Of a stretch of 64,000 nucleotides of DNA, positions 1-64,000 are shown piece by piece. Under the pieces are notes generated by a model, which was given only the letters and a program-made list of their open reading frames with translations, had not been told where the DNA came from and searched no databases. This DNA comes from Thermogladius calderae 1633 (lineage in GTDB: Archaea; Thermoproteota; Thermoprotei_A; Sulfolobales; Desulfurococcaceae), in the NCBI RefSeq assembly GCF_000264495.1, contig NC_017954.1, positions 744,001 through 808,000 of the forward strand, in the 5' to 3' direction. Positions within the stretch are counted from its first letter, which is position 1. Every line of letters starts with the position of its first letter. Both the position numbers and the translations under genes were made by a program.

Positions 1-826
1 AGAACCACCTAACACTGGAAAGAACACTGTTGCCGGCGGCATGGGCTAGGATGTTCGCGGCGTCTGTGTCAAATGCGATCAAGACCACGGAGTCCGCGCC
101 TGTGGACTGCACCTTGGAGGCGAGAGCGTTGACCTCGGAGGTGTAGTCGCTTAGGCCTGTCTGGTACGGCAGGTCGTAGACCTTCGTGTTGTTGAACTGG
201 GAGAAGTACCTCGTGAAGAATTCGGCGAAGGCGTTGCCGTACTCGTCGTTACGGTGGAAGACGACCACTGTACGGGCGCCCTGCGTGTACGCTAGAGTAG
301 CGAGGGCCTTAGCTTGCTTTGCGTCGCTACCCACGGTTCTGAATATGAAGTCGTTCGGTATCGCGAGGGTAGGCGCCGTCGATGAAGGGGATATGATGAC
401 GATGTGGTTGGCGTCCGCGAACGACTTGACAGCCTTGACCTGTGAGCTGGCGGCCGGGCCTATGACGACCTTTATACCCATCTGGGCAAAGCTCTGCACG
501 TTGGCGAGGGCCTTGTCGTCCTGCGTACCGTCGTCCAGTATTACGGGCTTGAAGTTAACGTTGAAACCGTAGGTCTTGACCTCTTCATTGAGGTCGTCAA
601 AGGCGAGGTAGACGACTTTCTCCCATATCTTGCCGATAGACGACAGTTCCCCTGATAACGGCAGGGTAACGCCTATACGGTACTCCCTAACCTGCCCCGT
701 TTGCGGGGCGCTGGTCGACTGGGGGGAGATTATAGTGCTGGCTACGTATCCTAGCGGGAACCCCAATACGAGTCCTATCAGTAGGAAGGCCAAACTCGCT
801 GGAGTCGACTTCAACCAGTTGCTCAC
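1..826 (-). CDS. ABC transporter substrate-binding protein, LivK type (partial, C-terminus off the left edge)
   Basis: The minus-strand frame is open from a GTG at 826-824 to the window edge, about 275 codons. The first 35 residues hold a hydrophobic segment (SLAFLLIGLVLGFPLGY) followed by a Ser/Thr/Gln-rich linker, as in membrane-tethered archaeal binding proteins. The mature part starts with YRIGVTLPLSGELSSIGK and continues with DDGTQDDKALANVQ, GPAASSQVKA and ISPSSTAPTLA. These are hallmarks of the branched-chain amino acid binding family (Peripla_BP_6). It would capture an amino acid, amide or similar solute outside the cell for an ABC importer whose other genes lie outside the window. The ligand cannot be predicted. 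No Shine-Dalgarno sequence is visible, which fits a near-leaderless mRNA. Confidence 0.87.
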   Translation of the reverse strand, partial: MSNWLKSTPASLAFLLIGLVLGFPLGYVASTIISPQSTSAPQTGQVREYRIGVTLPLSGELSSIGKIWEKVVYLAFDDLNEEVKTYGFNVNFKPVILDDGTQDDKALANVQSFAQMGIKVVIGPAASSQVKAVKSFADANHIVIISPSSTAPTLAIPNDFIFRTVGSDAKQAKALATLAYTQGARTVVVFHRNDEYGNAFAEFFTRYFSQFNNTKVYDLPYQTGLSDYTSEVNALASKVQSTGADSVVLIAFDTDAANILAHAAGNSVLSSVRWF

Positions 827-856
827 CTTGTAGGAGAGTAATAGAGGTGGGAGTTG

Positions 857-864
857 TATATAAG
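857..864 (-). promoter_or_regulatory. TATA box of the LivK-type gene
   Basis: On the minus strand this reads CTTATATA, centred about 34 bases before the GTG start at 826. With the usual archaeal spacing of about 26 bases, transcription would begin near 834. That leaves a leader of only a few bases. Confidence 0.5.
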
Positions 865-959
865 CTTAAATAAAAATGTGAATGTTCTATATAATTGCAA
901 CCAGAAAATCCTATCAGGTTAGGAGATGTGCGGAGGTGTATGTAGAAAAAAGGGTTGGG

Positions 960-1685
960 CTACTTCTCAGGGACTTGTAGCTTCCAGGGCTTCGCCGCTC
1001 TTTCAAGCCACGACCTGACCTGGTTGACTTCTTCCGCGGGTACCTTGCCTTCCTCGATGCAGAACCACCAGTCGAAGCACTTGTACTTCTGGAGCCTCTC
1101 AGCAGCCTCCTGTATTGTGGCAGCGGGCGGCACTATAACAGCGTCTCCGATCAGGGCGTTGTTAGGCCAGTTGGCTGGCAGAGCCCTGTTGTACTTGTCG
1201 TTGACCTGGAGAGCCTTGATGAGCCTTAGTATCTCGTCGAGGTTTCTACCAGTCTCCTGCGGGTAGTAGAGGACTGCCCTGACAATACCCTTGTCGTCCA
1301 CGATGATGACTGCCCTCACAGTGTGCGTAGCGGACTGGGCGTGTAGCATGCCCAGCTTCCTGGCGACCTCGCCTGTCGGGTCCGCGATTATTGGGAATGG
1401 TATCTCGATTTTGAACTTCTCCTTAATCCACTCGACCCACTTGATGTGGGAGAAGGTGCTGTCAACACTGAGCCCAAGGAGTTCGGCGTTCAGCTTCTTG
1501 AAGTCCTCGTACCTAACCGCGAAGCCTATGAACTCGGTTGTACATACAGGTGTGAAGTCCGCGGGGTGGCTGAACAAGACGAGGTACTTCCCTAGGTAGT
1601 CGTCTGGCAGTTTCTTCGGGCCGTGTGTTGTCATAACAGTCATTTCAGGGAGCTTTTCGCCAATCAGAGGTATCATTCCGGGCAC
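960..1685 (-). CDS. Peroxiredoxin, archaeal Prx6-like thioredoxin peroxidase
   Basis: A 241-residue cytosolic peroxidase that reduces H2O2 and alkyl hydroperoxides using thiol electrons. The peroxidatic cysteine is C48 in [12 protein letters not shown]. The C-terminal arm carries C203 and C209 in KCFDWWFC. The spacing of six matches the C207/C213 pair of the Aeropyrum pernix enzyme, known to form a decameric ring. The natural electron donor in such organisms is thought to be the protein disulfide oxidoreductase, and one is encoded near 54.5 kb. The start is GTG at 1685, chosen because TCAGGTG at 1691-1697 is a good Shine-Dalgarno sequence five bases upstream and the protein begins at the family position. 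Confidence 0.95.
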
Positions 1686-1690
1686 TTTCC

Positions 1691-1730
1691 CACCTGAGAT
1701 TACTATATCTAGGGGTTCGATTTATAAACT
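1691..1730 (-). promoter_or_regulatory. Promoter and ribosome-binding site of the peroxiredoxin
   Basis: On the minus strand a TATA box AGTTTATAAA lies at 1721-1730, followed by a strong Shine-Dalgarno sequence TCAGGTG at 1691-1697. This gives a short leader ending in the GTG at 1685. Confidence 0.55.
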
Positions 1731-1818
1731 TTTTGGTTTCTGAAACTAATTCGATAAGGAGCGTTTCTAACATCAAAATTTAATAGGGTTCCCAGCCAAC
1801 CTCTGATCGGTTGTAGCA

Positions 1819-2028
1819 ATGGAGTTAGAATGCCCGTTCTGTGGGTTCAGAGGTAAACCGAGTGACTTCTACTTCGTTTATGAGTCGGTCCTGTACGTAG
1901 CGGACTCGAAGACCGTCCCAGAAGAGAGGAGCCGCCCCGTTCTAGTTGTGTGCCCCGTGTGCGGGAACGGGTTTTTCCTCGAGTCGCCCTATAAGGCGTT
2001 GATGGAAAAGATGAAGTCTGGGAAGTAA
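1819..2028 (+). CDS. Small two-CxxC zinc-ribbon protein
   Basis: A 69-residue protein of unknown role. CPFCG near residue 5 and CPVCG near residue 46 together form a likely four-cysteine zinc-ribbon site. The segment between them is rich in aromatic and acidic residues. Such mini zinc ribbons in archaea often contact nucleic acids or protein partners, but nothing here identifies one. A TATA-like AATTTAATAG lies about 40 bases upstream of the ATG. It precedes the HD phosphohydrolase on the same strand, with a 50-base gap that has its own AT-rich stretch. Confidence 0.65.
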   Translation: MELECPFCGFRGKPSDFYFVYESVLYVADSKTVPEERSRPVLVVCPVCGNGFFLESPYKALMEKMKSGK

Positions 2029-2078
2029 TATTTATTAAGATCGCAAGTATATTTTGTTGAAGGAAAATAGTACTCGTA

Positions 2079-3692
2079 GTGATCGAGTTGGAGTCGAGCC
2101 GAAGCCCCTTCCCGTGGATGCTCCCCTTTAACGCCCAGGTCAGGGACGTGATCTACAACTACATAGACTACATCAAAGGCGTCGAAGATATTGTAATGGA
2201 CAGCTGGCCCCTTCAGAGGCTAAGGTACATTCTACAACTCCAGATGGCCCACTTCGTATACCCTAGTGCCACCCACACGAGGTTCAACCACAGCCTCGGC
2301 GTGATGCACGTTTCGTACAAGTACATCACGTACCTCCTCAAGGGGAGCTTAGAGTACCTCTCGCAGTCTAAGCACTACAACGAGCTCTCGTCGAGGCTCA
2401 AAGAGATCTCGCTCGCTACAAGACTGCTCGGGTTGCTACACGACATTGGGCATGGACCATTTAGTCATGCCTTCGACGAGTACGTTTACAAGACGAGGGA
2501 CTTCCTACCGTACGTCATCGGCAATCACGAGATCCTCGGGTACCTTATTTATAGGGAGAACGTCCGCCGCCTCATCGAGCAAGCCCTCAAGGATAACTAC
2601 AAGGTGCTCGGGGTAGACCCCGAGTACACTCTGAGCATGCTGGACGACGGATTGAAGCCGCCACTTGGTATGAAGGACCACACGGAGCTCCTTAAGAAGG
2701 GGCATATCAAGCCCGAGGACTACTTCGTTCCAACCCTTGACAAGGCTCTGAGCACGATCGTTAGGCTCGTTGTGAGGGACTACATCTTTACAAGCGATAT
2801 AATGGACTACCTCAAGCGAGACTCTTACTACACGGGCCTCGCTATAGGGGAGATAAACGAGGAGTGGCTCCTGAGGAACACGTTCATAATAGAGCACGAT
2901 GGCCGACTGAAGCCCGCCGTGTCTGGCAAGGCGATCGACGACCTCGTAAGGCTACTGGAGGCGAGGAAGCTGATGTACAAGAACGTGTACTTCCACCACG
3001 TGAACATAGCGTTCGTAGAGACTGTAGGGCGATTACTGAAGTGCGTCAAGAGCAAAATCACCAGCATCCTCGAAGACATGCTGGACAGAAACGAGTGGTC
3101 CAAGTACGTACTCTTGAACGATTTCAGCATCTACGGGATGCTCCAGTCCTTACTATACCAGCCGGCGTCTGAGCTCGAGTGCGAGGACAAAGACTTCGCT
3201 AAGAGGGCCCTCGAGAGCCTCTTTGTTACGAGGAAACCCATATGGAAGCTCCTCAGCAGAGAGGTCCTCAAGCTAGAGGACGCCAGGGTACTGTTCTCCA
3301 CGAGGTTTAGCAGGGACATAAAGAACAAGATAAAGAGCGAGATCGTCAGCGAGCTCAACAACAGGTTCAGTAAGCTACAGCTCTCAGACGAGGACGTGCT
3401 CACCCTATACAACAAAGTCGACGTGTTCCCCTCCGCTGGTAGCGAGATAGTCAAACACCTCCTCGTCGTATCTCTGAAGGACTCCAAGGTTATCGGCTAC
3501 AAGGAGGTCTTCTTCAACAGTTTCGCTGAGAGACACGGGCTAGTACCAGAAGCTCTGGTCTCGGTCTACCTAGAGAGACGCAAGTACAGGATGCTCGACG
3601 AGGACGAAGTCGCGGAGGCCAAAGAGATCGTTGCGAACGTTATAAGCGATTTGGTCAAGGCTAGGATAGCTGAAGCACCGGAGACGAGCTGA
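2079..3692 (+). CDS. HD-superfamily phosphohydrolase (COG1078 type)
   Basis: A 537-residue protein with the metal-binding HD signature. THTRFNHSLGVMHV carries the first histidine, LLGLLHDIGHGPFSH the HD pair and later ligand, and SDIMDYLKRDSYYTG the distal aspartate region. This arrangement is typical of COG1078 proteins related to dGTP triphosphohydrolase and SAMHD1, which remove phosphate from nucleotides. The substrate is not deducible. The start is GTG at 2079. A TATA-like AATATTTATTAAG lies about 45 bases upstream. The 3' end overlaps the convergent gene at 3661-4002 by 32 bases, so the two transcripts are partly antisense. Confidence 0.85.
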   Translation: MIELESSRSPFPWMLPFNAQVRDVIYNYIDYIKGVEDIVMDSWPLQRLRYILQLQMAHFVYPSATHTRFNHSLGVMHVSYKYITYLLKGSLEYLSQSKHYNELSSRLKEISLATRLLGLLHDIGHGPFSHAFDEYVYKTRDFLPYVIGNHEILGYLIYRENVRRLIEQALKDNYKVLGVDPEYTLSMLDDGLKPPLGMKDHTELLKKGHIKPEDYFVPTLDKALSTIVRLVVRDYIFTSDIMDYLKRDSYYTGLAIGEINEEWLLRNTFIIEHDGRLKPAVSGKAIDDLVRLLEARKLMYKNVYFHHVNIAFVETVGRLLKCVKSKITSILEDMLDRNEWSKYVLLNDFSIYGMLQSLLYQPASELECEDKDFAKRALESLFVTRKPIWKLLSREVLKLEDARVLFSTRFSRDIKNKIKSEIVSELNNRFSKLQLSDEDVLTLYNKVDVFPSAGSEIVKHLLVVSLKDSKVIGYKEVFFNSFAERHGLVPEALVSVYLERRKYRMLDEDEVAEAKEIVANVISDLVKARIAEAPETS

Positions 3693-4002
3693 AGGACTCT
3701 CTCACGAACCTCCTTATAGCCTCGTCTACTATACTACTCAAGTCCTTGTTGTCTGAAGGGCACGTGTCCGTTGTCAGTCTACCATTGTTGCACACCCTGA
3801 TAGAGCCGGAGTTTATCAGCTCCTCTACGACTCTTTCAAGCCTCTCACTGTACACACCGGTTATGGTCAGTGTCCAGTCCTTCAGTAACACCCCGTTCTT
3901 CAAGTAAACAATGGAGTGGAGGGTACTCCGGGACGGCTTGTACTCGCGTACTACGCTCAAGACTAGCTCTTCGAGCAATAAACCACCACGCTCTAATTGC
4001 AC
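3661..4002 (-). CDS. Hypothetical protein, possible winged-helix protein
   Basis: A 113-residue protein I do not recognise. The first 75 residues alternate helix-like stretches (LLLEELVLSVVREY, SERLERVVEELINSGSIRV) with a short strand pair, compatible with a winged-helix fold of the kind that reads sequence through a recognition helix. The C-terminal third is polar and Ser-rich. It is divergent from ileS, and both start codons sit in the same 8-base palindrome ACCTAGGT. The start is GTG at 4002, with a TATA-like GTTTTTAACTC about 35 bases upstream and no Shine-Dalgarno sequence. Its end overlaps the HD gene. Function unknown. Confidence 0.55.
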   Translation of the reverse strand: MQLERGGLLLEELVLSVVREYKPSRSTLHSIVYLKNGVLLKDWTLTITGVYSERLERVVEELINSGSIRVCNNGRLTTDTCPSDNKDLSSIVDEAIRRFVRESFSSSPVLQLS

Positions 4003-4092
4003 CTAGGTGAACTTAAAAGGCGGGCATCAGTTGAGTTAAAAACGTTAGGATTTATTACTAGTGTTATCACTGCTATTTGACCAGACCTAGGT
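4001..4092. promoter_or_regulatory. Divergent promoter between the winged-helix-like gene and ileS, with paired palindromes
   Basis: The palindrome ACCTAGGT occurs at 4001-4008 and at 4085-4092, and each copy overlaps a GTG start. Between them lie a minus-strand TATA box GTTTTTAACTC (about 4033-4043) and a plus-strand TATA-like GGATTTATTAC (about 4048-4058). Both leaders would be about 10 bases, so the palindromes sit at or just after the transcription starts. A repressor site is an inference. Confidence 0.35.
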
Positions 4093-7000
4093 GGGCTACT
4101 ACTTGCCCATACCAGGTAAGCTGACGGGACAGTACGATTGGAGAATTGTTGAGGACGCTGTCAAGAGTTACTGGGCGGAGGTGGAGATATACCGGAAGAT
4201 GAGAGAGAAAGCTCAGCGCTCGCCAAACGTGTTCGTCTTCATAGACGGCCCACCTTACCCCTCCGGCGACGTACCCCACATAGGCACGTTGTGGAACAAG
4301 ACGTTGAAAGACGTGGTTCTCCGCTTCAAGAGGATGAGGGGCTTCCGCGTCTTCGACAAGCCCGGTTACGACTGCCACGGGCTACCCATAGAGGTGAAAG
4401 TCGAGCAGAGACTCGGCTTGAGAAGCAAGCGAGAGATAGAGGAGAAGATAGGGGTAGACAAGTTCGTTGAGGAGTGTAGGAGGCTCGCCCTCACAAACGC
4501 GGCCTCTATGACGAAGTGGTTCGAGGAAATCGGCGTAGCCATGGACTGGGAAAGCCCCTACTACACCCTAGATAACAAGTACATAGAGTCGGCGTGGTGG
4601 CTGATTAAGCGGGCTCACGAGTCGGGCTTGTTAGACAAGGACTACAGAGTCGTCCACTGGTGTCCCCGGTGCCAGACCACTCTCGCTGAGTACGAGGTAG
4701 AGTACCACGACCTCGAGAGCCCGAGTATAGTAGTGAAGATGCCGGTGGAGGGGGAGCCGAAGACTTTCCTATTGGTCTGGACTACAACTCCGTGGACTCT
4801 CCCAGCCAATACGTTCATCATGGTTAACCCCAAGGGCACCTATGTTAGGGTGGGGGTGGGCGATGAGGTCTGGATACTCGCTAAGCCGCGCCTCGGGGAA
4901 GTCATGGAACTAGCGGGGGTCGAGGACTACTCTATCATCGAGGAGTTCCCAGGCGAGAAACTCGTGGGTTTAAAGTACAAACACCCCCTCGAAGACCTGG
5001 TCGAAGCCCAGAAGAAGCTGAGCAAGTACCACGTCGTCCTCCCCTCGGAGGAGTACGTAAGCCTTTACGAGGGTACGGGCCTTGTACACGCGGCTCCCGG
5101 CCACGGCTTCGAGGACTTCGAGGTCGCCAAGAAGAGCGGTATTGACCTGGTTGTGAGCCCTGTCAACGACGAGGGCGTCTTCACGGAGGAGGCTGGTAAG
5201 TACAAGGGTATGTTCGTACGCGACGCTAACAGAGCGATCATCGAGGACCTGAGAGAGAGGGGCTATCTCGTGTACGAGGGTTCTATCATCCACAAGTACC
5301 CGGTGTGCTGGAGGTGTAAGACACCCGTCGTCCTGCGTGCAACGAAGCAGTGGGTTATCAGAGTATCTAGGTTAAAGGATAGGCTAGTACAGGAGGCAAA
5401 GTCTGTCAAGTGGATACCCGAGTGGGCGTTGCAGAGGATGCTACACATGCTCGAGAACGTCCAGGACTGGGTGGTGTCGAGGCAGCGCTACTGGGGGACG
5501 CCGCTACCGGTCTGGGTTTGCGAGAATGGACACTACGTCGTAGTGGGGGGCGTAGACGACATCAGGAGGCTGGGCGGCGAGGTCCCACCGGACCTCCACA
5601 GACCATGGATCGACAGGGTCGAGCTCAAGTGCCCCGTTTGTGGCAGGAGTATGAGGAGGGTCGAAGACGTCGTGGACGTTTGGTTGGACAGCGGTATAGC
5701 CTTCTACGCTGCCAGGGGGCGCCCGCTGGACCTCAAGGGAGGGGAGGTAGTCGTAGACTTCATCGTGGAGGGGCACGACCAGACGAGAGGATGGTTCTTC
5801 TCGCTCCTGAGGTCGGGTGTCATAGGCTTCGGTGTCAGCCCGTACAAGACTGTCTTGGTTCACGGTTTCGCCCTCGACGAGAAAGGGAGGGAGATGCACA
5901 AGAGTCTGGGCAACTACGTTGGAGCCGACGAGGCGATAAACAGGGCTGGTAGAGACCCGCTCAGGCTATGGTTGTTGAGCAACACTGTGTGGGAAGACCT
6001 GAGGTTCTCCTGGAAAAGCATCGAAGAAGTAGCGAGCGACCTGCAAGTGGCTTGGAACGTCTACCTGTTCGCCTCCACCTACATGAACCTGGACAAGTTC
6101 GAACCCTCGAGGAACGGCTTGGAGAAGTTTGTCGGCAAGCTGAAGTTCGAGGACAAATGGCTGTTGAGCCGTTTCACAAGGACCTTAATCAGGATAACCG
6201 AGAGCCTCGAGAACTACAGGATACACGAGGCCGTCAGGGAGTGGAGGAGGTTTGTCGTGGAAGACCTCAGCCACTGGTATCTCAGGATCGTTAGACCGAG
6301 GATATGGGTGGAAGAGGAGACCGAGGACAAGCTAGCAGCGTACGCGGTGCTCTACTACGTCTTGAAGAACATGCTAGTGGTAGCTGCCCCCTTCATACCC
6401 TTCTTCGCGGAGTACGTGTACCAGAAGGTCTTCAGGCCCGTCGAAGGCTTAGAGTCTATTCACCTCTCCGACTGGCCACAGCCAGACCACTCGCTCCTAG
6501 ACGACTCGGTCGAGAAGGAGATGGAGGTCGTCAGGACACTCGCAGACCGGGTCGCGGCGGCCAGGATGAAAGCCGGGATCAAGCTACGGCAGCCAGTCAA
6601 AAGCGTGATAGTATACACGGACAAGAAGGAAGTCGCCGAGGTCGTGGAAAAGCACTCGGAGCTCTTAAAGAAGGTGTTCAATTCGAAAGCAGTGGAGGTG
6701 AAGGACGCAAAAAGCGTCGAGGAGATAGTAGTCTACACTCTGAGGCCAGTCTACAAGAAGCTCGGACCCAAGTTCAAGGAGCTCGCTGGCAGAGTGATAG
6801 AGTACGTCAAGGGTAGAGAGAGCGAGGTCGCACACGGGCTCCTGACAAAGGGCTACTTCGACCTCGAGATCGAGGGGAGGACTGTGAGACTAGAACAAGG
6901 CGACTTCGAGGTCGTCGTAGGTTACGTAGAGGGCTACGCAGTTGAGGTAAGCGAGCTCGGGACGATAGCGGTCGACAAGAGGTTGACGGAGAGAGAGGTC

Positions 7001-7270
7001 GCGGAGGGACTAGCCAGGGACGTTGTCAGGAGGATCCAGGTGATGAGAAAGATGATGAACCTAGAGCTCGACGAGAAGATCGAGACGTACATCGTCGCCC
7101 CAGCCGACAAGAAGAGCCTACTCGCCTGGTACCAAGACTACGTGAAGAACGAGACAGGGTCTGTGAAAGTCGAGCTCGTGGACACCATCCCTGAGCTAGA
7201 CGGCTACACTAGGGAGTGGGACATAGGTGGAGACGTGTTCGTCATAATGGTGAGGAGAGTTGGACGATAA
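4091..7270 (+). CDS. ileS: Isoleucyl-tRNA synthetase
   Basis: A 1059-residue class I synthetase that charges tRNA-Ile and edits valine. The HIGH-type motif is PHIG at 62-65. The KMSKS-type motif is degenerate (HKSLGN at 603-608), as in other archaeal and eukaryotic IleRS. Cysteine pairs appear in CPRC (zinc knuckle in the editing region), CWRC and CPVCGRS. The anticodon-binding helical region and the long C-terminal extension of the archaeal/eukaryotic type are present. The start is GTG at 4091, giving MGYYLPIPGKLTGQYDW. The gene overlaps cdd by 11 bases. TiaS, encoded at 10.4-11.8 kb, makes the tRNA-Ile(CAU) substrate of this enzyme. Confidence 0.97.
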   Translation: MGYYLPIPGKLTGQYDWRIVEDAVKSYWAEVEIYRKMREKAQRSPNVFVFIDGPPYPSGDVPHIGTLWNKTLKDVVLRFKRMRGFRVFDKPGYDCHGLPIEVKVEQRLGLRSKREIEEKIGVDKFVEECRRLALTNAASMTKWFEEIGVAMDWESPYYTLDNKYIESAWWLIKRAHESGLLDKDYRVVHWCPRCQTTLAEYEVEYHDLESPSIVVKMPVEGEPKTFLLVWTTTPWTLPANTFIMVNPKGTYVRVGVGDEVWILAKPRLGEVMELAGVEDYSIIEEFPGEKLVGLKYKHPLEDLVEAQKKLSKYHVVLPSEEYVSLYEGTGLVHAAPGHGFEDFEVAKKSGIDLVVSPVNDEGVFTEEAGKYKGMFVRDANRAIIEDLRERGYLVYEGSIIHKYPVCWRCKTPVVLRATKQWVIRVSRLKDRLVQEAKSVKWIPEWALQRMLHMLENVQDWVVSRQRYWGTPLPVWVCENGHYVVVGGVDDIRRLGGEVPPDLHRPWIDRVELKCPVCGRSMRRVEDVVDVWLDSGIAFYAARGRPLDLKGGEVVVDFIVEGHDQTRGWFFSLLRSGVIGFGVSPYKTVLVHGFALDEKGREMHKSLGNYVGADEAINRAGRDPLRLWLLSNTVWEDLRFSWKSIEEVASDLQVAWNVYLFASTYMNLDKFEPSRNGLEKFVGKLKFEDKWLLSRFTRTLIRITESLENYRIHEAVREWRRFVVEDLSHWYLRIVRPRIWVEEETEDKLAAYAVLYYVLKNMLVVAAPFIPFFAEYVYQKVFRPVEGLESIHLSDWPQPDHSLLDDSVEKEMEVVRTLADRVAAARMKAGIKLRQPVKSVIVYTDKKEVAEVVEKHSELLKKVFNSKAVEVKDAKSVEEIVVYTLRPVYKKLGPKFKELAGRVIEYVKGRESEVAHGLLTKGYFDLEIEGRTVRLEQGDFEVVVGYVEGYAVEVSELGTIAVDKRLTEREVAEGLARDVVRRIQVMRKMMNLELDEKIETYIVAPADKKSLLAWYQDYVKNETGSVKVELVDTIPELDGYTREWDIGGDVFVIMVRRVGR

Positions 7271-7664
7271 GACTATGAGGCTCCTCATAGAGGAGGCTAA
7301 ACGGGTCCTACCACACTCCTACGCACCCTACAGTGGGGTCCACGTCGCCGCTGCTGTCCTGACCGACAAGGGTAACATCTACCGTGGCGTTAACGTGGAG
7401 AACAGTAGTTACGGGCTCACGATATGCGCCGAGAGGTCGGCGATATCCGCCATGGTAACAGCTGGGGAGAGGCGCCCAGTGGCGATCGCCATCGTAACAG
7501 ACATGGACGAGCCTATCCCTCCCTGCGGAGCTTGTAGGCAGGTGATAGCGGAGTTCAACAGTGAAGCAGAGGTGGTTATGCACAGCGTGAAGACGGGTAA
7601 GACTGTCGTCGCGAACCTAAGAGACCTCTTCCCCTCGCCATTTAAGTTGAGGTCGACCGGGTAG
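7260..7664 (+). CDS. cdd: Cytidine deaminase
   Basis: A 134-residue homotetramer-type enzyme that deaminates cytidine and deoxycytidine in pyrimidine salvage. It has the zinc motifs CAERSAI (cysteine ligand plus the catalytic proton shuttle glutamate) and PPCGACRQ (two further cysteines), and the substrate motif NVENSSYG. The TTG start at 7260 lies inside the end of ileS, with GGTGAGGAG just upstream acting as Shine-Dalgarno. This suggests translational coupling. An alternative ATG is at 7275. Confidence 0.95.
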   Translation: MDDKTMRLLIEEAKRVLPHSYAPYSGVHVAAAVLTDKGNIYRGVNVENSSYGLTICAERSAISAMVTAGERRPVAIAIVTDMDEPIPPCGACRQVIAEFNSEAEVVMHSVKTGKTVVANLRDLFPSPFKLRSTG

Positions 7665-7668
7665 ACTA

Positions 7669-7696
7669 GCCGGTCCTCCCGTCCACCGGCATTTTT
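7669..7696 (+). terminator. Hairpin plus T-tract after ileS-cdd
   Basis: GCCGGT at 7669-7674 pairs perfectly with ACCGGC at 7685-7690 across a 10-base loop and is followed by ATTTTT. It begins five bases after the cdd stop. Archaea usually need only a T-tract, so the hairpin may protect the 3' end rather than stop transcription. Confidence 0.5.
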
Positions 7697-7897
7697 CGGA
7701 CAGTGCTGGCACCTAGAAACGTACTCGCATCCCAGACATCTCCGTTGGGACTCTCCCACTCAATCATCGGCCTCGGGAGCCCGAGTCCTGACTACGACCT
7801 AGCCCTCTTGTGACATTTCCCATTAGAGTACTCGAGAGTCCAGTCCAACAACTAGCCGGACTCGCCGTCGCACAACATGTATACGAGCCGGTGGTGG
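7697..7897. other. Intergenic stretch with palindromes, no gene seen
   Basis: Two hundred bases without a convincing reading frame on either strand. A perfect 14-base palindrome CTCGGGAGCCCGAG lies at 7772-7785. A further possible stem pairs GAGTCC with GGACTC in the right-hand part. No tRNA-like arms and no C/D boxes were found in this part. It could hold an unrecognised structured RNA, but the evidence is weak. Confidence 0.3.
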
Positions 7898-7947
7898 TCA
7901 GCTGAGTAACTCCTCATCAGGTCTCAGCTGAAACCGAGGGTCATCAC
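7898..7947 (-). ncRNA. Box C/D guide sRNA (2'-O-methylation guide)
   Basis: All four boxes are canonical on the minus strand: C box GTGATGA (7941-7947), D' CTGA (7924-7927), C' TGATGA (7914-7919) and D CTGA (7898-7901). The guides are 13 bases (CCCTCGGTTTCAG before D') and 12 bases (GGAGTTACTCAG before D), with a 4-base D'-C' spacer. This is the classic archaeal geometry for L7Ae, Nop5 and fibrillarin RNPs. A minus-strand TATA-like CCTTTTATC near 7972-7980 would start transcription at about 7950, right at the C box. By the box-plus-five rule, the D' guide would direct methylation of the second A in CTGAA of the target CTGAAACCG. The terminal stem is weak. Confidence 0.8.
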
Positions 7948-7996
7948 TACTTTAAAATCACTCAACACGGTGATAAAAGGCTGGTCGTCACGTTTG

Positions 7997-8437
7997 GTGA
8001 AAGGGCTCTACGTACTGGTGCTCGCTCTCGGCGAGGACTTGAGGGTTGTTACACGTGGAGGGAGGGTCTTCGACCTGCCTAGGGGTGTCTACTTCTACGT
8101 TGGCTCAGCCAGAGGCCCCGGCGGCGTGGAGTCGAGAGTGAGGAGGCACATCTCCAAGTCGAAGAGGCTCTTCTGGCACATAGACTACGTCACGTCTAAC
8201 CCGGGAGCGAGGGTCTTAGGCTACTTTGCGGTGACCGGCAAGGGTATTCGGGAGTACGTTCTCTCAACTTTGCTCTCAGAGGTGTTCGAGCCTGTGAAAG
8301 GGTTCGGGTCTAGCGATGACCCGGCCGCAGTATCGCACATGTTCAGGTGCCAGTGGAGCATCCCCGAGTGTCTGGAGAGAGTCTCGAGGACGCTTGGCGG
8401 GCTCGGTGTGACCGTCAAGTTTATTAGAGCCCCTTAG
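7997..8437 (+). CDS. DUF123 / Uri-type GIY-YIG-like endonuclease
   Basis: About 146 residues of the COG1833 family. The core motif GVYFYVGSARGPGGVESRV, then RRHISKSKRLFWHIDYV, resembles the GIY-YIG nuclease fold. GFGSSDDP followed by SHMF is the usual C-terminal signature. Family members are predicted DNA endonucleases, some related to the C-terminal part of nucleases tied to DNA repair, and their exact role is unsettled. The frame is open from a GTG at 7970. I prefer the GTG at 7997 because a plus-strand TATA box (CTTTAAAATC, 7950-7959) would start transcription near 7981 and the family core begins right after. The promoter overlaps that of the divergent C/D sRNA. Confidence 0.82.
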   Translation: MKGLYVLVLALGEDLRVVTRGGRVFDLPRGVYFYVGSARGPGGVESRVRRHISKSKRLFWHIDYVTSNPGARVLGYFAVTGKGIREYVLSTLLSEVFEPVKGFGSSDDPAAVSHMFRCQWSIPECLERVSRTLGGLGVTVKFIRAP

Positions 8438-8473
8438 CTTAGGGGTTAGCAACGTATCGGAGTCGAAATCGTA

Positions 8474-8917
8474 ATGGAACGTGAGTCGGAAGAGGAGTCG
8501 GGGGGAAACCCCGTTAATATAATAGATCTAAAACCCGGAATGGAACACGTGAAGATCAAGGGCAGAGTTCTAGAAGCCGGTCCTCCCAAAGTGATCCAGA
8601 CGAAGAAGGGTCCGCGTACGATCAGCAACGCTGTAATTGGCGACTCGACCGGTAGGGTAGAGACGACATTCTGGGGCGAGAAGGCGGGCACCATTAAGGA
8701 AGGGCAAGCGGTCGAGATAAACGGTGCCTGGACGACGAGCTTCCGGGGCAAGGTCCAGCTGAACGTTGGAAGGTCAAGCGAGGTAAAGGAGGTATCCGAC
8801 GCCGAAGTCCCCCAGCCGAGCGAGGTACCGGCCGACTCGCCAACAGCGCCGGAGGAGGAGCGACGCCCTAGTTTCCAGGGCCGGAGGCGCGGCGGGTTCA
8901 GGCCGAGGCGAGGGTAA
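8474..8917 (+). CDS. ssb: Crenarchaeal single-stranded DNA-binding protein (OB fold)
   Basis: A 147-residue protein matching the Sulfolobus-type SSB. A single OB fold spans about residues 14-105 (IIDLKPGMEHVKIKGRVLE, ISNAVIGDSTGRVETTFWG, WTTSFRGKVQLNVGR), and an acidic/proline linker leads to an Arg/Gly-rich tail (GRRRGGFRPRRG). It coats single-stranded DNA in replication, repair and transcription. The flexible tail recruits partners in this family. Its stop codon overlaps the ATG of the PqqD-like gene by one base, so the two are translationally coupled. Confidence 0.92.
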   Translation: MERESEEESGGNPVNIIDLKPGMEHVKIKGRVLEAGPPKVIQTKKGPRTISNAVIGDSTGRVETTFWGEKAGTIKEGQAVEINGAWTTSFRGKVQLNVGRSSEVKEVSDAEVPQPSEVPADSPTAPEEERRPSFQGRRRGGFRPRRG

Positions 8918-9228
8918 TGAGCGAGGAGCACACTGCGGACACAGGGGCTAAGAGCCGTTACGAGGAGATAAGGGCGCTTAAGCCGCTGAGGCAGGGAACC
9001 TTCCTCGGGGAAGAGGGCGAGAAGTTCTACGTCGCGAAGAGCGAGGAAGAGGTGTACGAGCTGTCGCCACTAGCGTACTACATCTGGTTGTTGTGCGACG
9101 GCGAGCACACCGTGGAGGACGTAGCGAACACCATCAGTAGCGAGGTAAACATGCCTCTCGAGGACATAGTCGAACCCCTCGTAGAGGTACTCGAGAGCTT
9201 ACACGGTGCTCAGCTAGTCGTGTACTGA
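8917..9228 (+). CDS. PqqD-like peptide-chaperone fold protein
   Basis: A 103-residue protein with the PqqD winged-helix-like pattern: LRQGTFLGEEGEKFYVAKSE, then ELSPLAYYIWLLCDGEHTVEDVANTI, then LEDIVEPLVEVLESLHGA. PqqD domains usually bind precursor peptides for radical SAM enzymes. No precursor peptide or SPASM enzyme lies next to it. Instead it is coupled to the SSB gene (ATG overlapping the SSB stop), an arrangement seen in crenarchaea whose meaning is unknown. It could be a small winged-helix partner of nucleic-acid machinery rather than a RiPP chaperone. Confidence 0.75.
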   Translation: MSEEHTADTGAKSRYEEIRALKPLRQGTFLGEEGEKFYVAKSEEEVYELSPLAYYIWLLCDGEHTVEDVANTISSEVNMPLEDIVEPLVEVLESLHGAQLVVY

Positions 9229-9290
9229 CTACGCCCCGGCCCCACTCGTATATAAGTCCATTTTTTAGATGATTACCCTTTGAGAGAGCC

Positions 9291-10376
9291 ATGTCGAGGG
9301 CTATTCTAGTCGCAGTAATAGTCTTAGTCATTAGCCTTTCGGTCGCGCCAATTACCCTAGGGCAGGACTTCACGCCTACCCTACAACAGGTCTACGTCAA
9401 GATATATAACGAAGTCGTGAACACGGGGACTGCACCAGTCGCCCTTTCCAGAACGGGGCTCACGGAGTTCAACTACCCCCTCGAAGACCCAACTCAGAGG
9501 ATAGTTCGTGTCGAGGCGTGGTTTAACGGGGTGAATGTTAGTTATGCTGTCTACGGGGGTGACGAACCCTACATCAGGTTCATCGCCCCAAGCTCGTGGA
9601 CGAATCTGACACCGGGTACTAGGGCTGAGGCGTGGGTGGTGTACTTGGTCGAAGTAGATACTTTGTCCAGGTTCAAAGGCATAATAGACTTCTCGAACGC
9701 GTACATAACAGGAAACACTAGTAGACTGGAAGAGGAGTCCCAGCCTATAGCGTTGAACTCGACCTTGAAGCAGTACGTGTCCGCTACGAGCGGGTGGAAC
9801 TACACCAACCCACTACTCCAGTTACTCGTCAGGTACATATCGTCTACTGCCGACTCTGACAAGCCCGTAGACCTCGTGAGGGCTGTCGTAGAATACGTGG
9901 ACATCAACATTGTCTACTCGATCAGGATGCCTCCGAGAGAGCCGTGGGAGACACTCCTCTTCATGGAAGGCGACTGTGATGACCAGTCCAACCTCCTCGT
10001 GACAGTCCTCAGAGGGCTCGGGATACCCAGCTACCAGGAGTACGGTATGGTCTATTTGTCCAGCGATTTCCGCTTAGAGTCTGTGGAAAACAACGGGATG
10101 CTCAACATAACCATGATCGGTGGAGGAGGACATGCGTGGGCGGTCGCTTTCCTGCCACCCTGGGGGTGGGTTCGCATCGACACGGTTTTCGGCGTTAAGG
10201 GCAACTGGCTGTCGCACATCGTCTCGATACCCTATTACAACTACCCAACAGTCGTAATGGGGAGAAGCAGGGGCGAGGCTAGCCAGGTCGAGTGGCTGAG
10301 CTTCGATAAGCAGATCGCTATGGCAAAACTCAAATACGTAATACTGTACGAAGTCTCGGTTGTAGAGCAGTTTTAA
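9291..10376 (+). CDS. Secreted transglutaminase-like cysteine protease-fold protein
   Basis: A 361-residue protein with a clear N-terminal signal or anchor (residues 4-24, AILVAVIVLVISLSVAPITLG). It carries the transglutaminase-core triad C229 (EGDCDDQSNLLVTVLRGLG), H281 (GGGHAWAV) and D297 (WVRIDTVFG). It acts outside the membrane, either as a peptidase or amidase on surface proteins or as a cross-linking-type enzyme. The substrate is unknown. A good TATA box GTATATAAG lies at about 9248-9256, giving a leader near 15 bases before the ATG. A T-run in this gap (around 9260) may also end the SSB-PqqD transcript. Confidence 0.85.
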   Translation: MSRAILVAVIVLVISLSVAPITLGQDFTPTLQQVYVKIYNEVVNTGTAPVALSRTGLTEFNYPLEDPTQRIVRVEAWFNGVNVSYAVYGGDEPYIRFIAPSSWTNLTPGTRAEAWVVYLVEVDTLSRFKGIIDFSNAYITGNTSRLEEESQPIALNSTLKQYVSATSGWNYTNPLLQLLVRYISSTADSDKPVDLVRAVVEYVDINIVYSIRMPPREPWETLLFMEGDCDDQSNLLVTVLRGLGIPSYQEYGMVYLSSDFRLESVENNGMLNITMIGGGGHAWAVAFLPPWGWVRIDTVFGVKGNWLSHIVSIPYYNYPTVVMGRSRGEASQVEWLSFDKQIAMAKLKYVILYEVSVVEQF

Positions 10377-10447
10377 AGGTCCAAGGACATTATAAGTTAC
10401 CCGGATGACCGAAGACTTCAATGCTGAGTCGTGACGAGACTCCACCC

Positions 10448-11800
10448 CTAGGGAGCTCCCAACGGTGGTTTAATAAACGGGTCTACTGGCTGGTAGATGA
10501 ACTTCTTCGGAGGTACACCAAACCTCTCAATGGGCTTCATCAAGTGCTTGAAGGCGTGCTTCGGAGGCTGGTAGAGACCTGGAGCTATACTCCTCTCGAC
10601 CCTTATCTTTACCTTCCCCAACTCCGTTGATCGGTAGCCGCACTTAGGGCACTTGAACCCCTTTCCATACCCTGCACTAGTCATCCTAGCCCCACACCTG
10701 GGGCATAACGGGTTCTCGAACCTATAGACCTCAGTAAGCCTCACCACCAGCAATTTCTCGAGGTTGAGGGTCGGCGGGTGGGTCGTAGAGCCGGGCCTCA
10801 CGCACCCCATCACCTCGACCTCGTCCCCGACCGCAAGCTCGGAGACGACGTCCCTGAACTCCTTGGTGGGCTCGTAGGCCGCGACGTCGATCGAACAGTG
10901 TCCGTCGGACACACCGAACACGACGTGCCCGCCCTGGATCCTCCGTGGGGCTCTCGTGACGAAGCCCCTGACTCTTACACACCTGTAGGGGTATGCTTCG
11001 CAGACCGACTCCACCTCCTGGAGGTGCTGGTCTGTGTGCTGGTTAGTCCTGAACAACACCACTGCCTCTACTTCCTCGAACACTCTTATCGACCTCAACG
11101 CCGCCACAATGTGCTCCGGGCTCTCTCCTCTGACCCCCATTAGAACGGGGTCCGGGCCTCTCGGTGTCGCCAACAGCCTGCCCGTATCGTGGTCGTAGTT
11201 GAGGAAGAGAGCTCCCTTAGACCTCAGCTCGGCGTCTTTGACAGATTCAGCGTCTACCAGCCTCGGCTTGCCGATGTTATCCCTCACTCTATATAAAATC
11301 GCCTCGTACGTGAAGTCGCCTTCGAGGAGGTCTACGCCTATCGCGGCTGTAGCCCCTACAAGCCCTCTTTTCCCCTTAACAGATTTTGCCAGAGCCCCCG
11401 ACTTCTCTATGACCCTCTCCACGACCTGTAGGGGGATCAGGTCCCCTACCGCTCTCGTGCCGACCCTCTTCAAGTACTCGGGTATCTCTCCTTCGAGCAC
11501 GACGATCGCAGGCTGGTGCTTCGGGTTGTCGAACTCCCTAGCGTAGTCCTCTGCTATCACCTCGACTATGTCGAGTAGCTCCCTAGCGCTCCTCTCCGTC
11601 TCGAGTCTCAGGGCTACAGCACCGTTCCCCCTCGTCTTCCAGGGCACTGCCGGGTTGAGCCTTACTAGGTTGGGGTAGTCGACCAGCCTAGCCTTCCTAC
11701 CTGTTAGCTCCCACGCTATTTTGACAGCCAGGTGTGTGGTACACCCGCCGGTATGGGAGTCGAAGTCGTCTATCCCCACGTGTACTAGCAAATTACCCAC
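10448..11800 (-). CDS. tiaS: tRNA(Ile2) 2-agmatinylcytidine synthetase
   Basis: A 450-residue enzyme that attaches agmatine to C34 of tRNA-Ile(CAU), using ATP, so that the codon AUA is read as isoleucine. Family hallmarks are the N-terminal GIDDFDSHTGGCTTHLA motif, the RLNPAVPWKTRGNGA region, an OB-fold segment (VRVRGFVTRAPRRIQGGHVVF) and a C-terminal zinc ribbon (CPRCGARM and CPKCGY). It is the second gene of an operon with deoxyhypusine synthase, overlapping it by 8 bases. Its substrate agmatine would come from the arginine decarboxylase at 35.9 kb, and the product tRNA is charged by IleRS at 4.1 kb. Confidence 0.96.
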   Translation of the reverse strand: MGNLLVHVGIDDFDSHTGGCTTHLAVKIAWELTGRKARLVDYPNLVRLNPAVPWKTRGNGAVALRLETERSARELLDIVEVIAEDYAREFDNPKHQPAIVVLEGEIPEYLKRVGTRAVGDLIPLQVVERVIEKSGALAKSVKGKRGLVGATAAIGVDLLEGDFTYEAILYRVRDNIGKPRLVDAESVKDAELRSKGALFLNYDHDTGRLLATPRGPDPVLMGVRGESPEHIVAALRSIRVFEEVEAVVLFRTNQHTDQHLQEVESVCEAYPYRCVRVRGFVTRAPRRIQGGHVVFGVSDGHCSIDVAAYEPTKEFRDVVSELAVGDEVEVMGCVRPGSTTHPPTLNLEKLLVVRLTEVYRFENPLCPRCGARMTSAGYGKGFKCPKCGYRSTELGKVKIRVERSIAPGLYQPPKHAFKHLMKPIERFGVPPKKFIYQPVDPFIKPPLGAP

Positions 11801-12764
11801 GCTTCATGAAGCACTTTGCCCCCACTATAATTATTGGCAGGAGGACTGTAGCGTCACCGTAGACCACCACGCTCTTCCCGCTGGGCTTCACTTTCCCCCA
11901 CGTTATGGCCTCCCTCAGGTGGGCCCCGCTAAGGCTGCCGTCGTACTCGACCGCCGTGGTTATGTAGACGCTGTACTCCATCCCCTCTTTGAACTGAGAC
12001 CACCACAGGGCGTGGTGCTTTGATATGCCACCACCCACTATTAGCCCCCCAACTTTCCTCGCCGAGAACACTTTCTCCGCCAGGAGCTTCTCGTCCGCCA
12101 GGAGGTCTAGTCTCAGTCCGCTCATAGTACTGTGGAAGACTATGTTCGTCCCGAACGCCCCGTCGAGTAGGCCTGGGACTACTACGGGGACGCCCTTCTC
12201 GTAGGCTGCTCTCAGGAAGCTGTTCTCGTCTCTCAACCTCTTCCCGACCTCCGCGAGTAGCTCCACGCCGCTCCACTCCTTCTTGACTTTCACAAGCTCG
12301 TCCAAGAGGCTCCTCGTGAACTTCTCGATCGATATACCGTAGCCCTCCCAGGGTATTAGCACGTTCCCGAGCCTGTGCACCTCCACGCTCCTCAAGAACG
12401 CGTCGTCGTACAGCCAGTCGCCCTTATAGTACCTCGAGCCAGTAGCCCTCGCTATGTCGTGGTCTACGGCTCCACACGTCGTTATAACCACGTCGGCGAA
12501 GCCCTCCCTTATAAGCTGAGTGATAACGCCTCTCAGGCCGGTCGCCACGAGGTTCCCCGTGAAGGAGAAGATCTTGAGGACCTCAGCGTCCTTCAACATA
12601 GCGGCCAGTACCCGGGAGGCGTTGTAGACGTGGGCGGCCATGAAACCGTGGGACATACCAAAAGCTTCGACGAGATCGCATACGGTCATCTCGTGTGAGA
12701 CTCTGTAGTCTGAGATACTCTCTACTAGAATGTCCGCCCTGGCGCTCTCTACAAAGTCCGACAT
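11793..12764 (-). CDS. dys: Deoxyhypusine synthase
   Basis: A 323-residue NAD-dependent enzyme that transfers the aminobutyl group of spermidine to a lysine of aIF5A. The catalytic lysine is K249 in GGGISKHHALW. EYDGSLSGAHLREAITWGK is the conserved substrate/NAD segment, and FSFTGNLVATGLRGVI lies in the NAD fold. It leads an operon with tiaS (8-base overlap). Both enzymes spend arginine-derived amines to modify a component of translation, which suggests co-regulation. A TATA-like GGTATTTTAG at about 12823-12832 could start a roughly 40-base leader. Confidence 0.95.
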   Translation of the reverse strand: MSDFVESARADILVESISDYRVSHEMTVCDLVEAFGMSHGFMAAHVYNASRVLAAMLKDAEVLKIFSFTGNLVATGLRGVITQLIREGFADVVITTCGAVDHDIARATGSRYYKGDWLYDDAFLRSVEVHRLGNVLIPWEGYGISIEKFTRSLLDELVKVKKEWSGVELLAEVGKRLRDENSFLRAAYEKGVPVVVPGLLDGAFGTNIVFHSTMSGLRLDLLADEKLLAEKVFSARKVGGLIVGGGISKHHALWWSQFKEGMEYSVYITTAVEYDGSLSGAHLREAITWGKVKPSGKSVVVYGDATVLLPIIIVGAKCFMKRG

Positions 12765-12885
12765 CGGCGAACGCCTCGGTCCGATGCAAATTGGTCGTGC
12801 TCATGTTTCTTATCGCTGTTCGGCTAAAATACCTATTTAACTCGATCAACGAGTACTTGAGAACGCACGGCAACAGGGTTCAGCG

Positions 12886-13548
12886 ATGATAATAAACCCG
12901 CTGGAGCTCCTACTAAAGTACCGCGTTTTAACGTTTGAGGAGTTGTCGAGGTTGTCGGGTTACTCCCGCGAAGTCCTAGAGAGGGTGGTAAGAGACCACG
13001 GCACAGCTCTACGCGTCGAGGGCGAGTTGGTCAGGGTCGTCAACCCGGTAGACATAGCCTTAAGGCTTTTACAGCGGGGTATGAGCCCCACCAGAGTCAG
13101 CGAACTGATCTCGTGGAGGGACTTCGAGGAGTTCTCCGCGGAGATCCTCTCCAAGAATTCGTACGAGACGGTCACAAACCTCTTGCTGACTAGTCCCGTG
13201 AGGTTCCAGATAGACGTCTTAGGTGTTGACACGGTATCGGGTATAGCCTTAGCCGTCGACTGTAAGCACTGGAGTAGGAACACGAGGGTCTCTCTAACGG
13301 CAGCAGCCCAGAGACACCTCGAGAGGCTCGAGAAGATGAGGAGGTACCGTAGCTTTGTGGTGGCCCGCTATCCGGTCGTGAAGAGAGCTGTCAAGGTCGC
13401 CGGTGTCATACTCACGCTGGTAAGGCCTCTATTCAGGGTCTACTCGGGTAGCGTCGTGCTCGTCTCTATAAGCGAGTTCAACTCCTTCCTCCGAGACCTG
13501 AGGGTGGTGATGGACGAGCTGGGTGTTAAGCCTCTCAAGCTCTACTGA
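12886..13548 (+). CDS. HTH plus PD-(D/E)XK nuclease-like protein
   Basis: A 220-residue protein with an N-terminal helix-turn-helix (residues 15-50, LTFEELSRLSGYSREVLERVV). A C-terminal restriction-endonuclease-like fold has FQID (D110) and the core strand ALAVDCKHW, with D125 and K127 in a D-x-K arrangement. This fits the Mrr/Holliday-junction-nuclease superfamily. No methyltransferase or specificity gene is beside it, so a classical restriction system is unlikely. A role in DNA repair or a structure-specific cut is more plausible, but is inference. A TATA-like TATTTAACT lies about 48 bases upstream. It overlaps the end of mptE by 7 bases. Confidence 0.75.
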   Translation: MIINPLELLLKYRVLTFEELSRLSGYSREVLERVVRDHGTALRVEGELVRVVNPVDIALRLLQRGMSPTRVSELISWRDFEEFSAEILSKNSYETVTNLLLTSPVRFQIDVLGVDTVSGIALAVDCKHWSRNTRVSLTAAAQRHLERLEKMRRYRSFVVARYPVVKRAVKVAGVILTLVRPLFRVYSGSVVLVSISEFNSFLRDLRVVMDELGVKPLKLY

Positions 13549-14252
13549 ATAAACTCGACTCTGACACCCTTCCCCTCGAGGTACTTCAAGAGCATCCTAG
13601 CCACCTCGAGCTTGAGTTTCTTCACACCTAAGTCCTTTACGATGTCGGAGGGGCAGTAATGTGGGGTGTCTAGGTCGAACCCCGCGAGTATTACGCGACT
13701 ACTCCCGAGAGCCCTGGCGAGGAATACGGATCTGTCGCCGTCTGTGAACCCCCCGAAGTTATAGACAAAGGGCCTCGGCTCCACCTGGGTCGAGCCTATG
13801 AGCATCCCGTCCAGCCTCGGCACTACTGCTCTAAGCCTCTCCACGTTGTCCCCGTGGGCGTGGACCACTACGATAGAACCCCTCTGGGCCGCTGCATTTA
13901 TGTACCTAACGTCGCCGTCGAGGTCTGTCACCACTATTAGTGGTTGGACGCCCTCCTCGAGCAGGTACCTCGTGGAGCCGTCTGCTGCTATAACGGGTAG
14001 GTGGCTGTACTTCTCTATGTAGAGCCTGACGTCCTTCTCCAGGTTCTTGCCGCAGCCGAAGACCACTACGGAGCCCATAAGCCTTGGTAACTGTTCGAGC
14101 GTGGTCTTCCCTTTGTGAGCCGAGATCAGGCCGCTCAGTACGTCTGTTGCGTACTGGTCTCTATCGAAGGACAGGGGCAACTTGGACTTGATCACGCTGT
14201 AGAGCACCGTCCACTCGCTCCTGTCTACGACCCACGTCAACGCCTGGCCCAC
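13542..14252 (-). CDS. mptE: 6-hydroxymethyl-7,8-dihydropterin pyrophosphokinase, archaeal MptE type
   Basis: A 236-residue enzyme of COG1634 that activates 6-hydroxymethyl-dihydropterin with ATP, replacing bacterial FolK. Diagnostic motifs are VIAADGSTRYLLEEG, VVTDLDGD, VVHAHGDN and NFGGFTDGDR, together with the C-terminal ILAGFDLD. The GTG start directly follows the stop of mptA, so the two form a tight operon. The product is a precursor of the modified folate or methanopterin-like C1 carrier. Confidence 0.9.
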   Translation of the reverse strand: MGQALTWVVDRSEWTVLYSVIKSKLPLSFDRDQYATDVLSGLISAHKGKTTLEQLPRLMGSVVVFGCGKNLEKDVRLYIEKYSHLPVIAADGSTRYLLEEGVQPLIVVTDLDGDVRYINAAAQRGSIVVVHAHGDNVERLRAVVPRLDGMLIGSTQVEPRPFVYNFGGFTDGDRSVFLARALGSSRVILAGFDLDTPHYCPSDIVKDLGVKKLKLEVARMLLKYLEGKGVRVEFIQ

Positions 14253-15041
14253 CTAGCGTAGCTCCACTCTCAGTATCGCCTCGACGTTGTACTCGTGTAT
14301 GGACTCGAATGAGAGGGCTCTGACGGTAGCATAGCCCTTGAACCACTTCAGGTTGCCTCTTATCCAGCTCGCTACCTCCCTTACCACGTCCTCGACGAAC
14401 ATAGGCCTCTCGACAAGCCCCTTTATTAGCTCGACTTCCTCGACCCTACTCAAGTACCCTTTCAACGAGGGCTGGACAACGCTCGAAAGACCGCTTATCA
14501 ACGCCTCCTCGTCGACCTCCACGTGGCCGCTCCCGGCTCTCAGGGTCACCTCGACGACCACACGCTGCATGTGGGTCAGCGGCCTCCCAGTCAACTCGAG
14601 AGAGGTCTGGAGAGCACAAGGACAGGCGTTCGAGGTGGTGAACCTGTAGCTCCAGACCCTCCTAATCACGCCTACCCCCCTCGCGTACAGCACTCTCTTG
14701 GAGGCTTCGAAAGACCTGTAGTCGTCCTCCTCTCTCACGAGACCGCTGGCCTTCAGCACCACGAGAGCCTTACCGGAGTACTCGTGGCGGGACAGCAGCC
14801 TTTCAGCGAGGACCTCTGGCTCTCTGTAAACCTGCTCGCTCGTCATGGACCTCACGGCTTTGTAGCTCCTCGACAAGTGAACACCCCGCATGTAGGGTGG
14901 TAGGTCCACGTAGGCCTTCAGCACCGGGACAAGCGTTATACGCCCCCATGTAAACGGGGGCAACCTCATCCACCCTATACCGACGAAGTCTATGTAGATC
15001 TCATGCGCTGGCCTCTCGTCGTGGATATCGCGGGTCGACAT
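14253..15041 (-). CDS. mptA: GTP cyclohydrolase, MptA/FolE2 type
   Basis: A 262-residue metal-dependent enzyme opening GTP to the 7,8-dihydroneopterin precursor. This is the first step of pterin synthesis. Signature segments are the FVGIG motif near residue 19, RGVHLSRSYKAV, SNACPCALQ (metal cysteine) and LTHMQRVVVEV. It is the first gene of mptA-mptE. A TATA box CCTTTTTAAAGG at about 15056-15067 places transcription at or a few bases before the ATG, so the mRNA is probably leaderless. It is divergent from feoAB. Confidence 0.92.
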   Translation of the reverse strand: MSTRDIHDERPAHEIYIDFVGIGWMRLPPFTWGRITLVPVLKAYVDLPPYMRGVHLSRSYKAVRSMTSEQVYREPEVLAERLLSRHEYSGKALVVLKASGLVREEDDYRSFEASKRVLYARGVGVIRRVWSYRFTTSNACPCALQTSLELTGRPLTHMQRVVVEVTLRAGSGHVEVDEEALISGLSSVVQPSLKGYLSRVEEVELIKGLVERPMFVEDVVREVASWIRGNLKWFKGYATVRALSFESIHEYNVEAILRVELR

Positions 15042-15079
15042 ACCGGGCTACACACCTTTAAAAAGGCGTATCAGCGTTA

Positions 15080-15114
15080 TAGCATAATAGGATTTAGTGT
15101 TAGGATAACCTAAC
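15080..15114 (+). promoter_or_regulatory. feoAB promoter with metal-regulator-like operator
   Basis: A TATA-like element (CATAATAG, about 15083-15090) precedes an inverted repeat GTTAGGATAACCTAAC at 15099-15114. Its 6-base arms GTTAGG and CCTAAC are separated by ATAA. The core TTAGG-n4-CCTAA resembles the recognition sites of DtxR/IdeR-type iron repressors. The repeat covers the predicted transcription start, where a repressor would block RNA polymerase. A DtxR-family protein is encoded at 53.8-54.2 kb. Confidence 0.6.
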
Positions 15115-15126
15115 AAAGGGGGGAGT

Positions 15127-15357
15127 ATGCTTACACTCGATAAGGCGAGACCTGGTGCGAGGCTTAGGATTGTGAGCATGGACGGGAGAGGTTGGGTTCA
15201 GCGGCTTTACCAGATGGGTCTCCTACCCGGTAGTATAGTGGAGATCGTGTCAAACTACGGTGCTGGACCTGTAGTACTGAGGGTGATGGGTGCCGAGGTC
15301 GCTGTCGGCAGGGGGATCGCCAGAAGGATCTACGTTGAAGAGGTGAAGGAGAGCTGA
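15127..15357 (+). CDS. feoA: Ferrous iron transport protein A
   Basis: A 76-residue SH3-like protein. LTLDKARPGARLRIVSMDGRG, RLYQMGLLPGSIVEIV and VALGRGIARRI-like segments (here VAVGRGIARRIYVEEV) match FeoA. FeoA supports FeoB at the inner face of the membrane. It is first in a run feoA-feoB-nth-trm5 behind the palindromic site. Confidence 0.93.
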   Translation: MLTLDKARPGARLRIVSMDGRGWVQRLYQMGLLPGSIVEIVSNYGAGPVVLRVMGAEVAVGRGIARRIYVEEVKES

Positions 15358-17423
15358 AGGAGATCACCGTAGCAGTAGCAGGACAGCCCAATGTCGGCAA
15401 GTCTACCTTCTTCAACCTGCTGACTAAGAACAGGGTCTTGGTCGCCAACTGGCCGGGTGTCACAGTCGAGAAACACGAGGGGTCTCTAGAACACAGAGGG
15501 TACCGCATCAAACTAGTGGACCTGCCGGGAGTCTACGGCCTCTCCGCGTTGACTTTAGAGGAGAGGATTTCGAGAAGCTACATTCTCGGAGGGGAAGCCG
15601 ACGTCATAATAGCACTCGTGGACACGACTATACCCGAGAGGACGCTGTACCTGCCTATCCAGATCCTAGAGGCATACAAGAACGTCGTGATAGCCTACAC
15701 AAAGTACGACATGGCACACGAGATGGGTATACACATAAACTTCGACACGTTGGAGAAACGGCTCGGTGTCCCAGTAGTGCCTGTGTCCGCGGCGACAGGC
15801 TACGGTATAGAGTACCTCTTGGACAAAGTAATAGAAGTAGCAGAGAAGGGCGGTAGAAGAGACTACTTGAGAATCGACTACGGAGAGCTAGAGCCTTTCA
15901 TAGAAAGCGTTGAGCGAGAGCTGAAGAAGTGCGAAGGCTTGAGAGAGTACCCCTCAAGGTGGCTTGCAATAAGGCTACTCGAGGGAGACGAGGAACTGGC
16001 CGAAATGCTGTCTAGTAAATGCGGTAGCGAGGTGTACCGGGCATTTGAGGAGGCGAGGGATGAGGCACGTAAGGTCGTAGGGAAGGACGTATCCATGTTC
16101 GCCTCGGCGAAGAGGTTTAGCTTCATTATGAGCCTAACGCGCGAGGCGGTAGTCAGAGCCAGGACCCCCGAGAGGAAGGCGAGAAGCATCTTCTACCACC
16201 CTGCCATAGGAACAGCGCTCAGCTTAACTCTGTTACTGTCGATCTTCATGCTAGTCTTCATAGTCAACACAGGGTTCCCCTTGAACGTCGTATTGTCTTT
16301 ACTGGGGCAGGAAAACCTAGCAGCGGTCGTTGAGGAGTACAGTCTGTCAGGTATGTTGGGGAAAGGTCTGGGCTGGCTTATGGACATTGCGAGGTCTTCT
16401 ATAGCTAACCCGCTGTTGGCGAGTTTTGTAGCCGACGGCGTCATAGGCGGGGTAGCCTCGATACTCACTTTCCTACCACTGATATTCGTTGTAATGTTTG
16501 TCCTGTCCGTGGTAGAGGACGCGGGCTTACTCCCGAGGATGGCCGTGGGGGTCTCGGCGTTAACAACAAAGATAGGCTTGTCAGGTAACGCGCTGTTCCC
16601 GATAACTGTATCGCTTGGGTGCAATGTTCCCGGTATAATGGGAGCAAGGGCAAGCCTGACGGCAGGTGAGAGGATTAGACAGATACTGACATTACCGTTA
16701 ATCCCCTGCCAGGCCAGGCTCGTCGTCTTACTAGCTCTAGCTACGGCGTTGAAGACTCTAGGTGGTTGGGTGATGGTGTTCACTGGCTACGTGGCGGCTT
16801 TCTCGGCGTTCATAGTGTTGAACTACGCCTTGTACAGGCTTTCGAGGAAAAGGGAGCCCATCCCCGAGATGCTCCTAGAGATCCCTGCTTACCATAAGCC
16901 GCTCGGTAAAGTCGTGTGGTGGATGACGTGGAACAACGTAAAGCACTTCCTAGAGAAAGCGGGCACGATAATATTCGTGTCCAGTGTCGCCGTGTGGGCT
17001 ATGTCGTCGTTTACTCCCGCGCTCACGTACACCGATAACCCGTCTAACAGTATAGCGGCAGAGGTGTCCAGGCTCCTCATCCCCGCGGTCTACCCGTTCC
17101 ACGTCGCAGGGGAAAACGCCTGGATGGTGGTGTTCGGGCTACTCATGGGGTTCGTCGCGAAGGAGGTCTTCGTGACGAGCATTCTCACGATAACTGGGAC
17201 TCCCAGTATGGCCGAGGCGGTCTCGGTGATGGGCTTGACAGATGCTCAACTCATCGCGATAGGTGTCTTCACGACACTCTACGTTCCGTGTCTAGCCACT
17301 CTCTCTACCATATACAGCGAGACGAGAAGCGTCAAGCTCACGGCCCTCGCAGTACTCCTGTTAATGGGCACAGCTTACCTCGTATCCGCCCTCCTGTACT
17401 ACTTTTTAACGTTATTAGTGTGA
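15354..17423 (+). CDS. feoB: Ferrous iron transport protein B, with a probable CTG start
   Basis: A Fe(II) transporter with an N-terminal G domain and a polytopic membrane domain. The first ATG in frame (15438) would remove the G1 loop GQPNVGKS. The frame upstream contains no ATG, GTG or TTG before a TGA at 15336-15338. CTG at 15354, overlapping the feoA stop TGA and preceded by GGTGA at 15342-15346 (7-base spacing), is the likely start, giving 689 residues. Further motifs are G2 threonine in WPGVTVEK, G3 DLPGVYG and G4 TKYD. The membrane half includes GCNVPGIMGAR and the later gate motif around CQARL. FeoAB supplies iron for Fe-S enzymes such as Nth and Taw1 made nearby. Confidence 0.93.
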   Translation: MKEITVAVAGQPNVGKSTFFNLLTKNRVLVANWPGVTVEKHEGSLEHRGYRIKLVDLPGVYGLSALTLEERISRSYILGGEADVIIALVDTTIPERTLYLPIQILEAYKNVVIAYTKYDMAHEMGIHINFDTLEKRLGVPVVPVSAATGYGIEYLLDKVIEVAEKGGRRDYLRIDYGELEPFIESVERELKKCEGLREYPSRWLAIRLLEGDEELAEMLSSKCGSEVYRAFEEARDEARKVVGKDVSMFASAKRFSFIMSLTREAVVRARTPERKARSIFYHPAIGTALSLTLLLSIFMLVFIVNTGFPLNVVLSLLGQENLAAVVEEYSLSGMLGKGLGWLMDIARSSIANPLLASFVADGVIGGVASILTFLPLIFVVMFVLSVVEDAGLLPRMAVGVSALTTKIGLSGNALFPITVSLGCNVPGIMGARASLTAGERIRQILTLPLIPCQARLVVLLALATALKTLGGWVMVFTGYVAAFSAFIVLNYALYRLSRKREPIPEMLLEIPAYHKPLGKVVWWMTWNNVKHFLEKAGTIIFVSSVAVWAMSSFTPALTYTDNPSNSIAAEVSRLLIPAVYPFHVAGENAWMVVFGLLMGFVAKEVFVTSILTITGTPSMAEAVSVMGLTDAQLIAIGVFTTLYVPCLATLSTIYSETRSVKLTALAVLLLMGTAYLVSALLYYFLTLLV

Positions 17424-17454
17424 ACCCGGGATCTAGCTGGTTCAGGGTCCGTTT

Positions 17455-18138
17455 TTGAGGGAGGTCTGCACACGTATCTACGAACTGTTGTCTAGGAGGT
17501 ACGAGATAAGAGAGGGAGAGTTCGTCGGACTAGTTGCGAGGAGAAACCTCTTCGAGCACCTCGTTGCCGTTCTACTGAGCCAGAACACCAACGACAAGAA
17601 CGCTATCAGAGCGCTTTCTAACTTGAAAAGCAGGCTCGGCAAACTCACCCCCGAGAAGGTCCTTTCGCTGGACGTAGGCGAGCTAGCGCAGTTGATAAAG
17701 CCTGCTGGTCTACACCTTCAACGCGCTAGGAGGATCGTGGAGTTGGCGAGTTACCTAAGAGACCGGCTCGAGGAGTTCGAGTCGGAGGTCAGAAGAATGG
17801 ACGTGCTCGAGGCCAGGGAGGTGTTGATGAACTTGCCAGGGGTAGGCGACAAGACAGCTGACGTAGTACTACTGGTCTACTTCGGGAAACCGGCTTTCCC
17901 GGTCGACACGCACATCAAGAGGATAACCACACGGCTAGGCTTCGTGAAGGGAGGCTCGTACAAGAAGGTATCCGGCTTCTGGCAAAGCTGCCTCCCACCA
18001 GACAAGTACCTGGAGACCCACCTCCTTCTAATCCAACACGGCAGGGCAATTTGTAAAGCCAGGAAGCCCCTGTGCCACGAGTGCCCTATCAAAGAGTTTT
18101 GCGAGTACTATAAGTCCAGGGGTCTCCGTCAACAGTAG
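17455..18138 (+). CDS. nth: Endonuclease III (DNA glycosylase/AP lyase)
   Basis: A 227-residue base-excision repair enzyme for oxidised pyrimidines. The helix-hairpin-helix is LPGVGDKTADVVLL, with catalytic lysine K133 and the catalytic aspartate D151 in FPVDTHIKR. The [4Fe-4S] cluster ligands are C200, C207, C210 and C216, with the spacing C-x6-C-x2-C-x5-C. The TTG start at 17455 follows feoB by about 30 bases on the same strand. Dependence on an iron-sulfur cluster makes its place behind feoAB sensible, although co-regulation is inferred. Confidence 0.95.
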   Translation: MREVCTRIYELLSRRYEIREGEFVGLVARRNLFEHLVAVLLSQNTNDKNAIRALSNLKSRLGKLTPEKVLSLDVGELAQLIKPAGLHLQRARRIVELASYLRDRLEEFESEVRRMDVLEAREVLMNLPGVGDKTADVVLLVYFGKPAFPVDTHIKRITTRLGFVKGGSYKKVSGFWQSCLPPDKYLETHLLLIQHGRAICKARKPLCHECPIKEFCEYYKSRGLRQQ

Positions 18139-18156
18139 TCAGGAAACAGCGTAATC

Positions 18157-19035
18157 GTGGGGGTAACATTGTCCAGGGGTAAGATACTGAGGAAGCTGGC
18201 TAGCGAGACACTGGGCGAGGAGTTGGCGAGCAAGCTGTGGGGGCGGATCGAGTTCGTCGGTGACATAGCTCTGATCAGGATACCGCCCGGTATAGAGGCT
18301 GACGCGCTCAAGCAGCTCGCCGAGAGGATCTTGGAGGAGTTCAAGTACGTCAAGAGCGTGTGGGGCGGCCACCCTGGTGTCCAAGGGGAGTACAGGCTCC
18401 GGAAGTACGTTCACCTGGCCGGCGAGCCGAGGAGCGAGACTGTTTACAAGGAGCACGGCTGCCTCTTCAAAGTGGACATCACGAAGGTGTACGTGTCCCC
18501 TGTCCTAGGCTACGAGCACAAGAGAGTCGCTGGCCTCGTCCGCCCGGGTGAAGTAGTTCTAAACATGTACGCGGGTGCCGGCTTGTTCAGCATCATAATC
18601 GCAAAGCATAGTAGACCGTCCAAAGTCTACAGCGTCGATATCAACCCGGACGCGTACAAGTACATGGTGGAGAATGTCAGGCTAAACAAGGTCGAAGGAG
18701 TGGTAGAGCCTATTCTAGGGGACGCCGTAAGGGTGATCCAAGAGAGGCTCGCCGGCTCAAGCGACAGGGTCTTAATGCCCTACCCGGACATCGCCTTAGA
18801 CCACCTCCCCTACGCCATCATGGCCTTACGTGACGGCAGAGGAGTCGTACACGTATACCTCCACGTTAAGGCGGCTAAGGGCGAGGACCACTTCGAGAAG
18901 GCCGCCTCCCTCCTAAGCCGGAGGCTTGGTGAGATAGGCGTACAATGGTTTAACGTCGCGAACAAGAGGGTCGTCAGGATGGTCGGGCCGCGAGTTTACC
19001 AGGTCGTACTCGACGTCGAAGTGAAAAGTTTTTAA
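18157..19035 (+). CDS. trm5: tRNA (guanine37-N1)-methyltransferase, Trm5 family
   Basis: A 292-residue SAM-dependent enzyme that methylates G37 of tRNA, the entry point to wyosine. A D1-like N-terminal domain (about 18-75) is followed by the RYVHLAGE-like segment (RKYVHLAGEPRSETVYKEHG), the SAM loop LNMYAGAGLFSI at 135-146 and VDINPDAYKYMVENV. The catalytic-loop motif reads MPYP at 207-210, a variant of the NLP seen in many Trm5 enzymes. Together with Taw1 at 27-28 kb it implies a wyosine pathway. It could be a Trm5b or Trm5c subtype, which the window alone cannot decide. The start is GTG at 18157. Confidence 0.85.
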   Translation: MGVTLSRGKILRKLASETLGEELASKLWGRIEFVGDIALIRIPPGIEADALKQLAERILEEFKYVKSVWGGHPGVQGEYRLRKYVHLAGEPRSETVYKEHGCLFKVDITKVYVSPVLGYEHKRVAGLVRPGEVVLNMYAGAGLFSIIIAKHSRPSKVYSVDINPDAYKYMVENVRLNKVEGVVEPILGDAVRVIQERLAGSSDRVLMPYPDIALDHLPYAIMALRDGRGVVHVYLHVKAAKGEDHFEKAASLLSRRLGEIGVQWFNVANKRVVRMVGPRVYQVVLDVEVKSF

Positions 19036-19073
19036 TTGAATGCAAATGCGAAGTATAAAGCGGGGTGTTCACT

Positions 19074-19988
19074 GTGAGCAAGACTGTAATCGCGGTCGCA
19101 CTCCTCGCCACCTTCCTAGCCGGCTTCGCGGGCGGCTACTTGTTCAACTTCACGAGTAAGCCGACCGGGGCGCAAGCACAGACTATTAGAATTACGGTGT
19201 CGACGACGACAAGCTTATACCAGACCCACCTGCTAGACGACCTGCTGGCAGACTTCAAGAACACGACTGGGTTGAGCGCCGAGTTCAGCGTCCTCGCCAA
19301 GGGGAGTGGCGAGGCGCTAAGACTGTTGAGCGACGGCTCGGCTTGTCTGGGCTTCACTCACGCCCCCTCACTCGAGCTGAAGTACATTCTCAACGGTAGC
19401 ATCGTCAGGTTGAGCATCTTCGCTTACAACGAGTTCGTGATAGTGGGCCCCAGGGACGACCCAGCGGGGGTCTCCAACGCCACATCGGCTGTCGACGCCT
19501 TCAAGAAGATCTACGATGCGGGTGAGAAGGGCTTAGCCAAGTTCGTGAGTAGGGGCGACAACTCGGGGACTCACGTGAGGGAGTTACAGCTCTGGAAGCT
19601 CGCTGGGCTAGACCCCAGCAAGAAGACCTGGTACCTGGTCTCGGGGCAGGGCATGGCTCAGACGCTTCTAATGGCCGACAACACTGGGGCGTATACCCTA
19701 ACCGACGTCGGGACGCTCCAGAGCCTCGTATCACAGGGCAAGATCAGCAACCTGGTCGTGCTCCTTAGAGACCCCAAGCTACTTATCAACGTCTACAGCT
19801 TCTACGTCTCGTCCAGCCAGAGCTGCAGGAGCAAGGACGTGAGTAACCTGGCACTCCTACTCGCCGAGTACTTGAACACGAGAGGGCAGCAGTTAATAGC
19901 CTCAAAGTATAAGGACCTCTTCAGCCCAGCCCTCCAGAACCTGACAACTATTGAGTCCGCCTGGCTCGAGCTAAGTAAGCTTGCCTGA
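19074..19988 (+). CDS. tupA: Tungstate ABC transporter substrate-binding protein
   Basis: About 304 residues with an N-terminal hydrophobic signal or anchor (TVIAVALLATFLAGFAGGYLF). A mature TupA-like protein follows. STTTSLYQTHLLDDLLADF is the TupA TTTS oxyanion-binding motif, and AKGSGEALRLLSDG and VSRGDNSGTHVRE are further family segments. It captures tungstate outside the cell with high affinity for tungsten oxidoreductases. GTG at 19074 is preferred over GTG at 19065, because GGGGTG just upstream is a better Shine-Dalgarno and the signal peptide then begins in the normal way. It is followed by tupB and tupC. Confidence 0.9.
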   Translation: MSKTVIAVALLATFLAGFAGGYLFNFTSKPTGAQAQTIRITVSTTTSLYQTHLLDDLLADFKNTTGLSAEFSVLAKGSGEALRLLSDGSACLGFTHAPSLELKYILNGSIVRLSIFAYNEFVIVGPRDDPAGVSNATSAVDAFKKIYDAGEKGLAKFVSRGDNSGTHVRELQLWKLAGLDPSKKTWYLVSGQGMAQTLLMADNTGAYTLTDVGTLQSLVSQGKISNLVVLLRDPKLLINVYSFYVSSSQSCRSKDVSNLALLLAEYLNTRGQQLIASKYKDLFSPALQNLTTIESAWLELSKLA

Positions 19989-20041
19989 CGCGGCCACGCC
20001 TATATCCCACGAGAAGCATTTTTCCACCCTGGTGTTGAGCC

Positions 20042-20689
20042 TTGGAGAGCCTCCTCGACATCACGCTGAGAAGCCTGTGGATATCCGGGCTGGCTTCACT
20101 CGTGTCCTTCATGGGAGCCCTGGCTTTGTCGTTTTCCCTGGCCCGCACCCGGGAGAGCGTGGGCAACGTCGTCGCAGGCTTTATCGAGTCGCTAGTTGGC
20201 GTCCCTACGACTGTCATAGGCCTTCTGACCTATATGCTACTCTACCCTAAAGGCCCTCTCGCCCCATTGAAGTTGCTCTACACGCCTTGGGCTATCGTGA
20301 TAGGCGAGAGCCTCGTGGCCCTACCGGTCTCGACGGTCGTCCTGTACAGGTCTGTCAAGAGGAGCCTTAGCGTGGTAGGAGAACTGGCAGCATCGCTGGG
20401 TCTAACAGGTGGAGACCTCCTCGGGTTGGTGGCGAGGGAGGTCATACCCGACCTCTTCACGTCGTATCTGGTGGGGTTCTCGAGGGCCATTGGAGAGCTA
20501 GGGGTAGCCCTCATTGCGGGTGGCGGGATTCAGGGGTACACGAACGTGCTGACGACGGCTATAGCCCTCGAGACGTCTATAGGAAACTACGAGGACGCCA
20601 TCAGCGTCGGGCTGGTCCTGATCTCGATCACCGCCCTGATAACATTAGCGTTGAAGGCTGTGGGTGAGAAGCTTTGGAGGTCGTTCTAG
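20042..20689 (+). CDS. tupB: Tungstate ABC transporter permease
   Basis: A 215-residue membrane protein with about five hydrophobic segments. The permease coupling loop EVIPDLFTSYLVGFSRAIGELGVALIAGGG matches the EAA motif of TupB/ModB permeases. It forms the tungstate channel with TupC. The TTG start at 20042 gives MESLLDITLRSLWISG. It overlaps tupC by 16 bases, indicating translational coupling. Confidence 0.9.
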   Translation: MESLLDITLRSLWISGLASLVSFMGALALSFSLARTRESVGNVVAGFIESLVGVPTTVIGLLTYMLLYPKGPLAPLKLLYTPWAIVIGESLVALPVSTVVLYRSVKRSLSVVGELAASLGLTGGDLLGLVAREVIPDLFTSYLVGFSRAIGELGVALIAGGGIQGYTNVLTTAIALETSIGNYEDAISVGLVLISITALITLALKAVGEKLWRSF

Positions 20690-21315
20690 AAGGCGTGAGC
20701 CACACGTACAACGGTAAGGAGTACGCTCTCGAGGAGATCGACCTGTCTATCGATGGCCCGGGGATGTACCTCGTCGTGGGGCCCAACGGGTCGGGGAAGA
20801 CCACTTTGCTGAAGATAGTCTCGCTCAACCTGAGACCCAGCCGAGGGCGCGTAACCGTCGACGGCGTGGACGCCTGGAACACCAGTAAGAAGGAGTTCGC
20901 CGAGTTAAAGAGCAGGTTTGTCTACTCCCACGACAAGCCTATTCTGCTACGAGGGACCTTCAGGTACAACCTGACGATGGGGGGCAGGCTGTCGGGTAGA
21001 GTCGACGAGGACTTCATGAAGCGCCTGGTCGAGCTCTTCAGAGTGGAGAAGTTACTTGAAAGGAAGTCGTGGGAGCTGAGCGCGGGGCAGGCAAAGATAT
21101 GCTCGTTGATAAGAGCCCTGTCTGTTAAGGCGGAGGTCTACGCGCTGGACGAGCCGTTCAATAGTCTAGACTCGTCCAACGTGTCCAGGCTCCTATCGGT
21201 GCTGAGGGAGCTCTCTAATACGAAGGCCGTCCTCGTCTCGACACACTTCCTGTACGAGGGGTTGTTGAACTCGGCGAAGAAGACGATAAGGCTGATCAAC
21301 GGAAAAATAGCCTGA
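20674..21315 (+). CDS. tupC: Tungstate ABC transporter ATP-binding protein
   Basis: A 213-residue ABC ATPase. Walker A is GPNGSGKT at 36-43, the signature reads LSAGQ (a variant of LSGGQ), and Walker B is VYALDEPF with the following D-loop SLDSS. It energises TupB. The start is TTG at 20674 inside tupB. Its stop lies 6 bases from the convergent PhoH-KH stop. Confidence 0.92.
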   Translation: MEVVLEGVSHTYNGKEYALEEIDLSIDGPGMYLVVGPNGSGKTTLLKIVSLNLRPSRGRVTVDGVDAWNTSKKEFAELKSRFVYSHDKPILLRGTFRYNLTMGGRLSGRVDEDFMKRLVELFRVEKLLERKSWELSAGQAKICSLIRALSVKAEVYALDEPFNSLDSSNVSRLLSVLRELSNTKAVLVSTHFLYEGLLNSAKKTIRLINGKIA

Positions 21316-21321
21316 GATAAT

Positions 21322-22482
21322 CTACTTACCGCTCTTCCTCTCCTCTCCACGCCTCTCTTTAGGGGCCTCGACCTCTATGACTCTGACCCCGACCCCCATT
21401 AGCCTCCTCATAACCGCGTCGATGAACCTGACGTGGCTTCCCTTCTGTCCCACGAAGGCAGGGTAGGCGTCCGAGCTCACCTTGACTAGGAGGTCTGGGC
21501 CCGCGAAGTCGGCGTCGATGATGTGCTTGTGGATCCAGCCAATGGGGTGTATCGACCTCACCAGCGGCTTCAGGTCCAGAGTCAGCTCCACGGCGCGGAG
21601 TTTAAGGCCTGTATCGCTCTCGACAGCGGTTATCCTCTCACCACCCTTCCCTATCAACCTCCCGATGTAGCCTTCTTTGACTACTATGAGTGCGTCGGGC
21701 AGGGTCTCCGTCTTTAGCCCAACAGACTTCTTCTCGTCGATGAACTCGACAGCGGTGATCACCTCGGCGTCGGGGGCCCTGATCTTTGTGGCGTCGATGA
21801 TCATCTTCTCGCTGTCCTTCAGCTTCCTCGTCCTCAGCTTGGTCTCTAGTATCAGCTTCACCCCTCTGCGCGCGCCGGGCCTGACTATGTCTTTGAGCCC
21901 GAGGTCGACTACTCTCGCCGACTCTTCGCCCAGGAGCACCTCTCTCAGTAGCGACGCGCTATCTTTACTACCGTGCTCTCTCTGGAAGACCGGGTCTCCG
22001 GCCACGATGAGACGACTGTTCCTGCCTATCCTAGTTATCAGCTCCACAGCGCTCTCGACTGACACGCTGTGGACGTCGTCTAGGAATATGATCGAGTCGT
22101 CGAACGTCCTACCCCTCAAGTAGTGGGTGTCGGCTATGACGATCCTGCCCTGCTTGATCAGCTCCTTTATCTTCTCTACTTCGATATAGCCCGACAAGAC
22201 GTCGCCCATGTAGTTCGAGGCGACATCGTAGTACATCTCTCCAAGCTCGACCATCGAGAGCTCCCGTCCAGTCGTTACGTCGACTACGGGCCTCGAGATA
22301 ACGAACCTCCTGTACTCCCCGCTAAGCACGGCGTCTACACCGTAGAGCAGGCTGAAGAGGCTTTTACCAGACCCTGTCGGTCCGAAGAGCCCTACGATCT
22401 CGTACTTCTTGTTGGACAGCGCTATCTGCATCTCCTCCTGGCCCGGCGTCTGGGGTTTCAAGCTCTTGAACAACTCACCCAT
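21322..22482 (-). CDS. PhoH-type ATPase with C-terminal KH domains
   Basis: A 386-residue protein. The N-terminal P-loop ATPase is related to the helicase-like PhoH family: Walker A GPTGSGKS at 34-41, ISRPVVDVTTGRELS, and Walker B IIFLDDVH. The C-terminal half holds KH-like RNA-binding loops, with GRLIGKGGERI carrying a perfect GxxG and VGQKGSHVRFI a second one. The domain order suggests an RNA-binding ATPase for RNA processing or decay, but its substrate is unknown. It lies 64 bases downstream of the PCNA/nucleotidyltransferase-like pair on the same strand. Confidence 0.85.
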   Translation of the reverse strand: MGELFKSLKPQTPGQEEMQIALSNKKYEIVGLFGPTGSGKSLFSLLYGVDAVLSGEYRRFVISRPVVDVTTGRELSMVELGEMYYDVASNYMGDVLSGYIEVEKIKELIKQGRIVIADTHYLRGRTFDDSIIFLDDVHSVSVESAVELITRIGRNSRLIVAGDPVFQREHGSKDSASLLREVLLGEESARVVDLGLKDIVRPGARRGVKLILETKLRTRKLKDSEKMIIDATKIRAPDAEVITAVEFIDEKKSVGLKTETLPDALIVVKEGYIGRLIGKGGERITAVESDTGLKLRAVELTLDLKPLVRSIHPIGWIHKHIIDADFAGPDLLVKVSSDAYPAFVGQKGSHVRFIDAVMRRLMGVGVRVIEVEAPKERRGEERKSGK

Positions 22483-22546
22483 ACAGTTTTCCCTCGCGGG
22501 GCTGATGAAAACACAGCCTAGTTAACAGGATTCTAGTAAATAGCCA

Positions 22547-23173
22547 TTATAAGTTTTCGAGCAAATCGTGGACAGCACTCTCCTTGAGCCGTAGAGGGGT
22601 TAAGCCAGAGGCCAGCTTCCACGCCTCTGCTAGCAGCGCTTTCAAGACTGCTGGGTCGGCTCCACTCTTCTCAAGAGACTTCTTGAGGCGGTCTCTGGAC
22701 AGGCTGTCCGCCCACGCCATCATGAGCGCTAACCCCTTCGCAGTGTAGGGGTACTGACCTCTCGCGACCAACTTCGCGATCAACCCCTCTAGTGGGGGAA
22801 GCCTGACCTCGAACCCGAGCAGGTTATACGCGAAAGACTCTCTAAGTAGTTCGACGTCAAGCCCAGTCACGGCCGTCTCGATCACTAAGAGAGGGAGTGT
22901 GACAAGGTTTACAGCGGCAACACCCTTTTCTCTCAACGACGTCCTCAGCTTTGCTTGTATATAACCCATCTGTGTCGCAGAAGTCACGGCTTGAATAACG
23001 TCGTCTTCTCTACCCGCGTCGACGAGCACCCTCGCCTCTTGTAGGGGTTGGACAAGCCCGTAGAGTCCGGTGGCTAAGTCGTCTAGGACGACGTAGTTCA
23101 CTCCAAGCCTTCTCAGCTCTCTCCCAATCCCCTCGACGAGCCTGAGCGTCTCCTCTAGAACCCTGCTCGTCAT
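22547..23173 (-). CDS. Conserved hypothetical protein, possible degenerate nucleotidyltransferase fold
   Basis: A 208-residue protein. The beginning (LRRLGVNYVVLDDLATGLYGLV, then ARVLVDAGREDDVIQAV) has the layout of a minimal nucleotidyltransferase such as MNT/AbiEii proteins, but the GG/GS and DxD catalytic pattern is not intact. The middle and C-terminal parts are helical (LIAKLVARGQYPYTAKGLALMMAWADSL). It starts 10 bases after the PCNA stop, so the two are almost surely co-transcribed, suggesting a link with replication. Function unknown. Confidence 0.6.
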   Translation of the reverse strand: MTSRVLEETLRLVEGIGRELRRLGVNYVVLDDLATGLYGLVQPLQEARVLVDAGREDDVIQAVTSATQMGYIQAKLRTSLREKGVAAVNLVTLPLLVIETAVTGLDVELLRESFAYNLLGFEVRLPPLEGLIAKLVARGQYPYTAKGLALMMAWADSLSRDRLKKSLEKSGADPAVLKALLAEAWKLASGLTPLRLKESAVHDLLENL

Positions 23174-23183
23174 GCCGGTCCAT

Positions 23184-23915
23184 CTACAGTGCGGGGGCTA
23201 GTAGGTACACTATCTTCCCTACCCCAAGTGAGAACTCTAGCTGGAGTGGGGAGTCGGTACTGAACCTGACGGCTATTGTGTCGGATATTTTGCTGAGCCC
23301 GATCACCGAGGAGACGTAGGAGACTTGGTAGCTAGCCTTGCTCCTCTCCTTTACCTCGAGGGACACGAGAGCAGGTGACCCGACTTGGTACTTGGCCTCG
23401 ACGGTCCCGGTGCCCTTCCCCCTCACTATTAGCTCCTCCTCGGTTGCCTCGAACTCTATCTTCTCCGAGACGCTTTCCACGTCTTTAACTGCCTCCTTGA
23501 GGCCGCCCGCTATAAGCCTGGCGTCCACTTTAAACTCCAGGTTCGCGAGAGATATCTCGGGCGGCTTAACGTCGAGGTTCCTGAACTTGTAGAGCCTCTT
23601 CGTCGCAGAGACTAGCGTCAGCTCGACGTACTCCTCGTCGCCTTCGATGTTGAGCCTGTCCCCTTTCTTCGCCTTTTTGAACAGCTTGTCCAGGTTGGAC
23701 ACCGAGACTCCAATGTTGAGTGGGGCCTCTACGTTGTACTCGCTGAATGCTTCCGCGGGCAACTCTATGTCTATCAGCGCGATATTGCTTATGTCCATTG
23801 CCGTGATCCTGAGCTTATCTTGTTGAAACTGGAAAGCCACTTCATCGACTATCTTACTCAAAGCGTCTACAATCTCCTTGAAGTACCTGGCCTCCGGGTA
23901 AACCACTTTTATCAA
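23184..23915 (-). CDS. pcn: DNA polymerase sliding clamp (PCNA)
   Basis: A 243-residue clamp subunit: IVDALSKIVDEVAFQFQQD, LRITAMDISNIALIDIELP, a KKAKKGDRLNIE linker region and VRFSTDSPLQLEF near the C-terminus. Crenarchaea often have three PCNA subunits forming a heterotrimer. Only one is in this window. It encircles DNA and tethers polymerases, ligase and nucleases. The start is TTG at 23915. A TATA-like CGTATAATC about 25 bases upstream suggests a leaderless mRNA. It is divergent from mptD. Confidence 0.95.
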   Translation of the reverse strand: MIKVVYPEARYFKEIVDALSKIVDEVAFQFQQDKLRITAMDISNIALIDIELPAEAFSEYNVEAPLNIGVSVSNLDKLFKKAKKGDRLNIEGDEEYVELTLVSATKRLYKFRNLDVKPPEISLANLEFKVDARLIAGGLKEAVKDVESVSEKIEFEATEEELIVRGKGTGTVEAKYQVGSPALVSLEVKERSKASYQVSYVSSVIGLSKISDTIAVRFSTDSPLQLEFSLGVGKIVYLLAPAL

Positions 23916-23978
23916 TATGCTACACCATACATGTGATTATACGTTGAGCCTAGGTAATTAAACTCAGTGGTCGGTTCT

Positions 23979-24362
23979 ATGACTGACCGGGCAGCCAAGT
24001 ACTTCACCACCAAGGCGACGGAGAGAGACCGTGCGGTGTTCGAAGCAGGCCTTGCACTGGGCATGGTGGTCCACCAGTTTACGGGTATACCACTGAGGAG
24101 CAACGAGGACGCAGAGATGCTGGAAAGGCTGATCGAGAGGTCGATCTTGTCGCAGCCGTACAGGACAAGGGCGAAAGTCGCGATAAAGAGGAGGTTCGAC
24201 CACAAGCCCGAAGACCCCTACGACTATAGCACCCTTAAGACAAGCGACCTCGACGTCCTAGTAGAGGTGAGGTACGGTAGGTTCGTGGTAAGGGCCAGGC
24301 TTAGGCGTGTTGAAGAGCTCGACTTCAACCTCGCCTACATCGAGGACATCGAGGAGGTGTGA
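23979..24362 (+). CDS. mptD: 7,8-dihydroneopterin aldolase, archaeal MptD type (DUF372)
   Basis: About 127 residues matching the archaeal dihydroneopterin aldolase family: RDRAVFEAGLALGMVVHQFTG is the diagnostic stretch, followed by PLRSNEDAEMLERLIERSI and a C-terminal strand set ending in AYIEDIEEV. It cleaves dihydroneopterin to 6-hydroxymethyl-dihydropterin, the substrate of MptE. The open frame reaches back to a GTG at 23967. The ATG at 23979 is preferred from the position of the TATA-like GTAATTAAAC and the usual family start. It begins a three-gene pterin operon. Confidence 0.82.
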   Translation: MTDRAAKYFTTKATERDRAVFEAGLALGMVVHQFTGIPLRSNEDAEMLERLIERSILSQPYRTRAKVAIKRRFDHKPEDPYDYSTLKTSDLDVLVEVRYGRFVVRARLRRVEELDFNLAYIEDIEEV

Positions 24363-24363
24363 G

Positions 24364-25092
24364 TTGAAGGGCGTAGCGTGGGCTATAACCGGGTCCGGGG
24401 TCTTCATCAACGAGTCGCTACAAGCCATACGGGCCCTCAGGAGTAGGAACGTCCCGGTTACCGTGTTCGTCTCGAGGGCAGGCGAAGAGGTCTTGAAGAT
24501 GTACGGTATGATCAGGTTGCTAGAGGAGCTCGTGCGTGGCGAGTACCCGAACGAGGTAGTGTACGAGAGGGACGAGGGTCACAGCTTCCCGAAGACCGGT
24601 AGGTTGTACAAGGGTGTGTACAGCTTCGTGGTAGTTTCCCCGGCTACGACCAACACGGTGGCTAAGATAGTCCACGGGATAGCGGACTCGCTGGTGTCGA
24701 ACCTCGTAAGCCACGCGATAAAGACGGGTACGCCTGTTCTCGTGGTCCCCTCTGACCTGGTTGAGACGACCTCGAGGATACCACTACTAGTAGACCGAGA
24801 CGTGTGCGAGTCCTGCAGTAGTTGCGTCGCAAGCACGGCCTGCCCCACAGGGGCAATGAGTAGAGACCAAGTGTTCAAAGTACGGGTAGACTTGTTGAAG
24901 TGCGTCCTATGCGGTTTGTGCGTTGAAGCGTGCCCGTACGGTGCTATAAAGTTGAACGTCGAGATAAGGGTCAATCCCCACCCCTACTACGTGGGTATCA
25001 TAAACAGGTTAACCGAGATACCGGGTGTGAGAGTCCTCGAGAACCCAAACCGCGTTCTCGACGTTCTCAGGGAGAGAGGTGTCTACGCTTGA
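24364..25092 (+). CDS. Iron-sulfur flavoprotein, dihydromethanopterin reductase (DmrX)-like
   Basis: A 242-residue protein. The N-terminal flavoprotein domain of the archaeoflavoprotein family (WAITGSGVFINESLQAI, VVVSPATTNTVAKI, TPVLVVPSDL) is followed by two ferredoxin-like clusters. One is CESCSSC with a later CP, the other CVLCGLCVEACP. In Methanosarcina the similar DmrX reduces dihydromethanopterin. Here it probably reduces a dihydropterin cofactor made by the neighbouring genes. TTG at 24364 is chosen because GGAGGTG ends five bases upstream and the flavoprotein core starts there. The longer open frame upstream merely overlaps mptD. Confidence 0.78.
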   Translation: MKGVAWAITGSGVFINESLQAIRALRSRNVPVTVFVSRAGEEVLKMYGMIRLLEELVRGEYPNEVVYERDEGHSFPKTGRLYKGVYSFVVVSPATTNTVAKIVHGIADSLVSNLVSHAIKTGTPVLVVPSDLVETTSRIPLLVDRDVCESCSSCVASTACPTGAMSRDQVFKVRVDLLKCVLCGLCVEACPYGAIKLNVEIRVNPHPYYVGIINRLTEIPGVRVLENPNRVLDVLRERGVYA

Positions 25093-26636
25093 AGACGCTT
25101 TTTGTGACGGGTAGGCTGGCTAGTGAGATGCTAAAGAGGGTGCTCCACGAAAGTGGCTTGAACCCCAGCGAGTACGACGTCTTAGTGGCCGATATAGACG
25201 TGGCAGCCTTCATGACAGCGTCCTATGTAAAGCGGGTACTCGAGTCCCGCAGAGACCTCCTCCGGGGCTTCGACCTAGTTGTAGTCCCCGGCTTCACACG
25301 AGGCGACCTATCCCAGGTTGCCCGCGAGCTCGGTGTGAGCATAGTCAAGGGGCCTCGGTTCCTCCAGGACATACCGCTGTTTATTAAGGCCCTCAGGGAA
25401 GGCGTGAGGTTCTCACCCGTAGACCCCGCAGACACGCTACTTGAGGGGTATAGGTCTCTACGCGAAAGGGACTTGGTTAGGAGAGTCGAGGAGAGCTCGT
25501 GGGAGAGCCGTGTTTTCACCATAGGGTCTGGCCCTACCGCAAAACCGGTGTCGCGTGTAAGGCCACTCGTGGTAGCCGAGGTCAGCAACGCTGTGGAGCT
25601 AAGCGAGGAGGAAGCCGTTGCCACAGCTAAGAGATTCGTCGAGAGCGGCGCTGACGTGGTAGTCGTCGGTGGAGAAGCGGGAGAGGATAGGCCGGAAAAA
25701 ATCGGGTCCATCCTAAGAAGGCTCCGGGGTGGGCTAGGCGTCCCAGTAGGGGTAGACGCGTACCACCCCAGCGAGGTGGAAGTGGCGCTTAAGGAAGGCG
25801 TCGACCTCGTTTTCGTGTCCAACGAGGAGGTTCTAAGGCTGGTAAAGTTGCTCGTACCTTGTGACACGGCAATCGTGGTCACGCCAGCAGCTTTGAAACC
25901 GGGCGGGCAGACACCCATCGAAGGGCTCGGAGGGCTAGTGAGCGAGCTGAGAAGAGAAGGCTTCGCTAAAGTAATCGCGGACCCCGTCCTTCACCCACCC
26001 CTCATGGGGTTGTTGGAAAGCATTAAATCGTACATCGACTTCAGAGAGAGGTTCCCAGACACCCCTCTAATGATGGGGGTGGGCAACGTAACAGAGTTCA
26101 TCGACGCCGACTGCCACGGGGTCAACGCGATCCTCGCCTCGATAGCAGTGGAGCTAGGGGTGGAGCTACTGCTCACAACCGAGGGGAGTACCAAGACGAG
26201 GGGTTGCGTAGGCGAGCTCGTCAAGGCGGCCAGGCTCGCGTCCATGGCACGCTACGAGGGGAAGCCCCCCAAGGATTACAGCGTGAACCTCCTCTACTTG
26301 AAGAGCAAGAGGAGCCGGGAGGTGAAGGGCACTCTTCCCGAAGACGCCGTGAGGGTTGAGTTACTAGAGCCCGTGAGGCTCGACCCCCGGGGCTTTTTCA
26401 AGGTCTGGGTGGACAGGGGGCTCGGCTGTATCGTTGTAGAGCACTACAAGACAGGTGAGAGCAGGCCCGATCACGTCTTCTGCGGTAGTGAACCGGTGTC
26501 TATTGGTAGGGAGATAGCCAGGAGGGGTCTAATAGAGTTACTAGACCACGCTGTCTACTTGGGTAGCGAACTACAGAAGGCATGGATTGCGCTCAAGACG
26601 GGGAAGGACTACGTCCAGGACGAGGACTTGTTCTGA
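25089..26636 (+). CDS. Dihydropteroate synthase-related protein (TIGR00284 type)
   Basis: A 515-residue protein of the archaeal dihydropteroate synthase-related family. The N-terminal region (TLFVTGRLASEMLKRVL, FDLVVVPGFTRGDLSQVA) matches DUF6513. A TIM-barrel DHPS-like part follows (VVVGGEAGEDRPEKIGS, GVDAYHPSEVEVALKEGVDL, MMGVGNVTEFIDADCHGVN). It probably couples an activated pterin to an arylamine in a methanopterin- or sulfopterin-like pathway, but the exact step is not proven for the family. The TTG start overlaps the stop of the DmrX-like gene, with the operon order mptD, DmrX-like, DHPS-like. Confidence 0.82.
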   Translation: MKTLFVTGRLASEMLKRVLHESGLNPSEYDVLVADIDVAAFMTASYVKRVLESRRDLLRGFDLVVVPGFTRGDLSQVARELGVSIVKGPRFLQDIPLFIKALREGVRFSPVDPADTLLEGYRSLRERDLVRRVEESSWESRVFTIGSGPTAKPVSRVRPLVVAEVSNAVELSEEEAVATAKRFVESGADVVVVGGEAGEDRPEKIGSILRRLRGGLGVPVGVDAYHPSEVEVALKEGVDLVFVSNEEVLRLVKLLVPCDTAIVVTPAALKPGGQTPIEGLGGLVSELRREGFAKVIADPVLHPPLMGLLESIKSYIDFRERFPDTPLMMGVGNVTEFIDADCHGVNAILASIAVELGVELLLTTEGSTKTRGCVGELVKAARLASMARYEGKPPKDYSVNLLYLKSKRSREVKGTLPEDAVRVELLEPVRLDPRGFFKVWVDRGLGCIVVEHYKTGESRPDHVFCGSEPVSIGREIARRGLIELLDHAVYLGSELQKAWIALKTGKDYVQDEDLF

Positions 26637-26694
26637 ACACCCAAGCCTTTTATAGTCAATACACACATACTGGGCTTTGTCAACGGTGCCCTAA

Positions 26695-27114
26695 ATGGAG
26701 GATTGGCTTGTCTACGCACTCCTAGATGCTTTCATGGCCGCGCTCGCGACGATCTTGGCGAAAGTAGGGCTGTCTGGTGTAGACTCTATAACGGCGACTG
26801 CCGTGAGGTCTGTTGTCATGATGTTGTTCACAGTGGGGTTCATGTTGGTGGTCCAGGGCCCAGGGCTACTGAGGACCCTGACCTCTAGAGACGTAGTCTT
26901 CATCGTGTTGAGCGGTGTAGCCGGCGCGCTCTCCTGGCTTCTCTACTTCATGGCGCTCCAGAAAGGGCCTACTACCCCGGTCGTCGTTGTAGACAAGTCG
27001 AGTCTCCTCTTCGTCGTCGCGATGTCCGTTATTCTGCTGAGAGAGTCGTTGACCTTGAAGAAAGCCGTTGCGGCGGCGCTGATGTTCGCTGCTATCATTC
27101 TACTCAGTATGTGA
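26695..27114 (+). CDS. Short EamA-family membrane protein
   Basis: A 139-residue protein with four to five hydrophobic helices equal to one half of a drug/metabolite transporter. It contains the EamA pattern ATILAKVGLSGVDSITATAVRS and SWLLYFMALQKGPTTPVV near the end. Single-repeat members act as dimers. Substrate unknown. A TATA-like CTTTTATAG lies about 45 bases before the ATG. Its stop is 4 bases from the convergent taw1 stop. Confidence 0.85.
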   Translation: MEDWLVYALLDAFMAALATILAKVGLSGVDSITATAVRSVVMMLFTVGFMLVVQGPGLLRTLTSRDVVFIVLSGVAGALSWLLYFMALQKGPTTPVVVVDKSSLLFVVAMSVILLRESLTLKKAVAAALMFAAIILLSM

Positions 27115-27117
27115 TTT

Positions 27118-28224
27118 TTAGTCCTCTCTCTCCTCGTACTCCTTAGTTAGTACTGGGCACCACTTCTCGGGGTGCTCTACTCCGTCGGGGCAGCCCTTCC
27201 CGTGCCTAATAGGCTTGTCGATTCTGCTCAACAGCACAATCCTGCTCGGTATGCTCTCGCTGAGTACCTTGTACCCCGTCAGCTCGCTCAGCCTCTGGGC
27301 GACCCTCCTTATGTCCTCGTGTTCGGGCATGTTCGCGAGAGTTAGCCTACCCCTGCTACCACCGAGGAACATGTAGGCCTTGACCTCGATGTAGGTCGGG
27401 TTGCCTCTCTCAACCATCTTAGCGAAGCTCCTCAGAGCCTCCTCGTGGTCGTTATACCCTTTGACTATCGTGAACCTGAACACTGTGGGAGATCTGAAGC
27501 TCCTCACTATCTCGAGCGTCTCCTGGAATAGCTCCCAGGCTCTCGGGACGAGCGGCCTGTTGAACTCCTCGTAGGACTTCTTGTCCCACGACTCGATACT
27601 GATGTAGAGCTGGGTCGGCTCCTCCTCTAGGTTTGCTAGCACGTCGGGTCTCGTACCGTGGGTGACGAGGAAGGTTGTTATCCCCCGCTTGTGGTACTCC
27701 TTAATGAGCTCGCCCAGCCGTGGGTAAAGGAGGGGTTCCCCCGTCAAACTTATGGCGGCGTGCTTCGGGTTCATGGCCTCCTCCACCCTCTTCTGGTCTG
27801 CCTTGGGGTTGCCCTTGAAGCCCGCCATTATCTCTCTGTGTACCTTGATGCTCTCCTCTACGAGGACCTCCGGGTCGTCGACCACTGGGACTCTCGTCTC
27901 GTCCCAGTGGAGGCCTATGTCCTCGGGCTGTATCCTCCAGCAGTGGAGGCACCTGTTCCAGCACCACGCGGCAACAGGGGACATCTGGATACACCTGTGG
28001 CTCTCGATACCGTACCAGAGGCACTTGTAGCAGAACCTGTTCCTCAGGACGGCCTCTTTGCTCCAGTGGCACCTCTTAACAACTCCTATAGTGCCTATGA
28101 AGTGGTAGCCCTGCTTGACCATTCTCTCGTAGATAGCCCTGTACGCCGGGCTGCTGTTCCAGAACTCCTCCCTCTTCCTCTTCACTTCGCCCCAGTCTAT
28201 GCTCTTTAGCACTGTTCGAAACAC
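27118..28224 (-). CDS. taw1: 4-demethylwyosine synthase (radical SAM, Taw1/TYW1)
   Basis: About 368 residues. The radical SAM motif is CWNRCLHC. Upstream cysteines in CYKCLWYGIESHRC bind the second cluster. ISLTGEPLLYP and FRFTIVKGYND are further family motifs. It condenses m1G37 of tRNA-Phe with pyruvate to form the tricyclic 4-demethylwyosine, acting on the product of Trm5. The open frame extends to 28548, but that part overlaps another gene and looks non-coding. The GTG at 28224 (or 28212) agrees with the TATA box GGTATAAAAG at 28271-28280 and with family length. Confidence 0.93.
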   Translation of the reverse strand: MFRTVLKSIDWGEVKRKREEFWNSSPAYRAIYERMVKQGYHFIGTIGVVKRCHWSKEAVLRNRFCYKCLWYGIESHRCIQMSPVAAWCWNRCLHCWRIQPEDIGLHWDETRVPVVDDPEVLVEESIKVHREIMAGFKGNPKADQKRVEEAMNPKHAAISLTGEPLLYPRLGELIKEYHKRGITTFLVTHGTRPDVLANLEEEPTQLYISIESWDKKSYEEFNRPLVPRAWELFQETLEIVRSFRSPTVFRFTIVKGYNDHEEALRSFAKMVERGNPTYIEVKAYMFLGGSRGRLTLANMPEHEDIRRVAQRLSELTGYKVLSESIPSRIVLLSRIDKPIRHGKGCPDGVEHPEKWCPVLTKEYEERED

Positions 28225-28270
28225 CCAACTCCTAGGATTGGAAACGGCTCTTATTAACTGTGTTGTCACG

Positions 28271-28280
28271 CTTTTATACC
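28271..28280. promoter_or_regulatory. Two-way TATA region for taw1 (-) and the C/D sRNA (+)
   Basis: The block CTTTTATACC reads GGTATAAAAG on the minus strand, an excellent TATA box for taw1. On the plus strand it gives TTTTATA, about 30 bases before the C/D sRNA. One short AT-rich block thus may serve both directions. Confidence 0.5.
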
Positions 28281-28307
28281 GTGGAGCAAATAATCCTATC
28301 TGGGCCC

Positions 28308-28374
28308 TGCACGTGATGAGCGAACCCGTGTCAGAGCTTTTTGCCATGAAGACGGTTGGCGTTGCTGAGGTGCA
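28308..28374 (+). ncRNA. Box C/D guide sRNA overlapping the leader of the next gene
   Basis: C box GTGATGA (28313-28319), a 12-base guide GCGAACCCGTGT, a degenerate D' CAGA (28332-28335), a degenerate C' TGAAGA (28347-28352), a second 12-base guide CGGTTGGCGTTG, and D box CTGA (28365-28368). TGCAC (28308-28312) and GTGCA (28370-28374) form a perfect terminal stem. The exact 12-base guides, the stem and a TATA box ending about 30 bases upstream support it, despite the weak inner boxes and the 11-base inner spacer. The GAGGTG Shine-Dalgarno of the downstream gene (28367-28372) lies inside the D box and stem. Confidence 0.7.
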
Positions 28375-28380
28375 ACCTGT

Positions 28381-30891
28381 TTGGTCAAGGCAGTTATAAT
28401 GGCTGGAGGAGAGGGCTCTCGCCTCAGACCCCTGACAGTGACAAGGCCTAAGCCGATGATCCCTCTGGCAAACACGCCGATTATTGTAAGGCTGATCAAG
28501 CACTTGAAGGAGAACACGGGCATCAGCGACATAGGCATCACCCTTCACTATCTACCCAACGTAATAATGTCCCACCTCAACGACGGGGCAGACCTAGGGG
28601 TTAGGCTTCACTACGCTGTAGAGGAGAAGCCGCTGGGGACGGCAGGGGGTGTCAAGAACCTCGTCGAGGCAGAGGGCTGGGACGACACTATACTAGTGAT
28701 CAGCGGCGACGTCGTCACGAACATCGACTTGAAGAGGCTGGTCGAGTTCCACTTCGATAACCGTGCTGACTTGACCATGGCCGTCAGGAGGGAGACGGAT
28801 GTCACGAGGTTCGGTATCGTGGCGCTAGACGAGAGGGGGAGGGTGCTGAGGTTTAAAGAAAAGCCGTCGCCGAACGAAGTCTTCAGCGACATCGTAAACA
28901 CGGGTATCTACGTTATCGAACCCCACGTTTTCAAGAAGTTGGAGTCCAAGCGTAGCATAGACTTCGCCTCCGACGTGATTCCCCGGCTCCTCGCAGACAA
29001 CTTCAGGGTCTTCGCCATGAGAGTGGACGACTACTACTGGAGCGACATAGGGGACATAGAGCAGTACAGGGCCACACACGCGGACCTCTTGTCCCGGAGG
29101 CTCGCTTTACCGGGCGGGGTAGAGGGGCGAGAAGTCAGGCCGGGCGTTTTCATCGGCAGGAACGCGCACGTCGACGTCGAGAGGGTCATACCGCCTGTGG
29201 TGGTCGGTAACAACTCCAAGATCATATCCTCCACGTTGGGCCCCTATACTGTTATAGGTAGCAACGTTGTGGTAGAGGAGGGCAGTAGAGTCGAGAACTC
29301 GATCGTTTTCGACAACGCCTACATAGGTAGCGCGAGCGTTGTAGAGGGGGCGGTGATCGGCGAGAAGGTCACCCTCGGAGACCACGTCGTCGTGTCGGAG
29401 GGGGTTGTTATAGGCGACGAGACACGCGTAGGTAGGGGGGCAAGCCTAAAAGCGAGGGTCAAGATCTGGCCTATGAAGATCATCGACCCGTACACAACTG
29501 TCTCCTCCGACATTAGGTGGGGCGTGAGGTGGAGTAGGGTACTCTTCGAGCCCTGGGGCTTGACCGGTATACTGAATATCGACATAACGCCGGAGTTCCT
29601 CGTGAAGCTGGGCTCGGCTATCGGCAGTATAATGAGGGAGGGCGAGAGCGTGATAGCGGGCAGCGACATCTCGCCGGCCAGCCACGTAGGTTTACAGAGC
29701 ATGATAGCCGGGTTCATGTCTGTCGGGGTCGGGGTGAGGTACGCCGGTTACACGCCCCTCCCCTTCATTGCGTTCGGCGTGAAGTGGCTGAAGACGAGCG
29801 GCGGGGTCTACGTGAACACTCTACAAGGCGAGTACGCAAAGATCCGCGTCAAGGTCTTCGACAGGGAGGGCAAGTTCCTGTCCAAGAACCTGGCGAGGAA
29901 GATCGAGGACGTCTTCTTCCGCGAGCAGTTGAGGAGGTCTGCCGAGATAGACGCCGGCTTCCTCGTCGAGGAGAACGGGCTCGAAAAGCTGTACGCGGAG
30001 GAGGCGTCCACTCTACTCGACCTAGAGGAGGTTGATGGTAGTAAGCTCTCGAAAGTCCTAGTGGACTGCGGCGGAGGCGTGGTCTCCAAGGTTATAGCGG
30101 ACGTCTTCTTCAAGACGAAGCTCCCCCTGTACTACTCGAACTGTACAGATGTGAGGACGCCGAGGGCTATTAGGAGACAGGCCTTCACGGAGCTGGTCGA
30201 TTCCAGCATCGCTATAGTGAAGGGCACGGGGTTCAGACTAGGGTTCATCTTCGATAGCGACGGGGACAAGCTGACGCTGGTCACTGACAGGCACGGCTTG
30301 GTCGCCGGCGACAAGCTCGTAGCATTAATGGCGCAGGTGGTCCTGGCCGAGAGGCCTGGGAGCAGGATACTCCTCCCAGAGACGACGCCTAGGGCCATAG
30401 TCGAGTTCGTGGAAAGGCTCGGCGGTAGAGTAGAGCTGGCCGAGACGGGGCTCATGGGTCTATCGGAGAAGATTAACACCTCCTACGCTCTGGCGGCGGA
30501 CGAGAGGGGCTCTATAATCTACCCGGAGTTCCACTACGGCCCGGACGCGATATTCACGGCCATGAGGCTCCTGGTGTTCGCGAGCAGGTTCGACATCAAC
30601 GAGGCAGTCTCGAGACTCCCTCTGATACACAGGGTGGTCAAGGAGATCTACCTCCCGTTCGAGAAGCGAGGCTTGTTTGCCAGGGAGCTGACGAGGGCCT
30701 TAGACATGAGGGAGATCGAGATGATAGACGGGCTAAAGATATTCGATGAGGGGGTTGGCTGGGTCTACCTCAGGTTCTCGAGGACAGACCCCGTGGTCGA
30801 GGTTATATTCGAGCCCATAGAGGAGGGCAAGCTGGAGTACATGATCAAGTCGGTGATGGACCTGATCGGGAGGGTTCTCGGAAAGATATAA
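28381..30891 (+). CDS. Mannose-1-phosphate guanylyltransferase fused to a phosphomannomutase-like domain lacking the catalytic serine
   Basis: An 836-residue fusion. Residues 1-235 form a sugar-nucleotide transferase (GGEGSRLRPLT at 9-19, KPM nearby). Residues 250-370 form a left-handed beta-helix of hexapeptide repeats. The rest is a phosphohexomutase fold. The metal loop DSDGD is present at 625-629. The active-site loop, usually TASHNP, reads NTLQGE at 479-484, so the phosphoserine position is a leucine. The sugar loop GEESGH is also altered (ADERGS). The first half probably makes an NDP-sugar for glycoprotein or lipid glycans. The mutase half is likely regulatory or structural. TTG at 28381 has GAGGTG at 28367-28372. 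Confidence 0.88.
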   Translation: MVKAVIMAGGEGSRLRPLTVTRPKPMIPLANTPIIVRLIKHLKENTGISDIGITLHYLPNVIMSHLNDGADLGVRLHYAVEEKPLGTAGGVKNLVEAEGWDDTILVISGDVVTNIDLKRLVEFHFDNRADLTMAVRRETDVTRFGIVALDERGRVLRFKEKPSPNEVFSDIVNTGIYVIEPHVFKKLESKRSIDFASDVIPRLLADNFRVFAMRVDDYYWSDIGDIEQYRATHADLLSRRLALPGGVEGREVRPGVFIGRNAHVDVERVIPPVVVGNNSKIISSTLGPYTVIGSNVVVEEGSRVENSIVFDNAYIGSASVVEGAVIGEKVTLGDHVVVSEGVVIGDETRVGRGASLKARVKIWPMKIIDPYTTVSSDIRWGVRWSRVLFEPWGLTGILNIDITPEFLVKLGSAIGSIMREGESVIAGSDISPASHVGLQSMIAGFMSVGVGVRYAGYTPLPFIAFGVKWLKTSGGVYVNTLQGEYAKIRVKVFDREGKFLSKNLARKIEDVFFREQLRRSAEIDAGFLVEENGLEKLYAEEASTLLDLEEVDGSKLSKVLVDCGGGVVSKVIADVFFKTKLPLYYSNCTDVRTPRAIRRQAFTELVDSSIAIVKGTGFRLGFIFDSDGDKLTLVTDRHGLVAGDKLVALMAQVVLAERPGSRILLPETTPRAIVEFVERLGGRVELAETGLMGLSEKINTSYALAADERGSIIYPEFHYGPDAIFTAMRLLVFASRFDINEAVSRLPLIHRVVKEIYLPFEKRGLFARELTRALDMREIEMIDGLKIFDEGVGWVYLRFSRTDPVVEVIFEPIEEGKLEYMIKSVMDLIGRVLGKI

Positions 30892-30962
30892 AAGAGCTCT
30901 TCCGGCTTAAATCAAGCACTGTTACCTGCTCTCTTGGCTCTCAAGATAGAGGTGTGGCCCTT

Positions 30963-31619
30963 ATGGTTAAGATTGTTATTGTAAACGGTAGCCCACACGA
31001 AAACGGGGCAACCAGCAAGTTGGCCAGGGTGGCTGCCAGGGGCGTCGAGGACGCAGGGGGGAAGGTCGAGGAGGTCCGGCTGTACTCGTACAGGATAAAC
31101 CCCTGTATGGGTTGCGTGAGCGAGGATGTAAAGAAGTGCTACTTCCCCTGCCCAGCATATAACGACGACTTCAACTATGTGGCGAAGAAGCTCATCGACT
31201 CGGACGGGTTCATCTTGGCTACTCCAGTCTACTGGTACGCGCCGAGCGGAGTGTTAAAGAACTTTATCGATCGCCTCACGAGCCTGGAGAACATGATATT
31301 CCACGTGGGTAGAAGCCTCCTGGACGGCAAGGTGGCGGGCTTTATAGCAGTGGGAGCTGACAGCGGGGTTATGACAGCGCTCTCCTACATGGTGATCGTT
31401 ATGAACAGTATGGGAGTACTAATACCCCCATGGGCTATAGCCTACACGCACAGCGTCGACCCGCTCGAGGACGAGCAAGCCGTTAGAGACGCCTACAACG
31501 TAGGTCTAAACGTGGTGCGAGCAACCCTACTCGCCAGGAGGGGAAGCGGGGTCTGGTACAAGCCAGACGTGCCTATAGACTACTTGAGGTCAGTGTACAT
31601 TACTCAACAAGCCCGTTGA
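30963..31619 (+). CDS. NADPH-dependent FMN reductase / iron-sulfur flavoprotein-like
   Basis: About 218 residues of a flavodoxin-like fold: IVIVNGSPHENGATSKLARVA is the FMN-phosphate loop, and ATPVYWYAPSGVLKNFIDRLT is the typical NAD(P)H:FMN reductase segment. Cysteines in CMGC and KKCYFPC could hold an Fe-S cluster, as in the archaeal iron-sulfur flavoproteins, but the spacing is only suggestive. It would pass electrons from a flavin to unknown acceptors, possibly in oxygen or metal defence. ATG at 30963 is chosen because GAGGTG at 30949-30954 is placed eight bases upstream. A GTG at 30954 overlaps that motif. A run of six T follows the gene near 31670. Confidence 0.82.
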   Translation: MVKIVIVNGSPHENGATSKLARVAARGVEDAGGKVEEVRLYSYRINPCMGCVSEDVKKCYFPCPAYNDDFNYVAKKLIDSDGFILATPVYWYAPSGVLKNFIDRLTSLENMIFHVGRSLLDGKVAGFIAVGADSGVMTALSYMVIVMNSMGVLIPPWAIAYTHSVDPLEDEQAVRDAYNVGLNVVRATLLARRGSGVWYKPDVPIDYLRSVYITQQAR

Positions 31620-31678
31620 ATACGGTTAAGCAGGGCCGTAAACACCGCGCTATCCTAGTAAAAGACGAGAGTTTTTTA

Positions 31679-32512
31679 TCATATCAGGCCTTGTACTTTG
31701 GCAAGCATGTAAAACCCCACAGACACGGTGATGAGACCGTATAGAACCCTCAGCTTGTCTCTAGGGGCCTTGACCGAGAGGTTTGTCCCGAGGTAGCCCC
31801 CGACTACACCACCTAGAACGTAAAGGAAGGCTATGCTGGGTATAACGTGGCCGGTTAACGCGTACTCGACCCCGCTGGCTACGCCGAACGTGCCCACGCT
31901 TATCAGGCTAGTACCGATGGCCCTGGTTATGCAGAGACCGGCCGAGAACATCAGGCTTGGGACTATTAGGAACCCTCCCCCAATCCCGAAGTATCCGCTG
32001 AGCAATCCTACGAGGAAGCCGAAAAACCCTACCTTGACGGTTGTACCCTTCGTTATCCTCCGGCACTCCTCGAACGCCTTGACCACCCTGTCGACCTCGT
32101 GGATAGTCCCAGCCCTCGGGGCTTCCCTCCTCGCGGCCATGTAAACACCGAGCGTGATCATCGCTATAGCGAAGTACGTCAACAGGCTTTTCCCCGGCGT
32201 GATCCTCCCCAGGTAGGCGCCCGTCAGAGAGCCGAACAAACCCACCCCGGCGAACACGAGGCCTATACAAGGCGACACGTTCTTCTTCCGTAGTTGCATG
32301 AAGGAGTTGATGTAGGCGTTCACACCCACAGCAAGAGCTGTTGTACCTATCGCTACGTGCGCCGCGTCGGGGGCGTTCTCGAGCCCCACGAAGTAAAGTA
32401 ATAGTGGGACGGCTAGGATGGATCCTCCTCCCCCTATCAGTCCCAAAGAGAATCCGACTATCAGCCCCGAGACTAGGGAGGCGAGTACCTGGTAGAGGCT
32501 CACCAGGGTCAC
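31679..32512 (-). CDS. TauE/SafE-family membrane permease
   Basis: A 277-residue protein with about eight hydrophobic helices in two repeats. GLIGGGGSILAVPLLLYFVG and GYFGIGGGFLIVPSLMFSAG are the paired glycine-rich signatures of the sulfite/sulfonate exporter family. It may move a sulfur anion or small organic anion. The start is GTG at 32512. A TATA-like CGTATAATG at about 32541-32549 on the minus strand gives a very short leader. It is divergent from the FucI-like gene. Confidence 0.88.
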   Translation of the reverse strand: MTLVSLYQVLASLVSGLIVGFSLGLIGGGGSILAVPLLLYFVGLENAPDAAHVAIGTTALAVGVNAYINSFMQLRKKNVSPCIGLVFAGVGLFGSLTGAYLGRITPGKSLLTYFAIAMITLGVYMAARREAPRAGTIHEVDRVVKAFEECRRITKGTTVKVGFFGFLVGLLSGYFGIGGGFLIVPSLMFSAGLCITRAIGTSLISVGTFGVASGVEYALTGHVIPSIAFLYVLGGVVGGYLGTNLSVKAPRDKLRVLYGLITVSVGFYMLAKVQGLI

Positions 32513-32690
32513 CTGTCAACAGAAATCGAATATGAGGATAATACATTATACGCCTCACGTCAGAACCGCTCCTCCACGTAGCTGTGGCACCGTAGGACCC
32601 ATGGCCGTGACTAGTCTGCGTCGTGTAGGCGTGGTAAGGTATTTATCTCTTGGGCTTAGAGGAGACTCTTGAGACCCGGGGAGGTGCCTC

Positions 32691-33911
32691 GTGGTCAAAG
32701 TTGTCGTCGCCTCCTCTAAGCTGGGGCTCGAGTTTGGCATGGGTTTGTCGAAGGACGTGGAGCGGGAGCTTGCATCAAGGGGGCTCGGGAGCCTGTTCGC
32801 CGGACTGGTAACAGAGACCGAGCATGTTAGTAGGCTGACCGACTGCGACGTGGGTGTCGTGGTCGTGGCCACGGGCGGCACCGAAGAGCTCATCGTGGCC
32901 CTCGGCGAGACGTGCCAGGTAGCGTATGTATTGTACCACGACGCCTACAACAGCCTCCCAGCCACGCTAGAAGCCGCGGCACTCCTCAGGAGGCGTGGAA
33001 GGAGGGTCTGGCTCAGCGAGTACAGGAGCCCCGTGGACGCCGCAGGGCTCGTCGAGAGAGTCGTGAGAGTCGTCGACGGCGTACACACCCTGAGGGGGTG
33101 TAGGCTCGGCGTTATCGGGGGTGTCAGCGACTGGCTTGTCTACAGCCGCGTCGACCCCGAGGTGGTCAAGAAAAAGCTGGGCTCCGAGGTCGTCTACATA
33201 CCCATGGAGGAGCTGTTGAAGGAGTTCGACGAGTCGCCACCCCCAGCTGAAGAGTCAGTGTTGAAAGAGGCGAGAGAGGTGCTAGTGGACAGTAGTGAGG
33301 TCAGGAAGGCCCTCCGCCTCTACAGTGCTCTCGAGAGCCTCGCTAAACGGCACAGGCTATGCGGGTTAACCGTGAAGTGCTTCGACCTGATCACGCTGAG
33401 GAGGGTCACGGCCTGTCTGCCTCTGGCGCTATTCAACACCCGGCTATTCCCCGCGGCCTGTGAAGGAGACGTCCCGCTACTCCTGTCCATGGCCCTAGGG
33501 GAACTCGTGACCGGGCAGCCCGTCTTCATGGGGAACCCGGCGGTCGTGAGGAGAGACGAGGTGCTGATAGCCCACTGTACAGCACCACTGGTCTCCTCTT
33601 TTAGGCTGATGACGCACTTCGAGTCAGGCCTCGGCGTGGGGGTCAGCGTTGACTACCCAGTCGGAGCAAACGTGACCGTGTACAGGCTTACCCCCGACCT
33701 CGAGACCATCAGGGTCGGCGTGGGGAGGATAAAGCAGTGGTCTTGGCGGAGCAATTTGTGTAGGACGCAAGTGCTGGTAGAGATGAAGGGGGCTGAGAGG
33801 ATCGTCAGGGAGAGCATTGGGAACCACTACGCGCTGATACTAGGAGACTGGTCCAATGAGCTGTCACTAGCCGGGGAGCTACTCGGGCTGAGAGTCGAGG
33901 AGCTGGAGTAG
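32691..33911 (+). CDS. L-fucose isomerase-like protein (COG2407 type)
   Basis: A 406-residue protein whose C-terminal half matches the FucI/AraA-like isomerase domain: LPLALFNTRLFPAACEGDVP, ELVTGQPVFMGNPAV, IAHCTAP and MTHFESGLGVGVSV. The N-terminal Rossmann-like half carries VVVVATGGTEELI and a YVLYHDAYNSLPATLEA segment. Relatives are annotated as sugar isomerases, and the substrate here is open. The gene has a strong Shine-Dalgarno (GGAGGTG at 32679-32685) before GTG 32691 and a TATA-like AGGTATTTATC about 50 bases upstream. It ends 8 bases from the convergent EamA gene. Confidence 0.75.
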   Translation: MVKVVVASSKLGLEFGMGLSKDVERELASRGLGSLFAGLVTETEHVSRLTDCDVGVVVVATGGTEELIVALGETCQVAYVLYHDAYNSLPATLEAAALLRRRGRRVWLSEYRSPVDAAGLVERVVRVVDGVHTLRGCRLGVIGGVSDWLVYSRVDPEVVKKKLGSEVVYIPMEELLKEFDESPPPAEESVLKEAREVLVDSSEVRKALRLYSALESLAKRHRLCGLTVKCFDLITLRRVTACLPLALFNTRLFPAACEGDVPLLLSMALGELVTGQPVFMGNPAVVRRDEVLIAHCTAPLVSSFRLMTHFESGLGVGVSVDYPVGANVTVYRLTPDLETIRVGVGRIKQWSWRSNLCRTQVLVEMKGAERIVRESIGNHYALILGDWSNELSLAGELLGLRVEELE

Positions 33912-33918
33912 TAGGGCG

Positions 33919-34809
33919 TCACACCCACACCAACACGATGCTCGCGATCACGCCCAGCCCCAGTAAGACCTTGTACGGCTCTAACACCTGGCCCAGCACT
34001 AAGTACGCGAGGACCGAGGCCCCGATCGGCTCTGTGAAGACTATGCTCGTTACGATGTTCGACTTGAAGAACCCGAGCAGGTAGTTCATGAGCGTGTGAC
34101 CGCCGATCATCGGCACCAGGGCCAGGAGTAGGGCGAACAGGATTTTGTGAGGAGTATCAGGTACTTGGAAAGAGCCCCTTACCAGGCTGTAGAGGAGCGC
34201 GGTGAGAGAGGCCGTGGCGTACGTGGGTATCACGTACTCCACTGTACCGAGGCCGAACCTAGACCTCGCGACCCTACCGAGCAGGAAGTACGAGGCGACG
34301 AAGAGGCTCGATATCATAGCGTAGACGTCTCCCTCTGACAGTTTGAGACCGGGGCCGCCCAAGAAGAGGTACAGGAACACCCCACCGGACAAGAGGCCGG
34401 CTACCTCCCTAGCCCTGACTTGGCCGCCAAGGGCTAGCCTCTCCATCACGAGCAATAGAAGCGGGTAAGTGTCGACCAGTAGCGTGCTCTCGAAGACAGG
34501 TACGAGGAACAGGCTCTCCATCCACAAGGCGAAGTGTAGCCCCAGGAAAACACCTGATAGCGCCGAGACCACGAGAGCTCTAAAACCGCTGGGTCTAACA
34601 AACTTCCTTCTCGAGAGCAACAAAAATACCGTGGCGATAAAAAGTCGCCAGAAAGCCGCCGAGCTTGCGCTAAGACCAGAAAGTATGACGAGAATACTCG
34701 CCGAAGATATCGAAACAGAGATTACCAATAGGTATATCGGTAGGAGTCTGACGATTCCCCTGCTCTCATAAATGGGTGAGTCTTGGCGACCCGCGTGTAC
34801 GCTTGTCAT
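33919..34809 (-). CDS. EamA-family (DMT) transporter
   Basis: A 296-residue protein with about ten hydrophobic segments in two EamA repeats: SAAFWRLFIATVFLLLSRRKF in the first and FFKSNIVTSIVFTEPIGASVLAYLVLGQ in the second. Drug/metabolite transporters move amino acids, nucleosides or drugs, and no substrate can be named. The ATG at 34809 lies about 28 bases from a TATA box GCTTATAAG at 34833-34841, so the mRNA is probably leaderless. Confidence 0.9.
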   Translation of the reverse strand: MTSVHAGRQDSPIYESRGIVRLLPIYLLVISVSISSASILVILSGLSASSAAFWRLFIATVFLLLSRRKFVRPSGFRALVVSALSGVFLGLHFALWMESLFLVPVFESTLLVDTYPLLLLVMERLALGGQVRAREVAGLLSGGVFLYLFLGGPGLKLSEGDVYAMISSLFVASYFLLGRVARSRFGLGTVEYVIPTYATASLTALLYSLVRGSFQVPDTPHKILFALLLALVPMIGGHTLMNYLLGFFKSNIVTSIVFTEPIGASVLAYLVLGQVLEPYKVLLGLGVIASIVLVWV

Positions 34810-34989
34810 GTTAATGAGGGATACACAGCCATCTTATAAGCCTGCCACTCCACTTCTTGCTGGTAGTGCCCTCTCGGAAAATTCAAGTCTCGAACAACCA
34901 CATCTCACCTCGGATGCCTTAACGGCCGACTAGAGCACATCACCGAGGCCGCCCGGTCAAAGAGCTATGTCTGTGCCGGCCCACCCTCT

Positions 34990-35694
34990 TCACAGCTCTT
35001 GTTTTTTAACACCACCTATCTGGCTACAGACCCTCCTTATAATGCCGCTTGTACTATAGAGGTCGTCCCCTATCCGCTCGGGCAACCTCATTACTCTCAC
35101 CCCGCGTATTCCCCTCCCCTCTAGTTTGTCGCTAAGCCCTTCTGGTGTTATCCACTGGTCGGGCCCTAGTAGTATGATGTCGGGTTTTATGTGCTCGACG
35201 GGCTTGAGGAAGTCCTCCTCGTCTCCGAGGACGGCTGTGTCCACGTACTTGACCGCGCTGACTACCTCCAGTCTCTGTTGCTCGGGTACCACCGGCTCTC
35301 TCCCCTTAATTCTTCTTATACTACTGTCCCTCGCGACTATTACGTGGACTCTACCCAGCTCCCAGGCCTTCTTCAGTAAGTGGAGATGACCCGGGTGCAG
35401 TATCTCGAAGGCGCCTGCTACGAGTACCTTGGGCCTCGCCAGTAGCTTGGACAACGGCTCCCACCCGAATTCGGCCTTGCCGAGCCTCTTCAGTGCGTCT
35501 AGGAGACCCTCGGCATACGCTATGCAAGCCAGGCTCGTGAATACGTCACCCTTCTCGAGGTAGTACTTAGAGTCGCTCAGGTACGCCCTCGCGAGCTCGA
35601 CTATCCCCCGGGACTCCTCGTCTAGGCTCATACTGCTGAGAGTGCTTATCGCCTTCTCGACGTTCAGCACGTACGCTCTCACACGCTCCTCCAA
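34990..35694 (-). CDS. DUF357 domain plus cytidylyltransferase-like domain (FAD-synthetase/RibL-like)
   Basis: A 234-residue protein. Residues 1-75 are a helical DUF357-type domain. Residues 88-225 are a nucleotidyltransferase with the motif HPGH at 100-103 (ILHPGHLHLLKKAWELG), ARDSSIRRIKGREPV and a terminal STSGIIRRV motif. Archaeal relatives such as RibL make FAD from FMN, while others cytidylate lipid head groups. The exact product is not fixed. The start is TTG at 35694. A TATA-like CTAATTAATC lies about 40 bases upstream. It is divergent from speA, with a palindromic element between them. Confidence 0.8.
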   Translation of the reverse strand: MEERVRAYVLNVEKAISTLSSMSLDEESRGIVELARAYLSDSKYYLEKGDVFTSLACIAYAEGLLDALKRLGKAEFGWEPLSKLLARPKVLVAGAFEILHPGHLHLLKKAWELGRVHVIVARDSSIRRIKGREPVVPEQQRLEVVSAVKYVDTAVLGDEEDFLKPVEHIKPDIILLGPDQWITPEGLSDKLEGRGIRGVRVMRLPERIGDDLYSTSGIIRRVCSQIGGVKKQEL

Positions 35695-35750
35695 AGCGAG
35701 GCACCACTATAGTGATCCAGGCTAGCATACTGATTAATTAGTAGACACGG

Positions 35751-35774
35751 TAATATCCCAGTATTACAATTGGG
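35751..35774. promoter_or_regulatory. Palindromic promoter element, copy 1 (upstream of speA)
   Basis: TAATATCCCAGTATTA at 35751-35766, followed by CAATTGGG at 35767-35774, forms two nested imperfect inverted repeats (TAATA/TATTA and CCCA/TGGG). It ends about 5 bases before the speA TATA box. A closely similar element lies at 52171-52192, also next to a TATA box. No further copy was noticed in the window. Confidence 0.5.
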
Positions 35775-35778
35775 TCAT

Positions 35779-35851
35779 CTTTATAAACTAGTCTAACATA
35801 CGTAGTGGTTGGTAAAGCACGTGGGGTTTTGGCGGCTGGGAGGGGAACCCC
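35779..35851 (+). promoter_or_regulatory. speA promoter and leader hairpin
   Basis: The TATA box CTTTATAAAC is at 35779-35788. Transcription would begin near 35810, giving a leader of about 48 bases, long for this window. It can form a hairpin pairing GGGGTT (35823-35828) with AACCCC (35846-35851). The loop holds the purine-rich GGGAGGGG. The stem ends 6 bases before the ATG and may affect ribosome access. Confidence 0.45.
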
Positions 35852-35857
35852 TGAGAG

Positions 35858-37645
35858 ATGTCAGATAGCGAGTGGAGCGTTGAGCTGGCTAGGGAGCTAT
35901 ACGGATTGAACAACTACATGAGACAGGAATTCATCGACGTCGACGACGAGGGCTTTCTGGTGGTAAAAGTCAACGGTTACAGGGCCAGGCTACTCGACCT
36001 CATGAAGAAGTTCGGGTTGTCAAACGCCTACGTTCGTGTACTCCCCGCGATCCGCTGGGCAATGGACCAGGTGGTGAGGGCCTACCTGGAGACCTCAGAG
36101 GAGGCCCAGTACAGAGGGAGGCTCATACCCGTCTACCCGCTGAAGGTAGACGCCAACCCTGTGGTCGTTGAGACGATTTGGAGGCACGGGCGCCGCTACA
36201 ACTGGGGCTTCGAGGTAGGGACTCTCCAGGAGTTGAAGAGCATCGAGAAGTACCTGAGCGAGGAGACGGGCGTCCTCGTAGTAGACGGCTTCAAGACCAG
36301 CGAGGAGCTCGAGGCTCTGAAGAAGCATGCTGAGAGGGGCTGGCGGGTCATACTCACAATCGAGAGCGAGAGAGAGGCAGAGCTGGCTGGGAGGTTCCTC
36401 GACTCGATCGAGGTCGGTGTCAGGCTGAAGCCTATGACTCGTACAGGTAGCAAGTGGAGCTTCACGATGGGCTTCGCGTCGAAGTTCGGGATGACGCTAA
36501 ACCACCTCATGATGATGGTCAAGGACTTCCCGTTCTTGAAGAAGGCGTTGACCACAATACACGTACACGGGGGGTCGCAGATAACGGACATAAAGGCGGT
36601 TGCCAGGCTGGCGCACGAGGCTGTCAGCATACTGGAGGACTTACGCGAGTTGGGCTTCGAGAACCTGAACGTCATAGACCTGGGCGGAGGTCTGGCCTAC
36701 CCTTACTTGGATTTGAGAGACGGGTCTCACGAGTCCCCCAACTACACGGTGAGAGACTACTTCAAAGCGGTACTGAGCGCGTTCAGGAAGAGCAAGAGAC
36801 ACCCAGACCTCGTCTTCGAGAACGGGCGCATCATAACCAGCGCCCACAGGATCGTAGTTGCGAAGGTGCTCGAGACTAGGGAGTACGGCCCAGAGGAGTA
36901 CGAGGAGAGCCTGGACTTGGACTTCATCGAGAGAGCGAAGGACATGAAGGAGCTTGAGAGAAGCCTGGTCGAGTTCAGAGAGGTGCTTGCTAAGATGGAG
37001 GGTAAGGAGGAGTGGGGTATACGGGCCAAGCATATCATTGAGACCACGAGAGCCAGGATGATCAACAGCGTTGTTTCGAAAGTGATGAGGATGGTGCTCG
37101 ACAACCCCTTGGAGTTGAGCGAGGTCCTCAAGTACCCGACCCTGTTCAAGATCGTGACCTCGCCGAGTAAGAGGTTCATCGTCTCCTACAGCCTTTTCGC
37201 CGATATACCTGACAAGACGATAGTCAACCAGTACTTCCAGGTGGTGCCCCTCACACGCTTGAACGAGAAGCCCCACGTACTAGCCTCGCTGAGCGACTTG
37301 ACGTGCGACAGTATGGGGGAGTACAGGGAGTACTACTCCTACGTCTCGAGGGTCTACGACAAGAGGCAGGCCTTCACAGGCATGGACAGTAGACTAATGG
37401 CTGTGCCCGGGGTTAAGGTTAAGCTGGGGGGCATACCGCTACACCTGCCCTCGAGCGGGGAGGACTACTACATCGCCTTCCTAGACACCGGCGCTTACCA
37501 GGACATGCTAGCGATGAAGCACAACCTGATCGGCGAGCCACCCGAGATCATTATCGACGAGTCTAGCGAGGGCGAGCTGAGGGTCGAGTGCTTGAAGTGC
37601 GAGAGCAAAGGCTACACGGACATGAAGACGGCCGGCCAGGTCTAA
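35858..37645 (+). CDS. speA: Biosynthetic arginine decarboxylase, bacterial SpeA type (fold III)
   Basis: A 595-residue PLP enzyme converting arginine to agmatine, the entry to polyamines. The PLP lysine is K96 in YPLKVDANP, and HVHGGSQITDIKAV and IDLGGGLAYPY are PLP-phosphate segments. C483 lies in LTCDSMGEY, the active-site cysteine motif of the other subunit. Crenarchaea generally make agmatine with a pyruvoyl AdoMet-decarboxylase-like enzyme, so a SpeA-type protein is unusual and suggests transfer from bacteria. The agmatine feeds TiaS and, through spermidine-type polyamines, deoxyhypusine synthase. The C-terminal CLKC is an extra possible metal site. Confidence 0.92.
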   Translation: MSDSEWSVELARELYGLNNYMRQEFIDVDDEGFLVVKVNGYRARLLDLMKKFGLSNAYVRVLPAIRWAMDQVVRAYLETSEEAQYRGRLIPVYPLKVDANPVVVETIWRHGRRYNWGFEVGTLQELKSIEKYLSEETGVLVVDGFKTSEELEALKKHAERGWRVILTIESEREAELAGRFLDSIEVGVRLKPMTRTGSKWSFTMGFASKFGMTLNHLMMMVKDFPFLKKALTTIHVHGGSQITDIKAVARLAHEAVSILEDLRELGFENLNVIDLGGGLAYPYLDLRDGSHESPNYTVRDYFKAVLSAFRKSKRHPDLVFENGRIITSAHRIVVAKVLETREYGPEEYEESLDLDFIERAKDMKELERSLVEFREVLAKMEGKEEWGIRAKHIIETTRARMINSVVSKVMRMVLDNPLELSEVLKYPTLFKIVTSPSKRFIVSYSLFADIPDKTIVNQYFQVVPLTRLNEKPHVLASLSDLTCDSMGEYREYYSYVSRVYDKRQAFTGMDSRLMAVPGVKVKLGGIPLHLPSSGEDYYIAFLDTGAYQDMLAMKHNLIGEPPEIIIDESSEGELRVECLKCESKGYTDMKTAGQV

Positions 37646-37712
37646 CGAGAGACCGCTTGAGGGCTTCTAGGCGGCCTAAATACTTGGTCGAGTAACCTAT
37701 CTATCCTCTTGT

Positions 37713-38966
37713 TCACCGCCTCCTCAGGTAGTAGACCGCCGTGACACCGACTACGGCTAGCCCCACGGCGATCGCCACTAGCCCCACCGTCTTGGCGGCC
37801 TCTGGGAAGATGGCGAGGTAGGCTGCGGCAGAGAGGGCTACGAATAGTAGGGTGGTCAGCGCAGTGAAGAGCAGGGAGAGCTCTGTCGGTACTCCTTCTT
37901 TGACAAGCAGGTTGTAGACCCAGTTTGTGAGAGATAGCCCAAAGAGCAGGAGTATAGACCCCACGGTGACCGCCATAACCACCTCCGCCCTGATACCTAG
38001 GAAGTCTAGTGCTACCACGATAAACGCGACAAGGACTGGTACTACCATGTAGACGTCTGCCAACTCGAGGGGTATCGATGTGGCGCCTTTGAGCGCCGAG
38101 ATCTTGCTCTTAACATACACAGAGAAGACCAAGCCCACAGCCGCTATGGTAAGCGAGACGGCTACCCTGGTGATGACGTCGGATATAGTGGAGAGAACAG
38201 GGTAAGACGAACTCGCTAGGTAGACTCCGGCCGAAAAGGATAAGAGCGTGACGAGAACCTTGAGGGCCAGCGTCACGGAAGTCTTGATCTCGCCTCTCCA
38301 CTCCGTGTACGACGTTACGTAGTCGCTCAAGAGTAGTGCGAGAAAGGACCCCGCAATGGTCACCGTGGCCAGTAGTAGCGCTAGGGGGAGGTAAGTCTGG
38401 AAGGAGTCCAAGACTACCGTACCGCCTCCCGCGATGTCCACGCCCAACCCGACTATCGGTACAGCGATGAAGAACATCCCGGTGTACAAGACAATCTGCG
38501 CCAGTACCCCGTACTTCGTCTGAACCCTGCTCACAACCCACGATGCCACCGAGTACACGCCGACGAGGACGGTCATCAGAGTCACGATGACGAGTAGGCC
38601 GGCGAGGACCCGGCTGATCGCGAGCATCACGGCCTCCGAGCCGATGACGAGCGGGTGCTGGCTCCCAGAGACGAGTAGCCCGTAGTAAATACTATAGGTG
38701 AAGACTACAGAGAACAGCAACCATCCAATGAAATGACCTACGCTACCACCGCTCTCGTACAGCCTGTTGAACAAGGGGTACTTCCTCATTTTCCACTTCA
38801 CGTAGAAGTCGATCGCTAGACTAACTACGACTTTCAAGAAGTAACCTACCAGGTAGCCGATCACAGCGACAGCGAGGAAGACGAGGGCATTGGGCAGGTA
38901 GCCCGTGACCCTGGAGAAGATTCCAGTGATCAGTTCGTAGAACTGCCCTATTGGGTCAGGGGACAT
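37713..38966 (-). CDS. Polytopic membrane protein with MscS-like transmembrane repeats
   Basis: About 417 residues and some eleven hydrophobic helices, with no soluble catalytic domain. The N-terminal part (ALVFLAVAVIGYLVGYFLKVVVSLAIDFYVKWKMRK in outline) resembles the conserved TM-helix repeats that precede MscS channels, but the MscS beta domain is absent. It may be a channel or a small-molecule transporter. Function unknown. The ATG at 38966 is preferred over GTG 38990, because a TATA-like GCTTATTTTC at 39007-39016 would place the start near 38988. Confidence 0.65.
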   Translation of the reverse strand: MSPDPIGQFYELITGIFSRVTGYLPNALVFLAVAVIGYLVGYFLKVVVSLAIDFYVKWKMRKYPLFNRLYESGGSVGHFIGWLLFSVVFTYSIYYGLLVSGSQHPLVIGSEAVMLAISRVLAGLLVIVTLMTVLVGVYSVASWVVSRVQTKYGVLAQIVLYTGMFFIAVPIVGLGVDIAGGGTVVLDSFQTYLPLALLLATVTIAGSFLALLLSDYVTSYTEWRGEIKTSVTLALKVLVTLLSFSAGVYLASSSYPVLSTISDVITRVAVSLTIAAVGLVFSVYVKSKISALKGATSIPLELADVYMVVPVLVAFIVVALDFLGIRAEVVMAVTVGSILLLFGLSLTNWVYNLLVKEGVPTELSLLFTALTTLLFVALSAAAYLAIFPEAAKTVGLVAIAVGLAVVGVTAVYYLRRR

Positions 38967-38990
38967 TGAGACCACGTCCACAAATATCAC

Positions 38991-39243
38991 ACAAGCTGGT
39001 GGTGAAAATAAGCTTAACCAGGGACAGCCACGCTAGTAGTCGACTTGCTCGTAGCAGAGTTATGCTGCGACGCAACCGATTGGACTAGTATGGGAAGCAC
39101 TTCTATCGGAGTACGAGGGGGCTATGACCTAAAGAAGCTTAGCTCGTCCAGCGAGGGGGAATCGTTTTCAAGACCCTTCTAGTTGCCCGGTCTGCCATCT
39201 TTGGCTCGGAACACCCAATAGTACAAGGCTCTCGCGAATCTCT
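38991..39243. other. Intergenic stretch with inverted repeats, no gene seen
   Basis: Outside the promoter near 39010, no convincing coding frame was found. A stem CGTAGCA (39050-39056) / TGCTGCG (39063-39069, one G-U pair) has a 6-base loop. A bulged stem pairs ACGA and GCTA (39113-39124) with TAGC and TCGT (39140-39147). No tRNA arms, SRP or RNase P signatures and no C/D boxes were recognised. It may carry an unclassified RNA. Confidence 0.3.
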
Positions 39244-40392
39244 CTACTTGTTTTTAAGCAGCGTGCTACTTATTACCGGCACGTTCTCGGCCCAGATCCT
39301 GCACGTTCCCTCTACACTCACCATGCATGGTCCGTACGGATTGCTCGGCTTACACGCCTTCATGAACAGAGGGCAGTCTAGAGGTGTTGCGAGCCCCAGC
39401 GTCACCTCGGGGCACTTGCACCCAGGTAGCTTGTCGTCCACAACCCTATCTTCCAGCCCGAGCCTCGTGTAGGCGTCGTGCTTCTTGAACTCTTCTCTGT
39501 GGACAGCACCGCTCGAGGGGATAACTCCTATCCCCCGCCAGTAGGCGTCTACCACCTTGTAGGCCCGCGACATAGCCTCTTTAGCCCCAACGTTCCCCTC
39601 CGGCTTGACCACCCTCGTGTACTCGTTTACTATACTGGGCTTCCCAGCGTTAATCATCTTCAGGATTAAAAGGACGGCGAGTAGCACGTCGAGGGGCTCG
39701 AAGCCCGCCACCACGGTGGGGACGCCGAACTCCTCGGCTAGAAACGACCAGCTTCTCCAGCCGATCACAGACGAGACGTGCCCAGGCGCGATGACGCCGT
39801 CTATACGGGCCTCGGGATGTTTTTCTAGTAAGAACCTCATAACGGGCGGTGTAAGCCTGTAGGCTGGGAAAATGAGCAGGTTCTCCGGTAGGTTACCCCG
39901 AACGAGCGGTACAGCGGTCGAGGGCATTGTAGTCTCGAAGCCTACCGCGAAGAAAACGAAGGTCTCACCCTTGTTCCGGGAAGCCAACTCGATAGCGTCG
40001 TTGAAGCCGTAGACTACTGTGACCTTGCCGCCGTACGCCTTGGCGTCGTAGAGACTCCTCGGTTGTTTGAGACTCGAACCAGGCAACCTGAAGCTGTCGC
40101 CGTAGGTCAGGACGTGGTAGCCCTCGAGGGCTAACTTGACGAGCGTGTCGACGTAGTACCCCGGAGTTATGCAAACGGGGCAGCCCGGCCCCGCTATGAG
40201 CTTGACGTTCTCGGGCATGAGGCTCCTTATACCGTAGTGGGTGATAGTCCACTCGTGCGTCCCGCAGAAGTTCATGATCCTTACTTCTCGCCCCACCCTA
40301 GAGGCCTCCTCTCTTATAGACTCTACGACCTTCTTCGAGCTGGCGGACCTCTCGTATAGCAGCTTAATCCTCGCGTCCACAGGCGAGGGCAT
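39244..40392 (-). CDS. hypD: Hydrogenase maturation factor HypD
   Basis: A 382-residue Fe-S protein that, with HypC, assembles the Fe(CN)2CO centre of [NiFe] hydrogenases. Motifs are MNFCGTHEWTI, IAGPGCPVCITP, YGDSFRLPGS, VGFETTMPSTA and AGFEPLDVL. The C-terminal cysteines in GCKCPEV, LDCPLF and CMVSVEGTCRIW hold the cluster. The other hyp genes and the hydrogenase are outside the window, but NikR at 53.4 kb fits a nickel enzyme. The ATG at 40392 with a TATA-like ACTAAATAG about 25 bases upstream looks leaderless. It is last after a DUF47 gene and a MobA-like gene on the same strand. Confidence 0.95.
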   Translation of the reverse strand: MPSPVDARIKLLYERSASSKKVVESIREEASRVGREVRIMNFCGTHEWTITHYGIRSLMPENVKLIAGPGCPVCITPGYYVDTLVKLALEGYHVLTYGDSFRLPGSSLKQPRSLYDAKAYGGKVTVVYGFNDAIELASRNKGETFVFFAVGFETTMPSTAVPLVRGNLPENLLIFPAYRLTPPVMRFLLEKHPEARIDGVIAPGHVSSVIGWRSWSFLAEEFGVPTVVAGFEPLDVLLAVLLILKMINAGKPSIVNEYTRVVKPEGNVGAKEAMSRAYKVVDAYWRGIGVIPSSGAVHREEFKKHDAYTRLGLEDRVVDDKLPGCKCPEVTLGLATPLDCPLFMKACKPSNPYGPCMVSVEGTCRIWAENVPVISSTLLKNK

Positions 40393-40440
40393 GGCGGCCC
40401 AGGACCTCTATTTAGTACGTCTCAAGTCACCACATTAAAG

Positions 40441-41058
40441 TTAGACCCACGCCTGCTCTTTAACCCTGTTGAGGTCTGTTATAGTGTCCAAATCTAGCAG
40501 TACAGAGGGGTATGGGAGCTCGACTTCCCTGACATCGAACCAGAAGTCCCTCACCACTCTCTTAAGCCCCCGGGTCTCCTCGTCGATACTCATGAGGAAG
40601 GGTATCATGTGCGAGGAGAACAGTATTGGGTGCCCCCTCCTCTTCAGGTGCGTCGGGACTACTATCTTCCAGCCGAACTCCTCGTGCTTGTCTACCAGGA
40701 TGTCGTAGACCACCCCAGGGATCCAAGCAGCGTCGCCAGGCGACACTAGAACGGCTCTCAGGCTCCCGTATTTACGGAGGGCGTACTCAAGCCCAGCCTT
40801 GATACTACGGCTCATCCCCTCCTTGTAGAAGGGGTTCTCGACCACTTCGACTCTACTGGTAGAGCTGAAGTAGTCCTTTAGGAGCTCTGCTACAGCCTCC
40901 CTCATGTACCCTACTACTACGACTACTTTCTCGACTCTACTGTCGAGCGCGGACCTAACAGACCTCACTATGAGGGGGTCGCCAGAGTACCTGTACAGCA
41001 ACTTGTTCCCGGGGAACCTAGTGCTCTCCCCGGCAGCCGTGATGAGAGCAACGTACAT
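40441..41058 (-). CDS. MobA/MocA-like nucleotidyltransferase
   Basis: A 205-residue NTP transferase. TAAGESTRFPGNKLL is the nucleotide-binding loop (LAAGxSxRMGxxK type), VLVSPGDAAWIPG the metal site, RRGHPILFS the substrate motif and LDLDTITDLNRV the C-terminal signature shared with molybdenum cofactor cytidylyl- and guanylyltransferases. It may add a nucleotide to the tungsten/molybdenum pterin cofactor, which fits the tungstate importer at 19-21 kb, but related enzymes act on sugars or cofactor F420 precursors. It lies between a DUF47 gene and hypD. Confidence 0.75.
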   Translation of the reverse strand: MYVALITAAGESTRFPGNKLLYRYSGDPLIVRSVRSALDSRVEKVVVVVGYMREAVAELLKDYFSSTSRVEVVENPFYKEGMSRSIKAGLEYALRKYGSLRAVLVSPGDAAWIPGVVYDILVDKHEEFGWKIVVPTHLKRRGHPILFSSHMIPFLMSIDEETRGLKRVVRDFWFDVREVELPYPSVLLDLDTITDLNRVKEQAWV

Positions 41059-41082
41059 AGTTCCGGCACGACCTTGCGAATT

Positions 41083-41745
41083 CTAGAGCCTCCTGCTGAA
41101 CATCAACTTCAGTATTACCCCCACGTCCTCGCACACGTCCGTAATAGACTCAAGGTCGTCGACCAGCCCGGGGAGTATCACACACTTCGGCGTCAGGGAT
41201 GCCACACACTCTTTGTAGAGCTCCTCGAGTATTTTCAACCTCAAGTCGTCGACCTCTTTCTCGAGCTTCTCTACATTGCCCAACCTCTCGAGCGAGCTTA
41301 TCGACCCCTCGATCACCGACTTAATCGTGTCAACCAGCTCGTTCACCGCCTTACGAGAGGCCTCAATGATCGTCTTAATATCGCTAGAGTAGGGCTCGTC
41401 CACCCTCAGGCCTCCCTTCGTGTAGGCTAGTATCCTCTTGGAGGCGGACTTGCTGAAGCCGGCTATGTCGTCGACGAGCGTGACCATCTTCAACAGGTCC
41501 TCCCTATCGATCGGGTGTACGTACGCCATCCTGAGCTCGGAGATTATCTCCCTCTTCAGCTTATCGGCCTCCCTCTCAAGTCTGTAGACTTTCTCGAACA
41601 GGCTGTCTAGCTCGGGAGAGCCCGCCAGCGAGGCGGAGAAGAGGGTCTCGAGAGCTACTACCGTCTCGAGGACTTTAAGAGCGTGGTCCACTATCTTCAA
41701 CTTTATTACGTCGACCCTCCTCTTCCCGGTCCCGTGCTCACTCAT
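41083..41745 (-). CDS. DUF47 / PhoU-like regulatory helical protein
   Basis: A 220-residue all-helical protein of COG1392. FEKVYRLEREADKLKREI, AYVHPIDREDLLKMVTLVDDIAGFS and the C-terminal VDDLESITDVCEDVGVIL match the DUF47 family, whose members resemble PhoU and usually sit beside PiT phosphate permeases. No PiT gene is next to this one. It leads a run with the MobA-like and hypD genes. The start is ATG at 41745 with GGTG about 8 bases before it. Confidence 0.85.
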   Translation of the reverse strand: MSEHGTGKRRVDVIKLKIVDHALKVLETVVALETLFSASLAGSPELDSLFEKVYRLEREADKLKREIISELRMAYVHPIDREDLLKMVTLVDDIAGFSKSASKRILAYTKGGLRVDEPYSSDIKTIIEASRKAVNELVDTIKSVIEGSISSLERLGNVEKLEKEVDDLRLKILEELYKECVASLTPKCVILPGLVDDLESITDVCEDVGVILKLMFSRRL

Positions 41746-41846
41746 CTCAACACCTTAGATATGTGATGACTAGAAGCGTATTAAGCCTAGACTAAAAAAC
41801 TTTAAAAAGGAAGCTCTACACCCCTTTCATACAAGCGGTGCCCTCT

Positions 41847-42560
41847 ATGTCCTGTATAAGGTTTAGAAAGCGGGTTGTTACCCCGTTTTTGAGCGTCGAG
41901 GAACTTGTCCAGTTCTACGAGATCAGTTTGAGGAAGTTGGTCAAGACGCAGAACACTGAGTTGATCGAGCACATAGTGAACGAGGAGCCGAACACCCTCT
42001 TAGTCGTGAAACAAAGTGGTCACACAGCATACATGTTGAGTACAGACGACAAGGTACTCGTCGAGGGGCTAAGCGAGGAATTATGTAGTGAGGGGCTGAA
42101 GGAGTTGATGGTTTACAATGCCAGGCCCCCATTTACAAGCCACGAGCAGTTGTTTGCTTTAGGACTAAGGGTCTTAGACGAGGTTCACACAGAGATGTTC
42201 AGGCTGATTAGAGACGTTTTCGACAAAATCGTGGAGGGGGACATAGAAGGTGCCGGCAGAGATCTCCAGGCGCTGGTCGACCACACGAGGAACAGGCACT
42301 TCAAGTTGGAAGAAGCCCTCATGGTAAAGTACGGTTACTTCCGTTACGACAAACACAGCTACGACTCCCATTTGAAGAGGCACGCGGAGTTCCTGGACGC
42401 ACTTAGCGACGTGATATCGAATTACAGGAGAAAAAATTACCGCGACTTCTTAATCGACTTCATGGGGTTCGTAGACGAGTACTTAAGGTACATGTCGTCC
42501 GATGACAAAAAGCTGGTCGTTTATTTGACCAAGGTCTGCGGCACAGGCTGCACGGTTTAA
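41847..42560 (+). CDS. Hemerythrin-like domain protein with N-terminal extension
   Basis: About 237 residues. The C-terminal 130 match the hemerythrin iron fold: EVHTEMFRLI (H114), RHFKLEEA (H151, E155) and SHLKRHAEF (H175, H179). The spacing of four within each pair equals that of H54/E58 and H73/H77 in the classical protein. The ligand equal to H101 is missing (FVDEYLRYMSSDD), though acidic residues are close. The N-terminal 90 residues are of unknown type. It may sense or store oxygen, nitric oxide or iron. ATG at 41847 is chosen, and GTG at 41838 is possible. A TATA-like CTTTAAAAAGG is at 41801-41811. Confidence 0.6.
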   Translation: MSCIRFRKRVVTPFLSVEELVQFYEISLRKLVKTQNTELIEHIVNEEPNTLLVVKQSGHTAYMLSTDDKVLVEGLSEELCSEGLKELMVYNARPPFTSHEQLFALGLRVLDEVHTEMFRLIRDVFDKIVEGDIEGAGRDLQALVDHTRNRHFKLEEALMVKYGYFRYDKHSYDSHLKRHAEFLDALSDVISNYRRKNYRDFLIDFMGFVDEYLRYMSSDDKKLVVYLTKVCGTGCTV

Positions 42561-42586
42561 ACTATATTAGTTTTCCAGCCAAAATC

Positions 42587-43918
42587 ATGTCAAGACCGAG
42601 CGGGAGTTCCATGACTGAGACTGTTCGCGACTACTCGTTGGTCGATGAGTACATAAGGAGTATGAAGTTCGAGAAGATCAACAAGGGCCTGTTCGTGCTA
42701 CCGGGGCTACTCCTATTCCCCGCCTCCCTGGGATTGATCGCCGAGCTAGCCTATTTGATTACCTTGAGCCCTGTGCCTTGGCTAGTCCTGGGAGCCCTCA
42801 CAGTCATGTTCTCCGGCTTCCTCGTGTCGTCAGCCGTCGCGTCTTACACGCTGCTAAAGAAAGCCTCTCTACACTTCTACGACAGCGCTGTAGTTGTCTA
42901 CTACTGGTCTAGAAAGGAGAACTTCGAGAACGTGCTTAATTACCTACAGGAGAGGAGGGAGGTTAGGAGTCTGCCCTCCCCTGTAACCGGTTTACTCCTC
43001 AACTTACTAGTCGGCGGGATAGGCTACATAGCGATCCTATACTACGTGGAGAAGAGTATTAGAGAGCACATTAGAGTTGAAGAGAAGGCCTTGTTCGGGG
43101 TGTGGACGATCGAGCCCGCCGGCCCTGGAGACCTCGTGAGAGACGTCTTTTTAACGGTAGCGACGCTCGGGCTATACCTCTCCTACTGGGCGTGGAGAGT
43201 CGTCTCTCTCTACAACGAGCACGTTGAGGAAATTCACGGTCAGCATCCCAACCCGCCCTCAAGGAGGGGGCTATTAGGGGTAGACCACCCGGACTTAACG
43301 CTGAGCGGTGTCCTCGGGGTTGTTCTAGCAGTGGGCGGGCTAGACGCCCTCTTAGCGTGGTTAGGCCTGTACGCCCATGTCCACTTCGCGGTAGTACTCG
43401 GGCTAGCATTGTCCTACACGGGGTTGAAGCTCTCGGACAAGCCCATTAGAGGGCTCGCGGTTAGCTACGGCCTTGTCTACCTAGGGTTCGCGTTTTCCAC
43501 GCTCGTGGGGTTTGCCGGCTATACGACGTATACAAATTTGGCAAAGCTCTTCGAGTCGTCGGCGAGTGAGGCCTACAAACTCGGCGCTCTCGGCATCCTC
43601 TTTTACATTTTCTTCAACAACTTCTCCATAGCCTTGTCCTCCGCTCCTCCCCTACTAGGCCCCCTCGTAGTGGGTTACGGCCTGTCCAACAGCGGCGTAA
43701 TATACGGGGCTCTACTAGCCAGCGGCGAGGCCACACCGCTACTTTTCATAATGCCACACACGCCCGTAGAGCTACTCGGCTACGCCGTGTTCACCGTGGC
43801 GTCAGCTCAACTTGCGAGCGGGAAAGGCTCTCCATGGAAGACCATCGTGGTGGGCTCGCTTGTCCTGCTGGCGGCAGCCGCCGTAGAGACGTCCTTGATA
43901 GCGAGCCGCCTACACTAG
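42587..43918 (+). CDS. Membrane protein with SpoIIM/COG1300-like C-terminal domain
   Basis: A 443-residue protein with about ten hydrophobic segments. A DUF4234-like segment (FLTVATLGLYLSYWAWRVV) follows an N-terminal pair of helices. The C-terminal third (FYIFFNNFSIALSSAPPLLG, GLSNSGVIYGALL, FIMPHTPVELLGYA) matches the SpoIIM membrane family. In bacilli SpoIIM acts in engulfment. In archaea the family is linked to membrane-shaping roles that are not well known. ATG at 42587 is taken. ATG at 42611 with GGGAG before it is an alternative. It lies directly after the hemerythrin-like gene on the same strand. Confidence 0.72.
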   Translation: MSRPSGSSMTETVRDYSLVDEYIRSMKFEKINKGLFVLPGLLLFPASLGLIAELAYLITLSPVPWLVLGALTVMFSGFLVSSAVASYTLLKKASLHFYDSAVVVYYWSRKENFENVLNYLQERREVRSLPSPVTGLLLNLLVGGIGYIAILYYVEKSIREHIRVEEKALFGVWTIEPAGPGDLVRDVFLTVATLGLYLSYWAWRVVSLYNEHVEEIHGQHPNPPSRRGLLGVDHPDLTLSGVLGVVLAVGGLDALLAWLGLYAHVHFAVVLGLALSYTGLKLSDKPIRGLAVSYGLVYLGFAFSTLVGFAGYTTYTNLAKLFESSASEAYKLGALGILFYIFFNNFSIALSSAPPLLGPLVVGYGLSNSGVIYGALLASGEATPLLFIMPHTPVELLGYAVFTVASAQLASGKGSPWKTIVVGSLVLLAAAAVETSLIASRLH

Positions 43919-43936
43919 GCGAACCCGGAGTCAAGC

Positions 43937-44893
43937 CTAGACGGGCCTGTAGACAGCGAGTGCTAAGGCGCCGTACAGTACTACGTCGTCTCCCAACTTC
44001 GTGGGGACTATGACAGGAGGTCTCACCACAATGTTCTTTTTAACGATCTCAACGACGGGCTGGTAGAGAAGGTCGGTGTTGTACAGGAATACGCTCCCCC
44101 CGATCGATACGAACTCCGGGTCGTAAGCGTTTATCACGCTGGCGAGGCCCGCAGCGTTCGCCTTGACTATCTCGTCGACGATCAGCCGGCCCAGAGGGTC
44201 ACCTCTCTTGGCCGCCTTGAAGACCTCACGCGGCTCTAGCGACCCGTTTAAGGCCCTCTCGCCTATGACAGATACCTTTGAGATCGAGGGGTTTCTCTCG
44301 GCAACGTACTTTGCGAGTCTGGGTATGTTGGCCCCTCCAGCATACGCCTCCCAGTGGCCGTAGCCGCCGCAGCCGCACCTGAGGTCCGAGTCGTATTTTA
44401 CTACTATGTGCCCGATCTCGTGGGCGTTACCGTCCTTCCCTAGTATGACGCGGCCGTCCACTATGACCCCTCCCCCCACACCAGTGCTGATGGTGACGTA
44501 GACGAGGTTGTTGTAGCCCACGCCCTCTCCGTAGTACTTTTCGGCCAGGACACCAGCCACTGCGTCGTTCACTACATAGACCGGCCTATTAAAGAAGTCT
44601 TCGAGCGGCTTCTTAAGCTCGAACGTCCCCAGGGGGAGGTTTGGGGTGTTCACGACAACGCCCCGCCTCATGTCTAGTGGGCCGATGGTGCCGATGCCTA
44701 TTGCCTCAACCCTCTCGCGGTACTCCTTGAACTCCTTTTCGAACGTCCGGGCGACCTCCTCCGCGACTGCCAGCCTGCCGCCCTCGCGGGGGGTCCTGAC
44801 TACTACCTTTTTGACAAAAACTTCGTCAACAGCGACAGCAAGCCTAGTCCATGTCGCCCCTACGTCAACTGCTAGGTGGACTCTCCTCGCCAC
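43937..44893 (-). CDS. ROK-family glucokinase/hexokinase
   Basis: A 318-residue sugar kinase. DVGATWTRLAV binds ATP phosphate, IGTIGPLDMRRGVVVNTPNL contacts the sugar, VYVTISTGVGGGVIVDG is the ROK core, and CGCGGYGHWEAYAGG is the zinc-binding motif after EIGHIVV. Archaeal ROK enzymes phosphorylate glucose and often several other hexoses using ATP, feeding glycolysis. GAPN at 57.5 kb would work in the same pathway. The GTG at 44893 lies 29 bases inside the end of metG. Confidence 0.9.
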   Translation of the reverse strand: MARRVHLAVDVGATWTRLAVAVDEVFVKKVVVRTPREGGRLAVAEEVARTFEKEFKEYRERVEAIGIGTIGPLDMRRGVVVNTPNLPLGTFELKKPLEDFFNRPVYVVNDAVAGVLAEKYYGEGVGYNNLVYVTISTGVGGGVIVDGRVILGKDGNAHEIGHIVVKYDSDLRCGCGGYGHWEAYAGGANIPRLAKYVAERNPSISKVSVIGERALNGSLEPREVFKAAKRGDPLGRLIVDEIVKANAAGLASVINAYDPEFVSIGGSVFLYNTDLLYQPVVEIVKKNIVVRPPVIVPTKLGDDVVLYGALALAVYRPV

Positions 44894-46406
44894 TTTGAGA
44901 CTCCCTTCTAGCCTGGACTTTCCTGAACAGTATGGGGGCTTCGACTATGTTGTACCTCTCCACGCTGCCCACCTTGAAGTCACGTGGGGATACCAGCTTG
45001 AAGCCGAAGCTCTCGGATATCACTGTCGAAGCCCTCGGCGTTACGGGTGAAAGCATGACGGTCACGGCTCTTATGCCCTCTAGGAGGCTGTAAAGCTCCT
45101 TGCTAGGGTCGCTCTTCTCCCAGGGCTTGACCTCGTTTATGTAGGTGTTCAGGGCCTTACCGAGCTCCTGGACTTCCGAGAGCGCTTTGGACACCTCGAG
45201 GGACTCCATGTCTTCAACGTACTTGCCTAGGGCTGTCTCGATGCTCTCCTCTATCTTCTTGTCCACGTCCCTCCTGTACACCTTCCCCTTAACCTTCTTG
45301 GCCGCTAGGACGCCCACTCTCCTAACGAGGTTGCCGTAGGTGTCGGCAAGCTCGGAGTTGTATATTGAGTCCATTAGGTCTATTGTGACCTCAACGTCCT
45401 TGTCTAAGTTGAACAACTTCATCAGCACGTACCTGGCGCCGTCGCTCCCGTTGTACCTCTCCACGAGGAACTCGATGGGGATCACGTTGCCGGCGCTCTT
45501 CCCGATCTTTAGGCCTCTGTTTATCAGGAAGGAGTGTACGATTAGCCTCCTAGGCGGGGATATGTCGAGGGCCTTTAGGAGAGAGAACCACACCACTGTG
45601 TGGAACCACAGTATGTCCTTCCCTATGACGTGGTGTACATTTGGCCAGTACTCCTGGAACCGGGCGTCGTCTGTCAAGTAGCCTATCCCGCTGACGTAGT
45701 TGAGAAGCGCGTCGAACCACACGTATATGGTGTAGTCCGGGTCGAAGGGTACCGGTATACCCCACGCGACCCTGTCTTTCGGCCTGGCCACGGAGACGTC
45801 TCTTAGGCCCTCGGCCTGGACGCGGTTCAAAACCTCCTTGGCGTAGGACGGCGGATAGACGATGTCGGTCTCGGACAGAGTCTTAGTAACGTAGTCTTTG
45901 AACTCGCTCAGCTTGAAGTAGTACGTCTCCTCCTCCAGCCACTCTAGGGGCTTGTTGTGTATTGGGCAGTGCGGCTTGTCGTCGACCAGTACATACTCGC
46001 CGGGCGAGTAGTACCTCTCGCAGTCCACGCAGTACCAGCCGGCGTACTTGGCCTTGTAGATCAACCCCTTCTCGTGGAGCCTCTTGAAGGCCTCCGACAC
46101 GACCTTTTCGTGGTAGCTGTCCGTTGTCCTTATGAAGTGGTCGTAGCTTATGTTGAGCATAACCCAGTACTGCCTGTAGACACCGGCCATCTTGTCCACG
46201 AACTCCTTCGGGGTAATACCCTCCTTCTCGGCCGCTCTCTGTATTTTGAGGCCGTGCTCGTCGTTGCCCGTCAAGAAGAAGACTTTCCTACCCACCAACC
46301 TGTTGTACCTGGCAAGGACGTCCGCGTAAACGGTCGTGTAGGCGTGCCCTATGTGAGGGGGGGCGTTAGGGTAGTATATCGGCGTGGTGATGTACAATCT
46401 CTCCAT
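44865..46406 (-). CDS. metG: Methionyl-tRNA synthetase, bacterial type
   Basis: A 513-residue class I synthetase. The HIGH motif is PHIGH at 17-21 within TTPIYYPNAPPHIGHAYTTV, and the KMSKS variant is KIGKS at 300-304. The connective peptide has one zinc knuckle (C126, C129, C147, H150), as in Thermus- and Bacillus-type enzymes. Typical archaeal MetRS has two knuckles and a different start. So the gene looks bacterial in origin. The C-terminal dimerisation domain is absent. GGTGGAG lies six bases before the ATG. It follows the radical SAM gene on the same strand and overlaps the ROK gene. Confidence 0.94.
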   Translation of the reverse strand: MERLYITTPIYYPNAPPHIGHAYTTVYADVLARYNRLVGRKVFFLTGNDEHGLKIQRAAEKEGITPKEFVDKMAGVYRQYWVMLNISYDHFIRTTDSYHEKVVSEAFKRLHEKGLIYKAKYAGWYCVDCERYYSPGEYVLVDDKPHCPIHNKPLEWLEEETYYFKLSEFKDYVTKTLSETDIVYPPSYAKEVLNRVQAEGLRDVSVARPKDRVAWGIPVPFDPDYTIYVWFDALLNYVSGIGYLTDDARFQEYWPNVHHVIGKDILWFHTVVWFSLLKALDISPPRRLIVHSFLINRGLKIGKSAGNVIPIEFLVERYNGSDGARYVLMKLFNLDKDVEVTIDLMDSIYNSELADTYGNLVRRVGVLAAKKVKGKVYRRDVDKKIEESIETALGKYVEDMESLEVSKALSEVQELGKALNTYINEVKPWEKSDPSKELYSLLEGIRAVTVMLSPVTPRASTVISESFGFKLVSPRDFKVGSVERYNIVEAPILFRKVQARRESQSGEESPPSS

Positions 46407-46456
46407 CTACTCCACCGTTGCCTTGTAATTGATGTTTGTGATAGATATCGACGAAA

Positions 46457-47971
46457 TTAGCTTTTTAACTGATACTCTAGGCTCTTAATGAACTTGTCGG
46501 CCCTCCTGTTCACGTACCACACGAAGTATCTGAGTATGAAGCGCAGAGGCGCGTGGACGGGCGAGGAGAGGTAGTACTTGTTCATGATCTCCCTCGCCCA
46601 GTACGTAGTGTGCTTCAAGGTCTTGTAGAGCACCTCTATGTGCTCCCTCTTTACGTGGTCTTTCAAGAACCAGTCGCCCTTCTTGAGGGCGCCCATCGGT
46701 ACGAAGAACATGGGGACTATGATGCTCCTGTAGGACCTCAGTTTGTCTAGTAGCTCGGAGGTCTTGACGACGTCGTCGGGCGTCTCCTCTGGGAGCCCCA
46801 GTATCAGGGTCGCGGCAGGGATTATGTTGTTCTCGTGCATTATGCGGAACGCGTCCTCGACTATATCGGGCCACATCTCCGGCGGGTACGGGGCGGACTT
46901 GCCTATCATTATCTTCCTTGCTAAATTGACGCTACCGGTCTCTATCCCAACCTCTACGCCGAGGAACTTCCTGCCGTTGGTCAGCACGTAATCGTTCATG
47001 AGCCTCGAGATCAAGCGGTGCTCTTCCTCGGCGTACTTGATAGCCGCCAGGCTAGCGTGAGACCAGGCGAAGCTGCCGTCACCCACTTTCTCGAGCACTG
47101 CCTTGTGGAGCTTGATAAGGGGCTCCGGCCTAGGCTTAACGCCGTCTGCTTGGTACAGTAGGACGTCTTCGCTGTGGAGTATAACGCCCTTCACTCCGTT
47201 CCTGACGTTGACCTCGACCTCGGCCAGTATCTTGTCCAGTGGGATGAACCTCAGGGGCCGCAAAGTGACGCTACAGAACTTGCATCCACGTGGACAGCCC
47301 CTCATTATCTCCACGAGGCCATTCACGCTGGGGGCCTTTATGACCGGGATCTCGTCGAGGCTAGGGGCGTCGGAAGGGCCTACGTAGACGTACCCCGGTA
47401 GCTCCTCGTTGTTCAGAGCCTTCTCGACCAGCTTTACAACAACCCTCTCCCCCTCCCCGTCGATCACCGTGTCGACGCCCCACTTCTTCCAAAGCTCGAG
47501 CTCCCATAGCCATTGCCAGGCGGCGGGCCCGCCGACAATGAACTTGACTCCCTTCTCTTTAGCCTTCCTCACAGGCGGGCTCTCCATGAGGCGCTTAAAA
47601 CTCCTCCTGTTCACCGGCTCTAGGCCGGTAATACTCCACCACTCGCTGCTCGGAGGGCCGTATGCGAAGTAGTCGTGGTGGCTGAACATGAGGACCTTCA
47701 TGGAGTCTAGGTGCTTCCCCAGGTAGTCGGGGTCGATAATGGCGGCTTTAAACCCGGCTTCGACGAGTTTGGCCTCGATCTTCCTCATCCCGTAAGGTGC
47801 CTCTAGTGGCTTGCCCTCCTCGTCGACTTTAGGTCTCGGCGCCGTTATCCAGAGCCACACCTTCTCCGGTAAAGCTATCGGGGGGCCGGTCGCCACGAAC
47901 CCCAGGAACTCTTTGCCGTGGTGGTTGGTCATCATAGTTCTGTCTGTTGTGAGGACCACGTCGTAGCCCAC
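46457..47971 (-). CDS. Radical SAM protein with B12-binding-like N-terminal domain
   Basis: A 504-residue protein. An N-terminal Rossmann-like region (IEAKLVEAGFKAAIIDPDYL, KFIVGGPAAWQWLWE, VIDGEGERVVVKLVEKAL) resembles the cobalamin-binding part of this class. MRGCPRGCKFCSV provides the C-x3-C-x2-C cluster, and VEVGIETGSVNLARKI and ILGLPEETPDDV are radical SAM core segments. The relatives include methylthiotransferases and methyltransferases. The substrate is unknown. The GTG start overlaps the stop of the 122-residue gene. Confidence 0.82.
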   Translation of the reverse strand: MGYDVVLTTDRTMMTNHHGKEFLGFVATGPPIALPEKVWLWITAPRPKVDEEGKPLEAPYGMRKIEAKLVEAGFKAAIIDPDYLGKHLDSMKVLMFSHHDYFAYGPPSSEWWSITGLEPVNRRSFKRLMESPPVRKAKEKGVKFIVGGPAAWQWLWELELWKKWGVDTVIDGEGERVVVKLVEKALNNEELPGYVYVGPSDAPSLDEIPVIKAPSVNGLVEIMRGCPRGCKFCSVTLRPLRFIPLDKILAEVEVNVRNGVKGVILHSEDVLLYQADGVKPRPEPLIKLHKAVLEKVGDGSFAWSHASLAAIKYAEEEHRLISRLMNDYVLTNGRKFLGVEVGIETGSVNLARKIMIGKSAPYPPEMWPDIVEDAFRIMHENNIIPAATLILGLPEETPDDVVKTSELLDKLRSYRSIIVPMFFVPMGALKKGDWFLKDHVKREHIEVLYKTLKHTTYWAREIMNKYYLSSPVHAPLRFILRYFVWYVNRRADKFIKSLEYQLKS

Positions 47972-48339
47972 TAGACCACCTCGACTTCGGCGTTGTAGAG
48001 GCCCTTAAGTAGGTCAGCGCACTTTTCGCTAGCCACAATGATAGGTATCTTTACGCCAGTTATAAGCGTGCCGAGGTTCTTTAGAGCGTCCTCGCAGCTC
48101 TCGACTCTCACACTCTTAATCGATAACGTGAGGGATATGTTGCTCAAAATTATGTCGCGGTAGCGCTCGTAGAACTTGACGTGGTCAAGCTTGGTCAGGA
48201 AGACCAAGTTAAACCTCTTGTTTTTCCTGGCCACTGCGATCCTCGAGAGCGCGCTGTAGATCTCGATAGGCGAGATGTCTTCGTTGTCGACGTCTAGGAC
48301 TACTACGTCTAAAGCTTCCTCAAACAAACCGCTAGACAA
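47971..48339 (-). CDS. Hypothetical protein coupled to the radical SAM gene
   Basis: A 122-residue protein, unrecognised. It alternates beta-strand and helix segments (ALDVVVLDVDNE, ALSRIAVARKNKRFNLVFLTKL, VKIPIIVASEKCADLL), suggesting a small Rossmann-like fold. TTG at 48339 is chosen because the strong Shine-Dalgarno AGGAGG precedes it by a few bases. A nearby ATG runs into a stop. The stop overlaps the radical SAM start, so the two are translationally coupled. Confidence 0.6.
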   Translation of the reverse strand: MSSGLFEEALDVVVLDVDNEDISPIEIYSALSRIAVARKNKRFNLVFLTKLDHVKFYERYRDIILSNISLTLSIKSVRVESCEDALKNLGTLITGVKIPIIVASEKCADLLKGLYNAEVEVV

Positions 48340-48421
48340 AGCTCATCCTCCTGAGTGAACGCGAGGTCTGTTTTTACCCTATATATTGTAGACAACTAAT
48401 AAGAGTTAAAACGTGGTGTGT

Positions 48422-49267
48422 ATGAAGGCATACGTATCGATAGACCTAGAGGGGTTGCCTGGCATCGCCTCGACCACTATGACTACGCCTGATAAGACGC
48501 AGTTCTCGATAGCTGTCAAGGTCATAACTAGGATATCCGAGTTTGTCGCAAAGAGACTACTCGACCTGGGGTTCACCGAGGTGTACTTGGCAGATAGCCA
48601 CGGGCTTATGACGAACATAGACTACGCTGCGGTCCCCGACGGTGTTTACCTTGTTCAGGGCTACCCGCGACCCTACTCGATGTTGACCATGCTAGACGGG
48701 AGCTTTAGCGCGACCATGTTCATAGGCTACCACTCAGCAGCCGGGACAACGAGGGGCTTTCTAGACCACACCATGAGTGGAAGAGTCTTCTACGAGGTGT
48801 ACGTTAACGGGGTCAAGGCCAGCGAGTTTTTGATAAACTCCCTCTACGCGAGGGAGAAGGGTGTCCCAGTCATCCTAGTAGCGGGCGACGCTCACTTGAG
48901 GAGCGAAGTAGAGACCTATTCCACGAACATCGTCTTCGTCGAGCTGAAGAAGGGGCTCTCCCGGTACGCGGCGGTCTACCCGTCGCTGAGTAGAGTGCTA
49001 GAGGAGCTCGACAAGGGCCTGAGGACGGCTGTTGACAGGTTGAAGAGTAAGCACGAGTTCAAATTATTCCTCCAGCCCCCCTATACTCTCGCGGTGAAGT
49101 TCAGGGACAACCTAGTGGCTGATGTAGCCGAGATGACGGGGGCCGAGAGATTGGACGCTTACACTATTAAAAAGACGTTTGGGAGCGCCTCCGAGATGCT
49201 GGGGTTCATCGAAGTACTGGCGTACCTCGGTCTCGGAGTAGAGTACTTAAAGAGCTCGATCAAGTGA
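48422..49267 (+). CDS. D-aminopeptidase, DppA family (M55)
   Basis: About 281 residues of the zinc peptidase family M55: SIDLEGLPGI (metal Asp and Glu), YLADSHGLM, IGYHSAAGTTRGFLDHTMSG and VILVAGDAHLRSEV are its metal and catalytic motifs. DppA forms a decamer and releases N-terminal D-amino acids from short peptides. The ATG at 48422 is preferred, since a TATA-like CTAATAAG about 25 bases upstream suggests a leaderless start. GTG codons at 48413 and 48416 are alternatives. It overlaps the convergent 290-residue gene by 21 bases. Confidence 0.9.
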   Translation: MKAYVSIDLEGLPGIASTTMTTPDKTQFSIAVKVITRISEFVAKRLLDLGFTEVYLADSHGLMTNIDYAAVPDGVYLVQGYPRPYSMLTMLDGSFSATMFIGYHSAAGTTRGFLDHTMSGRVFYEVYVNGVKASEFLINSLYAREKGVPVILVAGDAHLRSEVETYSTNIVFVELKKGLSRYAAVYPSLSRVLEELDKGLRTAVDRLKSKHEFKLFLQPPYTLAVKFRDNLVADVAEMTGAERLDAYTIKKTFGSASEMLGFIEVLAYLGLGVEYLKSSIK

Positions 49268-50119
49268 GCCGAGTTCCCGGTCTAGCCCTAGTTTTTCACC
49301 CAGCTCCCCCAGCCTCTCTATCACACTAGACCTCATGGCAGAGAACTCCTCGTGACTCTTCGAATCGCTCGCAAGAGAGCGGAGCTGTGAAAGGAACGCG
49401 CTTACCCCCCTGAAGACCCTGGTAGGCGCCTCCTTGTCCGACTCCACTGTCTTAAGCGCTGTGTCTAGCACCTTGTTAAGTAGCTCGCCCACCCGGGTGA
49501 GCAGAGTCCTGTGAGCGAAGACGCTCTTCGGAGGGTAGGAGAGGACGATCGAATTCAGCATCTCGACGATGACCTCTAGACAACACACGTGGCAGCCCTC
49601 GGGCTCAACGGCCGAGATCACCTGTGCGACTCTGTCGAGTCCTAGAGTGGTCATGGGCCCGTTGGCGACAAGCCTGACCAGCTCGGCAGCCCTTGTCTCG
49701 TCGGCGTTTGACAACTCGCAAGCCTTCTTCAACAAGTCGGACGTTATGCCTGCCGCTTCCTCGCCCATCCCCAGAAACGGCATTAGCTCTAGCAACGACA
49801 CATACCCGTAGACGTCGTTGAGCCTACCCTGTCTAAGGCTGTCAACGATCACCTCGCTCCTGACACTCGCCTCAACCCAGTCGAGGAGCTCTGGGTCGAC
49901 AGCGTTGGAGAGTAGCTCCAGGAAGATGAATGGGTCTAGGTTGGACTTGAGAGCTCTAAGGAGCTCGAGTCCTCGGCTCGTATCATTCAGCAGGAGGTGT
50001 CTAAGGGCCCTACCAGCCTCTACTATGTCACAGCCCCCAGCCCTGCACTCAAGGGCGAGTTGCCACGGGTTCTCACGGGCCTTCTCGAGTAGGTTGCCCA
50101 TCCAGGCACCTCTTTTCAA
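49247..50119 (-). CDS. Helical protein of unknown function, third gene of the CARF-like/PIN cassette
   Basis: A 290-residue protein that appears almost entirely helical, with repeated leucine-rich stretches (LRHLLLNDTSRGLELLRALKS in part, LLKKACELSNADETRAAELV) reminiscent of solenoid repeats. A cysteine cluster CHVCC is mid-protein and CRAGGC is near residue 25. I do not recognise the family. The ATG overlaps the stop of the PIN gene (50116-50119), so the pair are translationally coupled, suggesting a partner or inhibitor of the nuclease. Confidence 0.6.
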   Translation of the reverse strand: MKRGAWMGNLLEKARENPWQLALECRAGGCDIVEAGRALRHLLLNDTSRGLELLRALKSNLDPFIFLELLSNAVDPELLDWVEASVRSEVIVDSLRQGRLNDVYGYVSLLELMPFLGMGEEAAGITSDLLKKACELSNADETRAAELVRLVANGPMTTLGLDRVAQVISAVEPEGCHVCCLEVIVEMLNSIVLSYPPKSVFAHRTLLTRVGELLNKVLDTALKTVESDKEAPTRVFRGVSAFLSQLRSLASDSKSHEEFSAMRSSVIERLGELGEKLGLDRELGSLDRAL

Positions 50120-51765
50120 GTTTTGATTTCGAGTCTATTTATCGCTATCGAGGGTGCTGTAGCCCCCCGTAGCTTGTTAACGTTTAATACGACAGAGCCC
50201 TTCTTAGACCTGACGACTACTCTCGTGAACAAGGATGTGGTGAATACCACGTTTGCCAGCACTATGCTCGCGTAGAACTTCGAGTAGAGAGTGTTCGTGT
50301 TGAGGGGCGAGTCGTCGTGGTCGACGTACCCGCACACTATGTTGCCACGGCACACGTTGAAGGTCTGCCACGCGTTGAACGCCTTCCTGTCTGCTGTGAG
50401 GAGTAGTACGACCTTCTGTTGGAGGTTGGACGACTCGACTGCTACCGAGGCCTCGCAGGGCTGGGATATAGCTGGTAGAGTCTTCGCTTTGTAGTGGTAC
50501 TTGGTCTCCTGTAGAACCCTGTTCGCCATGAGCGCCATTATGTACGAGAACCTCTCCACGAGCGTCTCGGAGGTCGAGGATGTGGCGGCTATCTTCCCGT
50601 TCACCTCCGCCTCCGCGCATATGGGGATGTACACATCTACGTTGGATATGGGGCTCCACGGGCTGCTGTTCCTAATGCTCGCCTTGAGCAAGCTCATGTG
50701 GAGGCCCTGGTAGAACATGTTGGTGTCCGGTATGACGGCCACGTTCCCGTACTCCTCCCTGAGGTGTCTGATAAACACGTGGAGTTTAGTCCTCTTGTAG
50801 CTATCTAGACCGAGCTCTTGGCTCATGATGTTAGAAACCACTAAATCAGCCGAGCCCGTCAGTCTCTGCAGCTGCTTAAGGATCCTCTCAATAGACCTTG
50901 CCTCCCCCTCCTCCCTGACTTTCGTGGACACCACGTCGTAGATGGTTCTCCAGGAGTTGTAAAGGAGTTTCGACGTCTCCTCGTCTGGTCCAACCGACGT
51001 CTCTACGCTGACCAGCCTCTTCCTCTCGTTCTCGATCTCGTCCTGTACGTAGAACTCCACGACGTCTGGGTCTCTCTGAGGGCTCTCCTTCTTGTGCCCG
51101 TCGAAGACCTCCACTATCCTCCTGTCTGAGAGTGAGTTTATCAACTTGGATATCGCGATGTATATCCCCCTAGTACCCTTCCACTCTATGATTTTCGGCG
51201 GGTCTGTGACTACCTCCACTCCACTCCAGCCCGCTCTGTTAGACCCGTAGACGTGGACCTTGTGGAGCCACCTAGGGTTCCCCGGATACGCTGGGACTCC
51301 CTGGAGCGGGATTGTAGTAACTACTGTCAGGTAAGTCGGACCGTTGTCTAGCTGGAGGTCTTTAAGAGCGTAGTAAGTAGCGGAGGCTAACTCTCCGGTC
51401 GTCATGGTCAGGTCAACTACCGCTCTCTCCTTGTTGTGCCAGCGCACGACCTCGAGGACGTTCCTGATGAGGAAGGAGTTCTCGAAGATGTCGTCCTTCA
51501 GCAACGACTTCTGGAACTTGTAGTCCCCTATGTACTTGATGTTTATCTCCTTCTGTATGTGCTGGAGGCTCTCCTCTACTATGTTCGCTACCTCCCACCT
51601 CGTCAGGAAGATAAACCCGTCTACACCTAGCTCCTCGGCGAGCCGGCCCGTGACCGTGGCCGCGTTCCAGGGTATGAAGTTAACGGGCACTATAGCGGGA
51701 AAGCTGACGTTTTTAACAAAACTGCTAATACCCTCTATGACGTTGTCCAAGGTAAAAACCACCAC
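50116..51765 (-). CDS. Probable CARF-like domain fused to a PIN nuclease
   Basis: A 549-residue fusion. Residues 20-175 look like a Rossmann fold with CARF-type features: AIVPVNFIPWNAATVTG, GVDGFIFLTRWEVANIVEESL, and VVDLTMTTGELASATYYAL, which resembles the conserved D-[LI]-T-x-G-T motif of CARF ligand pockets. Residues 200-335 are a helical linker. Residues 340-490 resemble a PIN RNase with acidic candidates D347 (VIPDTNM), E387 (AEAEVNG), D459 (LLTADRKAF) and D482 (YVDHDD). CARF-PIN fusions are known as nucleotide-activated effectors of type III CRISPR, yet no cas gene is near. The start is GTG at 51765, with a TATA-like GTTTTTAAG upstream. The CARF part is a weaker call than the PIN part. 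Confidence 0.65.
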   Translation of the reverse strand: MVVFTLDNVIEGISSFVKNVSFPAIVPVNFIPWNAATVTGRLAEELGVDGFIFLTRWEVANIVEESLQHIQKEINIKYIGDYKFQKSLLKDDIFENSFLIRNVLEVVRWHNKERAVVDLTMTTGELASATYYALKDLQLDNGPTYLTVVTTIPLQGVPAYPGNPRWLHKVHVYGSNRAGWSGVEVVTDPPKIIEWKGTRGIYIAISKLINSLSDRRIVEVFDGHKKESPQRDPDVVEFYVQDEIENERKRLVSVETSVGPDEETSKLLYNSWRTIYDVVSTKVREEGEARSIERILKQLQRLTGSADLVVSNIMSQELGLDSYKRTKLHVFIRHLREEYGNVAVIPDTNMFYQGLHMSLLKASIRNSSPWSPISNVDVYIPICAEAEVNGKIAATSSTSETLVERFSYIMALMANRVLQETKYHYKAKTLPAISQPCEASVAVESSNLQQKVVLLLTADRKAFNAWQTFNVCRGNIVCGYVDHDDSPLNTNTLYSKFYASIVLANVVFTTSLFTRVVVRSKKGSVVLNVNKLRGATAPSIAINRLEIKT

Positions 51766-51822
51766 TATGCTGCCAAGCCGATTTCCCTTAATGGTTTAAG
51801 AGTCTTAAAAACAGCCTCTAGG

Positions 51823-52104
51823 TCAAACGGGCTCGGCGTAAGCCCCTAGCTTGCTCAGCAAGGACTCGTCTACGTCCAGACCCAGGCTTGAGTTGTAGTT
51901 GACCCTCAGCTCCTCGGCTACGATCCTCTTAACAACCTCTATGTAGATTAGGGTCAGCTTGTCCTCGGCTGTCAACTCGCCTTTACTGTTGATCTCCGCC
52001 TCCTTCTCGATGGCGTCCTCCAGGAGCCTGAGGTAGTAGAGATCCATGTGCCTGAGTAGCTCTCTCCACCTCTCGACGAGGTGCATCCTGGCTATGCTAA
52101 TCAA
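51823..52104 (-). CDS. Small helical protein, first gene of the CARF-like/PIN cassette
   Basis: A 93-residue protein that appears wholly helical (YLRLLEDAIEKEAEINSK, LTLIYIEVVKRIVAEELRV). It is unrecognised. It lies 57 bases before the PIN gene on the same strand. That gap contains an AT-rich TATA-like stretch, so the PIN gene may also be transcribed separately. The start is TTG at 52104, with ATG at 52086 possible. A TATA box GCTTTAAAAG is at about 52137-52146. Confidence 0.6.
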   Translation of the reverse strand: MISIARMHLVERWRELLRHMDLYYLRLLEDAIEKEAEINSKGELTAEDKLTLIYIEVVKRIVAEELRVNYNSSLGLDVDESLLSKLGAYAEPV

Positions 52105-52170
52105 CGCGTAGCACCATGCTTGAATCCACGCTGGACTCTTTTAAAGCGGCTTGAAATAGGATTAACAGAA

Positions 52171-52207
52171 TAATATCCCGATATTAATCGGGTTTCCGAT
52201 ATAAAGG
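52171..52207. promoter_or_regulatory. Palindromic promoter element, copy 2, and TATA of the secreted-protein operon
   Basis: TAATATCCCGATATTA (52171-52186) overlaps the perfect inverted repeat CCCGATATTAATCGGG (52177-52192), with 6-base arms CCCGAT/ATCGGG. A plus-strand TATA box GATATAAAGG follows at 52198-52207. The minus-strand TATA of the PIN cassette (52137-52146) is 25 bases away, so the site could govern both sides. It matches the speA element at 35751-35774 in sequence and in position relative to the TATA box. Confidence 0.55.
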
Positions 52208-52236
52208 CGGATTAACGGGACTTGATTTACGGTGTC

Positions 52237-52518
52237 GTGGTGAGGCACGTAACCATATCCGTGACCCTATCGCCCACGAGGGACCTAGAGCGGTTGGTGA
52301 GCACGCTCAACTCGATCGTCGAAGTGCTGGTAGCGAAAGGGTATAGCGTTGACCTGGTCTACTTCTACACTGGCAGCGAGGACGTACTCATGGTAAACGG
52401 CGTCGCTCTCAAGCCCGGCGGCGAAATCGAGGAGGAGGTTGTAGACGTCATAGCAAGCTATTTAGTCACGGAGACGGTATACTCTAGGTGGTGGCCCAGA
52501 GAAAAGGTGGCTTCATGA
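52237..52518 (+). CDS. Hypothetical protein, first gene of the secreted-protein operon
   Basis: A 93-residue protein with an alpha/beta pattern: VTISVTLSPTRDLERLVSTL, SIVEVLVAKGYSVDLVYFY and a C-terminal helical part. Not recognised. The frame opens from TTG at 52222. GTG at 52237 fits better, because the TATA box would start transcription near 52230. The stop overlaps the next ATG. Confidence 0.6.
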   Translation: MVRHVTISVTLSPTRDLERLVSTLNSIVEVLVAKGYSVDLVYFYTGSEDVLMVNGVALKPGGEIEEEVVDVIASYLVTETVYSRWWPREKVAS

Positions 52519-53285
52519 GTTTTGCGGGCCCTCATCCACTTCTAGGAATCCTTGTCTCACTCCTGTTTGTGTTACATCTTCTCCCGGTCGCCACAAGCAG
52601 TTCTCCTGTAACGCTGGCTTCTTGCCAGTTAAACACGTTAGGGGAGAGCTACCTGGCCTACGTCGACCTGGACATCAACTTCTTCGGAGACTACGGCGTG
52701 CTGGCCATGTTTTTCACCGAGAAGGGCGTGGAAGCCTACGGGGTCATCTTAATGAAACCCCCAGGAGAGGGCATAGGGGTTTACGCGATGGCCGGGGACC
52801 AGAACAACTGGTACTACATGAGCACACTTAGCGGCAGTAAGCTTAACGTCACACTAGTCTTGGACATAGACTACAGGCTACTCAAGGTGGTTCTCATCAA
52901 CTCCTCGAGGTACTTCGAAGTCAAGACGCTCATTAGCCCTAGGAGTTTCGTAGTTTTAGCCTCGAACGCCACGGGGGCGAAGAGTCCACCACCCGTCGTA
53001 GCTCTCGAGGGCTACGTGGTCTACGCCTCCAACACCTCGCTCTTGAACGTCCTCGACCCCCTCTACCCGACGGTACGGAACTTCACTAAGCTCTGCGGGA
53101 GCCTGACGCCGGTGTTCACAAGTCCGGTGACGTCGCCCACGGAGGAGACGACAACACCAACAACATACGCCCCGCCCGGGGCACAGTTCAGGTGGACGGT
53201 TCTCCTGGTCCTCGTCTTACTCGTAGCCGTTATCGCCCTCTTCATCCGGCTAGTTACAGGTGAACGTGGATCCCCCGGTCCGTGA
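52515..53285 (+). CDS. Secreted surface protein with Thr/Pro stalk and C-terminal membrane anchor
   Basis: A 256-residue protein. An N-terminal signal (LLGILVSLLFVLHLLPVATS) leads into a beta-rich ectodomain with many N-glycosylation sites (NVT, NSS, NAT, NTS, NFT). A Thr/Pro-rich stalk (SPTEETTTPTTYAPP) and a C-terminal transmembrane helix (WTVLLVLVLLVAVIALFIRLV) follow, with charged residues at the end. This is the layout of an archaeal surface-anchored glycoprotein. Function unknown. The ATG overlaps the stop of the upstream gene (ATGA). Confidence 0.75.
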   Translation: MSFAGPHPLLGILVSLLFVLHLLPVATSSSPVTLASCQLNTLGESYLAYVDLDINFFGDYGVLAMFFTEKGVEAYGVILMKPPGEGIGVYAMAGDQNNWYYMSTLSGSKLNVTLVLDIDYRLLKVVLINSSRYFEVKTLISPRSFVVLASNATGAKSPPPVVALEGYVVYASNTSLLNVLDPLYPTVRNFTKLCGSLTPVFTSPVTSPTEETTTPTTYAPPGAQFRWTVLLVLVLLVAVIALFIRLVTGERGSPGP

Positions 53286-53363
53286 AGTCATCACATCTCA
53301 GGTAGGAGGGCTCCGGTCATCTCCACTCTTAAGTTGAAATACTTGATTCTATAAACATTTGGT

Positions 53364-53777
53364 ATGCCAAGGGGTGTCGTTTCTACGGCCTTGAAAATCG
53401 GCGTCTACCTCCCTGAGGACATAGCCGAGAAGCTGATTAAGGTGAAGGATGAAAAAGGCCTAAGCCTCAGCAGGATCGTACAGCTCGCCCTCTACAACTA
53501 CCTGGCCGAAGAGGAGTTCCTGAGGAGCGACAACGTCATTGCTATTATTGGGCTCGTCTACGACCACAGCTTGGACCATGTCGACGTAATCTTGACAGAC
53601 ATACAGCACCACTACCTAGGACTGGTAATCTCCGCCACCCACATCCACCTAGACGAGAGGAACTGCCTCCTCGCCATATTCGTCCGGGGGAAAGGCGGGG
53701 AGGTGGCCAAGCTCTTCGAGGAGTTGAGGAAGGTTAAGGGTGTTAAAAGCGCTAAGCTAATGACCCTACTCGCGTGA
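53364..53777 (+). CDS. nikR: Nickel-responsive regulator NikR
   Basis: A 137-residue regulator: an N-terminal ribbon-helix-helix (KIGVYLPEDIAEKLIKV) and a C-terminal ACT-like domain with the nickel ligands in DIQHHYLG, HIHLDERNC. The histidine-histidine, HxH and cysteine layout equals H76, H87/H89 and C95 of the E. coli protein. It represses nickel uptake when nickel is plentiful and thus should act on genes elsewhere. Its presence agrees with hypD. A TATA-like CTTAAGTTG about 35 bases before the ATG gives a leader under 10 bases. It is convergent with the DtxR-family gene. Confidence 0.94.
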   Translation: MPRGVVSTALKIGVYLPEDIAEKLIKVKDEKGLSLSRIVQLALYNYLAEEEFLRSDNVIAIIGLVYDHSLDHVDVILTDIQHHYLGLVISATHIHLDERNCLLAIFVRGKGGEVAKLFEELRKVKGVKSAKLMTLLA

Positions 53778-53778
53778 C

Positions 53779-54177
53779 CTACCCCTGCTCTCGAGACAGC
53801 TTCTTCACGAACTCGGTTATCCTCTCTACCGTCTCGTCGTGTAGCAGGTGCTCGATTTTACAGGCGTCTATCTCGGCTATGTCCCGGGGTACCCCGATGA
53901 ACGTCAGGAACTCTGTCAAGACTTGGTGTCTCTCGTATATCCTCTTGGCTACCTCTAGCCCCTTCTCCGTCAGCTTTATCTCGCCACCCTTCTTGTAGGT
54001 GATGTAACCCTGCTCAGCCAGCCTTCTAAGAAACTCCACAACGCTACTCGGCGATACGCAGAGCCTTCTAGCGAGCTCCCTGACCCTCGGCTTACCTTTC
54101 AGAGACAGTATGTAGATTGCCTCTAGGTAGTCCTCGGCACGAGCGGTCGGGTTACTCGCAGCCCTACTTCTTTCCAC
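53779..54177 (-). CDS. DtxR-family metal-dependent regulator
   Basis: A 132-residue protein with an N-terminal winged helix (AEDYLEAIYILSLKGKPRVRELARRLCVSP in outline) and a dimerisation/metal domain (RHQVLTEFLTFIGVPRDIAEIDACKIEHLL). The C-terminal SH3 domain of full DtxR is absent, as in short MntR-type proteins. It senses Fe(II) or Mn(II) and is the natural candidate to bind the palindrome before feoAB. It overlaps the end of the PDO gene by 14 bases and is translated with it. Confidence 0.9.
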   Translation of the reverse strand: MERSRAASNPTARAEDYLEAIYILSLKGKPRVRELARRLCVSPSSVVEFLRRLAEQGYITYKKGGEIKLTEKGLEVAKRIYERHQVLTEFLTFIGVPRDIAEIDACKIEHLLHDETVERITEFVKKLSREQG

Positions 54178-54964
54178 TAGTATCCCCTCTCTTGAGCTTC
54201 CTCTCCGCTCTCGCTAGCACCTTCGAGGCCTGCTCCGGGGGCACGTAGCCGGGTATTACCTCGACGGGTTCTGCACCGTATTCGTCGTAGTCCTCCATCT
54301 TGTTTATCGTGACGTAGGGTACGGCCTGGACACCGTACATGTCGGCCTCGTAGGGTAGTTCTAGAGCCTCTATTGTCTCAACCCATATCTGCTTGTTTAA
54401 CAGGGCTATTTGATTGAAGTAGTCGACGACGATCGGGCAGTAGGGGCACTCGGGTGTGACGAAGATCTTGACGTGGAGTGGGGTGTCAATACTCTCCACG
54501 ACCTCCTTTACTTTGGCGGAGAGCTTCACCTCTCCCGTCGCGATGTACTGGTGTACGTATATGAACGGGGCGAACTCCTGCCCGCTCGGTAGCCCGTAGT
54601 ACCTGATATTAAGCCCGTTGGTCCCGTAGATAAAGGCGGGTAGGTACCTAGGCCTCAGCTCCTTCGCGTTCTGTTTCTCGACGATCTCGAAGCTGAGCGC
54701 CCCGTTGCTGATCTTGGACAGCTCTGTCGCGAGCATCCATGCCTCGCCGCAAGTCGGGCACTCCTCTACCACAGCTGGTTTCAGGCTAAAGTGGGCGTGG
54801 TGGTGATGGTGGTGGTGCTCGTGCTCATGCTCGTGCTCGTGGGTGTGCTCCATGGCCTCCTTCAACGACAGTACGACCAAGTAGTCCTTGACAGGCCTGC
54901 TGAACGTCTTGAATATCTCTTTCAGAGCCTGCTCTGTCTCCTCGTCGAATAGGTGGGAAGACAT
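54164..54964 (-). CDS. pdo: Protein disulfide oxidoreductase (two thioredoxin folds) with His-rich insert
   Basis: About 266 residues. The first thioredoxin fold carries CPTC at 69-72, the second CPYC at 173-176. Hyperthermophile PDO forms and shuffles intracellular disulfides and reduces peroxiredoxin. This one has an unusual insertion in the N-terminal part, EHTHEHEHEHEH followed by seven histidines and AH (residues 40-58, 13 histidines), not part of the family core as I know it. It looks like a metal store or relay. The gene is upstream of a DtxR-family regulator and near nikR. The ATG at 54964 is taken, with GTG 54973 as alternative. TATA boxes lie at about 54994-55016. Confidence 0.92.
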   Translation of the reverse strand: MSSHLFDEETEQALKEIFKTFSRPVKDYLVVLSLKEAMEHTHEHEHEHEHHHHHHHAHFSLKPAVVEECPTCGEAWMLATELSKISNGALSFEIVEKQNAKELRPRYLPAFIYGTNGLNIRYYGLPSGQEFAPFIYVHQYIATGEVKLSAKVKEVVESIDTPLHVKIFVTPECPYCPIVVDYFNQIALLNKQIWVETIEALELPYEADMYGVQAVPYVTINKMEDYDEYGAEPVEVIPGYVPPEQASKVLARAERKLKRGDTSGKK

Positions 54965-55048
54965 AAGCAACACCGTTCTGCCTACCTAACTAAGACGATA
55001 AAATTGCTTTATATATTTAGGTGTCAAAACAATAGAGATCACAGCGTG

Positions 55049-55795
55049 ATGCACGATTTGAGCAAGGATGAGACCTTAACCGCCAAGATCCTCAGGTTCG
55101 TGATGGAGAACCCGGGCGTGTCGGCCAAAGACGTAGCAGAGTACCTCGCTATCTCCCCCAACCTTGCCAGGAACGTGCTCCAGAAGTTGAGAGACAAGGG
55201 CCTTGTAAGAAAGGAGGGTAGGGGCTTCTACATCACTCCGAGAGGCGAGTGGTTACTATCGAGGGCGAAAACTAGTAGAGTCGAGGAGGCGGGGAAGGAG
55301 CAAGTAGTGGAACCACCAGCTGAAGCACGGGTAAGCGAGCCGAGTGCTGCGGAGATGCCAGGCGAGGACAGGTGTAGAGCGCTCGAGGAGAGGATCAGGA
55401 ACCTCGAGGAGAGGCTGAGGAGGGTCGAGGAGATCGTGGCGAAGTTTGTTAAGACCGGAGGGCAGAGCGGAGTACCCGAGCCTCCTAGAGGCGATGTTGA
55501 ACGGGGTAAACAATTGCCTAGGCCGCCGAAACCGGTGATGAGCGTCCAGGAGGCCCTAGCCCAGTACCCGGGTATGCTAGAGCAGTGGAGGATCGAAGGC
55601 GTGGTGGTCCAAGTAGGAAACCTGGTCGTCGAGAGGAGGTTTCTAGCCGAGTTCGCTAAGAAGTTCCCCTTACCGGTGGACGAGGTGGAGAGACTGGACC
55701 CCGTAGAGAGAGCGCTTTTCGAGGAGCTCAGGCGCGAAGCGCTAGTAATACTCCACAGCGGGAGAGAGTACAGGCTGGTAAAGAACTTGAGCTAG
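55049..55795 (+). CDS. Winged-helix and coiled-coil protein, probable regulator
   Basis: A 248-residue protein. The N-terminal winged helix (LTAKILRFVMENPGVSAKDVAEYLA, then VLQKLRDKGLVRKEGRGFYI) resembles MarR/ArsR-type readers. A charged coiled coil (ALEERIRNLEERLRRVEEIV) follows a Pro/Glu-rich linker. The C-terminal 70 residues are unrecognised. The frame opens further upstream, but that part lies in the divergent promoter. ATG 55049 (or GTG 55046) fits the TATA box TTTATATATTTAGG. It is divergent from pdo and may regulate it. Confidence 0.72.
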   Translation: MHDLSKDETLTAKILRFVMENPGVSAKDVAEYLAISPNLARNVLQKLRDKGLVRKEGRGFYITPRGEWLLSRAKTSRVEEAGKEQVVEPPAEARVSEPSAAEMPGEDRCRALEERIRNLEERLRRVEEIVAKFVKTGGQSGVPEPPRGDVERGKQLPRPPKPVMSVQEALAQYPGMLEQWRIEGVVVQVGNLVVERRFLAEFAKKFPLPVDEVERLDPVERALFEELRREALVILHSGREYRLVKNLS

Positions 55796-55799
55796 AAGT

Positions 55800-55916
55800 C
55801 TACTTCTTATCGCTAAGCGTCTTCTTGACGTGTTCTTTCAAGTTTGGGCTAAGGTCTTTTAAACCCTCGCTCAGTACGTCCTTCTTCCCCAATTTCTTCG
55901 GCTTGTAGACGCTCAT
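55800..55916 (-). CDS. Candidate 38-residue lysine-rich protein
   Basis: A short frame below usual cutoffs: it starts MSVYKPKKLGKKDVLSEG, ends HVKKTLSDKK, and uses codons like its neighbours. It lies 18 bases after the amidohydrolase stop on the same strand, and its own stop is 5 bases from the convergent HTH gene. No Shine-Dalgarno sequence is seen. It may be a basic nucleic-acid-binding peptide or simply chance coding. Unrecognised. Confidence 0.35.
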   Translation of the reverse strand: MSVYKPKKLGKKDVLSEGLKDLSPNLKEHVKKTLSDKK

Positions 55917-55934
55917 GTTCTATCAAGATTTTGT

Positions 55935-57479
55935 TTACTTAGACCCCTTTATCAACTTGACAACACTAGCCTTTAGACCACGGACTTTAACAGGGTCGTA
56001 CTGGAGAAGAGGGTCGTCGCTCAGCTCGACTATGTCTGCGTAGCACCCTGGTAGCAGGCATCCGAGTCTCGGGTCTCCGAGGGCGAGCCCAGCGTCTACC
56101 GTGTAGTGTGCGAGCGCCTCGGCTACCGTGACCGCGTTCCTAAGAGACGCACGAGCGTAGTCCACGTCGTCGTACAGACCTCTCGTGACGGCGGCGTAGA
56201 CCGTCTCGAACGGGTCTACTGGCTCCACGGGGGCGTCCGTCGAGTACGCTGTGACCGCTACGTCCGCAAGCTCCTTGAACCTGTAGACCCACCGGATCCT
56301 ATCACACCCCACTCTCTGGGTCATCCACTTGTCTGAGATTACAAAGTGTGGTTGTACTACGAGTACCGGCCCGAGCTCCTTGATGTATCCGAGTTGGTCG
56401 TCTCTGACAAGGGAGACGTGCTCCAACCTCAGATAGAGGTCCCTGACTCTCCTCGCGACTCTTAGTGCGACCTCTAAAGCGGCGTCTCCGATCACGTGAA
56501 CAGCGACCTGGAGATTCCTACGGCTCGCCTCGGCGAAGACCTTCTCGAGCTCCTCTTCGTTGTAGTTCAAGAAGCCTCGTCTCCCTGGTTCGTCAGAGTA
56601 GTCGCTGGACAGGTAAGCCGTTCGCGGCCCTAGCGCACCGTCTAGGATCACCTTTAAACCGTTGATCCTGAACCTGCTCGAGCGGTCTCCCCAAGTCTCG
56701 TACAATAGTTTCTCGACGTAGTCGTAGTCGAAGTCTGGCCCTCCAGTGTATATCACGTAGCCGTAAACCCTGATAGGGAGTTTACCCTCCTTGTCAAGCC
56801 GCTTAAGCGCCTCCACCTCCCTGAAGGAGAGGCCTGCGGCCCCGACCGCAGTCACACCTTTAGACTCGAACTCCCTCAGTCCGAGTAGCAGGGCTTCTTC
56901 TAGTTCTGGTTCTCGCATCGACGACCTGATGTGTGTCAGGAGCCTCCACAGGTCTTCCTCGTAGAGCCAGCCCTTTTCCAAGTCACCGAACCTGATCTGG
57001 CCTAGCACCTCTCTAGCCAGGGCTATCCCAACACTGTTGAGGGAGGCCATGTGGCCCGATATGTGCTGTATCAAAACCGGTTTGTCGCGAACGTAGGCGT
57101 CTATCTCCCAGTAGTACGGCATTCTACCCTCTCGGAGGCTGGAGGGGTCTATTCTCGGGGGTACCACCCAGCCTGCGACGACTCTGCTCTCTCCGAGCTT
57201 CTCCAGGACGTCCTTAACGCTCGAAGTCTCCATCTTTCCCCCGAGAACCAGGTTGTAGCCCAGCGAGTCCGGGTGTGCGTGGGCGTCCACGAACCCTGGG
57301 GCGAGCACGTACTCGGACTCCAACTCGGTGTAGTCTGACCCTGCTAGTGCATTCTTCATGTCCTCGTAATTACCGACGGCTACAACCGTCTCCCCGTATA
57401 GGACGAGAGACTCGGCAACTACTAGGGGCCTGTAGTTCGCTATAATCCTCCTCCTACTCCTAACGAGCACTAGAGACAA
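55935..57479 (-). CDS. Metal-dependent amidohydrolase, YtcJ-like
   Basis: A 514-residue amidohydrolase-superfamily protein. APGFVDAHAHPDSLGYNLV carries the HxH metal site. HVIGDAALEVALRVA, LRLEHVSL and YSTDAPVEPVDPF are the later metal histidines and aspartate. HISGHMASLNSVGIALA is the substrate segment typical of YtcJ proteins, many of which hydrolyse amides. The substrate is unknown. TTG at 57479 is the first codon of the open frame. It lies 56 bases downstream of gapN on the same strand. Confidence 0.85.
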   Translation of the reverse strand: MSLVLVRSRRRIIANYRPLVVAESLVLYGETVVAVGNYEDMKNALAGSDYTELESEYVLAPGFVDAHAHPDSLGYNLVLGGKMETSSVKDVLEKLGESRVVAGWVVPPRIDPSSLREGRMPYYWEIDAYVRDKPVLIQHISGHMASLNSVGIALAREVLGQIRFGDLEKGWLYEEDLWRLLTHIRSSMREPELEEALLLGLREFESKGVTAVGAAGLSFREVEALKRLDKEGKLPIRVYGYVIYTGGPDFDYDYVEKLLYETWGDRSSRFRINGLKVILDGALGPRTAYLSSDYSDEPGRRGFLNYNEEELEKVFAEASRRNLQVAVHVIGDAALEVALRVARRVRDLYLRLEHVSLVRDDQLGYIKELGPVLVVQPHFVISDKWMTQRVGCDRIRWVYRFKELADVAVTAYSTDAPVEPVDPFETVYAAVTRGLYDDVDYARASLRNAVTVAEALAHYTVDAGLALGDPRLGCLLPGCYADIVELSDDPLLQYDPVKVRGLKASVVKLIKGSK

Positions 57480-57534
57480 GAGTCGGGCACCTTAAATGAG
57501 AGAACGGGGGAAGGGAGAAAAATATGAGTCGGCT

Positions 57535-59058
57535 TTAGATGAGGTAGTTGTACACTCCCTTGCCCTTGAAGTTGAATATGACGGTCTTAGTTGTCATCAC
57601 ATACTCTACGCTATAGCCGATGCCCTCTCTACCAATGCCGCTACTCTTCCTACCACCAAAGGGATAGTAGCCGATGCCGTGCCTCGGCATGTCGTTAACG
57701 TAAACGGCACCCACCTCGAGGTACCTGATCACTTTCCTGATCCGGTCTACATCCTTCCCGAAGACGGCGGCGTCTAGTCCGTATTCCCTTCCGTTGGCGA
57801 TCTTTATCGCCTCATCGAGGTCTCTGAACGACGTTATCAGGGCTACGGGTGCGAAGACCTCCTCCTTGTAGAGCCTCATCTCAGCTAGTTTTTCGTGGGA
57901 GGAGATCTCGACAAGCGTGGGCTCTACGTAGTTGCCGCCTAAGTGCCTTCCGCCGTAGAGTAGAACACCGCCTTTCGCTAGGGCGTCTTTAATCGCGCCC
58001 ATCATGTTCTCGACGGCGTCCCGGCTAATCAGAGGTCCCATAACCGTCGAGGAGTCGCGGGGATCGCCTACTTTCACTTTCTTAAGCTCTTCGACGAGCC
58101 TCTTCTTGAACTCCTCGTACACTTTTTCTTCGACCAGTATAAGCTTGATAGCGTCGCACCTCTGGCCTGCGTAGCTGTAAATTCCTGCTGCCACGGCCTT
58201 CGCTGCCTGGTCTAGGTCAGCGTCCGCGAGGACTATAGCAGGGTCGCCTCCACCCAGCTCCATAATGTACTGCTTTACACCCCCCACGGCGAGGACGTGC
58301 CTACCCGTCGACGAGCTCCCGGTGAGGCTTACCACGGAGATCCTCTTGTCGGCGACGAGTGGGTCTGTCTCCTTGCCCGGTAGCGTTAATACAGCAAAGG
58401 AGTCTCTCGGGAAGCCAGACTCCTCTACGACCTTGGCGAACATCAAGACGGGTAGAGGGTCTGCGCTGGGCGGCTTTATGATCACCGCGTTACCGCTGAT
58501 AGCGCTGTAGACGAACTTGGTAACAGAGTCGAACAGTGGGTAGTTGAAGGGAATTATAGCGAGGACTACGCCGAACGGCTCCTTCCTCACGATGGCCTCG
58601 GTTTCCAGCGTCGACTGGTCCCAGTCACCAGCTATGTACTCGCCGGGTACTTTCCTGGCGTCGAGTGTCGAGTCCCTTAACCTACTGATACTCGCGTTCA
58701 GCTCCCCCTTAGCCTGGGGATAAGTCTTGCCAGTGTTCAGGACGAGAGCCTGAACGAAGTCCTCGGAGTACTTCTCTAAGAGGTCGGCTATCCTAAACAT
58801 GAGGGAGACACGCTTGTAACCCGGGGTGTTCCTGATACTCCACCTCCCCTGCTCGTAGACCCTGCCCACTACCTTGTCGACGTCCCCGTAAGTCAGTTTG
58901 GGTACATAGCCGATGACCGAGTCGTCTATTGGGGAGTAGACCGGGGTCCACTCGGCGGACTCGACCCACTCACCAGCAGCGTAGGCCTTGAAGTAGGGCC
59001 TGCCCTCTCTCGTGTGGTGAATGCTTTCGAAGAACTTCGATAGCTTGAGCTCGACCAT
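57535..59058 (-). CDS. gapN: Non-phosphorylating glyceraldehyde-3-phosphate dehydrogenase (GAPN)
   Basis: A 507-residue aldehyde dehydrogenase. Motifs are PFNYP (N172), KPPSADP (cofactor lysine K195), the NAD(P) loop SLTGSSSTGR, E267 in MELGGGDP and the catalytic cysteine C301 in YAGQRCDAI. The sequence resembles archaeal GAPN, which oxidises glyceraldehyde 3-phosphate directly to 3-phosphoglycerate in the modified Embden-Meyerhof route. An aldehyde dehydrogenase of related specificity cannot be excluded. Its purine-rich GGAGGGGG lies just before the ATG, and a TATA-like GCGTATAAAC is about 30 bases upstream. Confidence 0.88.
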   Translation of the reverse strand: MVELKLSKFFESIHHTREGRPYFKAYAAGEWVESAEWTPVYSPIDDSVIGYVPKLTYGDVDKVVGRVYEQGRWSIRNTPGYKRVSLMFRIADLLEKYSEDFVQALVLNTGKTYPQAKGELNASISRLRDSTLDARKVPGEYIAGDWDQSTLETEAIVRKEPFGVVLAIIPFNYPLFDSVTKFVYSAISGNAVIIKPPSADPLPVLMFAKVVEESGFPRDSFAVLTLPGKETDPLVADKRISVVSLTGSSSTGRHVLAVGGVKQYIMELGGGDPAIVLADADLDQAAKAVAAGIYSYAGQRCDAIKLILVEEKVYEEFKKRLVEELKKVKVGDPRDSSTVMGPLISRDAVENMMGAIKDALAKGGVLLYGGRHLGGNYVEPTLVEISSHEKLAEMRLYKEEVFAPVALITSFRDLDEAIKIANGREYGLDAAVFGKDVDRIRKVIRYLEVGAVYVNDMPRHGIGYYPFGGRKSSGIGREGIGYSVEYVMTTKTVIFNFKGKGVYNYLI

Positions 59059-59151
59059 TCAACCCCCTCCTTGGTAGTTTATACGCTTTTTTAAATTATA
59101 AAACTAGTTTAAGAGAAGGGCTAATAGAAGGATTTAAACAGGCGATTAAAT

Positions 59152-60420
59152 TCAGAACTCCGACCCGTAGTACTTTCTTGCGGCTGCGAAGAACTCTTCT
59201 TCGGCGGGGTTGATTAAGGGTACGTCGCCTGCTGTTTTCTTGACTATGTCGGGGTCTTTCAGGCCGTGTCCGGTCACTAACACGACTACTGTCTCGTCCT
59301 TGTCGACCTGCCTGTCCTCAATCGCCTTGATCAGGCCTGCTAACCCCGCCGCTCCACTGGGCTCGGCGAAGACCCCTTCAAGGCTGGCAAGCAGCTTCAT
59401 CGCCTCTACGATCTCGTCGTCTTTCACAACGACACCGTAACCGTTAGTCTTGTAAAGGGCTCTGAGGCCGGCGTCTCCATCCCACGGGAATGTGTCTTCT
59501 AACCCTGTAGCAATCGTCTCTGGCGGCTTCTCCCACGGCCTTATCTTGTTGGGGTCGGCCCTCTCCATCCACGCCCTAACGAACGGGTAGTTGCCCTCCG
59601 GCTGAACAGCCACTAGCCTCGGGTACCCGGTTATCCAGCCGACCTGGTTCCAGTCCCTGAAGCCGTTGAAGACGCCTGTGAGGAGGCTTGCGGCACCTGT
59701 GGGAACGAATACCTGGTCTGGTAGTCTCCAGCCCAACTGCTCGACGATCTCCATGGAGATGGTCTTCGGGCCTTCTATCTGGTAGGGGTTGAAGACCCCG
59801 AAGCTGGGGCTGGGATAGAAGCCGTACCTCTCGCTGAGTACTCTCATCATTTTAACGGTGGGGTCCTCTGCCTCAGTCCACTTTACCTTGAAGACCTTGG
59901 CCCCGTAGTACAGGAGCTGGGCTATCTTGCCGAAGCCGGCGAAGTCGGGCACGAATGCGTATACTTCGATGCCCGCCTTAGCGCCGTAGGCGGCCAGTGA
60001 AGCAGCGGCGTTACCGCTACTCGCAATAACCGCTCTCTTGAACCCGAAGTACTTTGCCATCGAGACCGAGACGCTCATTGCTCTGTCCTTGAAGCTACCG
60101 GTGGGGTTCCTGGTCTCGTCCTTCAAGTAGAGGTTCTTCAGGCCGAGCCTCTCGCCGAGCCTCTTAGCCTTTAGTAGCGGTGTCCCGCCCTCCCCGAGCG
60201 TGACAATGTACTCCTCGCTGGGGACCGGCAGGAACTCCTTGTACCTCCACATGTAGAAAGGCCTCTTGGCCAGCTCCTCCCTGCTTACACTTGAGGCGAT
60301 CGCCTCGTAGTCGTAGTAGACATCGAGCCTCCCCAAGTCCTTGTTGACGCACGTGACAGGCTTCTCCTCTAGCTTGTACACCCTCCCACACTTACTACAC
60401 TTCAAGTGTGTAACGAACAT
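59152..60420 (-). CDS. thrC: Threonine synthase
   Basis: A 422-residue PLP enzyme, making threonine from O-phosphohomoserine. The N-terminal zinc-finger-like CSKCG precedes LGEGGTPLLKAKRLGERLG, and the PLP lysine K111 is in NPTGSFKDRAMSV. SGNAAASLAAYGAKAG and PTGAASLLTGVFNGF are further PLP loops. ATG at 60420 is preferred over the TTG at 60444, because GGTGA lies five bases before it and the family begins here. A TATA-like TTAATTAATTAAATG is at about 60457-60471. Confidence 0.92.
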   Translation of the reverse strand: MFVTHLKCSKCGRVYKLEEKPVTCVNKDLGRLDVYYDYEAIASSVSREELAKRPFYMWRYKEFLPVPSEEYIVTLGEGGTPLLKAKRLGERLGLKNLYLKDETRNPTGSFKDRAMSVSVSMAKYFGFKRAVIASSGNAAASLAAYGAKAGIEVYAFVPDFAGFGKIAQLLYYGAKVFKVKWTEAEDPTVKMMRVLSERYGFYPSPSFGVFNPYQIEGPKTISMEIVEQLGWRLPDQVFVPTGAASLLTGVFNGFRDWNQVGWITGYPRLVAVQPEGNYPFVRAWMERADPNKIRPWEKPPETIATGLEDTFPWDGDAGLRALYKTNGYGVVVKDDEIVEAMKLLASLEGVFAEPSGAAGLAGLIKAIEDRQVDKDETVVVLVTGHGLKDPDIVKKTAGDVPLINPAEEEFFAAARKYYGSEF

Positions 60421-60473
60421 GACGCTCACCAACCCAATACACAATGTGGTCGAACATTTAATTAATTAACCTC

Positions 60474-60553
60474 GTAGGACTCGAGGGCAATACTAGCTCC
60501 CTCCGCGAGCTGGAGGCCGCGAAGAGACCACCAGCCGCGTCTCTTGCTCCTAC
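60474..60553. other. Three-helix structured region, possible RNA, strand uncertain
   Basis: GTAGGA (60474-60479) pairs with TCCTAC (60548-60553). Inside are a CCTCC/GGAGG hairpin (60500-60504 with 60512-60516) and a 7-base stem AAGAGAC/GTCTCTT (60522-60528 with 60539-60545). Together they suggest a three-way junction of about 80 bases between thrC and phoU. No known RNA family was recognised. It could also stop read-through from the pst operon. Confidence 0.35.
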
Positions 60554-60613
60554 CCGATCTTCCAAAAACATGCATTCAGAGGGTGAGGTTTTCTGCCCTG
60601 GAGGAAAATCCCC

Positions 60614-61210
60614 CTAGTGCGTGATCCTGGAGGCCAGGTACTCAACGTGGTCCAACATCCTCTCGACGTGCCTGAGTATTAGTAGCCGGGCCACCTCTTC
60701 TCTGGAAAACGATCCCTTCGATGCCGCGGCCTTAAGCGCTGCGAGGTACCTCTCATCGCTCTCCTTCTCAAGTTCTAGAAGTCTGTCCACGTTGATAGTG
60801 TCGGTCTCGCCTCTCAGTAGTTTGTTCACGAAGGCTTTCAGCTCCTTCACGGCCTCGGATAGCGACTCGTATACGTCCCTCCCAACGTCAACTGTTCCAA
60901 AGATCTTCACAACCCTAGCGATCTCCCACGAGTACCTGGAGATCCTGTACAGGTCGTAGGCGGCGTCGAGGAGCACGGTGTAGTACCAGAGCAGCCTACC
61001 CACGGGCCTATACCTCGCGATCGACTCGAACACGTACGTGTACAGCTCGCGTCTCAGCATTTGTTGTCTCAGAGTCGATTGGTACAGCTCTATGTAGTCG
61101 CCGTCGGTTATCGACCCGGTCTTAAGAGACGACATGATTATGTCGAGGGACTTAAAGGTCTCCTCGGAGATCGACTCGACGATCTTTGTTACAGTCTTAC
61201 TAGCCTCCAC
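60614..61210 (-). CDS. phoU: PhoU-family phosphate uptake regulator
   Basis: A 198-residue, all-helical protein (LLWYYTVLLDAAYDLYRIS, LLILRHVERMLDHVEYLASRI) with PhoU repeats. The E-R-x-x-D pattern in HVERMLDHVEYLA is characteristic. It restrains the Pst system when phosphate is sufficient. It closes the operon pstS-pstC-pstA-pstB-phoU, starting 4 bases after the pstB stop. A second PhoU-like (DUF47) protein is encoded at 41.1 kb. Confidence 0.88.
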   Translation of the reverse strand: MEASKTVTKIVESISEETFKSLDIIMSSLKTGSITDGDYIELYQSTLRQQMLRRELYTYVFESIARYRPVGRLLWYYTVLLDAAYDLYRISRYSWEIARVVKIFGTVDVGRDVYESLSEAVKELKAFVNKLLRGETDTINVDRLLELEKESDERYLAALKAAASKGSFSREEVARLLILRHVERMLDHVEYLASRITH

Positions 61211-61213
61211 CCG

Positions 61214-61966
61214 TCACCACCCCTCGCTCAAGAGCTTTATGGCGAGCTCGTTCCTGGTCTTCAAGACGATATCACCCACGGGCCCGCTCTCGATCATCTT
61301 GCCGTCGAACATGACGTTTATGTAGTCCCCGATCCTGAGGGCCTGGTTCGGGTTGTGTGTCACCATGATGATCGTCATCTCGTTCTTCAGTTCTCTGAGG
61401 GTCTCCTCGATCTTCTTCGCGTTTATAACGTCGATGTTCGCCGTGGGCTCGTCTAGAAGTAGCACCTCTGGCTTCATCGCGAGAGCCCTCGCTATACACA
61501 GCCTCTGTCTCTGGCCCCCGCTCAACACGTTGGGGTGCTTCTCGAGTTTGTCTTTCACCTCGTCCCACAACATGGCTTTCTCCAGGGCCCACTTAACCAG
61601 CTCTCTTAAAGCCCCCTTGTCCTTGGCCACGCCGTTGACCTTTGCCGGGAGTGCCACGTTTTCAAAGACGGTCAAGTGGGGGAACGGGTTGGGTGTCTGG
61701 AACACCATGGCTATACGCCTCCTCACTTCCACGGGGTCCATGTCGAAGAGGCTTACACCGTTCAGGAGTATGTCTCCCTGCCATCTCACGTTGGTATTAA
61801 GCTCGACTATCCTGTTTATGCTCTTAAGGAACGTCGACTTACCCGAGCCACTCGGCCCGACTATAACGGAGATCGAGTTCTTGGGTGCGCAGAACTCGAC
61901 TCCTTTGAGGATCTCCACGTTGTTTATCCACAAGCGGAAGTCTATGGAACGTATATGGCACCTCAC
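61214..61966 (-). CDS. pstB: Phosphate ABC transporter ATP-binding protein
   Basis: A 250-residue ATPase: Walker A GPSGSGKST at 37-45, Q-loop VFQTPNPFPHLTVFENV, signature LSGGQRQRLCIARALA, Walker B VLLLDEPTANID and switch histidine in VTHNPNQA. The proline-rich Q-loop region is typical of PstB. The open frame extends well upstream into pstA, but the GTG at 61966 overlaps the pstA stop (GTGA) and gives the family length. Confidence 0.95.
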   Translation of the reverse strand: MRCHIRSIDFRLWINNVEILKGVEFCAPKNSISVIVGPSGSGKSTFLKSINRIVELNTNVRWQGDILLNGVSLFDMDPVEVRRRIAMVFQTPNPFPHLTVFENVALPAKVNGVAKDKGALRELVKWALEKAMLWDEVKDKLEKHPNVLSGGQRQRLCIARALAMKPEVLLLDEPTANIDVINAKKIEETLRELKNEMTIIMVTHNPNQALRIGDYINVMFDGKMIESGPVGDIVLKTRNELAIKLLSEGW

Positions 61967-62817
61967 AGCTCCACACCCCTCACCATCCGAGACAACGCGA
62001 ATAGAGCAGTGTATACGACGTAGAGGACTAATGACGCGGCCCATGCGAACTGGAACTGTGAGGGGAACGGGGAGCTCGAGAGAGTGAAAATTAGCGTCGT
62101 GATAGTGGACGACGGCTGGAGTAGGCTGTAGAGCGATGAGGGGTAGGTGTTCATAGCGTTGCCTATCGTGAAGAGGAGCGGTGCTGTCTCCCCCATCACC
62201 CTCGCCAGGGTCAGTGCCACAGTGGATGCCACCCCCGACTTCCCGATCCCTATCAGTACTCTCCTCAATACCAACCACCTCGTGAGCCCGATCGCGTAGC
62301 CGGCCTCCCGGTAAGTCTGGGGAATACTCGAAAAGACGCCCTCTAGGTACGATATCTCAACCGGGAGCGCCACTAGAGTCAGTGAAAGGGAGCCGGCCAA
62401 GAGGCTCTGTGTCCTCATTGGTATGACTAGTAGGCTGTACACTATGACAGAAATCGTGATCGTCGGCAGCCCATACAGGCTCGTGAAGACCACTCTCAAG
62501 AAGTCGACGAACTTCCTCCCCTTGTACTCGACCATAGTGAACGCGGCAATGAGGGCCACGGGGGTCGCTAACGCGACGGCGATACCCGATGACACGAGAG
62601 TCCCTACTAGGCTGGGACCCACACCCCCGACCGGGGCTTCTTGGTTGGGGAGGGGTGGAGTAGCGTAGAGCAGGCTCAGCCCGTTGAGTAGTGCTAGTGG
62701 GAGGCCGTACATGATTACTACGATATGTACTAAGAGTATGAGGGACAGGGACATGAGTGCGGAGGCCAGTATGGAGGCCTTGACGAGAGCGACCTTGAGA
62801 GACCGCCTTCTACTCAC
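61963..62817 (-). CDS. pstA: Phosphate ABC transporter permease PstA
   Basis: A 284-residue membrane protein with about six hydrophobic helices. LPTITISVIVYSLLVIPM, YLEGVFSSIPQTYREAGYAIGLTRW is the EAA coupling loop, and RVMGETAPLLFTIGNAMNTYPSS is a PstA signature. It pairs with PstC as the phosphate pore. It overlaps pstC by 8 bases and pstB by 4. Confidence 0.93.
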   Translation of the reverse strand: MSRRRSLKVALVKASILASALMSLSLILLVHIVVIMYGLPLALLNGLSLLYATPPLPNQEAPVGGVGPSLVGTLVSSGIAVALATPVALIAAFTMVEYKGRKFVDFLRVVFTSLYGLPTITISVIVYSLLVIPMRTQSLLAGSLSLTLVALPVEISYLEGVFSSIPQTYREAGYAIGLTRWLVLRRVLIGIGKSGVASTVALTLARVMGETAPLLFTIGNAMNTYPSSLYSLLQPSSTITTLIFTLSSSPFPSQFQFAWAASLVLYVVYTALFALSRMVRGVEL

Positions 62818-63736
62818 TTACCACCACCCTGAACCTCTTGTTGAGGTAGAGACCAGCTGCATTCAACAACAGGGATAAAACGAAGAGTATCAGGGAGGAG
62901 GCAAACAACACGCTGTCGAGTAGGGGGTACATGACGGAGTAGCCGAAGTTGTTCACTATGAGCGAGGGGATGGTCGACACCGGCGAGAGGGCGCAGGGGG
63001 TTATCACGTACTGGTTGCCCGCGACTAGTGAAACTATAGTAGTCTCGGTCAGGACCCTGCTGGACGATAGTAGTAGGGCTGAGACTATTGCCGGTCTTAC
63101 CATTGACAGCTTCATCAGTATAACCTCCTCCTTGTAGAGCCCTATGCTGTAGGACGCCTCTACGTAGGTCTTTGGTATCATCCTAAGAGACTCTCTGACC
63201 AGGGCGGCCATGTACGGGACTGCGGAGATCGAGAGGATCACGGTGGCTGTCATGAGGTTCTGGCCTGTCAGGGGCCTACAGGCGAACAGGGGAATGAAGC
63301 CGAGTAGCTCGTGCAAGGGCTTCTCCAAGAAGTCCTTCAATACGTTGGACATGAAAGCTAGGCCTATGTACGCGTAGATCACCGTGGGGAGGCCCGCAGA
63401 CAGGTCGATCACGAGGTTGACTAGTTTGCCTGCTAAACCCCTGAGGTACTCCTCTGCGAAGACCACTAAGGGTATGGAAAACACGAGAATTAGGGGTACC
63501 GAGTAAACAGTCACGAGAACAGAACCCAGGAGGGGTGCGAGGAGACCGAACCTACCCTCGTCCGTGTTCCACACGGAGCCTAACAGGCCTACCCCAAGCG
63601 AGGAGATCGACGGTGCTGACTTAACGGCTAAAACATACACGACCAAAACGAACAACACGACGAGAATTGCCAGGTTCAAACCCGCCAGGTAAACGAATTT
63701 GTCACCTGAAAAAACTCTTATCTTCATCTCAAGCAC
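62810..63736 (-). CDS. pstC: Phosphate ABC transporter permease PstC
   Basis: A 308-residue membrane protein with six helices. It contains IDLSAGLPTVIYAYIGL, the coupling loop ALVRESLRMIPKTYVEASYSIG, and LLSSSRVLTETTIVSLVAGNQ. It pairs with PstA. It overlaps pstS by 8 bases at its start and pstA at its end, so the whole operon is translationally coupled. Confidence 0.92.
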   Translation of the reverse strand: MLEMKIRVFSGDKFVYLAGLNLAILVVLFVLVVYVLAVKSAPSISSLGVGLLGSVWNTDEGRFGLLAPLLGSVLVTVYSVPLILVFSIPLVVFAEEYLRGLAGKLVNLVIDLSAGLPTVIYAYIGLAFMSNVLKDFLEKPLHELLGFIPLFACRPLTGQNLMTATVILSISAVPYMAALVRESLRMIPKTYVEASYSIGLYKEEVILMKLSMVRPAIVSALLLSSSRVLTETTIVSLVAGNQYVITPCALSPVSTIPSLIVNNFGYSVMYPLLDSVLFASSLILFVLSLLLNAAGLYLNKRFRVVVSE

Positions 63737-64000
63737 CCTGTGTGAGGCTGTTCAATAGCTCGCTAACGAGCCTCTGGGGGAGCGGGTGGAACCCCTCGAT
63801 CGTTTTCTCCTGTCCCTTCGTGAGTACGAAGCGTATCCACAGGTTGACTGCCTCCTGCTTGCTCTTGTCGGAGTAGGACGTCCAGAACAACTGGTAGGTG
63901 AAGGTAACTAATGGGTAGGAGTTGTTGCCAGGCGCGTAGATCACCTCGCTAGAGGACTGGCTCCAGTCCGCTCTGACAGATGAGGGGAGCTTGTCGATTA
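63729..64000 (-). CDS. pstS: Phosphate ABC transporter substrate-binding protein (partial, N-terminus off the right edge)
   Basis: The open frame runs from the window edge to the stop at 63729, about 90 codons. The end of the protein has the typical PstS look: SYPLVTFTYQLFWTSY, then KQEAVNLWIRFVLTKGQEKT and FHPLPQRLVSELLNSL. It captures phosphate outside the membrane. Promoter and signal peptide lie beyond the window. Confidence 0.88.
   Translation of the reverse strand, partial: IDKLPSSVRADWSQSSSEVIYAPGNNSYPLVTFTYQLFWTSYSDKSKQEAVNLWIRFVLTKGQEKTIEGFHPLPQRLVSELLNSLTQGA

Follow-up and report, generated by a model that had tools for sequence, protein, structure and literature searches.

In the available part of PMC7994747, C/D box sRNA genes that overlap the 5' end of an open reading frame (ORF) are given as 7% of the sRNA genes studied, with reduced expression of the downstream gene (Tripp et al. 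2017, cited there), and the maturation of these RNAs is described, with reference to the same work, as depending on the internal boxes and not on the flanks. The L7Ae protein represses translation of its own message: the l7ae 5' UTR contains a k-turn through which the Shine-Dalgarno (SD) sequence is masked (PMC5539422). According to PMC4247193, 11 potential snoRNAs lie within 5' UTRs of Thermococcus kodakarensis.

The window analysed here is a stretch of 64 kb from a Thermogladius genome of 1,356,318 bp, which consists of a single contig. A canonical archaeal C/D box guide RNA occupies positions 28308-28374 on the plus strand, with the boxes C (RUGAUGA), D', C' and D (CUGA) in this order. Box C (GTGATGA, 28313-28319) was recognised from the sequence and by the architecture scan, while boxes D' (CAGA, 28332-28335), C' (ATGAAGA, 28346-28352) and D (CTGA, 28365-28368), all on the same strand, were located by pattern search and sequence. 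Directly 5' of D' and of D stand the two guides, GCGAACCCGTGT (28320-28331, +) and CGGTTGGCGTTG (28353-28364, +), each 12 nt long, which falls within the 10-12 nt of archaeal C/D sRNA guides. The box C, the guides and the box D named in the original prediction could thus all be found in place; their architecture is unique in the window, and guides and boxes are conserved across genera. The C-D'-C'-D architecture was found at one place in the 64 kb and in none of 40 Markov shuffles. Our genome-wide statements are based on pattern searches, in which the strict C/D pattern gave 15 matches against 1 for the reversed control; among these 15 sRNAs the one at 28308-28374 was the only one having its box D at most about 12 nt from the start of a long same-strand ORF, as judged by a rough census of the flanks. 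The Rfam scan of the 64-kb window returned no family at the gathering score. Since, to our knowledge, most archaeal C/D sRNAs have no Rfam model, the empty scan is no argument against the sRNA.

The length of the exact 12-base guides was confirmed; a target in rRNA was not, as no convincing one appeared. The complementarity of both guides to rRNA, including the large subunit (LSU) rRNA with its intron removed and the LSU rRNAs of two relatives, was no better than that of shuffled guides. The D' guide is predicted to pair with the T arm of tRNA-Ser, 11 of its 12 bases pairing contiguously with one G-U; shuffled guides did as well in 1% of the cases over 11 nt and in 6% over 12 nt (P approx. 0.01 and 0.06). 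The D guide remained an orphan in the rRNA and tRNA target searches, though its core is conserved. A tRNA guide combined with an untargeted guide in one sRNA is a pattern reported for Pyrobaculum in the available part of PMC7994747, and the sRNA described here would resemble those RNAs in this respect. As separate observations, the 23S rRNA gene of the host (L003, G000:C1:424041-427723) exceeds that of the relative G021 by about 500 bases, which is consistent with an intron, and the 23S rRNA gene of G017 has several further insertions. Another C/D sRNA of the host (L113, G000:C1:675489-675536, minus strand) is a likely double tRNA guide, both of its 10-nt guides matching tRNAs with penalties of 0.5 and 0 (P 0.007 and 0.003).

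The gene that follows (28381-30891, +) has a TTG start codon and encodes an 836-aa fusion of a sugar nucleotidyltransferase, hexapeptide repeats and a phosphohexomutase; its N-terminus, LVKAVIMAGGEG, is conserved in the orthologues from this codon onwards. The SD sequence GAGGTG (28367-28372, +) overlaps box D, is complementary over 6 bases to the genome's own 16S rRNA 3' end (GGATCACCTCCT) and ends 8 nt before the TTG at 28381. With the TTG placed 12 nt past box D and the SD within box D, the element corresponds in its sequence layout to the 5'-overlapping C/D sRNA genes. The claim that GAGGTG lies in box D and the bases following it was therefore borne out: it is the sole SD, and it is kept in all three Thermogladius genomes having the locus (the window genome, G024 and G025) while the spacer to the start codon differs. 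On the other side of the sRNA a divergent TYW1 gene (4-demethylwyosine synthase, tRNA modification; TIGR03972 above the cut-off) occupies 27118-28222 on the minus strand. A TATA box, TTTTATA (28272-28278, +), was recognised in the sequence, from which transcription would be expected to start around 28299-28303, and a TATA-like element stands at a similar distance from box C in G024 (TTTTTATATC) and G025. As this is the single TATA box, about 40 nt upstream of box C, the 28308-28374 segment is probably the 5' leader of the sugar-nucleotidyltransferase/mutase mRNA. A scan for bacterial-type promoters and terminators is not meaningful here.

A perfect terminal stem had also been noted, and its two arms, TGCAC (28308-28312, +) and GTGCA (28370-28374, +), can indeed form 5 pairs, but a sequestering role for it did not stand up. 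The probability of such a stem arising by chance is about 1% for the allowed registers, and it is restricted to two near-identical genomes, being missing from G024, the third Thermogladius genome, and from the majority of the relatives; terminal stems of this kind are absent in most members of the sRNA family. In the usual k-turn the base right after box D pairs, beyond the 3-nt bulge. The stem seen here requires one unpaired base after box D (G28369) and is thus off the usual register by one base. In the folding of the unbound leader at 85 C the SD was only partly paired. Since the stem is neither conserved nor in register and the SD is only partly paired in the unbound leader, sequestration by the stem is unsupported, and the lack of conservation rules it out as the main mechanism of hiding the SD. 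Occupancy of box D by L7Ae/Nop5 would be a better candidate.

The search gave orthologues of the 836-aa protein in ten genomes of the host's family. Eight of these, from four genera, have sense-upstream of the gene an sRNA that shares the D' guide and the core of the D guide (the three Thermogladius genomes, G021/G022, G038/G039 and G016). The D' guide is conserved in 12 of 12 positions in several other genera, and the D-guide core, GTYGGCGTT, is conserved as well. In the three Thermogladius genomes the end of box D is 11-12 nt from the TTG and GAGGTG overlaps box D, whereas in the five relatives, belonging to three other genera, the distance from box D to the start is 25-47 nt and a separate GGTG or AGGTG stands 6-9 nt before the start. 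GGTG follows CTGA only where box D is close to the start; in other members of the family the bases at this place are GTAT, GGAT, TTTA, ACAC, TAAA or GCGG. Judged by these sequences, the fusion of box D and SD at the sugar-nucleotidyltransferase gene is a feature of Thermogladius. Of its three genomes, two hardly differ at this locus (96% protein identity), and the evidence therefore really comes from two lineages.

The sRNA is not a fixed partner of the gene: it is antisense to the orthologue in G017 and G018, which together with the lack of the fusion gene in G030, where the sRNA stands beside TYW1, rules this out. At three further loci (L095, L098, L099) it is located elsewhere, apart from the gene. 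The sRNA is therefore a guide RNA in its own right and modular in its association with genes. At L136 (G029:C9:77456-77507, minus strand) a member of the same sRNA family precedes a biotin-carrier gene, with CTGAGGTG 8 nt before the TTG. In three genomes (L094, L096, L097) a long hairpin (e.g. GCCCCCTATTTTTATAGGGGGC) takes the place of the short loop between D' and C', and its sequence differs in each. Matches in WOR-3, Roseovarius and Streptosporangiaceae were taken as chance.

C/D elements ending in CTGAGGTG were counted in 147 genomes of the host's order; 16 were found, and 2 in the reversed control. In 12 of the 16, representing 8 gene contexts, an ORF of at least 90 aa starts 4-10 nt after the GGTG. 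The permuted word CTGAGTGG gave 10 elements, none of them with a gene start at this distance, and the value for random positions was 4.3%. When related matches were collapsed, 8 of 11 contexts had a start, compared with 0 of 6 (hypergeometric probability approx. 0.007). At class level 22 such elements were obtained, 15 with starts. By Pfam, the contexts are the window gene (3 genomes), a 94-aa protein having no Pfam match (2 genera), a HAD protein, a MoxR ATPase (3 species), a PfkB kinase (3 genomes, 2 genera) and a biotin carrier; a methyltransferase-like ORF (G144) and a 205-aa ORF (G140) are less certain. Box D and SD are thus really shared, and related archaea show the arrangement again in front of several other genes. 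The test partly selects for SDs, and for this reason it shows dual use and not regulation.

The pfkB gene is the most deeply conserved case of an overlap between sRNA and gene start found here. In all 29 Sulfolobaceae leaders read (10 genera; L153-L182) a C/D-like element with the D-guide core GGCGGCT abuts the pfkB start, ending from 23 nt before to 1 nt into the aligned protein start, within a region about 0-110 nt before the gene. The position of the SD varies, being within box D in genera g55, g76 and partly g49 and just after box D in g37 and g42, while in g26 box D and the pfkB ATG have their A in common. In some of the leaders C' is degenerate. Two genera show peculiarities of their own. 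In six species of g34 (L171, L175, L176, L177, L179, L182) a stop codon in the pfkB frame immediately precedes the CTG of box D, and ATG, GTG and TTG are absent near the conserved N-terminus of the protein; this CTG may serve as the start codon there. In g46 (L170, L178) the pfkB frame continues through the D guide without a stop, and an in-frame GTG or ATG, located in box C' or behind it, would extend the protein by about 7 residues (MWRLSDY).

The reading of the window locus that we favour, with a probability of roughly 70%, is a dual-use leader, in which one primary transcript is subject to a trade-off between sRNA and mRNA; a single transcript probably serves as guide RNA or as message and not as both. 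The one promoter would give a single primary transcript that begins a few bases ahead of the sRNA, and L7Ae, Nop5 and fibrillarin may assemble the sRNP on it, followed by trimming of the ends. The trimmed sRNA would retain box D along with the SD, leaving a message devoid of its ribosome site; where a ribosome bound GAGGTG first, the transcript would act as mRNA. The Thermogladius fusion probably derived from an sRNA further upstream and a separate SD, an arrangement persisting in the three other genera. The co-transcription, the mutual exclusivity, the lowered translation and the direction of this change are what we infer from sequence comparison. We assume that the 3' end of the sRNA reaches the end of the SD at 28372; were the RNA trimmed at 28369, GGTG or some of its bases would stay with the mRNA, and the message may also be rescued by SD-independent initiation. 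The earlier proposal that RNP assembly or cleavage removes the ribosome site is supported by two points, the SD lying in box D and the single TATA box that would make the sRNA the first part of the mRNA; a sequestering role of the stem is not supported.

The leader had further been regarded as an RNP-controlled switch. In a dedicated switch free L7Ae or the whole sRNP would tune the synthesis of the sugar-nucleotide enzyme to the supply of sRNP proteins or to the growth rate. Besides repressing its own mRNA by an SD-masking k-turn, L7Ae recognises such motifs in other mRNAs (PMC5539422), and a close overlap of sRNA and start codon is kept family-wide at another gene, the pfkB of Sulfolobaceae. 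At the window gene, however, the fusion is genus-specific, the relatives having a separate SD, the sRNA on the other strand (G017, G018) or the sRNA without the gene (G030; L095, L098, L099); the terminal stem is not conserved, the sugar-nucleotide gene has no obvious link to RNA modification, and no sign of a controlled split between sRNA and mRNA was seen. We consider such a switch unlikely, and the regulatory part of the prediction is not upheld. Unlikely, too, is the wider generalisation that in Sulfolobales and their relatives box D would repeatedly act as the SD or abut the start of specific metabolic genes, sRNP assembly setting their translation; this would constitute an ancient link between guide-RNA supply and metabolism, deepest at pfkB in Sulfolobaceae and independent at the window gene.

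Leaderless mRNAs are common in Thermoproteota and the start regions of the orthologues differ, which would suit two independent transcripts, the sRNA made from the promoter at 28272 and the protein from a nearly leaderless mRNA starting just before 28381, so that the overlap is without consequence. Such a start needs a TATA box near 28350-28358, where the DNA is GC-rich (AGACGGTTG), and GAGGTG is kept in G024 despite the changed spacer to the TTG, although a leaderless mRNA would not need it; this explanation is quite improbable. The element could also be, at present, only a cis-acting mRNA structure, a k-turn leader from which no stable guide RNA is released. The lack of a significant rRNA target and the orphan D guide agree with this, and such cis-elements are suggested for the 5' UTR snoRNA predictions of T. 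kodakarensis (PMC4247193). However, genomes in which sRNA and gene lie apart have also conserved both guides, which indicates a guide function, and the D' guide fits tRNA-Ser. We regard a purely cis-acting element as very improbable.

With the proposed dual-use leader, it becomes possible to test clearly how a single stretch of RNA serves both the methylation sRNP and the ribosome; the recurrence of this sharing is backed by a controlled count. The pfkB leaders are the best place to test this sharing. Since the pfkB case seems to span the Sulfolobaceae, probably including the genetically tractable S. acidocaldarius, a possible competition between guide-RNA maturation and translation is directly testable. 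As in the T. kodakarensis 5' UTR snoRNAs, the guide RNA would here lie within an mRNA leader and its release would need processing, while an overlap with the SD is not described in the available part of PMC4247193. With the l7ae autoregulation (PMC5539422) the locus would share an element able to form a k-turn, placed over the SD or beside it, so that a bound protein would mask the SD; the position of the SD agrees with such control. There it is a simple k-turn without guides, whereas here it is a full two-guide sRNA, conserved in relatives as a separate RNA, and any repression by bound L7Ae would be hypothetical. A further likeness is to the 5'-overlapping C/D sRNA genes, as far as PMC7994747 describes them: sequence, and probably promoter, are common to the sRNA and the downstream gene, but there the start codon is shared, in the guide or after box D, and here box D supplies the SD.
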